NCBI GenBank assembly: GCA_015179125.1 | Contig: WHVA01000031.1 | Coordinates: 62,001 to 126,000 of the forward strand | DNA: 64,000 bases | Reading direction: 5' to 3' | From: Gautieria morchelliformis | Lineage: Eukaryota > Basidiomycota > Agaricomycetes > Gomphales > Gomphaceae | Shown: positions 1 through 64,000 of the stretch, piece after piece | Position numbering within the stretch: position 1 is the stretch's first letter | Layout: every line of letters begins with the position of its first letter | Notes under the pieces: generated by a model | What the model was told of the DNA's origin: nothing | Seen by the model: the letters and a program-made list of their open reading frames with translations, nothing else | The model's database searches: none | Position numbers and translations under genes: made by a program

Positions 1-3000
1 GTGTTTCTGGACAACGTCATCAAGATTCAAGCCTTGTAGGCCGCGCAAGCTCTCAGGGAGGCCGGTTAGCCCCTTGATCCAATCGTCGTATCGCAGAGAG
101 GGATCATCGGAATTAAGTAGGTGGCGGAAAGTAACTTCAAGTTGCTGGTTTGAAAGGCCACTGTAATAGTAGCACAAACAGGTGAAAGCGATAACCACGT
201 CAGGATGCGCAAACTCTGCTCGTGGGGCTGGGCTGTCCTTTGCCCGATAGGGAACAGCTAACATCGATCGACTTGGGTCCAGTCCATAGTCGACGCGCCA
301 CCGCTTCTCCTTTAGACTGAGCAAGATGACCCCATGGGCAATGAGACCACGCAGAAGGAGAAGCTGGGTAAAATACTCGGCAGAGTATTGCTCCAGTGTA
401 TCACTATCAGCTTGCGTGACTCTAAGCTCCGTCAGGAACTGGAATACACCCCTTCGTATCGCCGGCGGATAGCTTCGGAATGGAGTGGAAGGCATTTTCT
501 CCTCATAAACAATCTGCTGGGCGATGGTCCTCAGTAACTCTCGGCCGCATTTATGCGTAAGGATACGCGTCCGAGGGAAGCGCTGGGGCTCTGCGGATTG
601 TAGCTCGAGCCCACCATTATGCTTCATATACGTCTCGTCCAGATTGTCCCTGAGAAGAGAGAAGACATTCTGGATAATTTGCCATCGGTCAGGCTGACCC
701 TGCATAGGCATGGGTGTTCCGAGGGTATATATCAGTTGATACCGAACACTAAGAAGTTCATCGCTTTCGTCCAGAATATCACGGGTTTTGGAATCTAACC
801 ACCTCTGCGCTGTCAGGAACGGAGACGCCCTTTCGGTCTCCCTGGTATTGCACAGCAGATGAAGACCCATCAGTTGGAAGGAGAGAATATGCTCCGGCTG
901 GCACAAGAGAACACCGCCATCTTGAGCGCAGGTCTTGAACATGTCGCAGATCGTGCGAATGTTATTTGCGCCTAGGGAAACATTTCGGCTAAAAGGTAGG
1001 TAGTACAGCCGCCTATTCGCTAAGCCACAAATGCGCTGCTTCAAAATATGGAACATCTGGGTACAAAGGGGCTTCAGCACAACCACGCGGACAAGCTTGC
1101 ATCCATCAGCCAGGGCGGCTGAAATGATGGGAACGATGACCTGCAGAAAGATGAATATGAGAGGGAAATTAAATATTTGAGAACTAACCGACGATTTTCC
1201 CTCCCCCATGTTTAGCTGCATGACAGTATTTTGATCGCCTCTTGGACTCATCATATCTTGCGCGATAGAGGCCTGAACATGGCGGATAAGACAGTTCGCG
1301 TCAAGCTGTATCAACAACCAATCTGGGTATTCCATTGCTTCCCAGCCTTGACCGCCGTTATTGGCTGCTTCTTTAACAAGCTCCGACTCGAGTCCAAGTC
1401 GACGAAGTGTGGTGATCCTCGCATCGCGTTGCCTTGCCGCCAAACCTTCAGCGTAGTGTATCAAAGCCTTCCTCCAATCATGGTGAACATTACATATAAA
1501 GGTACGGGATAACAGACTGAGGAGGCATTCTGGTCCCAGGGAAGGCCATTGTCCCGCTGAATAGAGCACTTGTTCAGGGACAGTTTGCGGCAGAAGAAGT
1601 CTCTGGATTTCGTCAACCTGCGAGGTAGATAGAGTTTCGAGGGCATCTGGAAGAGGTCTCGGGATGTCGTTAACCTGCGAGGTAGATCGAGTTTCCAGGG
1701 CATCTACACATCGAAGTAGATCACTAGCGTATCGAGAAGGAAACCCTCCAGCGTTTGTCGATGAGAAGCGTGAAACGAGCTCCCGGATCGACGACACGGG
1801 TGTATCACGTAGATGTGCCACCATTATCGGAGATACCCGACCAAGTCTTTCCTTGCTTCGGACAAGACCAACAAGTCTTTCCTTGCTTCGGACAAGATCA
1901 ACAAGGTTAAGGGGGACGTATGTTGGAGTCCGAGTGGTCAATGTTGGTGACTGTGGAGCAACTATGGTAGGCATCCCCGCCGGACCGTTCGGGATAGTAT
2001 TGAGGGCAGCTCGTAGTTTGTTTGCGTATATAAACAGACGATGATTGAGGAATCTCGACGAGAATAGGGTGTTAACCTTATCTTTGAACGATGACTTTAT
2101 CAAGGAGAAGCCATCAGTGGCAAACGTGTTCGGAAGCTCAACGACACCACAGGGCCATTGCTGGAAAAGATATTGGGCGAGTGATTCACACTGCCTGTTG
2201 CATTCGGAATTATACTCGTTATGCCTTCGGGCTTCAGTGCCGCCCGGGGTCTCTCCGGCATGACGCCTGCGACCCGCTTGAGGACTAGATTCGAAAGCGA
2301 CGCAATGCGTTTGAGCAAGAGATTTAATCGCCCCGATTTCAAGGGTATGCCCTGGTGACAGATGGAAAGACTTGTCCTTGGGAAGTAGGGACTCAGCCTG
2401 CCGGAAGACGGGCTTCAAGGAAGTGTTTGTTGCCACAATACGCAAGGCATCTACGAGTCGAATGTCGAGGTCGGACCGGTATGAAAGAATCCCCAATACA
2501 AATACTAACCCATACATATCTGTGTTTTTTGAAGCGGACAAGCAGAGTGAGAAAAGCGAGAACCATGTCTCGCTGGGAGATTTCGAAAGCCACGCATATG
2601 GATTGTTAATGCAAAGATCCGCGTCTATTCGAGTCGAGAATCTGTCCCACTTTTTAAACTGTTGCCATATATCAATGCTGGATGATAGATCACGATAGGT
2701 CGTCCACTGGGCCACGAGAAATGCCGTCTCAAAAACGACGCGCTCTTTGCTCATAGACTCGATGCTTGATTGATGCAGACAACGATCTGGCAAGGAACCA
2801 TAGTCTACATATTGTTCAATGAAGTCGCCCAAAAACTTTATACCGCTGGAATTTAGGCTTACCTTCGAATGACTGTATTCGATAACTTTGCCAGCCAGGT
2901 ATCAGTCTAGAATTTCGATACTCTGCCCGCTCTCTCAACGGGACATTGCCATTGTACTCGACCGTGGGTGATGTGGCTGTCGCATCAAATAGAGCTTGTT

Positions 3001-6000
3001 TTTTTCCATGATCAACAATTGCCTCCACAAGCGGCGCAAACATTTCACTTTGTGAGAGTGGAGACAGGTTGCAATTCCAGGTAACCTCCTCCATAGACTT
3101 GAGATGCGCAGGATAATATCTCCTAACAGGCGTCAGAGCGTGAATTAATTTAAGTAATTCCATGTCCTTTGCTGCGAGCTGGGTAAACGCATATGAATTT
3201 GCAGATGTTAGCATTTTCAAGGCTTGCTGAACCCCAGTTAGATGGGTGAGGGGGTCAGCTTGATGTGAAGAGGTCAAGACGTGGGCATACGCTAGCAGAT
3301 ACCAGCTGGTTAGTGTTCCATCGCCTACGAGACGACCGATGAGCTCGTCAACTTCATAAGTGAATATCCTAATTTTCTGGCCTGCATCCCCAGGTAGTTC
3401 GATCTCGACTTGGGGAAGGTTTGGAGTGGAGGACATCGGCACCTTGAGTTGCCCGTCTGGAACGATAACCTTCCGCCCCATGTCCCTGTCCTTCGATTCG
3501 AGAATGAGTTTGTTTTTCAAACCAAACAAGGTGCCGATGGATTGTGTGGATGCAATAGACAGACCAGGAAGGTTTTCGCATTCAATATCCCCTCGAGCAC
3601 CTATTTTGAAGCGCAGTTTATAGCGTGGCAAGAAGATCCTTAGGTTTCCACAGGAATGCTCTAGGAAACTGCTGGTGCATTCATGCAAGGGCTCGCAGGT
3701 CACAATTAAATTGGTGACACCGGACTCCAATGCCCGAAAGACCTCCGACAGTGTCTGTAAAATATGGCTTTCTGGGCTCAACATTGCAATGCAAACGCCT
3801 TTCGAGGCCGCCTTCATAAGTCCAGGATGGCTGGTCGGTGCCAACGGGTCCTTCAAGAAATGCATAGTCCAATCAGGCAACACGGAAGGATCCCACCCTG
3901 ATGGCGCTGGGTAAAATTCCAGACGTCGTGATAATTCGCCGAATCTACAAACTGTGCCCAACAGCAGGTCATTCGGCACGTCGCCCTGCAGCTTATCATG
4001 GGGAACAAACTCTGACACCTCCTCATGCGAGTCGACGTTTCGGGTACGAATGACCAAGTGGCTGCCGATCATGGAAAAATGAACCTAATCATAATTAGAA
4101 CCATAATAAAGAATGATAACACGAATGTTGCATACTTGTTGGTTTTTGATATTACGACTCAGCTGATACGCCATCCCCCTCATGGTCGAAGGAACAACAC
4201 CCATCGCAACCTACAGTACCCAGGTCAGCTATGTATTGGGTCGATTAAAGAAGCTGTGGCAGACCTGGCCTGGAAACACACTCATGAACAAGGGATGCTG
4301 AAGGATATTCTTCGGCAGACAGCCAACTGTCTTTCCATCCACCAGAAAATTTCCGTCAAGCAAGTTTAGATGGACATAGCAGGCCTGGTCGGCACTATCT
4401 TGAACAAAAGTTTTGCAAGCTATCCAGCTATCACCGAGGGGTCTCCATGGGATCGAAGGGTCCCGTCGGAATCCCTCCCACACGTGATGAATAGCGTCGT
4501 CCAGGCCGTCGGCATTGTTCAGAATGGATTGGACAAGAAGGCTGGTTACCTCCACAGATAGCACTATGTCTCTTTGGACTAGATAGCGTATGTGTATTGG
4601 CAAGGTAGACAAATGATCAGGAACCATGTTCTGGAGGACAACAGCACATCTGACGAAGCTAGAAACGTTTCTCGGATCCTCGAAAAGCTGGGAGATATCA
4701 GCGGGTTCTAAGGCAAATGTGGAGCGACATGTAGCGGCAAGCTGAATGGCACGATTCCTCATGTCGATGGCCAGGTTTGCTGTGGAGTTTACCGGCGTAC
4801 TTTCTCCTTCCAGGAGGCGAAGAATTTGAACCAGCCACTTTTCCACGGTTTGTCGAAGACTTGACAAGAAATCCAGGGTACTCCCCCGAACGCCTTCGGA
4901 TCCGCTTAATGAGAACAAGCGACATGCTAAAACGCTGAGCGTTGACGCTGTCCAGCTCTCCTGCCAATTATCAGAGATACGATCAAGTCGGCTACGAAGC
5001 ACACGGATGACCTCCTCCCCGAAAGTCACCTCCTTGAGATCAAGGTGAGACTCTCGATGGTCCAAATCGGACGCTTTTTCAGCCTGCCAAGCGGCCTGTC
5101 GAAATAGAAGATGAACATTGGGGTCTGCAAGAGCAATGGTCCCTGTGACCAGCTCACGCATCATGTTTCGCCACTGTAGCCGATGGCCAGAGCGAACATG
5201 CCCAAATGCCTCCCACTCGTGGTAAGATAATTCGGCGGGGCAGTTGGATTGACTCGCAATGACCATGTTGGGAGTATGACCCGTGGCGGTGACAGTCCAC
5301 CTAAGGGATTCGTAAGGTCCGGGAAGTGACTGCGGCGTGCACCTTCCACGGATTGCGATATAGGGGAATTGGTTGGAAATCCATTCACGAGTAGCGACAC
5401 AATATAACTTGTACTGTAGTGGATGGTTTTTGACAACCTCAGCCTCGGTGCACGGAAAGGTGCATCCACGGTAATGCGACACGAGAAAGGACTTTGTAGT
5501 GGATGCTATGGAGATTTCTTGAGATGGATACGTATTGCAGTAGTTTTTAAGCGAAGAGTAGTCCTCCAAAACGTGGCAGGGTCTGTCACCTTGCCTGTCG
5601 TCAACAGCGTTGGAAGATTGATAAGTTCTGGCCAGCCGATAAGTGATATCACGCCATATACTGAATGGCTTCGGCAAATGTAGTTCGAACACCACCAGAC
5701 TACTGAGGATGCGGTCCTCAGGCAAAGGCCATTCAAAGATAGTAATCCTCATACTATCAAGGCTGCGTTGTGCAATGCATTTCTGACACGACCCGGAGTG
5801 GTGGCTCCACTGAGTGTCGCCATATTGATCAACCCACTCATAACCCGTATGCGGACGCAAGTCATTTTCCCTCTTCAACCTATCGTATTCCTCATTTTGG
5901 CGGACGCACTCTTGCTGCTTCTGGGCTCTTGATGCAGCTGCTTCCCGCTCAATCTCTTCCCGCAGGTTTTGCAAACCGATGTCAGTCTGGAAATAACGGG

Positions 6001-7801
6001 CACCAAACGAATCCCGGTGATGAATGAACTCGAAAAGAGAATGCCCATGGTAGATTGCGTCGGCGTGACGACGTCTGAGATGGGCCTCAACAGCCCGAAG
6101 TCGTCTCATTTGACAGAGAGTTGGCAGAAGGAGAGGCTCAAATGAGACAATGGAGAACTCAGGTGAATACTCTCTGAGTAGAGGAATGGCCTCGACCGCG
6201 GTCTTGTCAAGTGCAACCCAGAGTTCCAAAATGATCAGAAAAACGCGAGAGAACTGTTCTGGATTGTTCAATGAAATAGCGGTACTGTCGTAGGAAGCGA
6301 TCAATTGCCCGAGCACCTCCAGTCGCGTATCCACAAGAGTGGTCTCCTGCCAATCTTGTATATGGTTGATAATCCAATCTTCAACATCCAGAACATCGAG
6401 CCATAACTTGGAATCAGCCGATCCTGTGGGAATCTGGGCGGCAGAAGACAATCCCGTTTCGCGAAGATTATTGGTGACAAGGGTGGCTTCGAAAGCTTCA
6501 AGATCAAAGCAACTACTTCGTTTCTCCAATTCACTTCTGCGATTGTAGACAGCCGACAGGTATCCCCGGCTTCTTGCCAGAGCAAAACCTTCGGCCGCAC
6601 GGACCTTCTCGCTCGTCGGAACGGTCCACCGCAGCGGACTAGCCTCCCGCTCCTGAACGCGCCTCCACTGCTCCTTGAGGAGATCGCCGCAAGACTTACT
6701 TTCGTCTACAATATACTTGAAGGGGAAGCCAGTGTGGTCCAACGATTTCAGCTTCCAGATACGTGTCGCAATTTTTACGTTCATCGTGTATAACAGATGA
6801 TGGTCCAATTTAGCCTTAGAGGCCATTTCAAGAGCTCTGGCGAGGACGTATGTTGTGAACGCCTTGTACCCATATCGTCCATCTATTTTCCGTTCTAATA
6901 GTGACGTCTGTAGGGCAACTCGTATCACCAGCCACTGGGGGTCACGACGCCATGGATTGAGGGCGCTGTGCCACAGCACGTGGTCGTTGATACGTTTTGT
7001 GACATACACAGTGCTGGACGCCGTGGCATTGACATCGGGGGTCAAGGCTCTTGCAATCCCTCCTAACAGCTCCGACATATAGCGAATATCAGGCACCTCG
7101 CGGGATTCCTTCTGCTCTGATTGGGCCTTTCTGGTGGTATGAATAGCCTCTGGCATTTCCGTACAATCCATAGTGGCCAGATAGGCGGATAAGGATTTGA
7201 TTAGCAGAGGGTTGTTTGGGATAGAGAGGCGAGGGCGAGAAGGATATTGTATGAGGAGTTTACCGCCGTTTCCGGTGACGTGGGCCGCCGTCGCAGAGGC
7301 CTGGAAGATTTCAAGCGTAATCTCGGCTTTCAGCCTGCGGAGAATGATCCCTGCGTTCTGCTTAGAGATAAGGAGGCAAAGGTTGTCTATTATCATGGCG
7401 AAAGCCACGTTAGGTTGACATCAAAGTCGAGACTTATAAAGAGCAGACGTACCTTGGATCTCCATATTTTGTATAACCTGCTGGAGCTCTTGGGAGTTTA
7501 TTGAGGCTTCATGACGAACACGCTGCATTGAAACCAGCATTTTGTACAGCACGCGCCAGCATTGGCGAGCGTCTTGGTCGGCCTGGCCGTGATTTACGGC
7601 TTGATAAAAATCGCCTGCGCTCTCTATAACATGCGAGAGCAGTGCATCCTGCTTGCGGTGGCCCCGCAGAGTATTAGAGAGAGTTGCCGTGGAAGGCTCA
7701 TCGTATTGGGGCAAAGACATGTCCCGGCTGTCATCCTCTTGGGGAAGATGTGGGGGGAGAAAGAGATGGTTGACAATGTAGCGGATATCTGACGGATCCA
7801 T
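1..7801 (-). CDS. Giant DUF6606-DUF3638-DUF3645 protein, 3' end outside the window
   Basis: Six exons join in one frame: 7801-7453, 7386-4265, 4210-4136, 4084-2863, 2804-1189 and 1140-1 (continuing off the window). The five introns are 7387-7452, 4211-4264, 4085-4135, 2805-2862 and 1141-1188, 48-66 nt, all GT-AG on the minus strand. About 2508 residues are visible; the family is usually near 3000, so some hundreds are missing. The N-terminus (VNHLFLPPHLPQEDD) is typical of DUF6606, followed by the SKQNAG(I)ILRR segment just after intron 1. DUF3638 is marked by QLDANCLIRHVQASIA and by QLNMGEGKSS, a P-loop-like motif ending near residue 2128, exactly at the last intron. DUF3645 is marked by YRAKDSPAPRAEFAHPDV near residue 2426. 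Such proteins are sometimes auto-annotated as ubiquitinyl hydrolases; the biochemical role is unproven. No in-frame stop is visible, so it looks functional. The start is the first ATG, where homology begins. Confidence 0.92.
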
Positions 7802-8590
7802 TGATCACAGTGAACTAAAATGACAATGAATATGGTGCATATGACGACGATAGACACTGGGCTAAAGCATGCCACTCACTGGAATTTAACGGAGTGGTTT
7901 TTCAAGTTGGAGATTGGGAGCAGTAGAGTCTGGATAATCGATGGCTTGATTAGCACTCTTATCTAGGGGTGAAATCGCGAAGAAGACGTACACGCAGGCG
8001 GCTGTGAGCACATAAATGAACTCGCTCACCATGCCTGTGCACAGAACACCCATTGTCTTTACATAACCCAGGCACTGCGGCACCGCCGCTAGTCATGAAA
8101 ACGATGTGTTGAGCGATGTACTACCCTTTCATTGCACAAAGCCGGTGAAAATATTCCTTGACAAGCAACTTGGCAACGTACAGACGTATCAAAGGGCGTG
8201 CACTCAGTTGAATTATGTAATTGACTTTTCGATCGACAACCACTGTTCCCTTACGGGAACTTGCGTTAAAATCGTCCTTTGACCTAGATCACGATCCTAG
8301 CTCAAGATCATCGATCAAGCCTCTAACGTAGTGTCGCGCCGAATGAGTCCAGACTCTTTATCGTATGTGCGGGCACTGTGCATGTGATCCGTTTAGAAGC
8401 GCCATACACGCTGGTTAGTACAGGCAGATCTTCGCACCGCAGCAATAAGTTCATACAATATTGATATATCACATCGATTTGGCGGACAGCTAACAATCTC
8501 GTTTCAGCGCCATTGGTGAGCAGTTTTGCATCGTGATTGCACTGCAGGGATAGTATAACGGCTGGAAGCCAGTTATAGATATCCCTAAGT
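7802..8590. other. Upstream/intergenic stretch, no gene seen
   Basis: This is the 5' flank of the giant minus-strand gene. Short open frames of 65-149 codons exist on the minus strand but show no recognisable domain and no convincing splice structure. A small perfect hairpin (6-bp arms GTTCCC/GGGAAC) lies at 8243-8258. I see no obvious TATA box near 7801. Confidence 0.5.
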
Positions 8591-8893
8591 ATGTGGAGAT
8601 GCCCATTTGCCATTGGGATAAATAATATCATCGGCGGCAGCAGACCTATGGTACACACCAGTACGCAAGGACAGCAATGCCAAGAAAGCTCGAGCACGGT
8701 CGGGTTCGCGACAAAGCTCGCTAGAGTGCAACGAATGGCGGCCATATACATAACAGGGGCCCTGCGCTCCACTCCTACTGATCTGCTCGACGCACACGCT
8801 GATTTACTACATATTCAGTTGGCACTCGACAAGCGCACACACAACGCCGCCTTGCGTATGCTCTCTCGCGCTGCTCTACGACACTCAGCCTGT
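8591..8893 (+). mobile_element. LINE fragment, segment between reverse transcriptase and RNase H
   Basis: The plus frame contains KLARVQRMAAIYITGALRST followed by PTDLLDAHADLLHIQLALDK. This is the conserved region between the reverse transcriptase and RNase H of Tad-like fungal LINEs. It matches, at lower identity, the same region of the LINE at 51.2 kb (TAATDIIHAHANVLPFRLL). Only about 100 residues survive. No poly(A) tail or target duplication is visible, so it is an old internal fragment. It ends where a 55-nt hairpin begins. Confidence 0.75.
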
Positions 8894-8948
8894 CAGGTCT
8901 TGAGTGTCATCAGGACTGAGCTGCTCAGTGCTGACGACACAAGACCTG
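8894..8948. repeat. Imperfect hairpin, about 25-nt arms
   Basis: Arms start with CAGGTCTTG and end with CAAGACCTG around a 3-nt loop. A few mismatches and one 2-nt bulge occur. The adjacent word GAGTGTCAT recurs just outside, so the second arm looks like an inverted copy of the first made locally. Confidence 0.8.
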
Positions 8949-8959
8949 AGTGTCATATG

Positions 8960-10008
8960 AGCTAGAGACGCGCAAAGCAAAAAAAGACCCAATTCGCCTG
9001 AAAACACTGGCATCGTTGGATGCTATGTAACTTACAATGGTCAGGCTACGAGTGTCCAAATATGTTTTTTTTACTCTCTTGCAGCGTACTTCGCTCCAAC
9101 TCAACCGTACAGTTGTAATCTGACAACTATGGCCAAGAAACTAAACAATGGCGATTCTGGAACCCACCAAGAGGAAGCAAAGCATGACAGGATAGCCTCA
9201 CGAGTATTCGGAGAGAATGAAACGATTTAACAACTATGCCCCTCCGCATAGTTGCGTCTAATAATTTCCTCCCTCCTCGTGAGGCTGTGCCCTAGCTTTC
9301 TATGTGCTTACGCTTTAGAGGAAGGCGCGGAGCTTGGCAAAGCTCCGGAGAGGCCAGACATCCTGACTCCGGATGGCAAGACCTTTAAGGAACTTTGCCA
9401 AGCTGCGCTCTCAGGACACCTGAGAAGCAGTTAGAATATGTAATCAACAACGGCAACAGAGCTCCAGAGGAAAGACCGGACGCACCGTAGGCCGTCCAAA
9501 AATGACATATTACGATCGGGAAGGACACGCGATAGGCAGCTGAGCTGAGGGATCAGAACAACTTGTTCTGGATCCGGCGCTATACCTGAAGACAGCCAAG
9601 CCAACGAGCGGGAATCTCCAGCAGAGATAGCACACCTAGGACGAATGTCGTCAACTTGACACTTGTCCTTGCCGGGCTATCTCCTGGCAGAGACTATGTG
9701 ATCTTCCGTGTCCACCAAGCATCTGAAGAAGGCAAGCAAAGAAGTTATTTGCTTGCCCTCCTGAGATTGAAAGAACGAGCTTGAAGTCAGATGTGCCTGA
9801 ATGTTGCCAAGCAAAGCAATAACCACAATCACCATTATTGTTGTCCGTTAGAAAGTGTGAGATAAAACTACCGAGGAAGGCCAGGATAAAGAGGAACGGG
9901 ATGCTGGGGCCAGTGGTACGAAACGGGAGGCGTGGAGCAGTGGGCGGAGATGGTCGGGGTGGGGGCTGGAAACAAGGGAAGGGGGACCTCTTATACCAAA
10001 AACTTGCA
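8960..10008. other. Gene-poor stretch with three short hairpins
   Basis: No recognisable gene. A 60-codon plus frame at 9252-9434 has a plausible composition (ending TPDGKTFKELCQAAL) but no known domain. Short inverted repeats lie at 9231-9254 (CAACTATGC arms), 9551-9574 (GATC..CAGAACAA-type palindrome) and 9731-9757 (GGCAAGCAAA arms, 7-nt loop). Around 9190-9287 a looser 13-bp inverted pair (ATAGCCTCACGAG) spans about 75 nt. Confidence 0.5.
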
Positions 10009-10064
10009 GATGGCAGATGTCCCCGACTACAAAGTAAAGTTTGTAGTCGGGGACATCTGCCATC
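10009..10064. repeat. Perfect hairpin, 25-bp arms, 6-nt loop
   Basis: Arm 1 is 10009-10033 and arm 2 is 10040-10064; the loop is GTAAAG. The arms are exact reverse complements (GATGGCAGATGTCCCC... and its mirror). The sequence is unrelated to the neighbouring hairpins, which argues for local origin rather than a dispersed mobile element. Confidence 0.9.
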
Positions 10065-10337
10065 TTTCGTGGGTGCTTCCACTGACGGGGATTCCCGATT
10101 CTGTCCGAAGAATAGGGGCTTTCATATCGGCGCCACCCTACAGTCACATCGCTAGCTATATATAACTTTGCTGACGGTTGACAAGCACGTGATAACCTAG
10201 ATGAGGAAACAGCTGCTTTCAGGCTCAGTTGCTGGCAGGCTACATAAACTCCAACAGGGTGACGACGGGTTTCATCCACTTGCATACCAGATCTCGTTCC
10301 AGGTGTGGTATTCCCACCTTCGTGTGCTTTGAACATA

Positions 10338-10418
10338 TTCGCTACTAGCGAATAGCGGGGCGTGGGCTTTGGGGGAGTACCTAGCGAATCGCTGGGTACT
10401 CGTCCTTAGCCCACGCCC
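10338..10418. repeat. Two adjacent hairpins just upstream of a TATA box
   Basis: The first (10338-10354) has 7-bp arms ATTCGCT/AGCGAAT. The second (10358-10418) has 29-nt arms with about 24 matches around a 3-nt loop; the arms begin GGGCGTGGGCT and contain GAGTACC. The second ends 32 bp before the TATA-like word at 10451, so it could lie in a promoter. Confidence 0.8.
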
Positions 10419-10450
10419 GGCTCAAGCAGGGTCTTGACGCTCCAGGCAGC

Positions 10451-10457
10451 TATAAAG
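10451..10457 (+). promoter_or_regulatory. TATA-like box
   Basis: TATAAAG stands in a GC-rich setting about 90 bp before the ATG at 10540. The spacing leaves room for a transcription start near 10480. The coding prediction downstream is weak, so the promoter call is tentative. Confidence 0.4.
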
Positions 10458-10539
10458 CCGGACGCACCCCGGGTGCCTCTCGCTCCTCAAAGCAAAGTCC
10501 TCTATCACCTCCCGCTCCCGCGGGCCGAACCTTCCTGCC

Positions 10540-11491
10540 ATGCGCATGTGCCACAGGCCCAATCCCTCACGATCGACTGAGGAATTAAGGACGAATTCCC
10601 CAAACGAGCGCAGGGGAGCATATCGTCCTCGACAAAGACGCGTCGGTCAACGAAAGCGGCGTCTCCCCGCAGACGCCACAGCATTATCTGGCTGCGCCAT
10701 CCCACCGCCTGCACGCGGCGCACTCTCAACACCGACCGCTACATTCCGAGGGGCTGGACATACCGAGGCCCACTGACGCGTAAAAATCACTCCGCATCCC
10801 TCCACGCCACGGCGCATTTGCGCAGAAGACACCAAGCCTATCGAAGAGGAGATGTCGGAGGAGATCGCTTCCGACGAGGAGGTCTCTGAGGACGACACCT
10901 CAGACGGGGAATACGGCGTAGGCGTCACCACACGCACTGGCCCGTCCCGTCGCACGCAGGCGTTTCAGCCTGCACCTTCCACCGACGGCCGTGTGCACAA
11001 GCCTCAGAAGAATGCTGGAGGGTCCAAGGCCCGCAGACGTGCAACAGTCACCTTGAACCCGTCCATACTGCAGCGCGTTCGCGCTGAGTACGCTGAATCT
11101 CTCAGCCTCTTGACCCGTGAGGCTCCACCGTTCTTGGGAGTGTATTACGTGTAGGCATGGCTGTTCCCGGAGGGCCTAGTCGAATATTCGTCGATCTTTT
11201 TTTCTGTGTTTCCCATGCACAGCACGAAATCCCTTCCGGGGAGCAAACCCGAACGCATTTCCGCCCGACCACCAGCTTGCTTGTGACGCAACTAAAACCA
11301 TTTTAGTATCCCAAGTTCATGTGGACCTAGGTCTTGCCACGCATCTCCTCGAACGGAAGCCCGCCTGCGTCTACAGGACGACGACATCTTACGAGGCCTC
11401 CAACAATCGCCTGGATTCAGTGTCATACAACGAGGCAGATGATGGCGTGGACTCGGACTCTGATGCGACGACAACCATGGGCTTGGAGTAG
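10540..11491 (+). CDS. Candidate small spliced gene, unrecognised
   Basis: Three stretches look protein-like. From ATG 10540 a 78-codon basic, proline-rich frame runs to 10776. From about 10830 to 11154 a frame begins with an acidic stretch (SEEIASDEEVSEDDTSDGE) and continues basic (GGSKARRRATVTLNPSILQR). From 11307, right after a good acceptor (CTAAAAC...TTTTAG), a frame with an acidic C-terminus (DDGVDSDSDATTT) stops at 11491. An intron of about 45 nt with GTAAAAAT...GCGCAG can link the middle parts, but I could not find one splice model joining all three. The region is GC-rich, so chance open frames are likely. No domain is recognised. Confidence 0.25.
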
Positions 11492-11664
11492 CCTGTCGCT
11501 GCCGTGGCGAGTGGCAGCTCAGCAAACAGTCCTGGCGGTGGATTCGGATTGTGAGTAAATAATGCCTTGGTGGCATGAGGAAACTAAAAATACTGGTATG
11601 GGTCACAGCTCACCCGTTCATCCCCAGGGAAGGGGCGGTTTATAATTTTCTTGGTCAAGGTGAC

Positions 11665-11719
11665 TACAAGAGTCGCATACAATTGACCTTGACAAGGTCA
11701 ATTGTATGCAACTCTTGTA
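11665..11719. repeat. Near-perfect hairpin, 27-bp arms, 1-nt loop
   Basis: Arm 1 is 11665-11691 and arm 2 is 11693-11719, 26 of 27 pairs matching. The centre reads GACCTTG-A-CAAGGTC. A loop of one base is too tight for a stable folded RNA loop but typical of a quasi-palindrome made by strand switching during copying. Confidence 0.9.
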
Positions 11720-11770
11720 TTGACTACCAATCTTCTGTCGAGGGACCCCAACCTCCCGTACCCTGCTACG

Positions 11771-11843
11771 GACAGCGATCAGTTTAAGGGCCGTATGGGT
11801 CTCCCCAATGGAGACCCATATGACCCTGAAACTGATCGCTGTC
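11771..11843. repeat. Hairpin, 34-bp arms, 5-nt loop
   Basis: Arm 1 is 11771-11804 (starting GACAGCGATCAG) and arm 2 is 11810-11843; 31 of 34 pairs match and the loop is CCAAT. It lies 52 bp after the 11665-11719 hairpin. Confidence 0.9.
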
Positions 11844-12025
11844 TGCACGGTGGTGGTCCATCATGCCGCTCCAACACCAGTTCATCAAATTCCAACATCA
11901 TGTCCTCAAATTTTATTCACTGAGTGTACTACGAGACAAGCATCGGTGGACAAACCATATACAAAGGCCAGTGGTCCACCCTGGAGACGACACGTTAGTC
12001 GGGCCGGGCGCCCATATTTGACATC

Positions 12026-12714
12026 AGCTAAAGTCGAACCATCAGTTTCTGCCTCGATCCCAACTCACAGTAACCCAAACCACAAATAATTGTGGTCCTA
12101 TAATTCGAGCCGCAAATCTCCTAGACACATCTAGTACCAGATATCCCGATCAAGAGGAGTTTTCCGCTTGCTTTTGTGCGAAATCGGACTCTAGTCACTC
12201 CGCTGGGTCGCAGGAAATACCACGTCTCTACAGGGTCCTCCGTTCTTACAAGGGAACCGACGCCTGTTTCAATCGCTTCCGTGCCCAAGGTATGTGCAGT
12301 ACTGATCATGGCCGGTGTGCTTTGCTTTACAGTACATTCTCACCAGTTCAGTTACCAGTATTAACCCCAAATGGGATGCTTCTAGCTTCTGGCTGTCCGA
12401 CTGGATCCGTACGCTTATACTTATGGCCCTCACCAGATGCTGTGATTTCAAGGTCTCCATATTCAATCGGCCAGCCACAAGGCGGTAGCAGCTGGGATAA
12501 TCTACAGGTCGCACGCGCGGGGCGCGCCAGATCTGCACGCTCCCGAGTACCCCGTGCGTCGGAGACGCTGCAATGTCAATCCCGCCTTCAAATCGTTGCC
12601 AAGTGCCTATCGCTCCCTCTCTTGCCGTGTGGCACTCCAGAGGGCGAGTCAGTATTTGAGGGCGTCGACGGCTTTGGATCTCCTCGATTCCCACTCAAGA
12701 GACGACTCGTCTGA
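12026..12714 (+). CDS. Candidate two-exon gene with a WD40-like stretch
   Basis: Exon 1 would be about 12026-12289, open and of normal composition (EIPRLYRVLRSYKGTDACFN near its end). A 57-nt intron 12290-12346 (GTATGT...CACCAG) keeps the frame into exon 2, which starts VQLPVLTPNGMLLASGCPTG and stops at 12714. The segment PNGMLLASG..TGSVRLYLW resembles one WD40 blade (usual pattern PDG.LLASGS.DGSVRLW). The upstream boundary is unclear because a stop lies just before 12026. It may be a remnant of a NACHT-WD40 type gene, which are abundant in these fungi; only one blade is visible, so this is a guess. Confidence 0.25.
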
Positions 12715-12965
12715 CCTGTGTTGTGGTCTCCGAAGGCAGGTTGATCTGTTGTGTCCGTGAAATCTTGATTTGCAAGGAACCGCGGCGGCTGTCGAGGTTT
12801 TGTCGTCTTCTCAGTTCACGTCATGTGCTTCCGGACGATATCTTGTGTGGGATTGGCTGACTATGATGGAATTTTAAGCCTTGGTCTGACGCTGTGGGCA
12901 CTTTTTGATGCCAGTCCTGGCTGAACATTATATTATAATGGATTACAAGTCCAGCCGTTTCATGA

Positions 12966-13474
12966 CGTAGCAGCAGAACCGGTGACAATAAATATTTATG
13001 GGTCGCAGTTAAGATATTAGCAATATTTGTGTCAATTTACTGGGTTGGGACGCGTTCACAAACACCCCCGCCACCAGTCATCCAAACACTCCATCCAACG
13101 TGAGTCTCTGTTCCCCGTAAACTACTTCATTTTGCAGACCAGCACCAGCCTTCAACCCTGGCACCGTTGATCCGTCCTATGCTAGTCTTGTCCACCCCAC
13201 CAGAGTCTCGTCCCCGAGCCCTCTTTCAGCCCTGGTCCCGCAAATCGCTCCTACAGGCATCATAATGCCAATATTTCCTTTCTTTGGCCCAGGAAGCTCC
13301 GTCATGTGGTCGAGAGAATGCCAAGGAGCGTTGGCAAGGAGTCAACCGTCTGTGAGTCCATCTTTCTCGAGTGTCCCTCGTTGACGGATTGTTTAGATAT
13401 GCTTTTCAGTTTTCAATGCCACCACCCCCACCGCCACCGAAATATCTCCCTTCCCAGGTTACAATTGTACTTGA
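12966..13474 (+). CDS. Candidate three-exon gene, proline-rich, possibly membrane-anchored
   Basis: The frame opens after a stop at 12965, carries a hydrophobic run (WVAVKILAIFVSIYWVG), then a proline-rich segment (TPPPPVIQTLHPTPAPAF). Intron 1 at 13100-13137 (GTGAGT...TTGCAG) is only 38 nt, shorter than the proven introns of this window. Exon 2 13138-13351 continues with GTVDPSYASLVHPT. Intron 2 at 13352-13396 (GTGAGT...GTTTAG, 45 nt) leads to exon 3, which stops near 13474. No start codon is identified and no domain is recognised. Confidence 0.2.
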
Positions 13475-14685
13475 GAATGAATGTGGCAGGGTCAGCCTCG
13501 TCTGTGAATGACTCACGCGAGAGCAGTACGTTACCGGTCTCATTATGGCAGCCCTTGGGATAGAGACCCTCGACCCCGGACCCCCGGTGGCAAATTTGAA
13601 GTGGACGATGCTGTGCAGGCATCGCTCCTCATGCGGAGATGGACAATATGGTAACGAAAGCTGAGAACGATATGGGAGTCGACGGTGCCCTATCTTCTGA
13701 GCACTACCAAATTTGACTGCTGATCCTCGTGCTGTTGCCTGTCGCAGGGCCTTCCGTTTCAACTCTTTCGCCTCTCAGGTTCCTGGTTTGCGTTATTGTC
13801 TTGCCTCGAAGTCTCTACATCACCCCGCATCCTATCTCTTATCCGAAACTATGCTGCGTCTACAGCTCTAGATGGAAAGTATTCTCGCAGAGTTGGGCTG
13901 ACAGAATGATCAGCCTGAGGCGTTGAGCTCGCAGATTTCGCGTATACTCATCGTATGTACTCATCATCAGAAACCCAATGTTGGTCGGCAACGATTATCT
14001 CACATCAGTGCGTGTGACAAGCGCTTTTCACCATCCTGTGCTGACCAGGACATCTGACAGCGTCGCAGTCCAACACCTGAATCCACACCAGGTCCGCTGG
14101 CGTCCCCGGCGACCCTGACCTTCTCAAACGCCTTGCACCTCGCACTTGCTCGCGGGGCCTATTCATCATTTCCGGCCCTTCTGACCCAAGCGGGACTATC
14201 CTTCTTCATCGGCCCCTCCCTCGAGCCATGTTCGGCGAAGTACGGCGCAACTCAAGTGGGCGACAAACGCACCTGGCTGCTGGTCCACTGGCAGACGTAC
14301 GTTGGCAATTACCGGCAGACCTCATATTATTTGTTGAACATAGGTCATATCAGAATCCTCGTGACGTGGGGCCAGACTTTTTGATGATGTGTACAAATAT
14401 ATTGAGACCGACGATCATCTCAGTCGCAAAACATACTCTGGACTGGCGACATCTGGAGGCACATGGCTCCAACGGCACTAGACACTTTGTGGTGTCACCA
14501 CTAGTCGGATTGTCGCACGTTGCAGTTTGTCCGTCAGCATCCGATGCCACCACAGCGGGTCACTAGTGCTAGTGGGGGAGACTCTCATAGCTGGTAGACT
14601 CCACGTTACAGTGCCTTATCCTCGTCGTAAACATGGTGAAAGCGGATACGTACTTTGTGAATAAAACCTGATGATACCTCGCGTT
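13475..14685. other. Intergenic stretch with weak exon-like segments
   Basis: A plus frame at about 14085-14289 has good composition (DPDLLKRLAPRTCSRGLF) and is followed by a textbook 47-nt intron (GTACGT...ACATAG, 14298-14352 region). A second frame at 13510-13660 contains EQYVTGLIMAALGIETL. These may be pieces of a decayed host gene, but no continuous model could be built. Confidence 0.25.
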
Positions 14686-14836
14686 AGTCAGCCACGTTTG
14701 GTGCAGCCGCCCGCTTGACGACCACAGGGCGCGAGGAGGAAGGTCCAATTTTATACTTCGCGTGTGGAAACCACCATAGGAGTTACTGAGGTCGTATAAA
14801 ATGATGAGAAAAAAAAAAAAAAAAGTCAGCCACGTT
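14686..14836 (+). mobile_element. 125-bp LINE-derived insertion with poly(A) and 13-bp target duplication
   Basis: AGTCAGCCACGTT stands at 14686-14698 and again at 14824-14836. Between them 125 bp (14699-14823) end in a run of A. The last unique part (GTCGTATAAAATGATGAG then A) closely matches the 3' end of the minus-strand LINE at 15.3 kb (GTCGAATAAAATGATG then A), and its first bases (GGTGCAGCCG) match the same LINE's 3' untranslated region. It is therefore a severely 5'-truncated copy, or a SINE borrowing the LINE tail. Because the two duplications are identical, the insertion is probably young. Confidence 0.85.
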
Positions 14837-14899
14837 GCAGCTCCGACGCATGTCTAGACGCGGTAAGTCACACGTGACTTACACCTTTGTTTCCGCCAC

Positions 14900-15273
14900 A
14901 TGAGTGAAGGCAAGAAACGAGCATATGATGCGGGCGCAAGGGGTTCGCAAGCAAGTTCAGGAAGCCCACCACGGAAGACTCAGCGCGTGGCCAGCTCCAT
15001 ATCCTGCCACACCCGAGGAGCATAAACAAATGGACGAAGCTGTTATGAGTTCACCAACTATAATAGGTTGTGGAGACATTTTGTCTTTCCCCAAATTTGC
15101 CCCAATTCTCATAACAAGCATCGTTGATAATGCCGACCCTAAACATCTGGACCCAAAATATCTCCGACAGTCAGAAGCTAGGGGCCTCTTGGATACCGAA
15201 GGCGGCTTTCTTGGAGAACTGGAAAAGGCATGGAAGGCGAAGACTTTTGAACCCATTCGTAATTTAGGTCAGA

Positions 15274-15275
<2 letters not shown>
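14900..15275 (+). pseudogene. Host coding segment, unrecognised, cut by a LINE insertion
   Basis: ATG at 14900 gives a typical basic, serine-rich start (MSEGKKRAYDAGARGS...SPPRKTQR). After about 35 residues the protein-like signal moves to the frame of 14904 (PATPEEHKQMDEAVMSSP, LILITSIVDN-like text, DPKYLRQSEARGLLDTEGGF, LGELEKAWKAKTFEPI), so a one-base shift lies near 14990-15010. The open frame then runs straight into the T tract at 15276, the poly(A) end of an oppositely oriented LINE. The missing rest is not visible beyond the elements. I do not recognise the family; composition suggests a soluble helical protein. Confidence 0.5.
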
Positions 15276-15306
<31 letters not shown>

Positions 15307-16300
15307 CATCATTTTATTCGACCGCAGGCTGCGTGCCTATGATGGTCGTTACACGGTTTCTACCTACGGTGAGCACGGGCCTTTCCCCTCTCTCCCTGGG
15401 CCTCCCGGCTCTCTGCGTCCTCGCGCTGACGGCTGCACCGACGATGGGTCCATCCCCCCGTCGGCCCACCTCCCTTGGTGGTGTTTGCCATCCCGTGCTG
15501 TTGGTGAGGTGAGGTAAGTGCTCTCTCCTGTCTGTTGGTTTCGTGTGGGTGGGTCTAGCGTCGTAAGTGCTTGGCCGCCGAAGCGGGCTGGCACGACAAA
15601 AAGGAGCGCCGCAGCCATAGGTAGAAGGGGGCCACACCAGGTGGTCTTGAGCGATCTTGAGGTGTTGCTCGTGGGCCGTCCAGCTTCGTCCTGTTGCGTC
15701 GAGTCCGGCTTTTGTCGGTGCGCGAGCTCATGGCATAAGTATTGGGAGTTGGGTTTGGGGTTTTGTGGGCATGGGTGCATTGTGGGGTGCACATATGGAT
15801 AGCATGGGCTTGGTGTCTCTTGTTCGCTCGATCTGTTCGCTCTATATATCTGGAATATCACCTAGCGTTTTCCCGGGGGGGAAGAGGCGTCACATTACCA
15901 AATGTCGAGAATAGCCTCTTAGTGCTCGCCACATATGCTAGAGTCGCTCTAATTGCCTTCTGGTTGCCCAGAAGGTCTTTCAGCGACTTAGACCTGTGAC
16001 CTAGTTTCCTTCGGAGGGTTATCCTCGCATGTTCGTGGGCTCGGCAGTCGAACAGATAGTGGTGGACCGACTCGTCTGCCCCAGCGCATGCCGGGCAAAG
16101 AGGGGTCAGTGCTTTTTTGATGCGGTAGAGGTGCTTGTTCAGCGGGACGTGCATCGTATGTAGTTGCGTGACTAGGCTGATCTGCGCTCTGGTGAGTCCT
16201 GCCATGTCTCTGTAGAAGGTCCTGGATGGCAGACTGTCGTCTATTGCTGCTATGCGTGCGTGTTGCGGTGATCTTATCCATTTCACAAAAAAATAGTCAG
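15276..16300 (-). mobile_element. LINE 3' part, minus strand, with poly(A) tail
   Basis: On the minus strand the ORF2 C-terminus reads PLNKHLYRIKKALTPLCPAC and then DESVHHYLFDC, the CCHC-type motif found downstream of RNase H in Tad-like LINEs. The frame stops near 15858; a 3' untranslated region of about 550 nt follows and ends with ATAAAATGATG and a 31-nt tract (T on the plus strand, 15276-15306). The 5' side stops where gypsy 1 begins. It is probably the 3' half of the same LINE whose 5' half lies at 23755-25190. Confidence 0.85.
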
Positions 16301-19300
16301 CAGTCCTGTCCTCCGGCCTCCGCACGAGCTGAGGGCTGTGTTGACCCCATTCGTGCGACAAACGAGGTTAAACTCAACGCATCCGCTCTTTCGTCCTCCG
16401 ACTCCCTCTCAGTTCTGCTCACCTCCAACACCATTTCCACTCCCCCATTTACAGCATTGATTGACTCTTGTTCGACTCATTGTTTCCTCGATTCCGACTT
16501 TGTTTTGAAACATAGACTTCCGACCCGCAATATTCCGACAATTCCGCTCCGCCTTTTCGACAGGGCATCCAACATGGCAATTTCTCAAGTTGTGGACCTG
16601 TCTATCCATTTCGTTACTGGGGACAACCATGAAGTTACGTTTTACGTTACTCCGCTAGATGCTAGCTGTTCCATTGTACTAGGACACAATTGGCTCACCC
16701 AACATAATCCGTTGATTAACTGGGCATTGGGTCAAATACAGTTCCGTACCCCGGATCAACTTCTGGCTATTCCGACGTCGTCCGCAAAGATGGCTCAAGC
16801 CTCTTCTGCAACTCCGCTCGTGGATTCAGTTCTGCACTCCAGTCCCGCTTTAGCACCTCCATCCCTTGAAGCTCCTTGAATTGCGCTTGTTTCCACCACC
16901 GCTTTCCGCGTGTTGCAACGGCAAGAAGATATGACCGTTTTCCAGCTTCACCTTTCCGATTCGGCTTCAGTCAAGGCTTGTTCCGCCTCGACTTCTGCTC
17001 TGGTCGGACATGAGCTCAGTTCCGGAAGAATATTGTGACTTCCCGGACGTGTTCAACAAGGCCAAAGCTGATAAACCTGCTGAACATCGACCTTACAATT
17101 TGGAAATAGATTTGGAAGAAGGAGCTTCTCCACCCCTTGGACCGATCTACTCCCTTTCGCAAAGTGAACTCCAGACTCTCCGCGAGTTGGTTGATGAACA
17201 CCTCAACATGGGCTTTATCCGCCCTTCGCTGTCTCCGCACCGCACTCCAGTCCTTTTCGTCAAAAAGAAGGATGGATCTCTCCGCCTCTGCATTGATTTC
17301 CGCAGACTTAACGCCCTCACTAAGAAGGACAAATATCCGCTTCCACGCATTTCGGATCTCCTCGACACTCCCCGCAGGGCGAAGATCTACACCAAAATCG
17401 ACCTCCGGCACACTTATCACCTTGTTCGCATGCGTGAAGGTGATGAGTGGAAAACTACTTCTGCACCCGCTACGGTGCTTTTGAGTGGGTTGTCATGCCT
17501 TTTGGTCTAACCAATGCTCCCGCCGCTTTTCAGTGATTTATGAACGACATATTTTCCAACCTTCTTGACGTATGCGTTCTAGTCTACATTGACGACATCC
17601 TCATCTATTCCGACACACCGGAAAAACATCGGGAACATGTCCACGAAGTACTCCGCCATCTCCGCAAACACCATCTCTATGCAAAAGCAGAGAAATGCGA
17701 ATGGCACCGTGACACGGTCGAATACCTCGGCTACATCCTCTCTCCTACGGGTCTCACCATGGCAGAGGACAAGGTCAAGGCAATTCAAGAATGGCTGGAA
17801 CCCCGATGTGTAAAGGATGTGCAGTCTTTCCTTGGCTTCGCCAACTTTTACCGGCGTTTAATTTACAATTTTTCCGACATTACTGTTCCGCTCACGCGTC
17901 TCACCAGGAAGGGTGCTCCATGGAATTTCACTCTGGAATGCCGTTCCACATTTGAAGCCTTCAAAGCGGCCTTTACTACGGCTCCTATACTCAGTTTCTG
18001 GATTCCTGATGCCCAACTTGTACTCGAAACCGACACTTCCGACTATGTGCTAGCCGCCATTCTTTCCATCATTTCCCCTGACAACGGAGAAATTCATCCC
18101 ATCGCTTTTCATTCCCGCACCTTTTCCGCACCGGAACTCAACTACAACGTCCATGATAAGGAACTACTTGCGATTTTTGAAGCCTTCAAAATTTGGAGAC
18201 ACTACCTTGAAGGTCCAACGTATCCGATTGACGTTGTAACGGATCATAAAAACCTTGAGTATTTTGCAACTACTAAGATTTTGACTCGTCGTCAAGTCCG
18301 CTGGTCTGAATATCTCTCACAGTTCAACATGGTGATCTGCTTCCGCCCCGGAAAGCTCGGAGCAAAACCTGACGCGCTCACTAGACGTTGGGACGTCTAC
18401 CCAAAACAGGGAAGTAGTGACTATGCCAGCGTTAATCCGCACAATTTCCGCCCAGTATTCTCCACTGAGAAACTGGCATCGTCCCTGCATGCCACAGCAT
18501 TGCAGTTTCCGCTACTCTGCGCCTCAATGATTATGGACACCGAGTCTCTCCATTCTGACATCTGTTCCGCACTCCATTCCGACCCCATCTCTGCAACCCA
18601 CCTCGATGACCCAACCAGTCCTGGATGGTCCCTCGATTCTGACGGATTTCTCCGGTACAAGTCCCGGATTTACGTTCCGGACATCAATGATCTACGACTT
18701 CGCATGCTCCAGCAAAGCCACGATCATCCGCTCTCAGGACACCAAGGCCAGAACAAAACCCTTGACATAATCCGACGTACCTACACTTGGCCCCTTCTCT
18801 GCACAATGGTCCAAGACTATTGCAAGACATGCACCACCTGTATGCGCGCCAAGCCCCAACGTCACAAACCCTACGGCCTCCTGAAGCAACTTCTGATCCC
18901 AGAGCAACTGTGGAATTCGATATCCATGGATTTCATTGAGAAACTTCCTAAGTCATCTGGCTATGATACCATTCTAGTTATCGTTGACCGCCTCACAAAG
19001 CAGTCCATCTTTATTCCGACCTACGACACCATCACTTCCGCACAGCTTGCACAACTCTTTGTGCTCCACGTCTTTTCCAAGCATGGAATCCCCTCCCATG
19101 TCACTTCCAACCGTGGATCAGACTTTGTGTCCTCCTTTTTCTGCACGCTCGGCAAGGCTCTCGACATGAAGCTCCACTTCACTTCCGGTTATCATCCCGA
19201 AGGTGATGGACAAACGGAACGTACTAATCAGACCCTTGAGCAGTATCTCCGCGTCTATTGCAACTACCAACACAGCAATTGGTCCGACCTCCTTCCGCTC

Positions 19301-20693
19301 ATGGAATTTGCTTACAACAATGCGCCTTCCGCTACCACCGGAATTTCACCCTTTTACGCCAACAAGGGCTACCACCCGAATCTCACCATCCACCCTGAAC
19401 GCGACCTCGCCTCTGCAAGAGCCCGAGATTTCGTTGTGGAACTCGACGACCTTCACCAGCACCTCCGAGAGAACATTTCCACTGCCCAGAAGAGATACCA
19501 AACTTCTGCCGATCGGAAACATCTTCCGCAACTGGCATTTGAGATAGGCGACAAAGTATTCGTCAAAGCTGAAAACTTCTGCACCACTCGCCCCTCAAAG
19601 AAGCTCTCTGAAAAATACCTTGGCCCTTACGAGATCATCGCTAAGGCCGGCAGTCGTTCTTTCACTCTCAGACTTCCTGACAATATGCGCGCAGTACATC
19701 CAGTATTCCATGTCTCCATGCTTGAGCCCGCAGTTCTGAATACAATTCTGAATTGAGAACAACCTCCGCCTCCGCCAGTCATCATCAACGGAGAACCAGA
19801 ATATGAGATCTAGGAAATTCTTAACTCTAAGCTCGACAGACGATATGGCTGCCAACTCCAGTACCTAGTCAAGTGGGCAGGCTACGAAAACACCGACGAA
19901 GAGACCTCCTGGATTTCCGCCATGGAACTAGACCACACCTCTGACCTCATCTCTGATTTTCACAAGTCTTATCATGATAAACCTGGACCCATTTCCACGC
20001 CCTAGTCATTTCCGACCCCATTTCCGATACCCCATTGAATCTTACAGTCCTTAAGTCACACAACAATTCTGATTAATTTTCTGTTATACTATTTTCCGAC
20101 ACTTCAAGAAATTATCTACAAGTATTTTCGACACCTAGTCCTCCCTCATCATTTCCCCCTCATCCTCGTTCTCTGCTTCTGGACCTTCTTCTGCATGCCC
20201 TATCTCCACGTTCACCAACTCAGTCTCGACCCTCGTCTCTGCCCTTTGGCTCGAACCCGCTTCCACCCCATTCTCCTGCTCCTGCATTTGTGACTCCATT
20301 CGTTCCTGGAACAAGTCGTTCGGCCACCGGAGTTCCTGTTTCATCTGTTCCAAAACCGTCGACATGACGGTCATTTGATTCTGGAACAACAGCACCTGGT
20401 TATGCTGAACTTCCGCCATCTCCACCAAGACGTTCCGGATTCCACGTTGTGTTTTCCGGATGCCCCTCAACGACCCGGCGATATCGAGCAGAGGCGACAC
20501 CATAGTGAAGCGGTTGAGTACCGCTGTTTCCGAGTTCCCGGTCACCGGAAAGCCACCCGTGACCTTTTTTCCGCTCGGTCCTGGCTTTGACTTAGGGGTG
20601 TCAGGCCCCTCGGTCTTGACCTTTCGCCTTTTCTGCTCCACCCTCGCAGAACACCCATGCACGACACAACGCCTTTTCTTGTCCCGGCACCGT

Positions 20694-22040
20694 TGTATGG
20701 GAACTGCTGTTCAACCAGCACACTATATGGTCTCGGTCCTAGCTGTTCAACCAGCTCTCAAATGTCTCTTTATTGTAAATTTGTAGTCTGCATCAAAGGC
20801 CTTTAAAAACAACCAATTATCGCCCATAAAAATGTCTACTGTCCTCATAAGGCCTATTCAAACATCCCTCTAATTATCTATGAATTTTACCTATTTTTCC
20901 GAGGCTGTCTTCACTCAAACTCACTTATTTCTGTGCAGCAGAGTTGTGGATACACACGTCCCCACAACTCTGTTTCGGACTTCCAATTTCAAACTCCGAC
21001 CGGACGCTCGCGTCACTCGCGGCTGGTGCACCCGCGGTCACCCACAAATCCGGTCAGGTGGCTCCTTCAGAAGTCATTTGCTTGTACAGCCTCAATGACT
21101 CAACTGACTCATGCACACCTTGGTGAGTCACATGCTCATGACTCACCCAAGCTGTCGTGAATCACATGGGCCCAATTAATGACTCATTCCTGACAAATCA
21201 AGCCCTGATTGGTGGAAAACCTAGTGGAGTCACCAGTAGGAGTCATTTCTAGTCACTGTGGGTCATTATGAGTCAGACAGAACCCTCCCACACATTCTGA
21301 AAGCTTCTTCGTGACTCATTCCCCCATTCCATTAATAGATAGAAGATCCTACCGCTTAGTTAAGCGCCTGTACAATACGATATAAAAGGAGGCCCTTTTT
21401 GCCTGCCTTTCATCAGCCAATCTACCCATCTTCTATCCTACACGTGACCTCGTGTGACTTGCATCTTACTAAGCTGCTAATCCCAGCTAGGGTTATTCAC
21501 TTACTTTAGTGTCTAATTCCTTGTTAAGTAGTTACTTTACTGCTTAGCCACTTGGACTAATCCTCCGGGTGTAACTCTACAGAGTGAGTCTGTCAATTGA
21601 AAGTCTTGCCATTCGCACTCCAATACCCGAGATGATCTAGTCAGTCGATTTTCCTGATTAGAGACTTTCACAAGTCGCTTTGTTCACAAAACTCGTCCCT
21701 CGTTTTATTGTTGTGCGCTGGTAGATTATCAGGGCAGTCCATTTATAAACTTGCCTGCTAAGTACCTTCCTTTATATTTTGGAATACGCTTGGACCCCGA
21801 TAGTGTCCTTGAACCTACAGTCTTTTAGTTTATTGTTCAGTGCTGCTAAGAAAGGCATTGCCTTCCATCCATATTAACTTGGACTAGTTTTTACGCGGAT
21901 TGCAACCAAGGTACAAATATTAAATTATTTCCGGAGTTGTGCTGCAGCATTGTTTAATATTCTTTGAGTCTCGTAAACGACACGTTCTGATAGATTGAAG
22001 TGTTAGCAATAACACCAAAGTCTTGAAGGGTTCCAAAACA
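20694..22040 (+). mobile_element. LTR-A: solo LTR, 5-bp target duplication ACCGT
   Basis: The 1347-bp segment begins TGTATGGGAAC and ends TTCCAAAACA. ACCGT precedes it (20689-20693) and follows it (22041-22045). It is homologous along most of its length to LTR-B (25569-27068, opposite strand) and LTR-C (37689-39189). It carries a TATA box at 21381 and a cluster of bZIP sites. No internal coding region is attached, so it is a solo LTR or a very short non-autonomous element. Confidence 0.9.
21096..21387 (+). promoter_or_regulatory. Seven Gcn4/AP-1 type sites upstream of the LTR-A TATA box
   Basis: Perfect TGA(C/G)TCA 7-mers lie at 21096, 21105, 21124, 21139, 21180, 21269 and 21312. TATAAAA starts at 21381, 63 bp after the last site. 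Two overlapping 7-mers would be expected about once per 8 kb by chance, so seven in 223 bp is far from random. TGACTCA is the core site of fungal Gcn4/CPC1-type bZIP activators; binding here is inferred. Confidence 0.75.
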
Positions 22041-22571
22041 ACCGTTCGCAGGCCGTTTCCCGCGGATTTTCCGACCACACACAGTCCAAACCTTTGACCT
22101 CGCACGCGTCGCAAGGAGCCTTCTCCTCCTCGCCGTCCCTTGTTTTTCGCTTCCACGTCACGGGATTCTCCGGTCCCAGTTCCCGCAAATCCAACATGCA
22201 GGCCAACTTGTCCTTCCTGGCCTGCTGAAACTCATCCGCCCTCCGTTTTCGTTCCGCAACCACATTGAGCACAGGGGCGACTTGTTTCTGTTTCCCCTTG
22301 CCCTCTGAAGGTGGCGTGCTTTCCGCCGTGCTTTCCGATTCCGCCTCGGATTTGGATTCAATGATCCTATGGCAGTTTTTCTGTCAGCCTCGGAACTACG
22401 CACACAATGTTTCCGACTCACCCGTTGCTTTCCCGCCTTTTCTGTCGCGGCTTTGTCCTCCGCAGCCTTTTTGGCCGCGTCCCGTTTCTGCTGTTCCTCG
22501 CGGAGGCGTGACTCCTCCTCGCGGCATTCATGGTCCTTCTTCTCCTTCTCTTTCCGTTCCTGGTCCCGACG

Positions 22572-22830
22572 CTCTTTCTCCTTGCGCTCCTTCTCCTTGT
22601 GCTCCTTCTCCTTGTGCTCCTTCTCCTTGTGCTCCTTCTCCTTGTGCTCCTTCTCCTTGTGCTCCTTCTCCTTGTGCTCCTTCTCCTTGTGCTCCTTCTC
22701 CTTGTGCTCCTTCTCCTTGTGCTCCTTCTCCTTGTGCTCCTTCTCCTTGTGCTCCTTCTCCTTGTGCTCCTTCTCCTTGTGCTCCTTCTCCTTGCGCTCC
22801 TTCTCCTTGTGCTCCTTCTCCTTGCGCTCC
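22572..22830 (-). repeat. 15-bp tandem repeat encoding a five-residue Lys-Glu-His unit
   Basis: The 15-bp unit CTCCTTCTCCTTGTG recurs about 17 times with almost no variation; on the minus strand it encodes HKEKE. A few copies at both ends have GCG in place of GTG (Arg for His). The near identity of units points to recent expansion. Open frames on the plus strand here (Leu/Val-rich and Cys-Ala-Pro-Ser-Pro) are shadows. Confidence 0.9.
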
Positions 22831-23091
22831 TCTTCCAGCTGTTCCTTCTCTTTCTGGGCAACCTCCTTGGCCGCCTGCTTTTCCGCCAGCTCCTTCTGTG
22901 CAAGCAGATCGTCGAAGTACTTCTTCATCTCGGCGCTGGACATTTTCGAGAGGTCAGGTTGGGAGTTCATGGTGGCTAGGACAAAAGACGCGTTCTGCTT
23001 CCCGCCTATCTTTCGAACTCCGACGCATTTGTTCACAGGTCACATGATCCGACTTGTGGTCTCGCGGGGCTTGACCTTAGAAGGGAGATAC

Positions 23092-23754
23092 TGTTACAAC
23101 CGTGCATTTCCGACTTCCGACCTTCAGTTCCACAACACTTTCCGCCCCTCCGATATTTCCGACATTCCGCCCCTTGTTTTACTCCCTTGTTCTTTCGACT
23201 CTATTACTCAGACCCACCGGACCTGCTTCATCGTTCATCAAGACCATATGTCCGAACCTCCTTGTGTTTCGTTGTCAGATATGTTTTCCCGACCCCTTGT
23301 TCTTTGCCATTGTTTTACCCTACCCTGAACCCCCCTTGTAGTCCCATTGTTCCCAATTAGTTAGTTCCCACGTATTGTCTACCCGACTTCCGCTCCCCCC
23401 GGAATTTGCTTAGTACCATCTCATTACCTGTTGTCTCAGCTCTTTGTATAAAAGCCTGTCATGTATGTCTGTTATTCTGCAATCAGATAATCACCTTCGA
23501 TACTTGATTTCCTTCGCTCCATCTCCTGTTCTTAGCACAGCGAGTCTAGCAAGACCTCTGTTCTCTCCGCCTTTCCGCCTTCCGCCTTCCACCTCATTTC
23601 TGACTCAAGTTCTGACCAACCTTTAGTTCAGTACCTTCTGACTTCCGACTCATTTCCAAAATACTTAGGAAGATAGTTCATTGGGGGTGCAACCTACAAG
23701 TTGAAGCCACTGTCCTTTCCAGTTCCGACTTAGTGGAAATCTCGATACGTAACA
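23092..23754 (+). repeat. LTR-G: 3' LTR of gypsy 1
   Basis: It begins TGTTACAACCG after a purine-rich tract and ends CGATACGTAACA (663 bp). A reverse-oriented solo relative lies at 47023-47705. A TATA-like TATAAAAG is at about 23451. The word TTCCG occurs about ten times. Confidence 0.88.
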
Positions 23755-25190
23755 ATTCAGTAACTTCGCTCCCATCGCTGCTCCCACTAGCTCGGCTTTG
23801 AATACGGTGTGCTCCATTTCCATTCCCAGATGGAGCCGCACTGTCGACTCCTCCCTCCCGTCTCTGTACAAGACTGCCGCTGCTCCTACACCGCCGCCTA
23901 TGCATGACCCGTTGCAGAAGTCCTGTATTTGCGCTGTTTCGTGTCTTATCTCTGCTATCGCCATCTCCTCGTCCGGTGGAATCACTATCTGGAAAGCGGG
24001 GGCCCACTTAGGTCCCCTGACCACCATGTGTATCTTCTCCATTCTATGTGGTTGGAGCCCATATGTGTGCAATATCTCATGTAATGGTGTTCGGTGTCTC
24101 TTGATGTACCTGGAGGCAGCGCGATGTGCTCTGGGGGATAAGGGACCCATGGCCTCCGGTGCGTGTGTTACTGGCACGTATTCCACTAGTACTGACACCG
24201 CCCGCTCTTTTACAACCGAGGTCCCTCCGAGCTTCTCTGCGAAGCGTACCTTGTTTTGCTGGACCCAGCTGGCGGCCGTAGGGTTGCCAAGCTCGTACAC
24301 TATGCCTCCATTGGCTAGGATCTTGGCTCCTATGAAGGTGATTTCTGTGCCTTGTGTGTCTCCCTCGAGCTGCTCTAAGGCCTCGTTAGCTTTCGCTACC
24401 AGCTCCTGCTCGGTGAGCTCAGCTAGCGCGTTGTGCTCTGCTCTGGGGTCCCTGTCTATTAATATCTGGAACTCTCTGGCTCTGGCTCTTGCCAGATTGT
24501 TCTGGGGGGATAGGGGGACGTTACCTTTGAGAGCGGCTGCGTATGTGGTGCCCTTCTCTGCTTCTTCTCTTATTTCGCTTCTTATCCTCTCTACACTGCA
24601 TATTTCTTCTACTGCCAGGTTCGCCTCTTCTGCACTGCTCTTTGCTGTGTCTGTCGTGCCACGCGCCGCCTCCACAGTCAAGTCAAGTTTGGTGAGTATC
24701 GGCGCTAAGCTGTCCTCGATGTACTGCAGGAGCGCTTTGCTCACAGCCCTCACCTCTTCATCTATCATCAGGATCGCCATGGATCTGACCCCTTCCTCCA
24801 TTGTCTTGCCTGTGGTGCTGTGGGCCAGCGATAAGAGAATGTAGCTGAGCTGGTCTCGCGTGGTCAGATTGTCCTTGGCTAGGAAACCGTGCCTATCCAG
24901 GAAGGTTCGAGCCTGATCTCTGTCGCGTACCGTGGTGTATAGGTCTGCCAGCAGCTCTGTTCTGTTCTTTGCGCCTACTTATTGGCTGCTGGCTCTCATT
25001 CATGGGGCCGGCGCCGTGGAGGCAGCTGAGGGGTTTATGTTTTGCGGCATGGCCCCCTTTTTTCTGTTTCTCTCTGCGGGGTCTATTCTAGTATGATTAT
25101 AGTGTGTTTTCGATAAGCTATCTGTGAATTGAGTTGTTGTGCGCGGGTGGGGTGAAATTTTTTGGTTTGTGTGATGGTGGTGGGTGTGAG
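23755..25190 (-). mobile_element. LINE 5' part, minus strand, with an ORF1-ORF2 fusion
   Basis: ORF1 would start at ATG 25050 (MPQNINPSAASTAPAPM) and, after a frame change near 24980, continues from the ATG at 24801 with KGTTYAAALKGNVPLSPQ and AREFQILIDRDPRAEHNAL, typical ORF1 text. Near 24150 the same open frame passes directly into ORF2 text (SPRAHRAASRYIKRHRTPLH), then into RNase H (IQDFCNGSC, ...FKAELVGAAMGAKLL). So about 3 kb holding the endonuclease and reverse transcriptase are missing and the junction is in frame. The coding sequence stops where the gypsy 1 LTR begins. The 5' end is uncertain, about 25190. Confidence 0.85.
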
Positions 25191-25204
25191 AAAGCTCTCC
25201 TCCA

Positions 25205-27248
25205 TCTATGTTATTTCATGACTGTGCACCTCTATCCAACCCTAACTCGGAACGGCCTCTTTCCTATTCGCTAATACCTTACGAGCATTCGATATAAGTA
25301 GTTTGCATTCACATGTATATTCCCCAGTTCAATTATCATACATCGTTCATGTTGTGCAAACTTGACCTCGCTGTGATCATCACCTTGAGCCTTCCCCTGG
25401 AGATTTCTATCTTCGACCAGAAGAGGACTTAGGCATCACTGGTGAGTTCTCATACTTCACCTTCGTTACCTTAGCCTTCGAACTATTTTCTGTGCTGTTG
25501 GCGAAGGGATTGTCACTACTTAGACAGCCCTTCCGTGACACCTTGCACGTTATTTCGTCAAGTGCCACTGTTTTGGAACCCTTCAAGACCTTGGTGTCAT
25601 TGCTAACACTTCAATCTATCAGAACGTGTTGTTTACGAGACTCAAAGAATATTAAACAATGCTGCAGCACAACTCCGGAAATAATTTAATATTTGTACCT
25701 TGGTTGCAATCCGCGTAAAAACTAGTCCAAGTTAATACGGATGGAAGGCAATGCATTTCTTAGCAGCACTGAACAATAAACTAAAAGACTGTAGGTTCAA
25801 GGACACTATCGGGGTCCAAGCGTATTCCAAAATATAAAGGAATGTACTTAGCAGGCGAGTTTATAAATGGACTGCCCTGATAATCTACCAGCGCACAGCA
25901 ATAAAACGAGAGGCAAAGAATAGAATCTAAAGCGGCTTTTACAAGTCACAGGAATTGACTTGTGAAAGATATTAACCAGGAAAATCAACTGATCAACTCT
26001 CTCGGGTATTGGAGTGCGAATGGCAAGACTATCAATTGACAGACTCACTCTGTATAATTACACCTGGAGGATTAGTCTAGGTGGCTAAGCAGAAAAGTAT
26101 CTACTTAACAAGGAATTAGACACTAAAGTAAGTGAATAACCCTAGCTGGGGTTAGCAGCTCAGTAAGATGCAAGTCACACGAGTCACGTGTAGGATAGAA
26201 GCAGTAGATTGCTAGATTGGATGATTCTCCTGGGGGTCAGAATGGCCTCCTTTTATATTGTAAATTACACAGGATTATGTAAAATGGGGAGCTTCTATCT
26301 ATTAGGCGAGTGATGTCATAAGTAAATATTTGTACAGCTAAAACACACCCTTGTAACTATAGTGGTGTGTTCGTGCAAGGAAATTAAGAATAGCTAGCCA
26401 ATCACCTTCCCTGATTCGCACTGCCCAGTATAGCCTTACACAGCCCAGCATAGCCTTGCATAGCCCTGCATAGCCCTGCACAGCCCTATGACATCAAGGG
26501 TCCTATTTCAGGGGTTGCAGCACTGAGCTTGGAGGCTCATTGTCCAATAGGATTGATTGAATATACACCCTAGTTTTGGCCCTGCATATCATTGGGCAGT
26601 CTTGCACACAGCCTTACACAGCCATGGTTGCTATGAAGCAGGTCATGTGTCTGCTGGGTTTGAACTATATTTAAGTGTACAGGCTTGTGTAAACTGCACC
26701 GGATATTCCCAATCTCACTGGCTGAGATTGAAAGAGCCAAGGTGTCGGAGTTGTGGGTGTTTGAGGACGTGCGGCTCTGAATTAGCGCGTTCGAGGATCG
26801 CTCCGGTCGGAGTTCGAAATTGAGCGCCGATGACAAAGTTATGGACTCTCATGGGTTCATAGCCTTTGTCAAACACAATAAAGCAGTTTTGAGCCAAGGA
26901 GGTCAGGACAATTGGCGAAAAAATGCAAGGAAATTCAAGGAATATTCTAAAGACAGTTCCCCATCAAATCTGCGTGTATTGGCTGATGTTAAGATGGGAA
27001 AAAGGTTTTTACAGACTTTTTAAAGCTTTTTTTCGAGATTTTTAAACTAGAAAGCTGGTTCCTACACAGCCACGGGCTATCTCGCTATGACTGTAGATAG
27101 GGCGAGCCCGGTTCGGGCAACCCTCTTACCTTGTGAACATTTATCAGTTCACCTATTCGCCGAACGGCATACTTATTCGCACAAGTTATTCGGGCATTCG
27201 CTGTGTTCACTAATACATGATATTAACGCCCAAAAACCAATCTTGACA
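25205..27248. mobile_element. LTR-D copy 1, left end missing, carrying LTR-B
   Basis: The left part (about 25205-25568) matches the middle of LTR-D (CATGACTG.GCACC..CTATCC, TATAAGTAG). The right part (27069-27248) continues from CCACGGGCTAT to the LTR end AACCAATCTTGACA. LTR-B lies between them. The right end abuts the chromodomain end of gypsy D, so it may be that element's 3' LTR or a separate insertion. Confidence 0.75.
25569..27068 (-). mobile_element. LTR-B: solo LTR, target duplication GCCAC
   Basis: 1500 bp, TGTGTAGGAACC to GGGTTCCAAAACA read on the minus strand. GCCAC stands at 25564-25568 and 27069-27073. It is the reverse-oriented sister of LTR-A and LTR-C. The core promoter word TATAAAAGG is kept (minus strand near 26260), but the Gcn4-type cluster of LTR-A and LTR-C is not seen. 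Confidence 0.92.
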
Positions 27249-28483
27249 GTTGCGTGGTTTGCTCACCCCCCGAAGCTCTACATAGCTATCTAGGGCTTCA
27301 AGGTCCTTACATGACGACGTGGGTTCCCATGTCACGTCGCCTAGGGTCCAGCGGACCTGGAACTCCGGGTCCGTCGAGTTTATCCATCGATGTGTGATAA
27401 TCTCGTCGACGAGCCACTCCTCGTCGTCATTTGCTCCAAAATCATAAAATGACTTGGCCTCACGACAAGGGAATAATTCGTCGTTGTTAGCCTCATATCG
27501 TCATACGAGGCATGAATGAAAGACCGGTCATATACAACAGCTTTTCAGCTCGTCAGGGAGTTCAAGGGTCACCGTCGAGACATCATTGTGAGCCTCGACG
27601 ATGCGGTACGGTCCGATGTACTGCGGGACTAATTTTCTGGCTCTTCCTTTCAGGAGAGTTAGGTTTTGGGTCGAGAGGTAGATGCGGTCGTTGGCTGTGT
27701 ACCTGTCACTCGCCATACGTTTCTTGTTTGCATGAAACGTTTGCGTCACTCGATGCTCTATGATTGCATCGTGTGCCGCCATCAGGTCCCATCTTGCCTG
27801 ATATGCGAACTGGGCTACTGTCATGACCTGTCTATTTCCCTTACCCCACTGCCTCTATATTCCCCCTCGTCACTCCCTAGCATCTTCGCCAGCGTTCGCC
27901 TCACCCTTTGATCACTCTTCCCCTACGTCCACTCTATTCACTGTTCACCCCATTCTCCAAACCGCTGTTCACTGCTCGTACATTTCGCCAGCAGGCACGC
28001 CATCAAATTCGATCGATACCATTTATCCGGCATGATGATTCATCACTAGCCCCATCATCTTCTCAATCCAACCCCTTTGGGTGTTCATATGGCCAGAATG
28101 TGTTCGTGGGACGTCGCGTCTGTAGGTCATGTGGGATCAACCCAGTAGATGAAGAGTCTGTGCAGGATAGCATGCATGCAGGTCCCAAGACATGGTTTCA
28201 TACATAAGTGCCTTCGCCACCTTTACTCTCCGTCGTTTCATGCTCGCACTCTTCCCTCACTCTATTGTATGTTTATTTCATCTATTTTGTATCATGACTG
28301 CACACCCCTATCCAACCCTGACTCACGATGGCCTCTTTCCTATTCGCTAATACCTTACGAGCATTCGATATAAGTAGTTTACATTCGCATGTATATTCCC
28401 CAGTTCAATTATCATACGTCGTCCATCTTGTGCAAAGTTGACCTCGCTGTGATCATCATCTTGAGCCTTCTCCTGGAGATTTC

Positions 28484-30499
28484 TGTTGAGAGTACTGAGG
28501 AAACACAATATCGACATGGCAATCATAACAACACAAATCCAAACCAAAACCAACTCGTCGACATTCCCCCGAACGCATATACATTACAACAACTTATGCC
28601 CGAGATCGCCGAACTCTCACATGCCCACTCGATCCAACCCGATTCCCGCCCCCGATCATTCCGATATCACAAGATCGCACACCATATGCTACTGTAGTCT
28701 AGAACACCCCTAAAGATCCTTCCCAAGCATGCCGATCCCGACTCAGATGGTGCGCATCCCATAATCACCTGACCCAATCAAGGGACGCTGTCATGACACG
28801 TTTATTCCTCATACTCAGGTGCTCTGTCCTGCCATTTCTCACCCCATTTCCGTGTTCGTTCTGATCGCCATTGTCATGTTCGGCAACCGATGCTTGCTGA
28901 TTCGCACCAATTACCATCGCCACGCTGTCAAACGCACGATCGACGGCTTTGGACTGACTTGGCAGTCATCACTGGGTCTACCACCTCCTCTGCTCGACCC
29001 TCTTCCGATGGTGTTCTGATAGTTGGATTGTCATGACCTGTGTATTTCCTGCACCTTGGTATCCCCATTTTCCCTTTCGCTACTCCTCCTCAGTGTTCGC
29101 TCGGCTTCGCCCTCCACCTTGACCTCTCCTCCCCTATGTCACCTCTGTTCGCCCTTCCTTGCATTTCGCCGAACGGCTATTCGCTGCTCGCATCATTCGC
29201 CAGCAGGCACACCATCAAATACGATCAATACCATTCACCCGGCATGATGGTTCATCATTAACCCCATCGTTTTCTTAAATCCAACCCCATTGGGTGTTCG
29301 TATGGTCAAAGTGTGTTCACAGGACATCCCTTCCATAGGTCGTGCCGGATCAACCCAGTAGACCAAGAGTCCGTGCAGGGTAGCATGTATGCGGGTCCCA
29401 AGACATGGTTTTGTCCATAAGTGCCTTCGCCACCTTTACTCTCCGTCGTTTCATGTTCTCCCTCTTCTCACATTCTATTGTATGTTTATTTCATCTATGT
29501 CGTATCATGACTGCACACCCCTATCCAACCCTGACTTGTGACGGCCTCTTTCCTATTTGCTGATACCTTACGAGCATTCGATATAAGTAGTTTACATTCA
29601 CATGTTATTCCCCAGTTCAATTATCATACGTCGTTCACCTTGTGCAAATTTGACCTCGCTGTGGCCATCATCTTAAGCCTTCTCTTGGAGATTTCCATCT
29701 TTGACTAGCAGAGGACTTAGGCGCCACTGGTGAGTTTTCATACTTCGTCTTCGTTACCTTAGCCTTCGAACCATTTTCTGCGCTGTTGGTGAAGGGCTCC
29801 GAAGGGGCACCTTCGCCAGCGAAGGGATTGTCAAGACTTAGACAGCCCTTCTGTGAGACCTTGCACATTACATCGTCAAGAGCCACGGGCTATTTTGCTA
29901 CGACTGTAGATAGGGTGAGCCCCGTTTAGGCAAACCCTCTTACCTTGTGAACATTCATTGGTTCATCTATTCGCTGAATGGCATACTTATTCGCACAAGT
30001 TATTCGGGCATTCACTGTGTTCACTAATACACGATATTAACGCCTGAAAACCAATCTTGACAGACGCGATGCGTCGAGCCGACCCTGCCCGTAGCTAGAT
30101 CACGTCCCCTATCCATTTCTAAAGACCGTTCCCTTTCTCTGTTTTACACTCCATGCCCCAGCCCAACTTGTACAATGCCCGTCGATACTCCTATCAACGG
30201 CTATGCACCGCTCCCCCCATTCCACCTATCCTTTGTCTCTATTCCTCGAATGTTACGACCGCCAAGCACTAGCACCAACTAATAAATAGTTAGTCTCATG
30301 TACCGTAAACAAGCAATGAAATCCCACTTCATTTTGTTCCATTATTACAGTAGTTAACTTTCAATCAGCATATATCATAAGACACACACATATATTGTGC
30401 GTGCAGATATTCTTGCTAATTCTGATTCCCACTCGATTTATCTCACAATTCAGAGATTAAATCATACTATTTTCGATACTACTTTCAATACTAACAAGA
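28484..30499 (+). mobile_element. Copia-type solo LTR inside LTR-D
   Basis: It begins TGTTGAGAGTAC, like the copia 1 LTR (TGTTGAAAGTATT), and ends near TTTCAATACTAACA; ATTTC flanks both sides of the insertion. The middle is interrupted by another LTR-D (28789-30062). The flanking halves align with the copia 1 LTR along CCCAATCAAGG, CGTCGAGCC and ATTTATCTCACAA. It is clearly more diverged than the two LTRs of copia 1 are from each other. Confidence 0.8.
28789..30062. mobile_element. Inner LTR-D copy, target duplication GACGC
   Basis: 1274 bp, TGTCATGACACG to AATCTTGACA, flanked by GACGC (28784-28788 and 30063-30067). It is the longest LTR-D here and serves as the reference copy: an inner second TGTCATGACCTG lies at about 29030. 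It is the innermost layer of the nest. Confidence 0.92.
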
Positions 30500-30840
30500 A
30501 TTTCTATCTTCGACCAGAAGAGGATTTAGGCATCACTGGTGAGTTCTCATATTTCATCTTCGTTACCTTAGCCTTCGAACTATTTTCTGTGCTGTTGGCG
30601 AAGGGATTGTCGCCACTTAGACAGCCCTTCCATGACACCTTGCATGTTACATCGTCAAGTGCCACGGGCTATTTCACTACGACTGTAGATAGGGTGAGCT
30701 CCGTTCGGGCGACCCTCTTATCTTGTGAACATTTATTGGTTCGCCTATTCGCCGAACGGCATACTTATTCGCACAAGTTATTCAGGCATTCGCTGTGTCC
30801 ACTAATACACGATATTAATGCCTAAAAACCAATCTTGACA

Positions 30841-30845
30841 GCTAC
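30841..30845. repeat. Right-hand target duplication of the outer LTR-D
   Basis: GCTAC, matching 27814-27818. It proves that the whole block 27819-30840 behaved as one insertion into gypsy D. Confidence 0.85.
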
Positions 30846-32155
30846 CCCTTTGAACAGGGTATCCATGGCTATGGGGAGATCTATCTGCGGCATATAGCCG
30901 TGGTTCAGCTCAAAGGGCACGAACCCTGTGGTCACACTGACGTTGCTGTTGAGGGCGACCTCAACCATCGGGCATTTCAATGCCCAATCATTCTGGTCGT
31001 CTGTGACGACTGCGCGCAATATGTGTCCTATTGAGCGGTTTTCCCGCTCAGTCGCTCCATCCGTTTGGGGATGGAAGGCAGTTGACATGAGGAGCTTAGT
31101 CCCCATGAGTCGCTGTAGTTCACGCCAAAAGATCGACGTGAACTTCAAGTCTCTATCCGAGACGATGGAGTCGGCAACCCCATGGAGTCGAATGATCTCT
31201 TTCAGAAACAGCCAGGCTACTCCCTTGGCTGACACGCTTGTCATTGTTGGGATGAGGTGGACGAGCGACGTTAGCCGGTCGATGACTACCATCAGGTAGT
31301 CACAGTCATTGGACTTGGGCAGGGGCCCCATGAAGTCGATACCAATCGACTGCCATGCCTATCCGGAATGGGTAGGCTGTGTAGTAGGCCTTTGGGCCGT
31401 TGTGGCCCGGTTTTCGTAATCTGGCACTTTGCGTATGATGTGCAGAATGACTCTATGTCTGGGCTCATGCCCGGCCACCAATATGACCTTCGAACGTAGT
31501 TTGAAGTCTTCAGATGGCCGTAGTGACCAACTATCTGATGTGCTCGATCGATGATGATTTCGATCAGCCTCCTTCCCCCCTGAAGAACAGAGCGGGGGAC
31601 GGCAATGACGTCTCTCTTGAGCTGGTTCTTTGTCCAGAGCAGCCCATCCCAGATCCCGAATCTCAGGTGTGCGTCCGGGTGCGCCATGATCTTCGCGAAC
31701 ATGGCGTCCCTATGGTACATGTCTCATAAGACCTTGGACAGGTCTACGCCCTGCTCGATGATCCGGCGCAGGGGCGCGCCGTCATTTCCTGCCCCGATGA
31801 CTCTGATGTCATTGTCGTCGTTGTCACATGATGCAGTGACGCTCGCGGGCTTTTGTGAGCCCTCGTTTAACACGGCAGATTCCATTATTCTCACCTCTGT
31901 CTTCTCCGCGAGGCGTTTAGACCATCTCGTCGCTGCTGCTCACAGCTCAATATATCGGTGGGTGGGCAATAACTCACCATCCGGGTCTAAATGCGCGTCT
32001 GCGTTCACGAAGATGTGATCCGGGTGATTGTCATCACTTGTGTCGCTCTCGTAGTAGCGTGACAGGCAGTCTGCTACCTTGTTCTCTACACCGTCAACAT
32101 GGACAGTGTTGAAGTTGAACCGTGAGAGAAACTCCCACCAAAACCAATCTTGACA

Positions 32156-35100
32156 AAAGGGCTCAAATAGTTCGAGACCCAGAAGAGCCTGTCTGACCGC
32201 CAGGTCAGACCGAGGCATGGTCAAGCTCGGAATCTCGGATCCACGAGGTTTCTTCGTCGGTACCTTCGTAACCAGTCCACCTAACAAGATACAGCAGTTT
32301 GCAGCTCTTCCGTCTATTATCGATCTTCGAGTCGAGGATTTCCGAGACTTCGAACTCGGGCTCGCCGTCGATGACGACTGGGGGTGGAGGAGGCTGAACT
32401 CGGTTCGGGATGGTGTTGGGCGAGGCTGGTTCGAGCATGGATACGTGGAATACTGGATGGACTGAATGCATGTGTTCTGGAAGTTGAAGGGTGAAGGAGT
32501 GAGTACCCGCTCGGGAAATGATCTCAAAAGGACCCAAAAACTTCTCGGCGAGCTTCTTGGTAGGCCGATTTGTTCGGAAGTACTGTGCCTTTACAAAGGT
32601 GAGGGATCCGATTTGGAAATCAGGAGCGGGTTTGCGGCGAACATCGGCCGAGGCTTGGTAGGTCTTCTGAGCCTCGAGGATGGCGCGGCAAAGTTCCTAG
32701 TGTAGCTCGTCCAGGTCAACCACGAAGTCTCGAGCTCGTGCCGAGGCGAGGTCGCGCTCGGGGTAGACTGCGAGGTTCGGGTAGTAACCCTTATTAGCAA
32801 AGAATAGGGATATGCCGGTAGTTGCGCTAGGCGCATTGTTGTAAGCGAACTCGGCGAGGGGAAGGAGTGAAGCCCAATTGGACTGTTGATAGTTGCAGTA
32901 TATCCTGAGGTACTGTTCCAAGGTCTGGTTAGCACGCTCGGTTTGACTGTCACCCTCAGGATGATATCCCGAGGTAAAATGCAACCACATGTCCAAGGCT
33001 TTCCCTAGAGAACGCCAGAAGTGCGAGACGAACTGGGAACCCCTGTCTGAGGTGACGTGCGAGGGGACTCCATGCTTGGAAAAGACATGAAGGACGAAGA
33101 GATGGGCGAGCTCTTGCGAGGTTATCTTGTCTGTGGTAGGAATGAAGATAACCTGCTTAGTGAAGCGGTCAACAATCACTATTATGGAGGTGAACTCGGA
33201 TGAAGGGGGGAGCTGCTCAATGAAATCCATAGAGATGGAATTCCAAGGCTTCTCAGGAATGGGAAGTTGTTTGAGGAGACCATAGGGCTTGTGACGTTGC
33301 GGCTTGCTTCGCATACAAGTGGTACATGTCTTGCAATACTCCTTGACAAAGGATCTAATCCCTGGCCAAGTGTAGTCAGCTCCAAGGTCTTGTTGACCCC
33401 GAAGTGTCCCGAGAGAATGTGATCGTGCTTGTATTGCAGGATGCGAAGGTCTTGGGCCGATGGAACATAGGTTCGGTTGTCAAGCTTGAGAAAGCCCTTG
33501 GGGTCTGTGGTCCACCTCGGGTCATTAACCAAGCCGAGGTGCGACTTGGCTATGGGGTCCGAGGGGAGGTTCGCTAGTATGTCAGCTTGGATCTGCTCGG
33601 TATCAAGCATCGAAGCGGCTTGGAGTACGATGGGAGCGAGGTTAGTAGCTCTAAGGGATGATGCCAGCTGGTGTTGAGTAAACACTGGCCGTAGGTTCTG
33701 TGGGTTTATGGTGGCATAGTCGCTATTCCCCGCTTTAAGGTAGACGTCCCATCATCTAGTGAGAGAGTTAGGCTTCGTTCCGAGGCGACCAGGTCGAAAA
33801 CGGATGGCGAGGTTGAATTGGGAAAGGTATTCTGACCACCGAGCTTGTCGATGGGTCAAGAGCTTCGTTGTTGAAAAGTATTCGAGGTTCTTGTGATCGG
33901 TGATAATGTCGACAGGGTCGCCAGAGCCCTCGAGGTAGTGTCGCCAGCGTTGAAACACTTCAAAAATTGCTAGGAGCTCCTTATCATGAACATCGTAGTT
34001 GAGCTTGGTAGAGGTGAATGTGCGGGAGTGGAAAGCGACGGGATGAAGTTCGCCTTCTGAGGTTCGCAGTGATAAGATTGCCGCTAAGGCATAATCTGAA
34101 GCATCAGTCTCTACGATTAGTGGAAGGTCAGGAATCCAGTGGGTAAGGATAGGAGTGGTAGTGAACGCCTTCTTCAACAGGTTGAAAGCCTGTCGGAAAT
34201 CCTCGGAAAAGTTCCAAGGGGTACCCTTGCAGGTGAGTCTGGTGAGAGGAATGGTGATGTCGGAGTAGTTGTGAATGAAACGTTGGTAGAAGTTGGCGAA
34301 ACCGAGGAAAGACTGGATGTCGCGAACTTTGCGAGGTTCAGGCCAGTCTTGAATGACCTTTACCTTGTCGTCCGCCATACTGAGGCCCTCGGGAGAGAGT
34401 ATGTAGCCGAGGAATTCAACCGAGTCGCGATGAAGCTCGCATTTTTCTTCTTTGGCAAAGAGGTTGTTGAGTCGCAGTCGTCGCAAGACTTCCTTGACAT
34501 GTTCAACATGTTTGGAGGTCACTGGAGTAGATTAGAATGTCATCCAAGTATACCACCACACAAACATCCAAAAGGTCGGCGAAAATCTCGTTCATGAATC
34601 TCTGGAAAGCAGCAGGGCCGTTAGTGAGACCAAATGGCATAACCAACCATTCAAAAGACCCATAGCGAGTCCTGAAGGCGGTTTTCCATTCGTCACCCTC
34701 GGCCACCCTTACGAGGTGGTAAGCGTGATGGAGGTCAATCTTCGTATAGATGCGAGCATTCTTTGGAGCATCAAGTAAGTCAGCAATCAATGGTAATGGG
34801 TACCGATCTTTTTTCGAGATCTTGTTTAAACCTCGGAAGTTGACACACAACCGAAGTGAGCCATCTTTTTTGCGGACAAACAATACCGGTGCACCATGAG
34901 GCGAGCGCGAAGGTCGGATGAAACCGATGTTCAAGTGCTCGTCGATGAACCCGCGAAGATCTTTGAGTTCGGAAGCTGAGAGAGAGTAGATGGGACCGAT
35001 AGGCGGCGAGGTCCCTTCTTCAAGGTTGATCTTGATATTGTGCGGTCGGTGGGGGCTAGAGTGTCAGCGCATGCTTTGCTGAACACATCTGCAAATTTGT

Positions 35101-37688
35101 GATATACTTCGGGAACATGTTTTTTAACGTTCTCAGAAAGCTCGGCAGAGCTTTCTCCCGATGTTGCTCCTCGGGGGAGGAGCGCAGGCGAGGCCAGATT
35201 GAGCTGAAACACTTCGGACCCTTCCAATCTAGACGCGTGCATGAAAGCCGGTGCATTGATTAGGGAAACGAGGGGTGCTTGCAACTTCGGAGGCGAGTTC
35301 AGAGGCGAGGTCAGAGGCGGGGGCGAAGATGCCGTAGGCGAGGTTGAAGTCGTAGCTGAAGCTGAGCGGGCTGACGTCGCCGTGGTCGCTGGAGTCGTTG
35401 TTAGGTCGATGGTCTTGAAATTAATACTGCCCAATACCCAGTCAATCGACGGATTGTAGCGGGTGAGCCAGTTGTGGCCAAGTACCATCGAGCAACTCAA
35501 GTCGAGCGAGGTTACATAGAAGGTACCCCATTGTTCTTCGCCAGTTGGAAAGCAAATGCAGAGGTCTAGAGCTTGGGTAATGGTAGTGTTAGTACTACCG
35601 TCAAATAGTTTCAAGGGTATAGGAGAGACAGGATAAACAGGCATAGAGTACTTCTGGACAAATCTGGATTCAATAAAACAATCTGAGGACCCGCAGTCAA
35701 CTAATGCAACAAAAGCGACGTTGGGAAGCGAAGGCGAGGTTAGATCTACATTAAGGGAATCTTTGGACAATGAATGAGAAGCGGCACTGAGTCTGAGCAC
35801 ACGGGTGAGGTTACCGCAATCCTCGGATCGTGTGGTTCCGAGGTTGCTACCTATTTTTTCACCTCCGTAATGGAGGCCGAAGTCCCCTCGTTAGGGGTCT
35901 TCGCTGCCCGACCTTTAGAACCGCTACTGTTGGTAGACTTGTTCTTCGGGCAGTCCTTGATGATGTGGCCTTTGGTGCCGCAAAGTAGACAAAGGCCTTG
36001 GTCGACCCGACGTTGGCGTTCCTCGGGAAGTAGTTTGCCATCCTTCCTGAGCTTGCTCGATATGTCGGGCTGGCTCTTGTTGTTCGAAGAGTTGTTGTTG
36101 GAACCCTTGCCGTTGTTGTTAGTCTTGTTGCAGTTCTTATTGTTGTTGGAACCGCTGGAAGACTGGTTGTTGTTAGTGGCATTGCTGCTGGACTGATTAG
36201 TGGCACGTGCAGGCTGGGAGCTACGACCATTGATCATGGCATCATATTCCTTATGCTCCCAGTAACGGCTGTCGCATTCCAGCGCGAAGTTCCTAAGCTC
36301 GGCGAGGCTGCAGAATCGAGGGAAGTGAAGTAAGTCGTCCTTGATTCGTTTGGCCAAGCCCTTGTAGGCAAAGTGTCGGAGGGCCGCGTCGTTCCACTGA
36401 GTCCGAGTCGAAGCTCGGGCGAAGTCGATAAAGAATCACGTGGCCTTGTGGTGCTCTTTCATAACGATCTTCTCGAGGTCAATCTTGGCTTGGGCAGCGT
36501 TGTCATAAGGGCCGAAGTTGAGCTCGAGCTCGGCCTTGAAGCTGTCCCAGTCCTCGAGCCAATCTGGCTTGGGTTGGACTTCGCCGAGGATCGCCGGCTC
36601 AAAATACTGTAGAGCTGAGCCGGACAGGTAAGAAATAGCATACTGCACCTACGAGGCCTCAGTCTTGAAAGCTGTGGGACGATCTCGGAAGTTGAGTACG
36701 CATTGAAGGAAGAAGGTGCGAAGCTTGGCCTGGTCAGTACCATCATAACTATCTGGTTCCTTGACCTTGGCTCGTGCTTCGGACTCGCGAGGTTTCGCGA
36801 GCTTGATGAACACTCGACGCATAAGCTCGTTGTCCTCGAGGTCACCGAGGTCCTCAGGTGGGAGGTTGGGGAGGTCCCGATCATTGTCGGAGCCTCCAGA
36901 GCCATCTCCTGGATCACCTGAAGGATCACCGGGGTTAGCCCTACCTTTGCCTTTGTTACTAGGCTCGGCGGGGTCTGCAAGGGGTATCCCCAGGGACGGT
37001 GGTGAGTCGTCAGGGGCTTCCGAGAAACGTCGTTGTTCTGAGATACCCCGAAGGGTGCAGGAACGAGTCATCATGGACATAGTGAAGAAAAGGGATACGT
37101 AGGGTGTAACAGTCTGAAAATACTGTTACGGTACGATCCGTCGTAAGGTTGACCAAGGTCGGGGACAAAACCTGAGGCAAGGTCCGAGGGTACGGGGCGA
37201 GGTTTGGATGGGGAAGTCGGAGAGGGACTTGGCTTCAGCTTATGTGCTGCGCTGACCCTACACACAAGTCCCAACTTCGGAGGCAAACGAATAAGAGGCG
37301 AGGTTTGGCTTAAGAGGCAAGGCTTAGAAACTAGCTAAGGATCGAAGGGATACGATAGTTGATTTTCAGACTGAGGAGTAGGAATGCATACAGGAGGGTT
37401 TATATACGGGGCGAGGGTACAAGTCAGGGACGAACATATTAGTGGAGGTCAGGGCGAGGTCAGGAGGCCAAGGTCAGGGCGATGTAATATAGGAATGATG
37501 CGTGATGGAGCGGAATCAGTAACTAAGGGGATACGGGCATGGGATCAAGGTCAGATATGAGCTCTAGCTCGGGCTCGGGCTCGGGGGCAGGATAAGAATC
37601 ATATGTACTCGGGCACGAGTATCACAAGGCTCGGGCTCGGAAGAAAGTTACACCGGTAAGTAACTGGCCAAAGGCCAGGTTCTTACAG
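32156..37688 (-). mobile_element. gypsy E: Ty3/gypsy chromovirus, nearly full coding set, 3' LTR missing
   Basis: Read on the minus strand: LTR (37688-37105), gag (37.1-35.85 kb) with a CCHC knuckle (CLLCGTKGHIIKDCP), protease (ALVDCGSSDCF), reverse transcriptase (VYLDDILIY), RNase H, integrase with an HHCC region and core (YHPEGDSQTERANQTLEQ), and integrase C-terminus with chromodomain (about 32.4-32.2 kb). The sequence ends directly after the chromodomain without a second LTR. A handful of interruptions are present. It separates the two halves of gypsy D. Confidence 0.9.
37105..37688 (-). repeat. LTR-E, 5' LTR of gypsy E
   Basis: 584 bp; on the plus strand TGTAACAGTC to GGTTCTTACA. It is dense in CGAGG and CTCGG. 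A partial second copy lies at 40412-40690 in the same orientation. LTR-C abuts its outer end. Confidence 0.85.
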
Positions 37689-39189
37689 AAGGCTGCTCAA
37701 CCAGCCCTAGTCTTTTCCTTTTTTCTTGACAACATGTAAAAACACATTTGAAGAATTAACAGTATCTGTATGCTGTTAATATAACTGGGGAAAGGCTTTT
37801 CAAACATTCCTCTAGTTATCTTATATTTTTCCTCATTTTTCCAAAGTCTCCATGGCTCAAACTACCATTTTTCTGTCATTACAGAGTTGTGGATCCTCTA
37901 GCACCCACAACTTTGTTCCAGGCGCTCTATTTCAAACTCCGCCAGGCACCTCGGCGGTGGCCGCATTTTCGCACTTATGGTCACCCAAGCACCCACAAGT
38001 CCGGCAGGATGGCCCTCTCGGTATTTCCAGCTGAGTCCCAAACAGTTGCTATATGCAGCCATAGCAACTGTGCAGCCTGTTTGGCTTCACCAAACAATGG
38101 GGATCATGGTCAGTCATGACAACTAGGCTGTACCAGGCTATGCCCAGCTGTGCTAAGCAGTGCTCTTAGTAATTATGGCTACAGAGCCCTAATTGGCTCA
38201 GAACTGCTTACTCAGCTTCTGAGTGCCAAATACATGGTTATCTGGAGATACAGCCTCAATGACTCAACCAATCCAGGCACAACTTGGTGAGTCAGGAGTA
38301 CATGACTCAGCCAAGCTGTGCTATGGCACATGACCCTTTTCAGTGAGTCATTCCTGACAAATCAAGCTCTGATTGGTAGGATGCAAGGTAGAGTCCCCTG
38401 GAAACAGCCAGTTTCTTCCGACCCTTTCTTCCATCTTCCACAAGCTTCTTCCCCCATTACATTAATAGATAGAAGGTTCTACCTGCTTACTAAGCTCTTG
38501 TACATTACAATATAAAAGGAGGCCCTTTGCCTGCCCTTTGAGCAATCAATCTACCCATCTTCTATCCTACACAGCTTGTGTGACTTGCACATCTTATCTA
38601 AGTTCCTAACCCGAACTAGAATACTACTCTTGCTTAGAGTGACTATTCTTAGTTAAGTAGTTGCTTTACTGCTTAGCCACTTAGCCTAACACGCTGGGTG
38701 AAACTCTACAGAGTGAGGTTGGCAATCAATTTTCTTGTCAATTAGCACTCCAATACCCGAGACGAGCTGTTCAGTTGATTTTCCTGTTCAGTGACTTTCA
38801 CAAGTCAAGTCAAGTTGTGCAGGAAAGCCACTTCACATTACTCTCTCGTTATTGCAGTGCATTAACGTTGGTCGACCCAATCCACTTACAAACTCTCCTG
38901 CGGAGCCTATTCCCTCTTTTATAAAAGGAATACTCTTGGACCCCGATAGTGTCCTTGAACCTACACATCTTTTAGTTTATTGTTCAGTGCAGCTAAAAAA
39001 ACGCATTGCCTTCTATCTGTAATAACTTGGACTAGTTATTACACAGATTGCAACCAAGGTACAAATATTAAATTATTTCCGGAGTTGTGCTGCTGCCTTG
39101 GATTGGTATTCTACTAGTCGTGTAACCAACACGTTCTGATAGACAGAGGCGTTAGCAATAGCACCAAAGTCTTGAAGGGTTCCAAAACA
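37689..39189 (+). mobile_element. LTR-C: third copy of the LTR-A/B family
   Basis: About 1.5 kb, from GGCTGCTCAACCAGC to TTCCAAAACA. The first few bases are lost or shared with the end of LTR-E, so no clean left target duplication exists. It is followed by ACCGTT, inside the start of gypsy D reverse transcriptase text. Confidence 0.85.
38260..38517 (+). promoter_or_regulatory. Four Gcn4/AP-1 type sites and TATA box in LTR-C
   Basis: TGA(C/G)TCA 7-mers at 38260, 38288, 38303 and 38344; TATAAAA at 38511. Three correspond in order to sites of LTR-A although the surrounding sequence has diverged, which suggests the sites were kept or arose before the copies split. Confidence 0.65.
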
Positions 39190-40411
39190 ACCGTTCTTTT
39201 TCAGCACACACAGCATGGGCACGGCCTGCTGCGCGACTGCCGGAATCCAGCACTTTGCAGTGGTGTATCATTCTATCTTAGCCGACAGTTCCTCTCGGAA
39301 ATGTTCGGGGCACTTCGGTAGTCGATACCGCATGTGTTTGTTGGGATCGACGAGGTTGATCTCATGGTTGATCTCCCGTAGTGGCGGGAGTTCTAATGGA
39401 ATTCCACTGACTAGGTCAGTGATTCGTTCCAACCATTCCTTGCGGAGGTGAGGAAGGTCATCATCCATGAGGATGATGGTGGTGGTTGGCTTAGAAGCCC
39501 TTAGGCGCTGTGTGCGTCTATTAGGTTCTGCAGCGCACGGAACCGCCTTCCTTTTTCCAGTTGCTTTCACCATTAGGTGAGAGCGCCTCTCCCTACGATT
39601 GTAGGGCGAGATTGAGGACGAGTCGTTCCACGACTCGTCCTCCTGGGTTCAATGAGCCAGGCTAGGCTTCGGTGCCCAGGTGATCCTGCTCACCCGTGGC
39701 CCCTTGTCCTCGTTCGTCGATCCATCATCGTTGAACGAGACCTTGCCCGTGGGGATTACTTCATTCCCCTTGCGGATCATCCCTGGGCTCGAGAAGTCCA
39801 GGGTTATGCCAAATCTCCTTAGGAACGGTGATCGTGTCGTAATATTCGTCGTATGTTTCACGACCAAATTTAATGGTCGTGTTCGTTCCATAGTTGATCA
39901 TGGAACGGCTGCCTATGCAGGCTAGCTGCAGCGTGATTGGCTGTTCCAGGGAGAATGTCTTCATCCCTGTAGCTCACGTGAATTCGGTAGTAGTACCCCT
40001 TTGCTGCCACTATCTAGCAGGCAGTGGGCTTTTACGCCGTTTATTTCCCAGTACCCCAACAGGGTACGGCTCTCACTGTGTGGGCGCGTTGGCCACGTCC
40101 TATGCTTGCTTCAGTGGTGATACACCAGCTCGGCCGCCTTGTCTTGTGTGATCGACGTGCGTGCTGCCATGACTTTCATGGCCGCATCGTCTTCCGGCGC
40201 GAATCTGATCACGCTGGACCTGTAGGTGGTGTCCTCCGCCTCTTCGTCCCATTCGTAATATTGGGATGGCTCGGGATCCCACTCTTCAGTGGGTGCGTCT
40301 CCGTTATCCACAGAGTCGTTGGGTTAGGGATCACCCTCCCCCTCTTCATCAATTTGATGGAGAGAATTTTGACCGAGATCCATCTCCAGATCCTCGGTCT
40401 CCTCTTCATGG
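39190..40411 (-). mobile_element. Ty3/gypsy fragment: end of gag, protease, start of reverse transcriptase
   Basis: Minus-strand text runs from an acidic gag C-terminus (EWDEEAEDTTYRSS) through protease-like sequence (INYGTNTTIKFGRETYDEYY) to the linker before reverse transcriptase (NPNKHMRYRLPK-type, LSAKIE, PMLCVLKKNG). It has the same style as gypsy D and could be its front half, separated by gypsy E and LTR-C. Broken. Confidence 0.65.
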
Positions 40412-40690
40412 GTTTATATACGAGTGAGGGTATGAGTCAGGGGCGAGCAAATGCGGAGGAAGGTCAGGGCGAGGTCAGGGCGAGGGAATATACGAATGAT
40501 GCGTGATGGAGCGGAATCAGTAACTAAGGGGATACGGGCATGGGATCAAAGGTCGGATATGAGCTCTAGCTCTAGCTCGGGCTCGTGCACAGGATAAGCA
40601 TCATAAGTACTCAGGCACGAGTATCACAAGGCTTGGGCTCGGAAGAAAGGTTATACCGGTAAGTAACCGGCCAAAGGCCGGGTTCTTACA
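40412..40690 (-). repeat. Partial LTR-E copy
   Basis: Matches 37395-37688 closely (GGATACGGGCATGGGATCAA, GGCCAAAGGCC, TTCTTACA). The inner half is missing. It joins directly to copia 2. Confidence 0.85.
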
Positions 40691-43600
40691 GTGCCGGAGT
40701 TATTTTTGCACAGGGACAGAAGCGTGGGAGGCTATTCTGTATGAAGGCACAGGTCAATCGAACAGTCGAGGCATGAGATTTTGCCGCAGCAGCAAAGGGA
40801 CAGTCATGGGACAAATGGCACAGGATACTCGGGCACGTCAACATAAATTCTATAAAAATGGTGAAATCTAACGACCTAGTTACTGGACTCGAGATCGACG
40901 AGTCAAAAGAGCCAAGTCAGTGTAAAGCTTGCATACAAGGCAAACGGCATGTGGAGCCATTCCCCAAAAGAGCCGAGGACACTGTAGAACAGGTCGGTGA
41001 CCTAACAGTATCCGATGTATGGGGGCCTGCCCAGAGCGAGGGACCGTCACGTGAAAAACACTTTTATTCTTTCACGGACATCAAATCGAGGTACACTGTA
41101 ATCTATTTCGGGAGCGCCAAAGATGAAGCACTCAGGCACTTTGAAATGTACAAAGCATTTCTCGAGACCCAAACAGGTCAGAAGCTGGAAAGGCTTCACT
41201 CGGACAACGGTGGGGAATATGTCAATAAAAATTTCAAAGAATTTTGTGCAAAACATGGCATTATCATAGAGACCACAGCACCATACTCCCCAGCCCAGAA
41301 TGGAATTACAGAACGACTCAACCGGACCTTACTCGAGCACGCACGGGTGATGATATTCCCCAAGAACCTGCCAAAAATACTCTGGCCCGAGGCCGTGGCT
41401 TACGTGTGTTATATCAAAAATCGATCACCCACGCGAGCACTTGGAGATGATGCAACACCGTTCCAGGCACTATTTGGCAAGAAGCTGAACATAGCACGTC
41501 TAGAGGAATTCGGGACAAACTGCTGGGTTATGGTACCAGATCAACGCCGAGCTAAACTTGATCCAAAGGCAGAAGAACACATATTCGTCAGAGTAGCTGA
41601 ACATGTAAAAGCCTGGAGGTATTACAATAAAGCCTCAAAGCACGTTCAAATTTCTAGAAACCTTACATTTGACGAATACGACAATAGACTCTATCCTATC
41701 CCAGATAATGACGATGACGACACGGCACTGTTTGAGGGGGAGCACTCACCACGCGAGCATGTGCCGGACCTGATCCCATCTACCCCGCAGACGTCATCAC
41801 CCCAGACGACGCCCACCCCTGATCAACCTGAACAAGCGCCAGCTCCACAGATTCGACGGAGCGTGCGTATCACTCAAAGGCTGGATTACCGGAAGCTGAA
41901 TGATTCAGGACACACCGAGCAGGTTTACATAACGAGAGCAATCGTTACTGAACCCGAGAATTACAGAGCGGCAGTATCATGTGATGATGCGCCGATCTGG
42001 GAGAAAGTGATGGAAATTGAAATGGACCAACATAAGACGCTAGGAACATGGGAATTAACAGAACTACCACCTGGATGAGTAGCTATCGGTTGCCGATGGG
42101 TATACACTGTCAAAACGCAACCGGATGGACAATTTGATAAAGCCAAAGTGAGGGCTGTGGCTCAGGGATTCACACAGAGGCCAGGGATGTATTATTATGA
42201 AATAACTTCACCTGTGGTCAAGTTCGATTCACTATGTGTTTTATTAGCCATCCAAACACACTCGATTGGGAAATCGAAATGATGGATGTCAAAGGCACCT
42301 ATCTCAATTCAACCATAGATGAGGAGATCTACATGCGTCAGCCTGACGGTTTTGATGACGGGTCTGGACGCGTTCTAAGAATACACAGAGCGCTCTACGG
42401 ACTCAAGCAGTTGGGGCGAGCTTGGCATCAGCGCTTACGCAAATTACTACTCGATCTCGGCTTCCACCAAAGTACAGCTGATAAAGATAAGGACTCAATC
42501 GAAGTCATATCAGTATATGCGGACGACTTCGGACTATTTGCTGATTCCAAAGGAGGGATGGTTAAGCTCAAGGGGGAGCTTCATGGAAAATTCCCTTTGA
42601 CAGATTTAGGAGAAATGAAGAAAATCTTGGGAATTAGAGTTGAAAGGAATAGGGATGAGGGAACACTGACTATGTCCCAAGGACATTACACTGACATCAT
42701 ACTCAATCGATTCAACATGGCCACGGCTCATTCCGTATCTACACCTCTACACAAAATGATGAAGCTCACAATGCCTATGGACTCAACGGGTCCAACTACC
42801 GAAGTACCCTATTCTAAAGCAATTGGATCGTTAATGTATGCGGCACTCAGCACACGACCTGATTTGGCTTTTACCGTACAACACTTAAGTCAATTCACTA
42901 CTACTTACGGAGCCGAGCACTGGACGGCGATCAAGCACGTGCTCAGGTACCTCAAGTGGTCACGTGACGACGGCATAACCTTCCGATGAGACGCTGGTCT
43001 CGACCTTGAAATATTTGACCATGCTAATAGAAACGATGCACTGTCTATTAGTGGCTATGTAGCTATACTAGGAGGGGGATCCATCGCATGGAGCTCGAAG
43101 AAGCAACGAATGATCGCATTATCTACTACAGATGCCGAATACATGGCACTCACCGAGGGCGCCAAGCAATTGATCTGGCTAAGGCGCTTCATCGAGGAGC
43201 TAGGAATAGATCAAACCCAGCCCACGTCACTTTGATCAGACAATCTAGGCGCTATTACACTATCACATGACGCAACGTACCATGCGCGTACGAAACATAT
43301 CAACGTCGCATATCATTTCATCCGTGAGAAAGTGGCCTCCCATGAGGCAACACTTATGTATGTACCGATGAAGGAGAACGTAGCGGACGTATTTACGAAG
43401 GGACTGGATTTACACCAACATAGGTACTTATTAGGGAAATTAGGATTTTGCAGAAGGGACTTCTCGCTGAGGGGGAGTGTTAGTAATCGGGACAATGATA
43501 TGGCCGAGGCAGAGCCGGCACACACTTAGCCAGAAGTTCGAGAACGCTCTCGACTCCGGGTTGCTGGTGCACCAGCATTGCATCGGCACAGCAGCTCAAA

Positions 43601-43704
43601 GATATTAATAATATAATGATCATTGTATTTTGTATATAAAGGCAGACGATCTCAAGTAGATCATAGAACAACAGTTTATTATTACTCCTTCGTTCCACAA
43701 TTCC
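40691..43704 (+). mobile_element. copia 2: Ty1/copia element, 5'-truncated
   Basis: Parts: GAG-pre-integrase (WHRILGHVN, 40.8 kb), integrase core (ending HGIIIETTAPYSPAQNG region, 41.0-41.5 kb), reverse transcriptase (42.1-42.9 kb, MDVKGTYLNS, VYADDFGLF), RNase H (43.0-43.4 kb, ADVFTKGL), a purine tract GAGGGGGAG and the 3' LTR. The 5' LTR, gag and protease are absent; the left end abuts an LTR-E piece. It has a few interruptions. Confidence 0.88.
43478..43704 (+). repeat. 3' LTR of copia 2
   Basis: About 227 bp, starting TGTTAGTAATCGG right after the polypurine tract. It holds a TATA-like TGTATATAAAGG near 43634. The right edge is approximate, near TTCCATCTATT, because it runs into LTR-D sequence. 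Confidence 0.7.
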
Positions 43705-43708
43705 ATCT

Positions 43709-44190
43709 ATTTGTATCATGACTGCGCACCCCTATCCAACCCTGACTCATGACGGCCTCTTTCCTATTCGCTGTTACCATACGAGCATTTGATATAAGTA
43801 GTTTACTTTCACATGTATATTCTCCAGTTCAATTATCATACGTCCATCTTGTACAAACTTGACCTCACTGTGATTATCGTCTTGAGCCTTCTCCTGTAGA
43901 TTTCTATCTTCGACCAGAAGAAGACTTAGGCATCACTGAGATGAAGTATGAGAACTCACCAGTGATGCCTAAGTCCTCTTCTAGTCGAAGATAGAAATCT
44001 CCAGGAGAAGGCTCAAGACGATGATCACGGCGAGGTCAAGTTTGCACAAGATGGACGACGTATGATAATTGAACTGGGGAATATACGTGCAAATGCAAAC
44101 TACTTCTATCGAATGCTCATAAGGTATCAGCGAATAGGAAAGAGGCCGTCACGAGTCAGGGTTGGATAGGGGTGCGCAGTCGTGATACAA
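43709..44190. repeat. Long inverted duplication of LTR-D sequence, arms about 230 bp
   Basis: The left arm 43709-43938 reads as LTR-D forward; the right arm 43960-44190 is the same segment reversed; a 21-nt spacer lies between. The arms share features such as GGCATCACTG/CAGTGATGCC at the centre and ATCATGACTGCGCACC/its mirror at the ends. A transcript would fold into a long double-stranded hairpin. Confidence 0.85.
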
Positions 44191-44838
44191 CATAGATGAA
44201 ATAAACATACAATAGAGTGAGAGAAGAGGGAGAACATGAAACAACAGAGAGTAAAGGTGGCGAAGGCACCTATGTACGAAATCATGTCTTGAGGCCCGCA
44301 TATACACTGCCCTGCACAGGTTCTTCATCTACTGGGTTGATCCCACACGACCTAGGGGGAGGACGTCCCGCGAATGCACCCTGCCCATATGAACACCAAA
44401 AGGGGTTGGATCGAGAAGCTGATGGAGCTACTGACGAGCCATCATGCCGGGTAGGGATGTCGATCGTGTTTTGATGGTGTGCCTGCTGGCGAATGATGCG
44501 AGCAGTGAATGGCTGTTCAGAGAAATGTGAGGAAGGGCGAGCGGAGATGACATAGGGGAGGAGTGGTCGAGGTGGAGGGCGAAGCCGAGCAAACATGGGG
44601 GAGGAGTGGCGAAAGGGGAAATGGGGATAACAAGGTGCAGGAAATACACAAGTCATGACAATCCGATCATAGGAACACCATCGAAAGAGGGTTGAACAGA
44701 GGAGGTGACAGGCCCAGCGATGACTGCCAAGGCAGTCCAAAGACGTCGATCGTGCTTTGACAGTGTGGCTCTAGTAAATGGCGCGAACAGCGAAGATCGG
44801 TCGCCGAACATGGCAATGGCGATCAGCTGTTTTGAGGT
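44191..44838 (-). mobile_element. LTR-D fragment, reversed
   Basis: Continues the reversed LTR-D from the right arm of the inverted duplication, through GGCGAATGATGCGAGCAG and AAGTCATGACAATCC to a segment matching the left 200 bp of the reference copy at 28789-30062. The final LTR tip is not seen. Confidence 0.75.
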
Positions 44839-45040
44839 CATGTGATAGTCATGTGACCGTGGGGAATTCTTAGCTAAACTAATCAAGAGATTGTTGTACC
44901 TTGTGGACCCAATGTGAGTGTAGCATAGAAATATTAATACAACCTTGAGGACATTTGAAACTAATTAACTACCTAGTAAATGTTCATAAATAGGTAGCTA
45001 CTTTGTGGATGATCCCTAACACTATCCCCCCTTTCAAATG
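44839..45040 (-). repeat. Polypurine tract and LTR start of an otherwise missing element
   Basis: On the minus strand AAAGGGGGGATAG (about 45022-45034) is followed at 45021 by TGTTAGGGATCATCC. This is the classic junction of a polypurine tract and a 3' LTR. The LTR runs left to about 44839, where LTR-D begins. The tract lies only a few bases after the stop of the neighbouring ORF. Confidence 0.6.
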
Positions 45041-45046
45041 TTCGCT

Positions 45047-46117
45047 TTAGACCAATTCTACATCTTCAAAATTCACTGAAGAATTCCTGGAAGGTGCTGG
45101 TGTCGCAGGGTACTGGTCAGAGTTGATGCGAGTATTGAAAGATGGTTTTGGAGACAAGTAGTCGATAGTAGAAGGATGAATAAAATAGGGATAACCGAGG
45201 GCGGCCTGTTCTTCGAATAGCTGCGCAAAGGAAGGCTGCCATTTAATGACTTGCTTGTTATAGTCGTTATGCTCGGTGTCGATGATAGGGTGGATAGAGG
45301 AACAGTGAGCTTTGTTAGAAGATTCTCCATTGAGAGTCGAATTGCTAGGAGATGAGTCGCGGGTTCTCTTGCGGCTCTGTCGCTCCGTATGGACTCCAAG
45401 AGTGTAAGCTTTTGGTTCAAGCCAATGCTCACATTCAGCTTCGTTGGAAATAGTCGTAGTATAACGGGTACGAGTGTTGAAACTCATATCTTCGCTGTAA
45501 CGGCGTCTGAGGGCCTCATAGAAGGGAAACTTTGAGGTGAGGTCCATGTATGCGTCATCATCGTCGTCCTTGATGCTGAGCAAGGTCTTGCCAGGTTCGA
45601 GAGGCCACTTCCAGGTGCAGTCCTCGAGATCGACGCAGTTTTCTTTTGCTTTAGCAGTCCACGCAGTGAGTTGATGGCTCGTCTGCTGCCACCTTTCAAT
45701 CCACGACTCTATTTCGCTTTTCTCTCCAGGGATTTTCAAGAAATTGAAAGCGAGGTAGTTGTCGGGTGGAATGGGAGTGCGTATCATGCTGATTTCGTGA
45801 TATTTTTCATCAGGAATGGTGAGCGGGAGTGTGTTGGAATCAACATCTCCTTTCCAGCCCGTGGCGGCGGCAAGGATGTATCGACACTTCATGCGCACGG
45901 CTTCCCAGATACTGTCTGCAATTTCAGGGCGGAGGTAGACATAAGTCTTTCCGAATAGGAAGACAGTCGTCCAGTCGTGATGTCCAGGTTTGTAGTATTC
46001 AAAGTTGTCGGTGTGCTGGAACTCGAACTGAGGCATGGACACCGCGGCTTGAACAACTTTGTTTCCATCGTGTGAGAGCTGGTAGTTGATTGATGTTACA
46101 GGTGGGAAAAGAGACAT
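45047..46117 (-). CDS. Intact 356-residue ORF of unknown family
   Basis: The frame is open from 46219 to 45047; the first in-frame ATG is at 46117 (MSLFPPVTSINYQLS). The protein is aromatic-rich in its first half (HTDNFEYYKPGHHDW, FGKTYVYLRPEIADSIW), then acidic (SIKDDDDDAYMD), with a short basic patch (ERQSRKRTRDSS) and a low-complexity end. No signal peptide, membrane segment or motif that I know is visible. It ends immediately before a polypurine tract and LTR on the same strand, so it may be the last ORF of an LTR element; upstream it abuts a Ty3/gypsy fragment in divergent orientation. That it stays open over 1.1 kb among decayed elements suggests recent activity or selection. Confidence 0.65.
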   Translation of the reverse strand: MSLFPPVTSINYQLSHDGNKVVQAAVSMPQFEFQHTDNFEYYKPGHHDWTTVFLFGKTYVYLRPEIADSIWEAVRMKCRYILAAATGWKGDVDSNTLPLTIPDEKYHEISMIRTPIPPDNYLAFNFLKIPGEKSEIESWIERWQQTSHQLTAWTAKAKENCVDLEDCTWKWPLEPGKTLLSIKDDDDDAYMDLTSKFPFYEALRRRYSEDMSFNTRTRYTTTISNEAECEHWLEPKAYTLGVHTERQSRKRTRDSSPSNSTLNGESSNKAHCSSIHPIIDTEHNDYNKQVIKWQPSFAQLFEEQAALGYPYFIHPSTIDYLSPKPSFNTRINSDQYPATPAPSRNSSVNFEDVELV

Positions 46118-46209
46118 GGAGAGAGATGGATAAGATTTCGATTGAGCGCTGCTAGATAAGTTGAGAGACTGTTTTTTTGGGTTTTTCAAGAGTTCATTCT
46201 GATTTTTAT

Positions 46210-46600
46210 GTGTTTTCTTGAGCTAGATTATTATATTCGTACAGAAAAAATTAGTCCTATCACGTACCGGCTGAGGATGCCCGCATCATACGGACTACTT
46301 CCTGTGCTAAACGTGGCACACCTTGAGAAATACAATGACTCACCGGTAGAATTTGGAGATCGTCCCAGGAAGCATCTTGATAGGGCTGATTTCTCCGAAG
46401 TACCTGAGTATGAAGTTGAGAAAATCATCAAGTCTCGCTGGAGAGCTGCGAGAAACCGAAGACGTACCGAAGAATTATTGACCAAATTCGTTGGATATGG
46501 ACCTCAATTCGATGAATGGTTAACACGAAAACATTTGAAAAACGCACCTGACGTGGTGCGAGAATGGGACGAAAGTCAAGGAAGGAAACGAAGACTCTAG
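46210..46600 (+). mobile_element. Ty3/gypsy fragment: integrase C-terminus and chromodomain
   Basis: Plus-strand text LPVLNVAHLEKYNDSPVEF is the integrase C-terminal junction, and EYEVEKIIKSRW...FVGYGPQFDEW is a chromodomain. It differs from gypsy 1, D, E and H, so it is another lineage. Everything upstream is missing at the head of the 356-residue ORF. Confidence 0.8.
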
Positions 46601-46639
46601 AGCTGATCAGACTCACCTAGAACCTTCTCTCAGTTTTCG

Positions 46640-47863
46640 TGTCTTGAAAAACAGTAGCAAACACAGAGGTGGAGTGGGAAATGGGAGAACAGAGCATCTG
46701 AGTATGGGAAATAAACACGTCATGACATGATGAACCATCAAGCCAGGTAATGGATGTTGATCGTGTTTGATGGCGTGCCTGCTGGCAAATGATGTGAGCA
46801 GCGAATGGTTGTTCGGCGAATGCAACGAAGGGTGAATTGAATGATCATAGAAGAGGCATGGCCCAGAGGAAGGGCGAAGCCGTGTGAACATAGAGGAGGA
46901 CTGGGGGAAGGGATAATAGGGGTAACTGGGTACAGGAAATAAATGAGTCCCGTCGTCCGATTAGAGGAACATCTGGCGGGGTTGAGCCAGGGGGTGATAG
47001 GACCCATGATAAACCATCGAGCTGTTATGTATCGAGATTTCCGCTAAGTCGGAACTGGAAAGGACAGCGGCTTCAACTTATAGGTTGCACCCCCAATGAA
47101 CTATCGTCCTAAGTATTTTGAAATTGAGTCAGAAGGTGGAAAGTACTGAACCAAAGGCTTGGTCGGAACTTGAGTCGGAACTGAGGCGGAAGGCGGAAGG
47201 CGGAGAGACTGAGATCTTGCTAGACTTGCTGTGCTAAGAACAGGAGATGGAGCGAAGGAAATCAAGTATCGAAGGCGATTATCTGATTGCAGAATAAGAG
47301 ACATATATGACAGGCTTTTATACAAAGAGCTGAGACAACAGGTAATGATATGGTACTAAGCAAATTCCGGGGGAAGCGGAAGTCGAGTAGACAATGCGTG
47401 GGAACTAACTATTGGGAACAATGGGACTACAAGGGGGGTTCAGGGTAAGGTAGAACAATGGCAAAAAACAAGGGGTCGGGAAAACATATCTGACAACGAA
47501 CTACAAGGGTGACCGGATATGTGGTCTTGATGAACGGTGAGGTGGGTCCGTTGGGTCCGAGTAATAGAGTCGAAAGAACAAGGGAAATGTACAAGGGGCG
47601 GAATGTCGGAAATAACAGAGGGGCGGAAAGTGTTGCAGAAATATCGGAGGGGCGGAAGGTGTGGCGGAACTGAGGGTCGAAAGTCGGAAATGAACGGTCG
47701 TAACACGAGCCGGGGAGAGGGCGTTGATTGGGTATGGATAGCGCTGCTACGTGTGAATGACATGGAAGTGAATAAACGTTCGGCGAATTCAGCGAGGAGC
47801 GAACAGGGAGAACATAAAAGTGGAGTGTTGAGGTTACTGGGTATAAGAAATAGACAGGTCATG
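46640..47863 (-). mobile_element. Two reversed LTR-D fragments hosting a solo LTR-G
   Basis: 46640-46715 is the tip of a full-length type LTR-D (ends ACGTCATGACA). From 46717 a second reversed LTR-D begins (TGATGAACCATC...) and ends at 47863 with CAGGTCATGACA. LTR-G (47023-47705) is inserted in the second. The right edge abuts protease text of a gypsy fragment, as expected for insertion there. Confidence 0.75.
47023..47705 (-). mobile_element. Solo LTR-G, target duplication CGAGC
   Basis: 683 bp, plus-strand ends TGTTATGTATCG and CGGTCGTAACA, reverse of the gypsy 1 LTR. CGAGC is present at 47018-47022 and 47706-47710. No internal sequence remains, so the element was lost by LTR-LTR recombination. 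Confidence 0.92.
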
Positions 47864-48600
47864 ACACTCATCTCCTTCTGTGTCGCCCTCTTCCTCTTCC
47901 ACCATCTGAGGCAGGGGGCCCATGCGGCATGCACGTATCCTTGCCTCCTCCCTCCGCTCTTCCTGCAATGTCGCTCTGCAGGTGTGGCACTGCGCAGGGC
48001 ATCTACTCAGTGTCACCTCCTGCGTTCGCCAGCTAACCTCCAGGTTGTGCTCCCGGAGCCATGGATAGCCGAGGATCATCTTGTGCTTCCCAAGGTTTGT
48101 AACGGCGAAGACAGCACGTTCAGAGTGGTCAGGGAATCGCAGGATGACATCAACAACATTGCAAATTGCTCCACTCTCGTTGGGAGTGCCACCAACATTG
48201 TACACAGGGCCAGGGTGCGTGAGTGATCGCATGGTTAACTTCTCAGCGGTGACAAATCCGCTGTCAATGAACAACCCAGTCGCACCACTGTCAAGGAGCG
48301 CAGTCACTCCTTTGACTTCAGAAGTGTCTGTTGTCTGGATCTCTACCTTGATGTTCAGCAAATTTGGAGAGGGAACGGATGCAACCACGAAGTGCTTGGG
48401 AAGGGCTCGCTCCCAACGCTTCAATCGCGGTGAAGGACCTTTTGGAATGTTAGCAGTTGATGTGTCTTTATCGCTTGCTGTGTGCGACCCAGTTTCTGAC
48501 ACACAGATTGTATCTTCAGTATCTGGGGCTATTGACAGAGCAGCAAAGTGATTGGAGAGGGGCAGCGAGGGCACATCTCTCACTCGCTGTGCTACACAAA
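47864..48600 (-). mobile_element. Ty3/gypsy fragment: protease region
   Basis: Minus-strand text TALLDSGATGLFIDSGFVTA contains the aspartic protease D-S-G motif, followed by KMILGYPWLREHNLEVSW, the usual second landmark. It is close in style to gypsy D. LTR-D cuts it at 47863. Confidence 0.8.
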
Positions 48601-49261
48601 ATCCTCCGCATCATCCTTCTTGACCTATTCCTCAGCGACATCTCGCACATCTGCAGTGAACATCCAGTTGTAAGGGCAACCCTAGCTGGCTGTGGAGACC
48701 ACACTACCACACAACTGACAAGGGGAAATCCGAAGTATGTATAAATGAACTGAGTATACAAGAGAGGGGATTCTCACCTGACAAGGGGAAATCCGAAGAG
48801 AAAAGTCTAAGGACCCCCAATGTCAGCGAGCCTGTATTATATTACGCTGCGCAGCCAGGGACAACACTTGGCACCCGCCATCAACCCTGCATCCCCCTGA
48901 CCTCCCTGGCCCTTGATGGACCCTTGATGCCATATATTACGTGAGTCACTTGACTTCCGACACTGTTCCGAGAGCGGAAGTTGGAAATTGGAGTGGTTGG
49001 TAAAGCGAACAGAACTGGTGGAAGTTCTCCCAGAAGCGGAATCATTTCCGGAAGCGGAGTCGGAGATGGAATCGGAACCAGAATCGGAGTCGGAAATGAA
49101 GTCGGAACTGGGTGTGGAGTCAGAACTGGAAATGGGAAACAGGGTGTCCCCTGACACCAGTGCTCCAGTAGCTCCTCACACTCATCAGCTGTCATGTAGC
49201 AGACATCATAGGCCCCTGGGCATTCTCGCACAAAGTGTCCAACAATTTGCTCCTTCAGGGT
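48601..49261. other. Repeat-derived stretch without a clear gene
   Basis: A 20-bp word starting TGACAAGGGGAAATCC occurs at about 48716 and again at about 48779. From 48955 to 49140 the sequence is a degenerate array of GGA(A)GCGGA/TCGGA words (plus strand), in the style of LTR-G. A minus-strand frame (MRECPGAYDVCYMTADECEE) resembles retroelement text but is too short to place. Confidence 0.4.
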
Positions 49262-50572
49262 AGCATATAACTGGTCAAGGTCAACTGCGAACTCTCGGGC
49301 TCAGAAGGGTGTGAGGTCCCATTCAGGATGAACCGTGAGGTTCAGGTTGTATCCCTTGTTGGCAAAGAAGGGTGATATGCCGGTAGTTGCACTGGGAGCA
49401 TTGTTATACGCAAACTCGGCAAGTGGTAGCAACTTGGACCAATTGTCCTGTTGGTAGTTGCAATACATGCAAAGATACTGTTCCAGAGTTTGGTTTACAC
49501 GTTTGGTTTGACCATCGCCTTCAGGATGATATCCCAAGGTGAAATGCAGTCTCATGTCGAGAGCCTTACCAAGGGAACGGAAAAAGTGCGAGATGAATTC
49601 CGAACCTCGGTCAGATGTCACATCGCTAGGGACACCATGCTTCAAGAATACGTGCAAGGCAAACAGGCGGGCAAGGTCTGCAGATGTGACCATGTCATAA
49701 GTCCGGATGAATATGCTCTGATTGGTTAATCGGCAAACTACTACAAGGATTGCAGTGAATCCCAAAGACACCAGCAACTGCTCAATGAAATCCATGGAGA
49801 TGGAATTCCAAGGTTGCTCAGGTATCGGAAGCTGATGCAGGGAGCCATAAGGCCGATGACACTGTGACTTTGAACGCAAGCAAGTAGTGCAGGACTTGCA
49901 AAAGTCAATGATGAAAGACCAAAGTGCAGGCCATGTATATTCTCACCTGATGAGTTCTAAGGTCTTGTTTTGACCAAAATGTCCCGAGAGTACATGGTCA
50001 TGTTTGTACTGAAGTACTCGGAGTCGGAGGTTGGCGGCATCGGGAATGTATATGCGGCCATCAAGGTGGAGGAAGCTGTCCTCGGTTTGCATCCATCTCG
50101 GGTCAGAACTATCACCGAGATGCCGAGCAGCCATGGGATCAGATGCCAGGTTAGCTAGGATATCAGCATGAAGCTTCTCAGAGTCCATCACAGTGCTTGC
50201 CTGGAGAACGGGTGCAAGCAAGCAAGTTGCCCGGAGGGATTCCAACAGTTGTTGATTAGTGAAAATTGGTTGGAAGTTCTGCAGGGCCATAGTCATTACC
50301 TCCCTCTTTAAGGTAGACATCCCATCATCTAGTTAGACCGTTGGGATTTGTACCGAGCTTTCCGGGATGGAACCGAATAATGAGGTTAAACTGCGAGAGG
50401 AATTCGGACCAGCAGGCTTGTCGTCAGGTTAGCAACTTTGTGGTGGCAAAATACTCCAAGTTTTTGTGATCAGTGATAACATCGATAGGGGAGCCGGAGC
50501 CCTCCAAATAGTGTCTCCAATGTTGGAATACTTCAAAAATTGCCAGTAGCTCTTTATCATGGACATTGTAAA
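49262..50572 (-). mobile_element. gypsy H: Ty3/gypsy fragment, RNase H to integrase
   Basis: Minus strand: end of RNase H with [10 protein letters not shown]-type text (about 50.57-50.35 kb), integrase HHCC region (50.1-49.9 kb) and integrase core (49.88-49.3 kb, FIEQLLVSLGF, PSATTGISPFFANKG). Close relative of gypsy 1 and E. Both ends are missing; the right end meets a LINE. Broken in a few places. Confidence 0.85.
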
Positions 50573-52029
50573 TTATATTTAATTTAATAAAAATTTTAAG
50601 CTGGGAACCGCAAGAACGGCGAGGACTGTGTGGGATTTGTGGACAACACCACCCTGATCACAGAGGGTAAGGACTTCCTGGAAGCCTTCAGCAAGCTAGA
50701 AGACATAATGGAACGGAGAGGCGGCACAACGAGTTGGGCAGAAACCCATGAGTGTCACTTCGCAGTGGAGAAGTTCGCACTGATTGGCTCCACCAGGAGG
50801 CGAGAAACGGACCCATCACACACCAAGAAGACTAGGCCATTGACACGCCCCACAATAAAAATTGGCCAACACACAATAAACCCCTCTACCTCCCACAAGT
50901 TCTTAGGTGTCGTAGTAGACCAGGAGCTCCGCTTCAAAGAACATGTCAATTATGCTTTGGCAAAGGGCAAGAATTTCGTAGGGCAATACAAGAGGCTAAC
51001 TAGGCCAACCAGAGGGGCCGTGTCCAGACACATGTGTCAGTTTTATTTAGCAGTCGTGATACCAAGGATGTTGTACATGGCAGATGTTTTCCTCATACTG
51101 AGCACAGCATGCAGCTAAGGGTCAAAGGGACACATCAACAAGCTGTCTAGAATCCAAAGACAGGCTGGGTTAAGGATAACAGGGGCTATGAGGACTGCTG
51201 CCACGGACATCATACACGCACACGCCAACGTACTGCCTTTCCGACTGCTCATATCAAAGCTCATTCACGGAGCAGCCATACGTCTAGTGTGCCTCCCGGA
51301 TAAGCACCCACTCGCACCTAAAGTCCAGGAGGCGGCGCACCGCTATGTGAAGAAGCACTGGAGGCCCCTACACGAAATCATGCGAGCCTTCAATATAGAG
51401 CTGTACAACATGGAGAAGATACAGACAGTCACTTATGGCCCAAAGTGGACACCCACTTTCAACATACTAATACCCCTGAACGAGAGCCAAGCAATCGCGG
51501 AGTTTGCAGCCGATCAGACCAGCGTGCAGATCTTCTCAGACGGGTTGTGCGTGGACGGGGGAGTCAGAGCAGCAGCGGTGCTCTACAGAAACGGAGTAGA
51601 GACAAGTGAGGCTCTATCTTGGAACAGAACAGGAGCACACTGTTTTTGAGGCCGAGGTAGTTGGGGTGGCCTTAGGAGTGAAGCTCCTAAACATGGAGAG
51701 GGCGAGCGGGTACGTCATAGGTCTAGACAACCAGCGGCATACGGATGACGAGGTGGGAAAAGTCGCCAGTATCTGGTCAGTAGGGTGTATTTGTTACTGA
51801 TAATTATTAGCCCCGGCATATTCCGACTCACATAAAATTTATTAATGGAGCATGGAAATATTTTAAAGTCAGAATGTGTCCACTCCTGTCCATTCGCATC
51901 CACCACTCACGTCCATCGTGTCCTGACTCCCACCAAGCTCCAGCACACCTTGAGTTCAATCCCCCTAATGCTCCCTGTCCCAACATCCTCTTTTTATGGA
52001 CCCCAGACCGAATCCCCAACACCATCGAC

Positions 52030-52989
52030 TCCGCCAGCCATGATCAACCCGGTCTTGCTCGCCGCAGACACTCGTGTGGCTGCTCCGATTGTCTCTGGAC
52101 CGGCAACACCCTTGGATGGAGCCGGGGCAGGCCAAGGTAACAAAGGCGTAAGTCACATGAGGAGTTCACCTCAAGTGACCTGGAACACCTGCTGGGCGCT
52201 GTAATTGACGTCAACCCATTTATGGCACCGCGGTCCAAAATTGGGGATCGATGGAAGGAAGTGATGAGGGTCATACAGGCAAAGGGGTTCTGCCAGAACC
52301 AGGAGCCTGACACATTGAAGAACAAGGTGTCCTCTCTGTTGGCATGGCTTGAGGTGCATTGTCTCCTGTCTTGCTCACCACATACCACTGATAATTAGAT
52401 TTATAGTGGGGGAAGCAGAAAAAAGCTCGGTCACCTCTTGGCAGGGAGCTAGACGGCGATCCGGCAGGCTTCACAGCGCTCTCCGGGAAGCTGGATGTCA
52501 TTCAACACCTCAAGCTCCAGGCAAAAGAGACACGCAAGGACAAGAGGGAGCATGCGAAGGAAGTGAGTCTCAATGTTTATTAAAATTACTAGATACTCAG
52601 TGTCTACAGGCCCAGAATAGGCTTCGGGTCGCTGGAGAAATCCTGCGTGCGTCCATGATGCATGGCCACAAGCACACGACCACGAAGCGCACGCGGCCCT
52701 CCACTCCCTTGTCCGATGGTGAGAGCACGAAGGAAAACACACCTGTGGACAGCCAGGTGGATTCCAGCGGTGAAACGTCCAAGAGGACGTGACTCACCAG
52801 TGTAAGTCGTGTGGATTCATGTCGTGAGTTGTCAAGGGTGGCTCGCCTCATGGAGAAGAATGATGAGCGCGAGGACCGCAAGGAGCAGAAGATGGAGCAG
52901 TTCCATGCAAAGCTTCTTGAGAGGCATGACAGGGTTATTGATATCCAAGAGCAGACGTCAACAGTGCTCTTGGAGATCTTGAGGCAGGG
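52030..52989 (+). pseudogene. Harbinger Myb/SANT-like DNA-binding protein, decayed
   Basis: The recognisable core is SHEEFTSSDLEHLLGAVIDV followed by DRWKEVMRVIQAKGF and PDTLKNKVSSLLAWLE, the trihelix/Myb-like module of Harbinger accessory proteins, here about 52155-52350. An intron-like gap (GTGCAT...AATTAG) and another (GTGAGT...ACTCAG) lead to a Lys/Arg/Glu-rich tail with a coiled coil (RLMEKNDEREDRKEQKMEQF) that ends at 52989-53002. The frame changes just before the SANT core (near 52150) and again near 52450, so no full-length product is expected. The normal role is to help the transposase bind the element ends. Confidence 0.75.
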
Positions 52990-53004
52990 TCAGCTTAACT
53001 AGGA

Positions 53005-53275
53005 TTTGGCTTGTTAAACACATAGTAATTTCACATTTAATTCTGTTAAACACAAAAGAAAAATTCATTTTAAAGTGATTTCACTTTTTATTTTGTTAAA
53101 CCCAGAATAAAAAATCATTTCAAAGTAATTTCACAGAATAAAAATTCATTTTAAAGTCATTTCACATTTAATTTTGTTTTGTTAAACACAGAATAAAAAT
53201 TCATTTCAAAGTAATTTCACATTTTATTTGTTTAACACAGAATAAAAAGTCATTTCAAAGTAATTTCATATTTCA
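53005..53275. repeat. AT-rich tandem repeats, about six units of 45-55 bp
   Basis: Units centre on GTTAAACACAGAATAAAAA followed by TTCATTTCAAAGTAATTTCA. They fill the space between the converging Myb and transposase genes. Function is unknown; A/T-rich signals there could serve as 3' end signals for both genes. Confidence 0.8.
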
Positions 53276-53303
53276 CTTGAGAGGTACAAGCACAGCTACA
53301 ACA

Positions 53304-54544
53304 TCAAGAGTGAAAATAATTGTTGATGGAGGGTGGTGGACATAAATAATGCTGGGAGGTCTGATTTGGCTCTAGACATGCGTGGGCATTGGTTAGTAAA
53401 ACTGCCACCCGATACATGAGACCACATGCCTTCCCCAAGATCTTGTGCTTCCAAAAGCAATGAAGATAGGGCCAGTCTGGTAAGACCAGCCCAAATCCAT
53501 GCTCGACCGAGATATGGACGCCACCCATAGCGGCGTTCCATGCCCGCTGCTCAGGGGTTAGGGCATCAGTCCCGGTATAAGGACTTACAATGTATGGGCT
53601 TACACCGTAAGCCGAGTCGCCATACAATTGATAAAATCGGCGAGAGGGAGGATCTCCTTCATTTGACCCTGGCTGGATGGCATGTGCCTCGATGTGTGAG
53701 AGGAGACAACTTGCAATCAGGACCCCGCTATTATTTTGCGGGGCTCTGTATGGGCCATCGAGGTGAGCGATCAATCCATCTGGGGTCACAACCGCCTGAA
53801 ATTTCATCCCATGGAATTTCTTGTACCCGGTGTAGGCCAACTCTTGCTGCCTCACTGGGCGGCAGGTTGGCGTATCGTGCAGTCGATAAATCTGAACATC
53901 AACTGCGTGGGAGCCCCAAAATCATGCAATTTGTGTGCATATAACCGGAGCTTCTCAGGGCTGAGAAGTCCCTCTGAATCCCAGCCGAGTCGGTGGCCCC
54001 AGCGTGTGTTGATGAAGTTGGTGGTTTCATTAATGATCTGGGAGATAGCTGATTGTGTGCGCGCATACTTCATGGCCATAGACCACTGGTCTTCAGGGCT
54101 GCGGAGGCATGCACACAGCAGGGTGAGGGACTCAAGAGGCGGGGATCGGTAGCCACCCCTTGTAACCAATGGGTCCGGTAGCTCCAAGAGAGAACTGAGG
54201 TGCAGCAGTTCCTCTACAGTGAACCTGGAAAGCTGGTGAGTTCCCACAACTGACAGACATCAGAAGGCTCACCGAAAACGCCATATACACTCTGCTTCAC
54301 TCATGCGGCATAGGTATTCACTAGTGAGGCGTTCGCCCGCTATGCTAGGTCGCGGCCTCTGTCTCTGTGTGAGCACGGCCTGTGCAGCAAGGCCATTCAG
54401 GTTGCAACCGGTGCCTTCCTGAGCGATAGTGGGGATGTGCGGTGGGGTGTTGAGGAGGTAAGGTATAAGAGTGGCCACCAGGACACGTTTCTTTGACGGA
54501 TTGACTGGCATGGCAGGCAGGAAGATGCGTTGCTTAACACGCAT
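53304..54544 (-). pseudogene. Harbinger transposase (DDE_Tnp_4 type), decayed
   Basis: From the N-terminus: LTSEYLCRMSEAECIWRFR, then FTVEELLHLSSLLELPDPL and LCACLRSPEDQWSMAMKY, then the catalytic core with IAHLDGPYRA, FYQLYGDSAYGVSPYI and VHISVEHGFG; the second Asp and the Glu are present in their usual contexts. A one-base loss lies near 53870 (between FIDCTIR and RPVRQQELAYTG), and the join between the N-terminal part and the core at 54247-54270 does not keep frame with the only short intron available. So at least one and probably two breaks. Confidence 0.85.
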
Positions 54545-55558
54545 TGGTCACGTGTTCAGTCTAATTAGCCTGAATTATTATCTTCTCAGGCGCTTAGATT
54601 ATACATTGCTAATAATGTATCAGTGATCTGATAATTTTTAGCTAACAAATACACCCTAATACGCTGCACCGACAGATTGAGGGGGTCACGTGCTGGCAGA
54701 CAGGAACGAAAGTACACATGCGGTGGGTACCGGGACACAAGGGGATAAAAGGGAACGAGAGGGCAGACGAGGAAGCCAAGAAAGCCGCCAGAGGAGCGTT
54801 CAGCGAAGAGACGAGCATCCCAATCGATTGCAGAGGGAGGCTACCGACCAGCAAAGCAGCGGAGCTTCAAAGACACCACAAGGAGCTTAAGCAGGAAGCT
54901 AAAGCGTTATTTGCTAAGTCCCCAAGAGCGAAGTTTGCGCATAAAATTGACCCGTCTATGCCCTCCGCAGCATACTCCAGACTCAGCGCGGGACTCCCAA
55001 GGTGACAGGCGACGCTCCTGATACAGCTTAGAACGGGGCACATACCATTGAACAAGCACCTGCACAAGATAGGCAAAGCTGACACCCCGTCATTCCCCGC
55101 GTGCAGGAGAGCGGCAGAGTCCGTACACCACTTCCTCTTTGTATGCCCGAAATACAGAAAGCAAAGAGGGGAGCTACAAAAAAGCCTGCGGAGGGGGGCA
55201 ACGGCAATCAGGACGCTCATAGGAAGACCCAAGGCAATGCGACCTCTGTTCAAGTATGTACATGACACAGGAAGGCTACAGCAAGTATACGGGAACGTCT
55301 CACTACTGGAGGAACGGGAGGACAAAGAAGGGTAGGGACTGAAGGGCTGGCGGGAACGCGCGACGTGCAACGACCTCACACGATTTACCTCACCTACGCA
55401 GGCACGGACACGCCCAGCTACGCCCATGGAGCACAAGCAGGGATAGAGATAAGGGATAAATTGTAACTTCATGTTGACAGGTTGTAGCATCCGTCTTACA
55501 TAGAGCCTCGCTCCAAAAGACGATAAATAGGATTATAAAAATAAAATAAAATAAAAGT

Positions 55559-55869
55559 TTTAATAGTGGCAGCCTGTGCGTACACGGTTTTCTTGTTAAT
55601 CGCGTTTCTATGAGTCCTCAGGTACACACAATGCGAGCTGATGTCAGTGCATTATAAACAGCCGATCCGGTTGATCAAATTCGAGGAGAGTCGGTTTCAC
55701 TCAAGGTAATGTTATTTTACCAACGGACGGCTGTTACAGGGGGCTGACCAACCATATATATTCTCCAGACGGTTGCAGAGGTCAAATCCTATGCCAAGGC
55801 TACCGGAAAGTATCCGACAAAACCGGCGGGAAAATCTCTACCAGGAGAGACGCCTGATTTCGGGTCCGT
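55559..55869. other. 5' flank of the reductase gene, possible upstream exon
   Basis: A plausible splice pair (GTAATG at about 55708, ...TCTCCAG near 55770) precedes a frame reading TVAEVKSYAKATGKYPTKPA. It may be an upstream exon of the gene below, but I cannot assign it to a domain. Confidence 0.3.
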
Positions 55870-56155
55870 GCAATCCAAGCTCGTTCTGTTGGCGTTATCA
55901 TTCCCCGCGTGCTCGATCAATATGCTGACGTCATTCATGCATCCTCGTGGTATCTGACAGCCTACGATCCACGAGATACCGAACGCGTCCCCTCACTCAA
56001 CACATCCCTTCTAGAAATTTATGCCATGATCAAAGGACACAAGGACATCACCTCCACGCCCGGAGGGGACTGGGGTGATGTTCGAGACATTGCAATGGCC
56101 CATGCAATGCAATAGTTCCCGGGGCGGCTGGAGGTGAACACTTTATAGTTGCATC
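55870..56155 (+). pseudogene. NAD(P)-dependent reductase (extended SDR), 5' part, split by copia 1
   Basis: Text VIHASSWYLTAYDPRD, VPSLNTSLLEIYAMIKGHKD and GGDWGDVRDIAMAHAM is typical of the middle of fungal extended short-chain reductases of the dihydroflavonol/cinnamoyl-CoA reductase type (SLNTS...I..G...T.GG.WVDVRD.A.AH). A one-base loss at about 56110 shifts frame; the text then continues as VPGAAGGEHFIVAS up to GCATC. The catalytic Y-x3-K part is not found upstream, so the front is missing or decayed. Copia 1 is inserted within the codons for Ala-Ser. The remainder lies at 62112-62399. Confidence 0.75.
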
Positions 56156-56879
56156 TGTTGAAAGTATTAAAGAAAACAATATTAACATATTAACTACAAA
56201 CACAACCCCATATCATGACCAATACTCCGATAACCCCTCTCTCGGGATATATGCACTACGGCACTAGTACCCGAGACCGCCGGATCATCATATGCCCACC
56301 CAAATTGACCCGATCACACCCCCCGACTCCCCTGATGCCACAGGGACATGTATCACGTGTTACCACGTCTTACAACACCCAAAACACTATCCAAGAACAC
56401 CGAGCCCATCCCGAATCACGCACCTTCCATCAGTCACGTGACCCAATCAAGGGGCGCGACACGTCGAGCCAACCCTGCCTATACCCAGACTATGCCCCCT
56501 ATCCTTCACCAAACTTCTGTCCCCGCTTCCTACTTTACACTCCATCTCCAAGCCCAACCTCGTCTCCCCTATCGTTACATGTGCGCCGCTCACCCCATTC
56601 CATCATCCCTTTAGTATCACACCACCAATCCCTTGACCGCCAAGCGCCACTAGTAACTAATAAATACGTGACCCCATGTACAAGAACAGAACAGTGAAAT
56701 AACACCTCGTTTCACCTCTCATTCTACAGTAGGATTTCTAGTCAACACTAAAGTCATAAGACACGCATACTTACTGTGCGCGCAGATATTCCTGCCTACT
56801 CTAAAATCTCACTTGATTTATCTCACAACCAGGAGATTAAATCAATTATTCTCAATATCATTCCTAGTATAAAACCACA
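56156..56879 (+). repeat. 5' LTR of copia 1
   Basis: TGTTGAAAGTATT to AGTATAAAACCACA. Two CACGTG words lie in the middle. The primer-binding region starts right after at 56880. Confidence 0.93.
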
Positions 56880-59800
56880 GATTAAGAGTCTCAGACTCTA
56901 CTCACGATGGCACAGGCACCTACGACCACCCAATCACCACCAAAACACGACGTACACAAATTCCGAGACATAAAACCAAAACTCAACAAGAACAACTGGA
57001 TTTCATGGAAGAGGGAACTACTGGCAACGGCGAGGGACAGAGGGATATACAAAACCATCATCGGTACGACCCACGCATCACAGTTATCGCCGGAATCGAC
57101 ATGATCGGCAACACCCCACTCACACAACTACAAGACGAATGGGATGACAGGAACAACGTTGCGTATAGTCAAATCCTTCTATGTATATCACCAGAATTAC
57201 AGACGGCCATCGACGAAACGGAATTATGTGCCGAGGCATGGAACATACTGATTAGGAAATTTGAATCAACCAATCCGAGAAAAATCAGTATTATTAGGAC
57301 GGGGTACGAGAACTATCACATGACAGAGGGACAATCGGTCTCAGAATATATTACTACTATGAAAGAATATAGGAATCAACTGGCAAAAATGGGCGACCCC
57401 ATTGCCGACTCCACACACTGTGCCACTCTACTCAGGAACGTACCTGAATCATGGAGACCCATCGCACAAACAATACGTATGATCACTAGAGACCCAGACG
57501 AAATTGAAGAGAAACTGGAAGCCCACAAAGCAGACCTAGGAGCCGTCGAGGTATCAACACAAGCGGCCACGGCATTTGTGGGACAGACTCGACAACCCAG
57601 ACGTTTCAACAACTCACCAACTCGACCGACATTCAACAGCTACAACACACAACAGAATCGACCCCCGATCCAACAATCAGGAGGACACAACTTCTCCTGC
57701 AACAACTGCGGTAAACCAAACCACTCAGCATCAAGATGTCACGCACCAGGAGGAGGGCTAGCGACACATGAACCATGGAGGAAATACAACAACGCACACG
57801 GGGGGAACATGATGGGAGGAGGGAACTCACAGGGAGGTGGATACAACGGACCCAACAGATTCGAAAATAACAGACCGACACCACCTCAGCAACACCAACC
57901 GAACACCAACAACGATTCAGCACAATTCACCAACGTACCGAAGAAAGACATCGTCATGATGGCGCACGAGGAGACGAAATCAAACCCCGAGGCCAGTGAT
58001 ATAATCCTATCGACAGATTCCACGGCATTATCAGCCATAAAGGACAATGTACACATCTGGCTAGTCGATTCCAGGGCCACCAGTCACCTATGCGGCAATA
58101 TTGATTTATTCGACGAAATGCATCCCACACCACCGATTTCCATCGAAACAGCCAGCGGAGACTCCTTCAGAGCCGATCAGAGGGGAACCATCAGAATAAC
58201 ACTACAAAGCGACGCTCACCTACACCTACCACCTCTAGCCCTCACACTGATCGACGTCATATTCGTCCCAAGACTCAACGCCAACTTACTCTCCGTAGCC
58301 AAAATGACCAACGCAAACATAGACATCATGTTCAGCAAGGACGACATGTCCCTACTGATGGGAGACGAAATCTTAGCCCAAGGAACGAGAATCGACAACT
58401 TATACGCATACATGGCTCAACCGTCAAAGGAACCTGAACCAGAGAAGGCTCTCTACTCTGATAAACCGAATCAATTGACACTATGGCATCACAGACTAGC
58501 ACACACTGCCACATCAACAATTCAGAAGATGTGGAAACAGCAGACAGGCGTCGGTTTACCGAAGATCAGTAGTGAGGAGGAGTTAAACATATGCACCAAC
58601 TGCCCTTTCGGAAAAAAGACGCGCTCACCATTCAAAAACATCGAGGACACACCTGAGAAGATTGGAGACATCGTATAATCGACCTATGCGGACCATTCGA
58701 AACATCAGTTGGGGGATACAAATACTTCATCACATGGATCGATCACGCCACTCGATACACACACATCGACTTTCTGAAGAACAAGGAATGCACAACCGTC
58801 ACGAAATCATTCAAAGAATATATCGCATGGTTAAGGACACAAAAGAAAGCGGAAGTGAGGAGGATAAGGACGGACAACGGGGGAGAATACACCGGGAAGG
58901 AATTCGAAAGTACATGCAGTGAGCTTGGAATTGTTCACGAAACTACAACCCCTCACACACCAGAACACAATGGTATCACCGGGAGATACAACAGGACTCT
59001 ACAAGAAGGAGCCCTCACCCTACAAAACGACGCAGAACTCAGCAAAAGATTCTGGGTATCCAGCATACACACCGTCAACTTCGTCAAAAACCGCATACTA
59101 CACACGAAAATCAACAAGTCACCTTACGAGGCCTTTTGGAAAACCAGACCCAGACTTGATTGGCTGCGAACATACGGATCCAGGTGTTGGGCACTAGTCC
59201 CAAAAGCCACAAGGAAGAAGGGAGACTACAAAGCGATCGAAGGAATTTTTGTAGGATACTTTGACAACTCAAAGTCTTACAAGGTGTGGATACCACGAAC
59301 TCAGACACTGATGAAGTCTAGAGATGTAGTATTCGACGAACTAAAACACGTCGAACATACAACTCTACACGTGGAAGAGGAGGACGACGACCCCTACCTA
59401 TGGGTACTCGACGGAAAGTTACCATCATTTTCCCCACCGTCACAATCCAGAAATGATCCAGCTGGAGACGACGACAACAACAACATCCCACCACTCATCG
59501 ATCTAAGTCTGGAAGAAGAGGAGGAGATTGAAGCGGAAGAGGTCGAGGGAATCGTGACGAAACAACGAGAGGAGGAGGAAAGAATGGAAACAGAAAACAA
59601 CGAAAGGGAAGAATTAACAGAACAGTCAGAAGGGGATACAGGAAGAGAAGGAAGCGAGGAAACAGCACCAAAGGACTTCTTGAAGGGACCATGGATGAAT
59701 CCGACAAACACTGATTACGGGAAGGGAAAACGACACACAGCATTACTCACAGAGGTAGCAGCAATGGCACGAGGAAGAACGACACTTGAAGAAACGGAGA

Positions 59801-61387
59801 CAGCACTTGTAGTATTAGCAGAGGATGAACCGGTGAGTTACAGAGAGGCGATGAAATCGAGGGACGCAGAGAAATGGAGGAAGGCATGTCAGGACGAATA
59901 CGATCTGCTAACAGGATACAAGACATGGGAACTAACCGAGAGACCAGAGGAAACGAACGTTGTAGGGAGCAGATGGACATTCAGAGTGAAGAGGGATAAT
60001 CTAGGAGAAGTGGATAAGTTCAAGGCGAAATTCATTGCACAGGGATACTCACAAGTCCCAGGAGTCGATTTCCAAGAAACATATTCCCCCACCATTCGAC
60101 TCACCTCAATTCGACTTATCCTCGCCCTCGCAACCAAATACAACCTAGAATTACGACACATTGACGTGAAGGGAGCTTACCTGAACGGAAAGCTCGATGA
60201 TACCGTATACATGCGACAACCGGAGGGATTTATCAAACAGGGAGAAGAGAATTTGGTCTGCAAACTGAATAAAGGAATATATGGACTCAAACAATCGGGG
60301 AGAGTATGGCACGGGACACTGAAAGAACAGATGGAGAAAATGGGATTCAAAGCAGGAGAGGCAGATAGGACGATATTCCTCAGATTTGGGGAAGGAGACA
60401 ACATCGAGATTGCAGGATGGTATGTGGACGATGGACTCCTTGCATCGAGTTCATTGACTGCAATGGAGAGAATGATCAGAGACATCAGGGGGAGCTTTGA
60501 CATACAGGACTTGGGAGACCCGACACGATTACTCGGTATCCAGATTGTTAGGAATCGAGAACACGGCACCATACACATCTCCCAACCAGCATTCATTAAC
60601 ACCATCGCCAAACGATTCGAAATAACATCCGGACGTACGGTAAATTCCCCAATGGACCCAAACACCGAACTACGAGTCTCCACCTCCACATCAGAAATCA
60701 TTGACTACGCTTACGCATTGATAATCGGAAGCTTGAACTACTGTGCAGTGGCAACTCGACCAGACATAACCTACGCGGTCAACAGATGTGCACAATTCTC
60801 ATCCAAGCCTAACATCACTCACTGGGAAGCAGCCAAGAGAATCCTACGATACCTATTGAACACCAAAGAGTACGGTATAACATACCTCAGAGAAGGGGAC
60901 GGGGCCATGGGATTCGCACATAACTTGGCAGGATATACGGACGCAGATTTCGCAGGGGACAAAGATGACAGGAGATCGACTACCGGATGGTTATTCACAT
61001 ACAACGGGGCACCTATATGTTGGGCATCAAAGAAACAAATCAGTTTCAGCCGATCGACGATGGAATCAGAGGTAGTGGCAGGATCATTCGCCTCAGCAGA
61101 AGGGATATGGCTCATCAGGTTAGGGAGGGACTTCAGACACGAATTTACCCCCATCCCTATCTTCACCGACAACCAATCCACCATCGCGTTCTCGAACGAC
61201 AGCGTCAACAACAGCAGGACGAAACACATCGATATCCATTACCATTACACCAAAGAACAAATCACGGCTGGAAATATCAATCTTCGATATATCAAATCGC
61301 TTGAGAATCCAGCTGACGTCCTCACCAAGCCGCTGCCAGCTCGCAAGCATCTCCACATCCTCGGAATGCGTCGAGCTTGAGGGGGAG

Positions 61388-62111
61388 TGTTGAAAGTATT
61401 AAAGAAAACAATATTAACATATTAACTACAAACACAACCCCATATCACGACCAATACTCCGATAACCCCTCTCTCGGGATATATGCACTACGGCACTAGT
61501 ACCCGAGACCGCCGGATCATCATATGCCCACCCAAATTGACCCGATCACACCCCCCGACTCCCCCGATGCCACAGGGACACGTATCACGTGTTACCACGA
61601 CTTACAACATCCAAAACACTATCCAAGAACACCGAGCCCATCCCGAATCACGCACCTTCCATCAGTCACGTGACCCAATCAAGGGATGTGACACGTCGAG
61701 CCGACCCTGCCTATACCCAGACTATGCCCCCTATCCTTCACCAAACTTCTGTCCCCGCATCCTACTTTACACTCCATCTCCAAGCCCAACCTCGTCTCCC
61801 CTATCGTTACATGTGCGCCGCTCACCCCATTCCATCATCCCTTTAGTATCACACCACCAATCCCTTGACCGCCAAGCGCCACTAGTAACTAATAAATATG
61901 TGACCCCATGTACAAGAACAGAACAGTGAAATAACACCTCGTTTCACCTCTCATTCTACAGTAGGATTTCTAGTCGACACTAAAGTCATAAGACACGCAT
62001 ACTTACTGTGCGCGCAGATATTCCTGCCTACTCTAAAATCTCACTTGATTTATCTCACAACCAGGAGATTAAATCAATTATTCTCAATATCATTCCTAGT
62101 ATAAAACCACA
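61388..62111 (+). repeat. 3' LTR of copia 1
   Basis: Same length and ends as the 5' LTR; follows GGGGGAG directly after the RNase H stop region. Confidence 0.93.
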
Positions 62112-62399
62112 GCATCAGGTATGTTCTCGCGTCTATTACAACAAAAAGCTTACCTTGTCTGACATTTAGGCCCATATACCAACCAAGGGATTATTGATGC
62201 AGTCCACGATGGTACGGCCTCGGACGCGGTGCTAGCTGCTCTTCCTAAAGGAACTCCCAGCGTGGGGAAGGACGGAGCACACCCTGTATTGCTTGATACC
62301 ACGAAGGCTTGCATGGTGTTGGGCATGAAGTTCCGCCAGCTCGGCGAGACCGCCCAGGACACCGCCAGGAGCTTGTTGGCCAATGAGAAGGTTTGTTAA
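62112..62399 (+). pseudogene. NAD(P)-dependent reductase, 3' part
   Basis: After the target duplication GCATC the exon continues two bases to 62118, then a 51-nt intron (62119-62169, GTATGT...TTTAG) leads in frame to PYTNQGIIDAVHDGTASD and PKGTPSVGKDGAHPVLLDTT, KACMVLGMKFRQL, ending at the stop 62397-62399. This is the normal C-terminal part of the family (…YDTTKARSVLGM.F..L). Across the copia insertion the codons read Ala-Ser-Gly-Pro without loss, apart from the duplicated GCATC, which fixes the insertion point to the base. Confidence 0.8.
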
Positions 62400-62426
62400 C
62401 GAGAGACGCAATATCCCGGAGCCAGT

Positions 62427-62939
62427 ATGGTACGTAGGGCTAGAATGTTTTTGTTTTTGTTTTTTTTTAACTCCAAGTTATCGTCTTTTGGGGCGACTAG
62501 AATCACTGCGTTTAAGCCCTTTATTACCGTAGTTCGGCGACGTCCGTCAAGCTCTGAATATACCATGTCAGCCCATCTCGCCGCAGACGTTGTTAAGGCC
62601 ATGTTAACATACCGTCCACCTATATCTATGGACATCCATCAACCTCGCCTGTCTGCAGGCTCTGAATATATAACCTTAACACAACTGAGAATGTCTCTAA
62701 CCAGATCTGGCTACTTATCTTACCAGAGCTCCGATGTTATTGACTCATCGGGCTCTGAATATCTAACCTTGACACAGCTGAGAAGATCTCTGACCAGGTC
62801 TGGCTACGTACCTTGTCAGAGGTCCGAGGATATTGACACATCGCAGCCCTGTTTAGGTCCGTTCAGGCGGTGTCTCCGGTCTACGTATAGCTCTATCTTC
62901 CTCAGAAAGCACTTCACGATTTTTTTTGAACAGTCCTAA
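62427..62939 (+). CDS. 170-codon ORF with a duplicated 31-residue motif, unrecognised
   Basis: Two tandem units, about 62655-62747 and 62748-62840, encode GSEYITLTQLRMSLTRSGY and GSEYLTLTQLRRSLTRSGY followed by Q.S.D.ID. A looser third relative precedes them (SSEYTMSAHLAAD). Several differences between the two units are silent third-position changes (TTA/TTG, CAA/CAG, CTA/CTG, AGA/AGG in Arg), which supports past selection on the protein. The first ATG (62427) adds a poor-quality Phe-rich run; the ATG at 62565 is a better start, leaving about 124 residues. No intron is needed. Family unknown. Confidence 0.45.
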   Translation: MVRRARMFLFLFFFNSKLSSFGATRITAFKPFITVVRRRPSSSEYTMSAHLAADVVKAMLTYRPPISMDIHQPRLSAGSEYITLTQLRMSLTRSGYLSYQSSDVIDSSGSEYLTLTQLRRSLTRSGYVPCQRSEDIDTSQPCLGPFRRCLRSTYSSIFLRKHFTIFFEQS

Positions 62940-63061
62940 TAACTCGGCGCCCTAGCCCAGTCTCAATGACGCATCGATGACATCCTCACCATATGGGGTT
63001 TTCATCTCGCCAAGCTTTCTCCACAACCACCACGTACCTGTAACCTTGATCATCAGAGCCA

Positions 63062-63475
63062 ATGCCACGTACCAATATCACCAAGGCCAAGCCCAGTTCG
63101 CGGGTCAGACCTTACAGAAGGTACGTGTTGTCTTCTAACAGCGAGCGCACATATGCTAACTACTTGCTCAGAAACAATCAAACTAACTACTTGCTCAAAC
63201 ACAATCGACTCGGAACTTTCGTTCCACTCAAGAAGCCGTGAGCAATATATAATGAACAACGGATTAACATAACCTAGCTCTGCCTCAGCGAATATTCTGA
63301 TGAAGATCCATTTGTTTCGTCCGATGATGACATGGCTCCAGTCTCACCGGATCAGTCGACAGATACATTAATACTTCAACGCCACCCTTCAGCTGCGATC
63401 AAGGCTGTTTTTGCCATGTTGAAGGACGAGATTGAGATTCCAATCGATGTTATCATGCATCGATGGAGTACGTGA
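63062..63475 (+). CDS. Small three-exon gene, 103 residues, unrecognised
   Basis: Exons 63062-63120, 63172-63237 and 63289-63475 join in frame. Both introns (63121-63171 and 63238-63288) are 51 nt, GT-AG, with CTAAC/TAACAT branch-like words, the same size class as the introns of the giant gene. The product starts MPRTNITKAKPSSRVRPYRR, has a basic first third, an acidic middle (EYSDEDPFVSSDDD) and a helical end (PSAAIKAVFAMLKDEIEI). Intron 1 is a multiple of three and open, so it could also be retained. No domain is recognised. Confidence 0.5.
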
Positions 63476-63520
63476 TGATAGGGACATCAACCACTGGCAT
63501 TCAGGCATGCTGAAGCTCAC

Positions 63521-64000
63521 CAGGATTTCCTTCTTGAAAGTTTTATATTGCCCGGTGAGCCCTCTCTCTTTCATAACTTCCCAATCTCCTGGCTGACACT
63601 CAGTATCCCACATGTCGTCATCTGCATTTCGTGCCTGTCCTCTTGCCACTCGCTTGCCTCGGTGACCCCGACTACGGAACCCCCTCGAAGAATCAGCAGA
63701 CTCACTTCGGTCGCTTGCGCTTACAGCGGTAAGCTTCGAATTTGCCTGCCGCAAAACTGCTAGCTCATCCCTTATCCCCTGTAGCTCCGCGGACATTGCC
63801 CCTGATATTGCTTGCGTGACCTGAGTACTTATCCGTTCAGCCATTCTCAGCTGCTGATCTTCTTGATCTTCTTTTAACAGCGCCGGATCCAGATTACTTT
63901 GATCGGGCACAACTCTCGAATGCACGCGGGGCTCAACGCGCCTACTAATACACAGGTAATATGAGGGTGTGCACATCAATAGAGTGCTTACGCTTGATTC
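63521..64000 (-). CDS. Partial gene with coiled coil and basic patch, unrecognised
   Basis: Exon 63944-63521 is open and preceded by a 47-nt intron (63945-63991, GTAAGC...ATTAG) and the end of an upstream exon at 63992-64000, which leaves the window. The text has a coiled-coil stretch (AERISTQVTQAISGAMSAEL, IRDELAVLRQANSKL), a basic Arg-Gly patch (RGFRSRGHRGKRVARG) and an acidic, tryptophan-bearing end (DDDMWDTECQPGDWEVMKE). A donor GTGAGC follows at 63520; the next exon to the left is not resolved. It converges on the three-exon gene. It could be a host gene or the accessory ORF of a DNA transposon. Confidence 0.4.

What the first reader, a model, noticed from the sequence alone, without database searches (positions are those of the whole stretch)
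21096..21387. Seven perfect TGA(C/G)TCA sites in 223 bp upstream of the TATA box of a solo LTR; four in a sister copy
LTR-A carries the Gcn4/AP-1 core 7-mer at 21096, 21105, 21124, 21139, 21180, 21269 and 21312, then TATAAAA at 21381. LTR-C has four (38260, 38288, 38303, 38344) before TATAAAA at 38511. LTR-B keeps the TATA word but not the sites. Established: TGACTCA is the binding site of Gcn4/CPC1 bZIP activators (amino-acid starvation, stress). Inference: these LTRs are stress-inducible, portable promoters, and the solo LTRs could pass this control to flanking DNA.
Basis: partly seen in the sequence, partly recalled or inferred. Interest (0 to 1): 0.75.

Follow-up and report, generated by a model that had tools for sequence, protein, structure and literature searches.

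The report
bZIP-site arrays in fungal LTR promoters
Families of jumping genes in this fungus carry, just upstream of their start signal, dense clusters of the DNA word that yeast's amino-acid-starvation regulator Gcn4 binds, which suggests (not yet tested) that they are switched on by a host stress or nutrient regulator.

Summary
LTR-A (20694-22040, +, target duplication ACCGT on both sides, so a solo LTR) has seven perfect TGA(C/G)TCA in 223 bp against 0.245 expected in the whole LTR; none of 2,000 shuffles reached seven. LTR-C has four. LTR-B, a complete solo LTR at 25569-27068 (-), has none and a different U3. The sites belong to the families: of 27 full A copies 23 carry eight and 4 carry seven; of 28 full C copies 23 carry four. 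In A, site columns vary less than other U3 windows (P 0.0002); in C they do not. Genome-wide, a three-site pattern has 1,589 matches against 0 for the reversed pattern. A further array repeat, X2, unrelated outside the motif, is LTR-like: 13 sites, 7 of 12 spacings exactly 10 bp, then a TATA-like word and a common 3' end in CA. A Gcn4-like bZIP exon exists (52% identity over 33 residues, E 0.04). Best reading: enhancers read by a host bZIP, most likely Gcn4/Cpc1-type. The inducing condition is untested; in this window I saw no host gene placed to be driven. The kind is known (Ty1, heat-shock elements in LTRs); recurrence in an unrelated LTR-like repeat is the interesting part.

The parts
20694..22040 (+). 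LTR-A, solo LTR, 1347 bp, TGTATGGG...CCAAAACA
   Evidence: sharp boundaries shared by family copies and TSD
20689..20693 (.). left target-site duplication ACCGT of LTR-A
22041..22045 (.). right target-site duplication ACCGT of LTR-A
21096..21318 (+). array of seven perfect TGASTCA: 21096, 21105, 21124, 21139, 21180, 21269, 21312
21259..21265 (+). TGGGTCA, probably the decayed eighth family site, which 24 of 27 family copies keep as TGAGTCA
   Evidence: matched by its 10-bp distance to the next site
21381..21387 (+). TATAAAA of LTR-A
25569..27068 (-). LTR-B, complete solo LTR of 1500 bp, TSD GCCAC (25564-25568 and 27069-27073, + strand letters); R-U5 like LTR-A (86%) but a different U3 without TGASTCA
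37688..39189 (+). LTR-C, lacks the first 30 bp of its 1532-bp family
38260..38350 (+). four perfect TGASTCA: 38260, 38288, 38303, 38344
38511..38517 (+). TATAAAA of LTR-C
22046..22345 (-). stretch whose minus-strand frame stays open across the empty site of LTR-A into the ORF at 20135-20710 (-); cysteine-rich, zinc-cluster-like spacing at the junction
   Evidence: only 300 bp on each side were examined

Best explanation
The TGASTCA clusters are the upstream activating (enhancer) part of the U3 promoter of Ty3/gypsy LTR retrotransposons. Each perfect site can bind one dimer of a host bZIP protein, most likely the Gcn4/Cpc1-type activator. Several dimers side by side upstream of the TATA box would recruit co-activators and start the element's genomic RNA about 30 bp downstream. 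Expression would then follow the host's amino-acid-control or stress state. Shown: sites, family-wide presence, position, enrichment, a second LTR-like repeat with the same arrangement and no similarity beyond the motif, and a Gcn4-like bZIP exon. Inferred: binding, activation and the inducing condition.
For: Enrichment with 0 of 2000 shuffles reaching it in A and in C. Family-wide: 212 of 216 expected site positions intact in 27 A copies and 108 of 112 in 28 C copies. In A, site columns carry 4 differences against a mean of 30.4 in random CpG-free U3 windows (P 0.0002; local windows 25.0, P 0.002). In the ungapped A/C block (78% identical), 4 of 5 A sites are sites in C, one through a C/G swap at the centre that keeps the motif. 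The arrays sit upstream of a TATA word in A and C. X2: 13 sites in 229 bp, 7 of 12 spacings exactly 10 bp, TATA-like GATAAATA 18 bp beyond the last site, common 3' end in ...GGCA in 16 of 16 other scored copies that contain the array. Genome-wide triple clusters 1,589 against 0 for the reversed control. A bZIP exon at C594:47626-47724 is 52% identical to yeast Gcn4 over 33 residues, and a codon pattern for N-T-x-A-A-x-x-[S-like]-R hits exactly in register at 47641.
Against: No binding, transcription or starvation data. In C the site columns are not more conserved than other U3 windows (P 0.35 and 0.51). The A/C comparison is weak by itself: 37% of comparable 7-base windows in that block keep their outer six bases too, so 4 of 5 is not significant alone, and only 4 of A's 7 sites have a counterpart in C. 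LTR-B, also numerous, has no sites, so they are not needed for success. The A result uses the copies most similar to the window's, and singleton changes too are depleted in the sites, which selection on the source copy alone would not explain. In yeast, Ty1 mRNA is reported to be nearly unchanged in gcn4 mutants despite five potential Gcn4 motifs (PMC6814769, passage). The Gcn4-like exon scored only E 0.04; L070, which is not Gcn4-like at the contacts, scored almost the same (E 0.06); the exon's letters were not read, and the pattern's S codon also allows T, C, R, W or a stop.
Confidence: 0.6

Rival explanations
1. The arrays are U3 enhancers, but the protein is another bZIP (AP-1/Yap1-like, ATF-like or other) and the signal is oxidative stress, development or mating rather than amino-acid starvation.
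For: Three bZIP_2 loci pass the cut-off. TGASTCA is also the AP-1 word (recalled). Nothing here fixes the inducing condition. L070 scores almost as well as the C594 exon against yeast Gcn4, and its best solved relatives are ATF-4 and ATF-2.
Against: L070 has NTAASARFR in the basic region, i.e. S and F where Gcn4 has A and S, so it is not Gcn4-like at the contacts (contact residues recalled). The C594 exon fits Gcn4 in register.
Confidence: 0.22
2. The arrays arose as micro- or minisatellites by slippage, or from decay of methylated CpG (CGACTCG to TGACTCA), and have no function.
For: X2 has a 10-bp period and variants such as TGACTCG and CGACTCA. CpG columns vary strongly between copies (2.575 differences per column against 0.355 in other non-CpG columns of A).
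Against: In LTR-A spacings are irregular and tandem-repeat scores are only 33 and 30, over 21 and 36 bp. Dinucleotide shuffles, which keep TG and CA excess, do not give it. Sites are nearly fixed within families, so they were in the source copy and not made by later decay.
Confidence: 0.11
3. The sites recruit a bZIP for another purpose, for example to steer integration (as S. pombe Tf1 integrase uses Atf1) or to bind a repressor.
For: Tf1 integrase interacts with Atf1, which can direct integration to Atf1-site promoters (PMC7175516, passage).
Against: Insertion flanks are not rich in TGASTCA: 4 sites in 33,000 bp within 300 bp of the ends of 55 A and C copies, 6.28 expected at the genome rate; 33 in 156,920 bp of wider flanks of 58 loci, 29.9 expected, 13 of the 33 being one X2 array. 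A repressor role is not tested.
Confidence: 0.07

Closest known systems
Saccharomyces Ty1 LTR and Gcn4 (Morillon et al. 2002, seen only as cited in PMC6814769 and PMC9283973)
   Same: A fungal LTR element with several potential Gcn4 motifs near the LTR and a TATA-containing U3 (passages).
   Different: Ty1 is copia-type (PMC7175516, passage); its motifs are given as TGAATG, not perfect TGACTCA; mRNA is reported nearly unchanged in gcn4 mutants. Here 7-8 perfect sites lie in one U3.
Cryptococcus TCN12 and TCN3 LTRs with putative heat-shock elements (PMC12810828)
   Same: Stress-factor sites in basidiomycete LTRs, and stress-linked mobility (passages).
   Different: One or two putative HSEs for Hsf1; here arrays of bZIP sites, with no mobility data.
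S. pombe Tf2 and Sre1, Tf1 and Atf1 (PMC7175516)
   Same: Fungal Ty3/gypsy elements tied to a host stress or environment factor; A-family pol has a Tf2-1-like SH3 domain (passages).
   Different: Sre1 responds to low oxygen; Atf1 acts in integration targeting, for which no sign was found here.
ONSEN-type plant LTRs with heat-shock elements (recalled)
   Same: Clustered sites for one host stress activator in U3 (recalled).
   Different: Other kingdom, other factor (recalled).

Membership tests
LTR of a Ty3/gypsy retrotransposon | TG...CA ends with 4-6 bp target-site duplication | tested here: met
   TGTATGGG...CCAAAACA; 5-bp TSD in 12 of 27 full A copies and 19 of 28 full C copies; window LTR-A and LTR-B both have it
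LTR of a Ty3/gypsy retrotransposon | Polypurine tract directly before the 3' LTR, gypsy pol upstream | tested here: met
   4 of 27 A copies have GAAGGGGG(G)ATACG on the left; one of them (C493) has an integrase C-terminal SH3_Tf2-1 domain, a chromo match below cut-off, then an extra ORF; pol was looked for in that copy only
LTR of a Ty3/gypsy retrotransposon | 5' LTR followed by a primer binding site | not tested
Gcn4/Cpc1-responsive promoter | Several TGACTCA-type sites upstream of TATA, above chance | tested here: met
Gcn4/Cpc1-responsive promoter | Host encodes a Gcn4-type bZIP with matching DNA-contact residues | tested here: inconclusive
   52% identity over 33 residues at E 0.04; codon pattern in register; letters not read
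Gcn4/Cpc1-responsive promoter | Binding and induction by amino-acid starvation, lost without the factor | not testable with these tools
   needs RNA-seq, ChIP or a reporter
LTR (X2 repeat) | Common 3' end in CA, TSD, TATA in front of the transcribed part | tested here: inconclusive
   3' end at query 507-512 in 16 of 16 other scored copies that contain the array...GGCA, TATA-like word; an uninterrupted relative of the target in the window predicts TSD GTGGA, but the 5' end was not seen

The most novel reading that the evidence does not exclude
Unrelated LTR-retrotransposon families in one fungal genome have independently converged on dense, CpG-poor arrays of the same bZIP site, so that one host nutrient or stress regulator controls a large share of the genome's mobile DNA. 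The CpG-free word TGACTCA may be favoured because it stays readable under, and does not decay from, CpG methylation.
Probability: 0.35. Interest if true: 0.72.

Novelty: new member of a known kind. Interest (0 to 1): 0.52.

Why it matters
Links between host stress factors and fungal retrotransposon activity are known best from yeasts. PMC12810828 says that heat-shock-induced TE activation through host machinery remains undescribed in fungi (passage). Here are natural contrasts in one genome: LTRs with related R-U5 but 8, 4 or 0 sites, and an LTR-like repeat with 13 that is unrelated outside the motif. The idea that a bZIP array makes an LTR stress-responsive can be tested directly by comparing A, B, C and X2 transcripts in the same RNA sample. 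If true, amino-acid limitation would be a general trigger of transposition in this fungus, and the solo LTRs would form a large reservoir of ready bZIP-responsive promoters.

Tried and rejected
Integration targeting by bZIP sites: rejected as the main reading because flanks are not enriched. One search's first count (34 sites in 187,475 bp) held overlapping loci twice and two loci that are no flanks; one search repeats it on 58 separate loci. Tandem slippage as the source in LTR-A: not supported, though likely for X2's 10-bp period. L070 as the Gcn4 orthologue: rejected on its basic region. Conservation of sites within C: tested, not significant. LTR-B as a decayed A copy: rejected, its U3 is a different sequence. 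X1 (15 sites in 537 bp at C1:386579-387115): could not be shown to be an LTR. Literature: searches returned no paper. Searches returned 32, 1, 6 and 8 papers, of which titles and abstract openings were seen (20 of the 32) and four papers were opened for passages only. None of what I saw describes Gcn4-type arrays in basidiomycete LTRs; the library holds open-licence papers only. Morillon et al. 2002 is not held. Extra ORF: no Pfam match in two copies, no PDB match for the window copy.

Rows dropped: of 30 A places fetched (the window copy included), 27 were counted; L031, L033 and L034 were left out because their alignment starts 29-49 bases into the LTR. Of 29 C loci besides the window's own, 28 were counted; L061 was left out for the same kind of reason (starts at base 30, beside an inverted partial copy). 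The window's LTR-C is truncated and was left out. Copies are the best 30 places per search by similarity to the window copy, out of 40 scored and 1,475 (A) or 1,819 (C) first-look candidates, so they are not a random sample of either family.

Full report
OBSERVATION. In LTR-A seven fall in 223 bp; dinucleotide shuffles of the LTR give 0.245 on average and none of 2,000 reached seven. LTR-C has four against 0.273, also 0 of 2,000; LTR-B has none. The motif is the commonest strand-collapsed 7-mer of LTR-A, and no 7-mer of 500 shuffles exceeded six.

WHAT THE REPEATS ARE. The window is C349:62001-126000 of an unnamed 122-Mb, 1,113-contig genome. It is fungal, probably an agaricomycete: that is inference from DUF6606, gypsy and copia elements and gene style; no call names the organism. 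Copies elsewhere define LTR-A as 20694-22040, starting TGTATGGG and ending CCAAAACA, with TSD ACCGT. LTR-B is 25569-27068 on the minus strand with TSD GCCAC as read on the plus strand. LTR-C is 37688-39189 and lacks the first 30 bp of its 1,532-bp family, which begins TGTAGGGGAACGGCTG. Twelve of 27 full A copies and 19 of 28 full C copies have perfect 5-bp TSDs. Four of the 15 A copies without a TSD have GAAGGGGG(G)ATACG at the left end, a polypurine tract, so they are 3' LTRs. Upstream of one of these (C493) lie an integrase C-terminus (SH3_Tf2-1 E 2e-11; a chromo match below its cut-off) and an unassigned ORF. The family is therefore Ty3/gypsy. No complete element could be fetched, so the primer site was not seen.

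FAMILY-WIDE TEST. Of 27 A copies, 23 have eight sites and 4, the window's included, have seven; of 28 C copies, 23 have four, 4 three and 1 five. Position by position, 212 of 216 A sites and 108 of 112 C sites are intact. In A the site columns show 4 differences in all, against a mean of 30.4 for random CpG-free windows of the U3 (P 0.0002) and 25.0 for local windows (P 0.002). In C the result is null, P 0.35 and 0.51. Against my reading: in A singletons are depleted as well as shared changes, although singletons should mostly be changes after insertion, and the copies are the most similar ones. The A value may thus partly reflect sampling or mutation bias.

BETWEEN FAMILIES. In the ungapped A/C block (132 bp, 78% identical), four of five A sites are sites in C; one of the four has changed from TGACTCA to TGAGTCA, which keeps the motif. 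Site columns are 86% identical and others 75%; 37% of 65 windows that do not overlap sites keep their outer six bases, so four of five is suggestive only. A's last two sites have no counterpart in C, which makes four of seven in all. LTR-B shares the 3' part with A (86%) but from 48 bp upstream of TATA its U3 is different apart from short matches, with a run of GGGCTRTGC-like words instead. So this lineage exchanges or rebuilds its U3 while keeping TATA, R and U5. B is numerous as well: 28 of 42 listed matches, the window copy included, span exactly 1-1500 and three more nearly so.

OTHER REPEATS. A pattern of three sites with gaps of 1-30 bp has 1,589 matches in the genome, against 0 for the reversed pattern. 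Matches overlap within arrays and some places match on both strands, so arrays are fewer than matches. In the listed part (the first places only), two kinds appear besides A and C words. X2 was found by chance in the flank of L017: 13 sites in 229 bp, 7 of 12 spacings exactly 10 bp, then GATAAATA 18 bp beyond the last site. Its similarity to A, B and C is limited to weak matches centred on the motif (best E 0.002). Sixteen of 16 other scored copies that contain it end at query position 507-512 (9 at 507, 6 at 508, 1 at 512), after ...TTCTGGCA; the other 23 scored matches were to a neighbouring repeat. The window holds an uninterrupted relative of the target, which predicts TSD GTGGA. X2 thus looks like an LTR, but its 5' end was not seen. 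A three-site word at 10-bp spacing has 242 matches, control 0. X1 has 15 sites in 537 bp at C1:386579-387115, and its characteristic 19-mer has 205 matches, control 0; whether X1 is an LTR is unknown. Single TGASTCA words number 23,240 against 11,610 for the reversed word, but the window's dinucleotide shuffles already predict about this density (11.96 per 64 kb), so single sites are not in clear excess; the clusters are.

THE READER PROTEIN. Three bZIP_2 loci pass the Pfam cut-off. L070 has NTAASARFR in its basic region and is not Gcn4-like at the base contacts (contacts recalled). The C594 exon is 52% identical to yeast Gcn4 over 33 residues, E 0.04; L070 comes next at E 0.06. A codon pattern for N-T-x-A-A-x-x-(S, T, C, R, W or stop)-R has six matches in the genome, one of them at C594:47641, exactly in register; control 1. 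This is fair but not conclusive evidence for a Gcn4/Cpc1 orthologue.

MECHANISM. Shown: sites, position, families, enrichment. Inferred: bZIP dimers on the array recruit the transcription machinery to the TATA, and element RNA rises when the factor is active (amino-acid shortage, if it is Gcn4/Cpc1). Integration targeting is disfavoured: 4 sites in 33,000 bp of 300-bp flanks, 6.28 expected, and 33 in 156,920 bp of wider flanks, 29.9 expected. The arrays are CpG-poor (A array observed/expected 0.15 against 0.78 in the upstream U3; C array 0, but C's upstream U3 is low too, 0.28), while CpG columns are the fast-changing ones. A CpG-free activator site would stay usable in methylated repeats; this is a speculation to test, and no methylation was measured.

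FLANKING GENES. Joining 300 bp on each side of LTR-A, one TSD kept, gives a minus-strand frame that stays open through the empty site, with a cysteine-rich, zinc-cluster-like stretch. LTR-A therefore probably interrupts a gene, in antisense. Behind LTR-C lies repeated DNA. I saw nothing here placed to be driven as a host gene.

KNOWN AND NEW. Ty1 has potential Gcn4 motifs near its LTR (PMC6814769, passages). Cryptococcus LTRs have putative heat-shock elements (PMC12810828, passages). Tf2 answers to Sre1 (PMC7175516, passages). The principle is therefore known. New here, as far as the searches named in Tried and rejected show, are the number of perfect sites and the recurrence in an LTR-like repeat of the same genome that is unrelated outside the motif.

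CHANGES AFTER CHECKING. Confidence in the best explanation went from 0.62 to 0.60 because the A/C comparison proved weak alone and L070 scores nearly as well as C594 against Gcn4; two rivals rose by 0.01 each.

Noticed in passing
G000 C1:386579-387115 and other places (205 matches of a 19-mer genome-wide): X1 repeat: 15 perfect TGASTCA in 537 bp; the 19-mer often recurs 103 bp apart, a higher-order unit; its nature is unknown.
   Followed up: partly
L017:3866-4372 (-): X2 LTR-like unit with TGACTCAYTC repeats, 7 of 12 spacings exactly 10 bp, upstream of GATAAATA; common 3' end in CA.
   Followed up: partly
26404-26484 (- strand, LTR-B U3): Run of GGGCTRTGCA-like words in LTR-B's U3, another possible activator array; LTR-C has similar words near 38125-38163 (sequence).
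   Followed up: no
37656-37686: The first 30 bp of LTR-C's family are missing here; the adjoining stretch is a palindrome-like GTAAGTAACTGGCC AAA GGCCAGGTTCTTAC.
   Followed up: no
22041-22047 and 39190-39196: LTR-A and LTR-C are both followed by the same 7 bases ACCGTTC, while the other full copies listed have other flanks.
   Followed up: no
45050-46222 (-) and L010:41-1459: Related ORFs next to the pol end of this gypsy lineage (before the 3' LTR in L010), without Pfam match; no PDB match for the window copy; an extra third gene.
   Followed up: partly
LTR-A family alignment: CpG columns vary about seven times more than other non-site, non-CpG columns, as expected of methylated, deaminating repeats.
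   Followed up: partly
G000 C1, for example 68986/69553 and 122656/123223: Eight TGASTCA pairs exactly 567 bp apart among the first 100 places listed: perhaps yet another repeat family with two sites.
   Followed up: no
56156-61687: Copia-type element with long open frames (RVT_2, rve) between direct repeats that are 98% identical over 300 bp: probably young.
   Followed up: no
22452-22931: 15-bp tandem array coding KEKEH repeats in the minus-strand ORF 22158-23039 beside LTR-A.
   Followed up: no
L019 and L021: Two A copies on different contigs share both flanks near the LTR, so they are a segmental duplicate or two haplotypes in the assembly.
   Followed up: no
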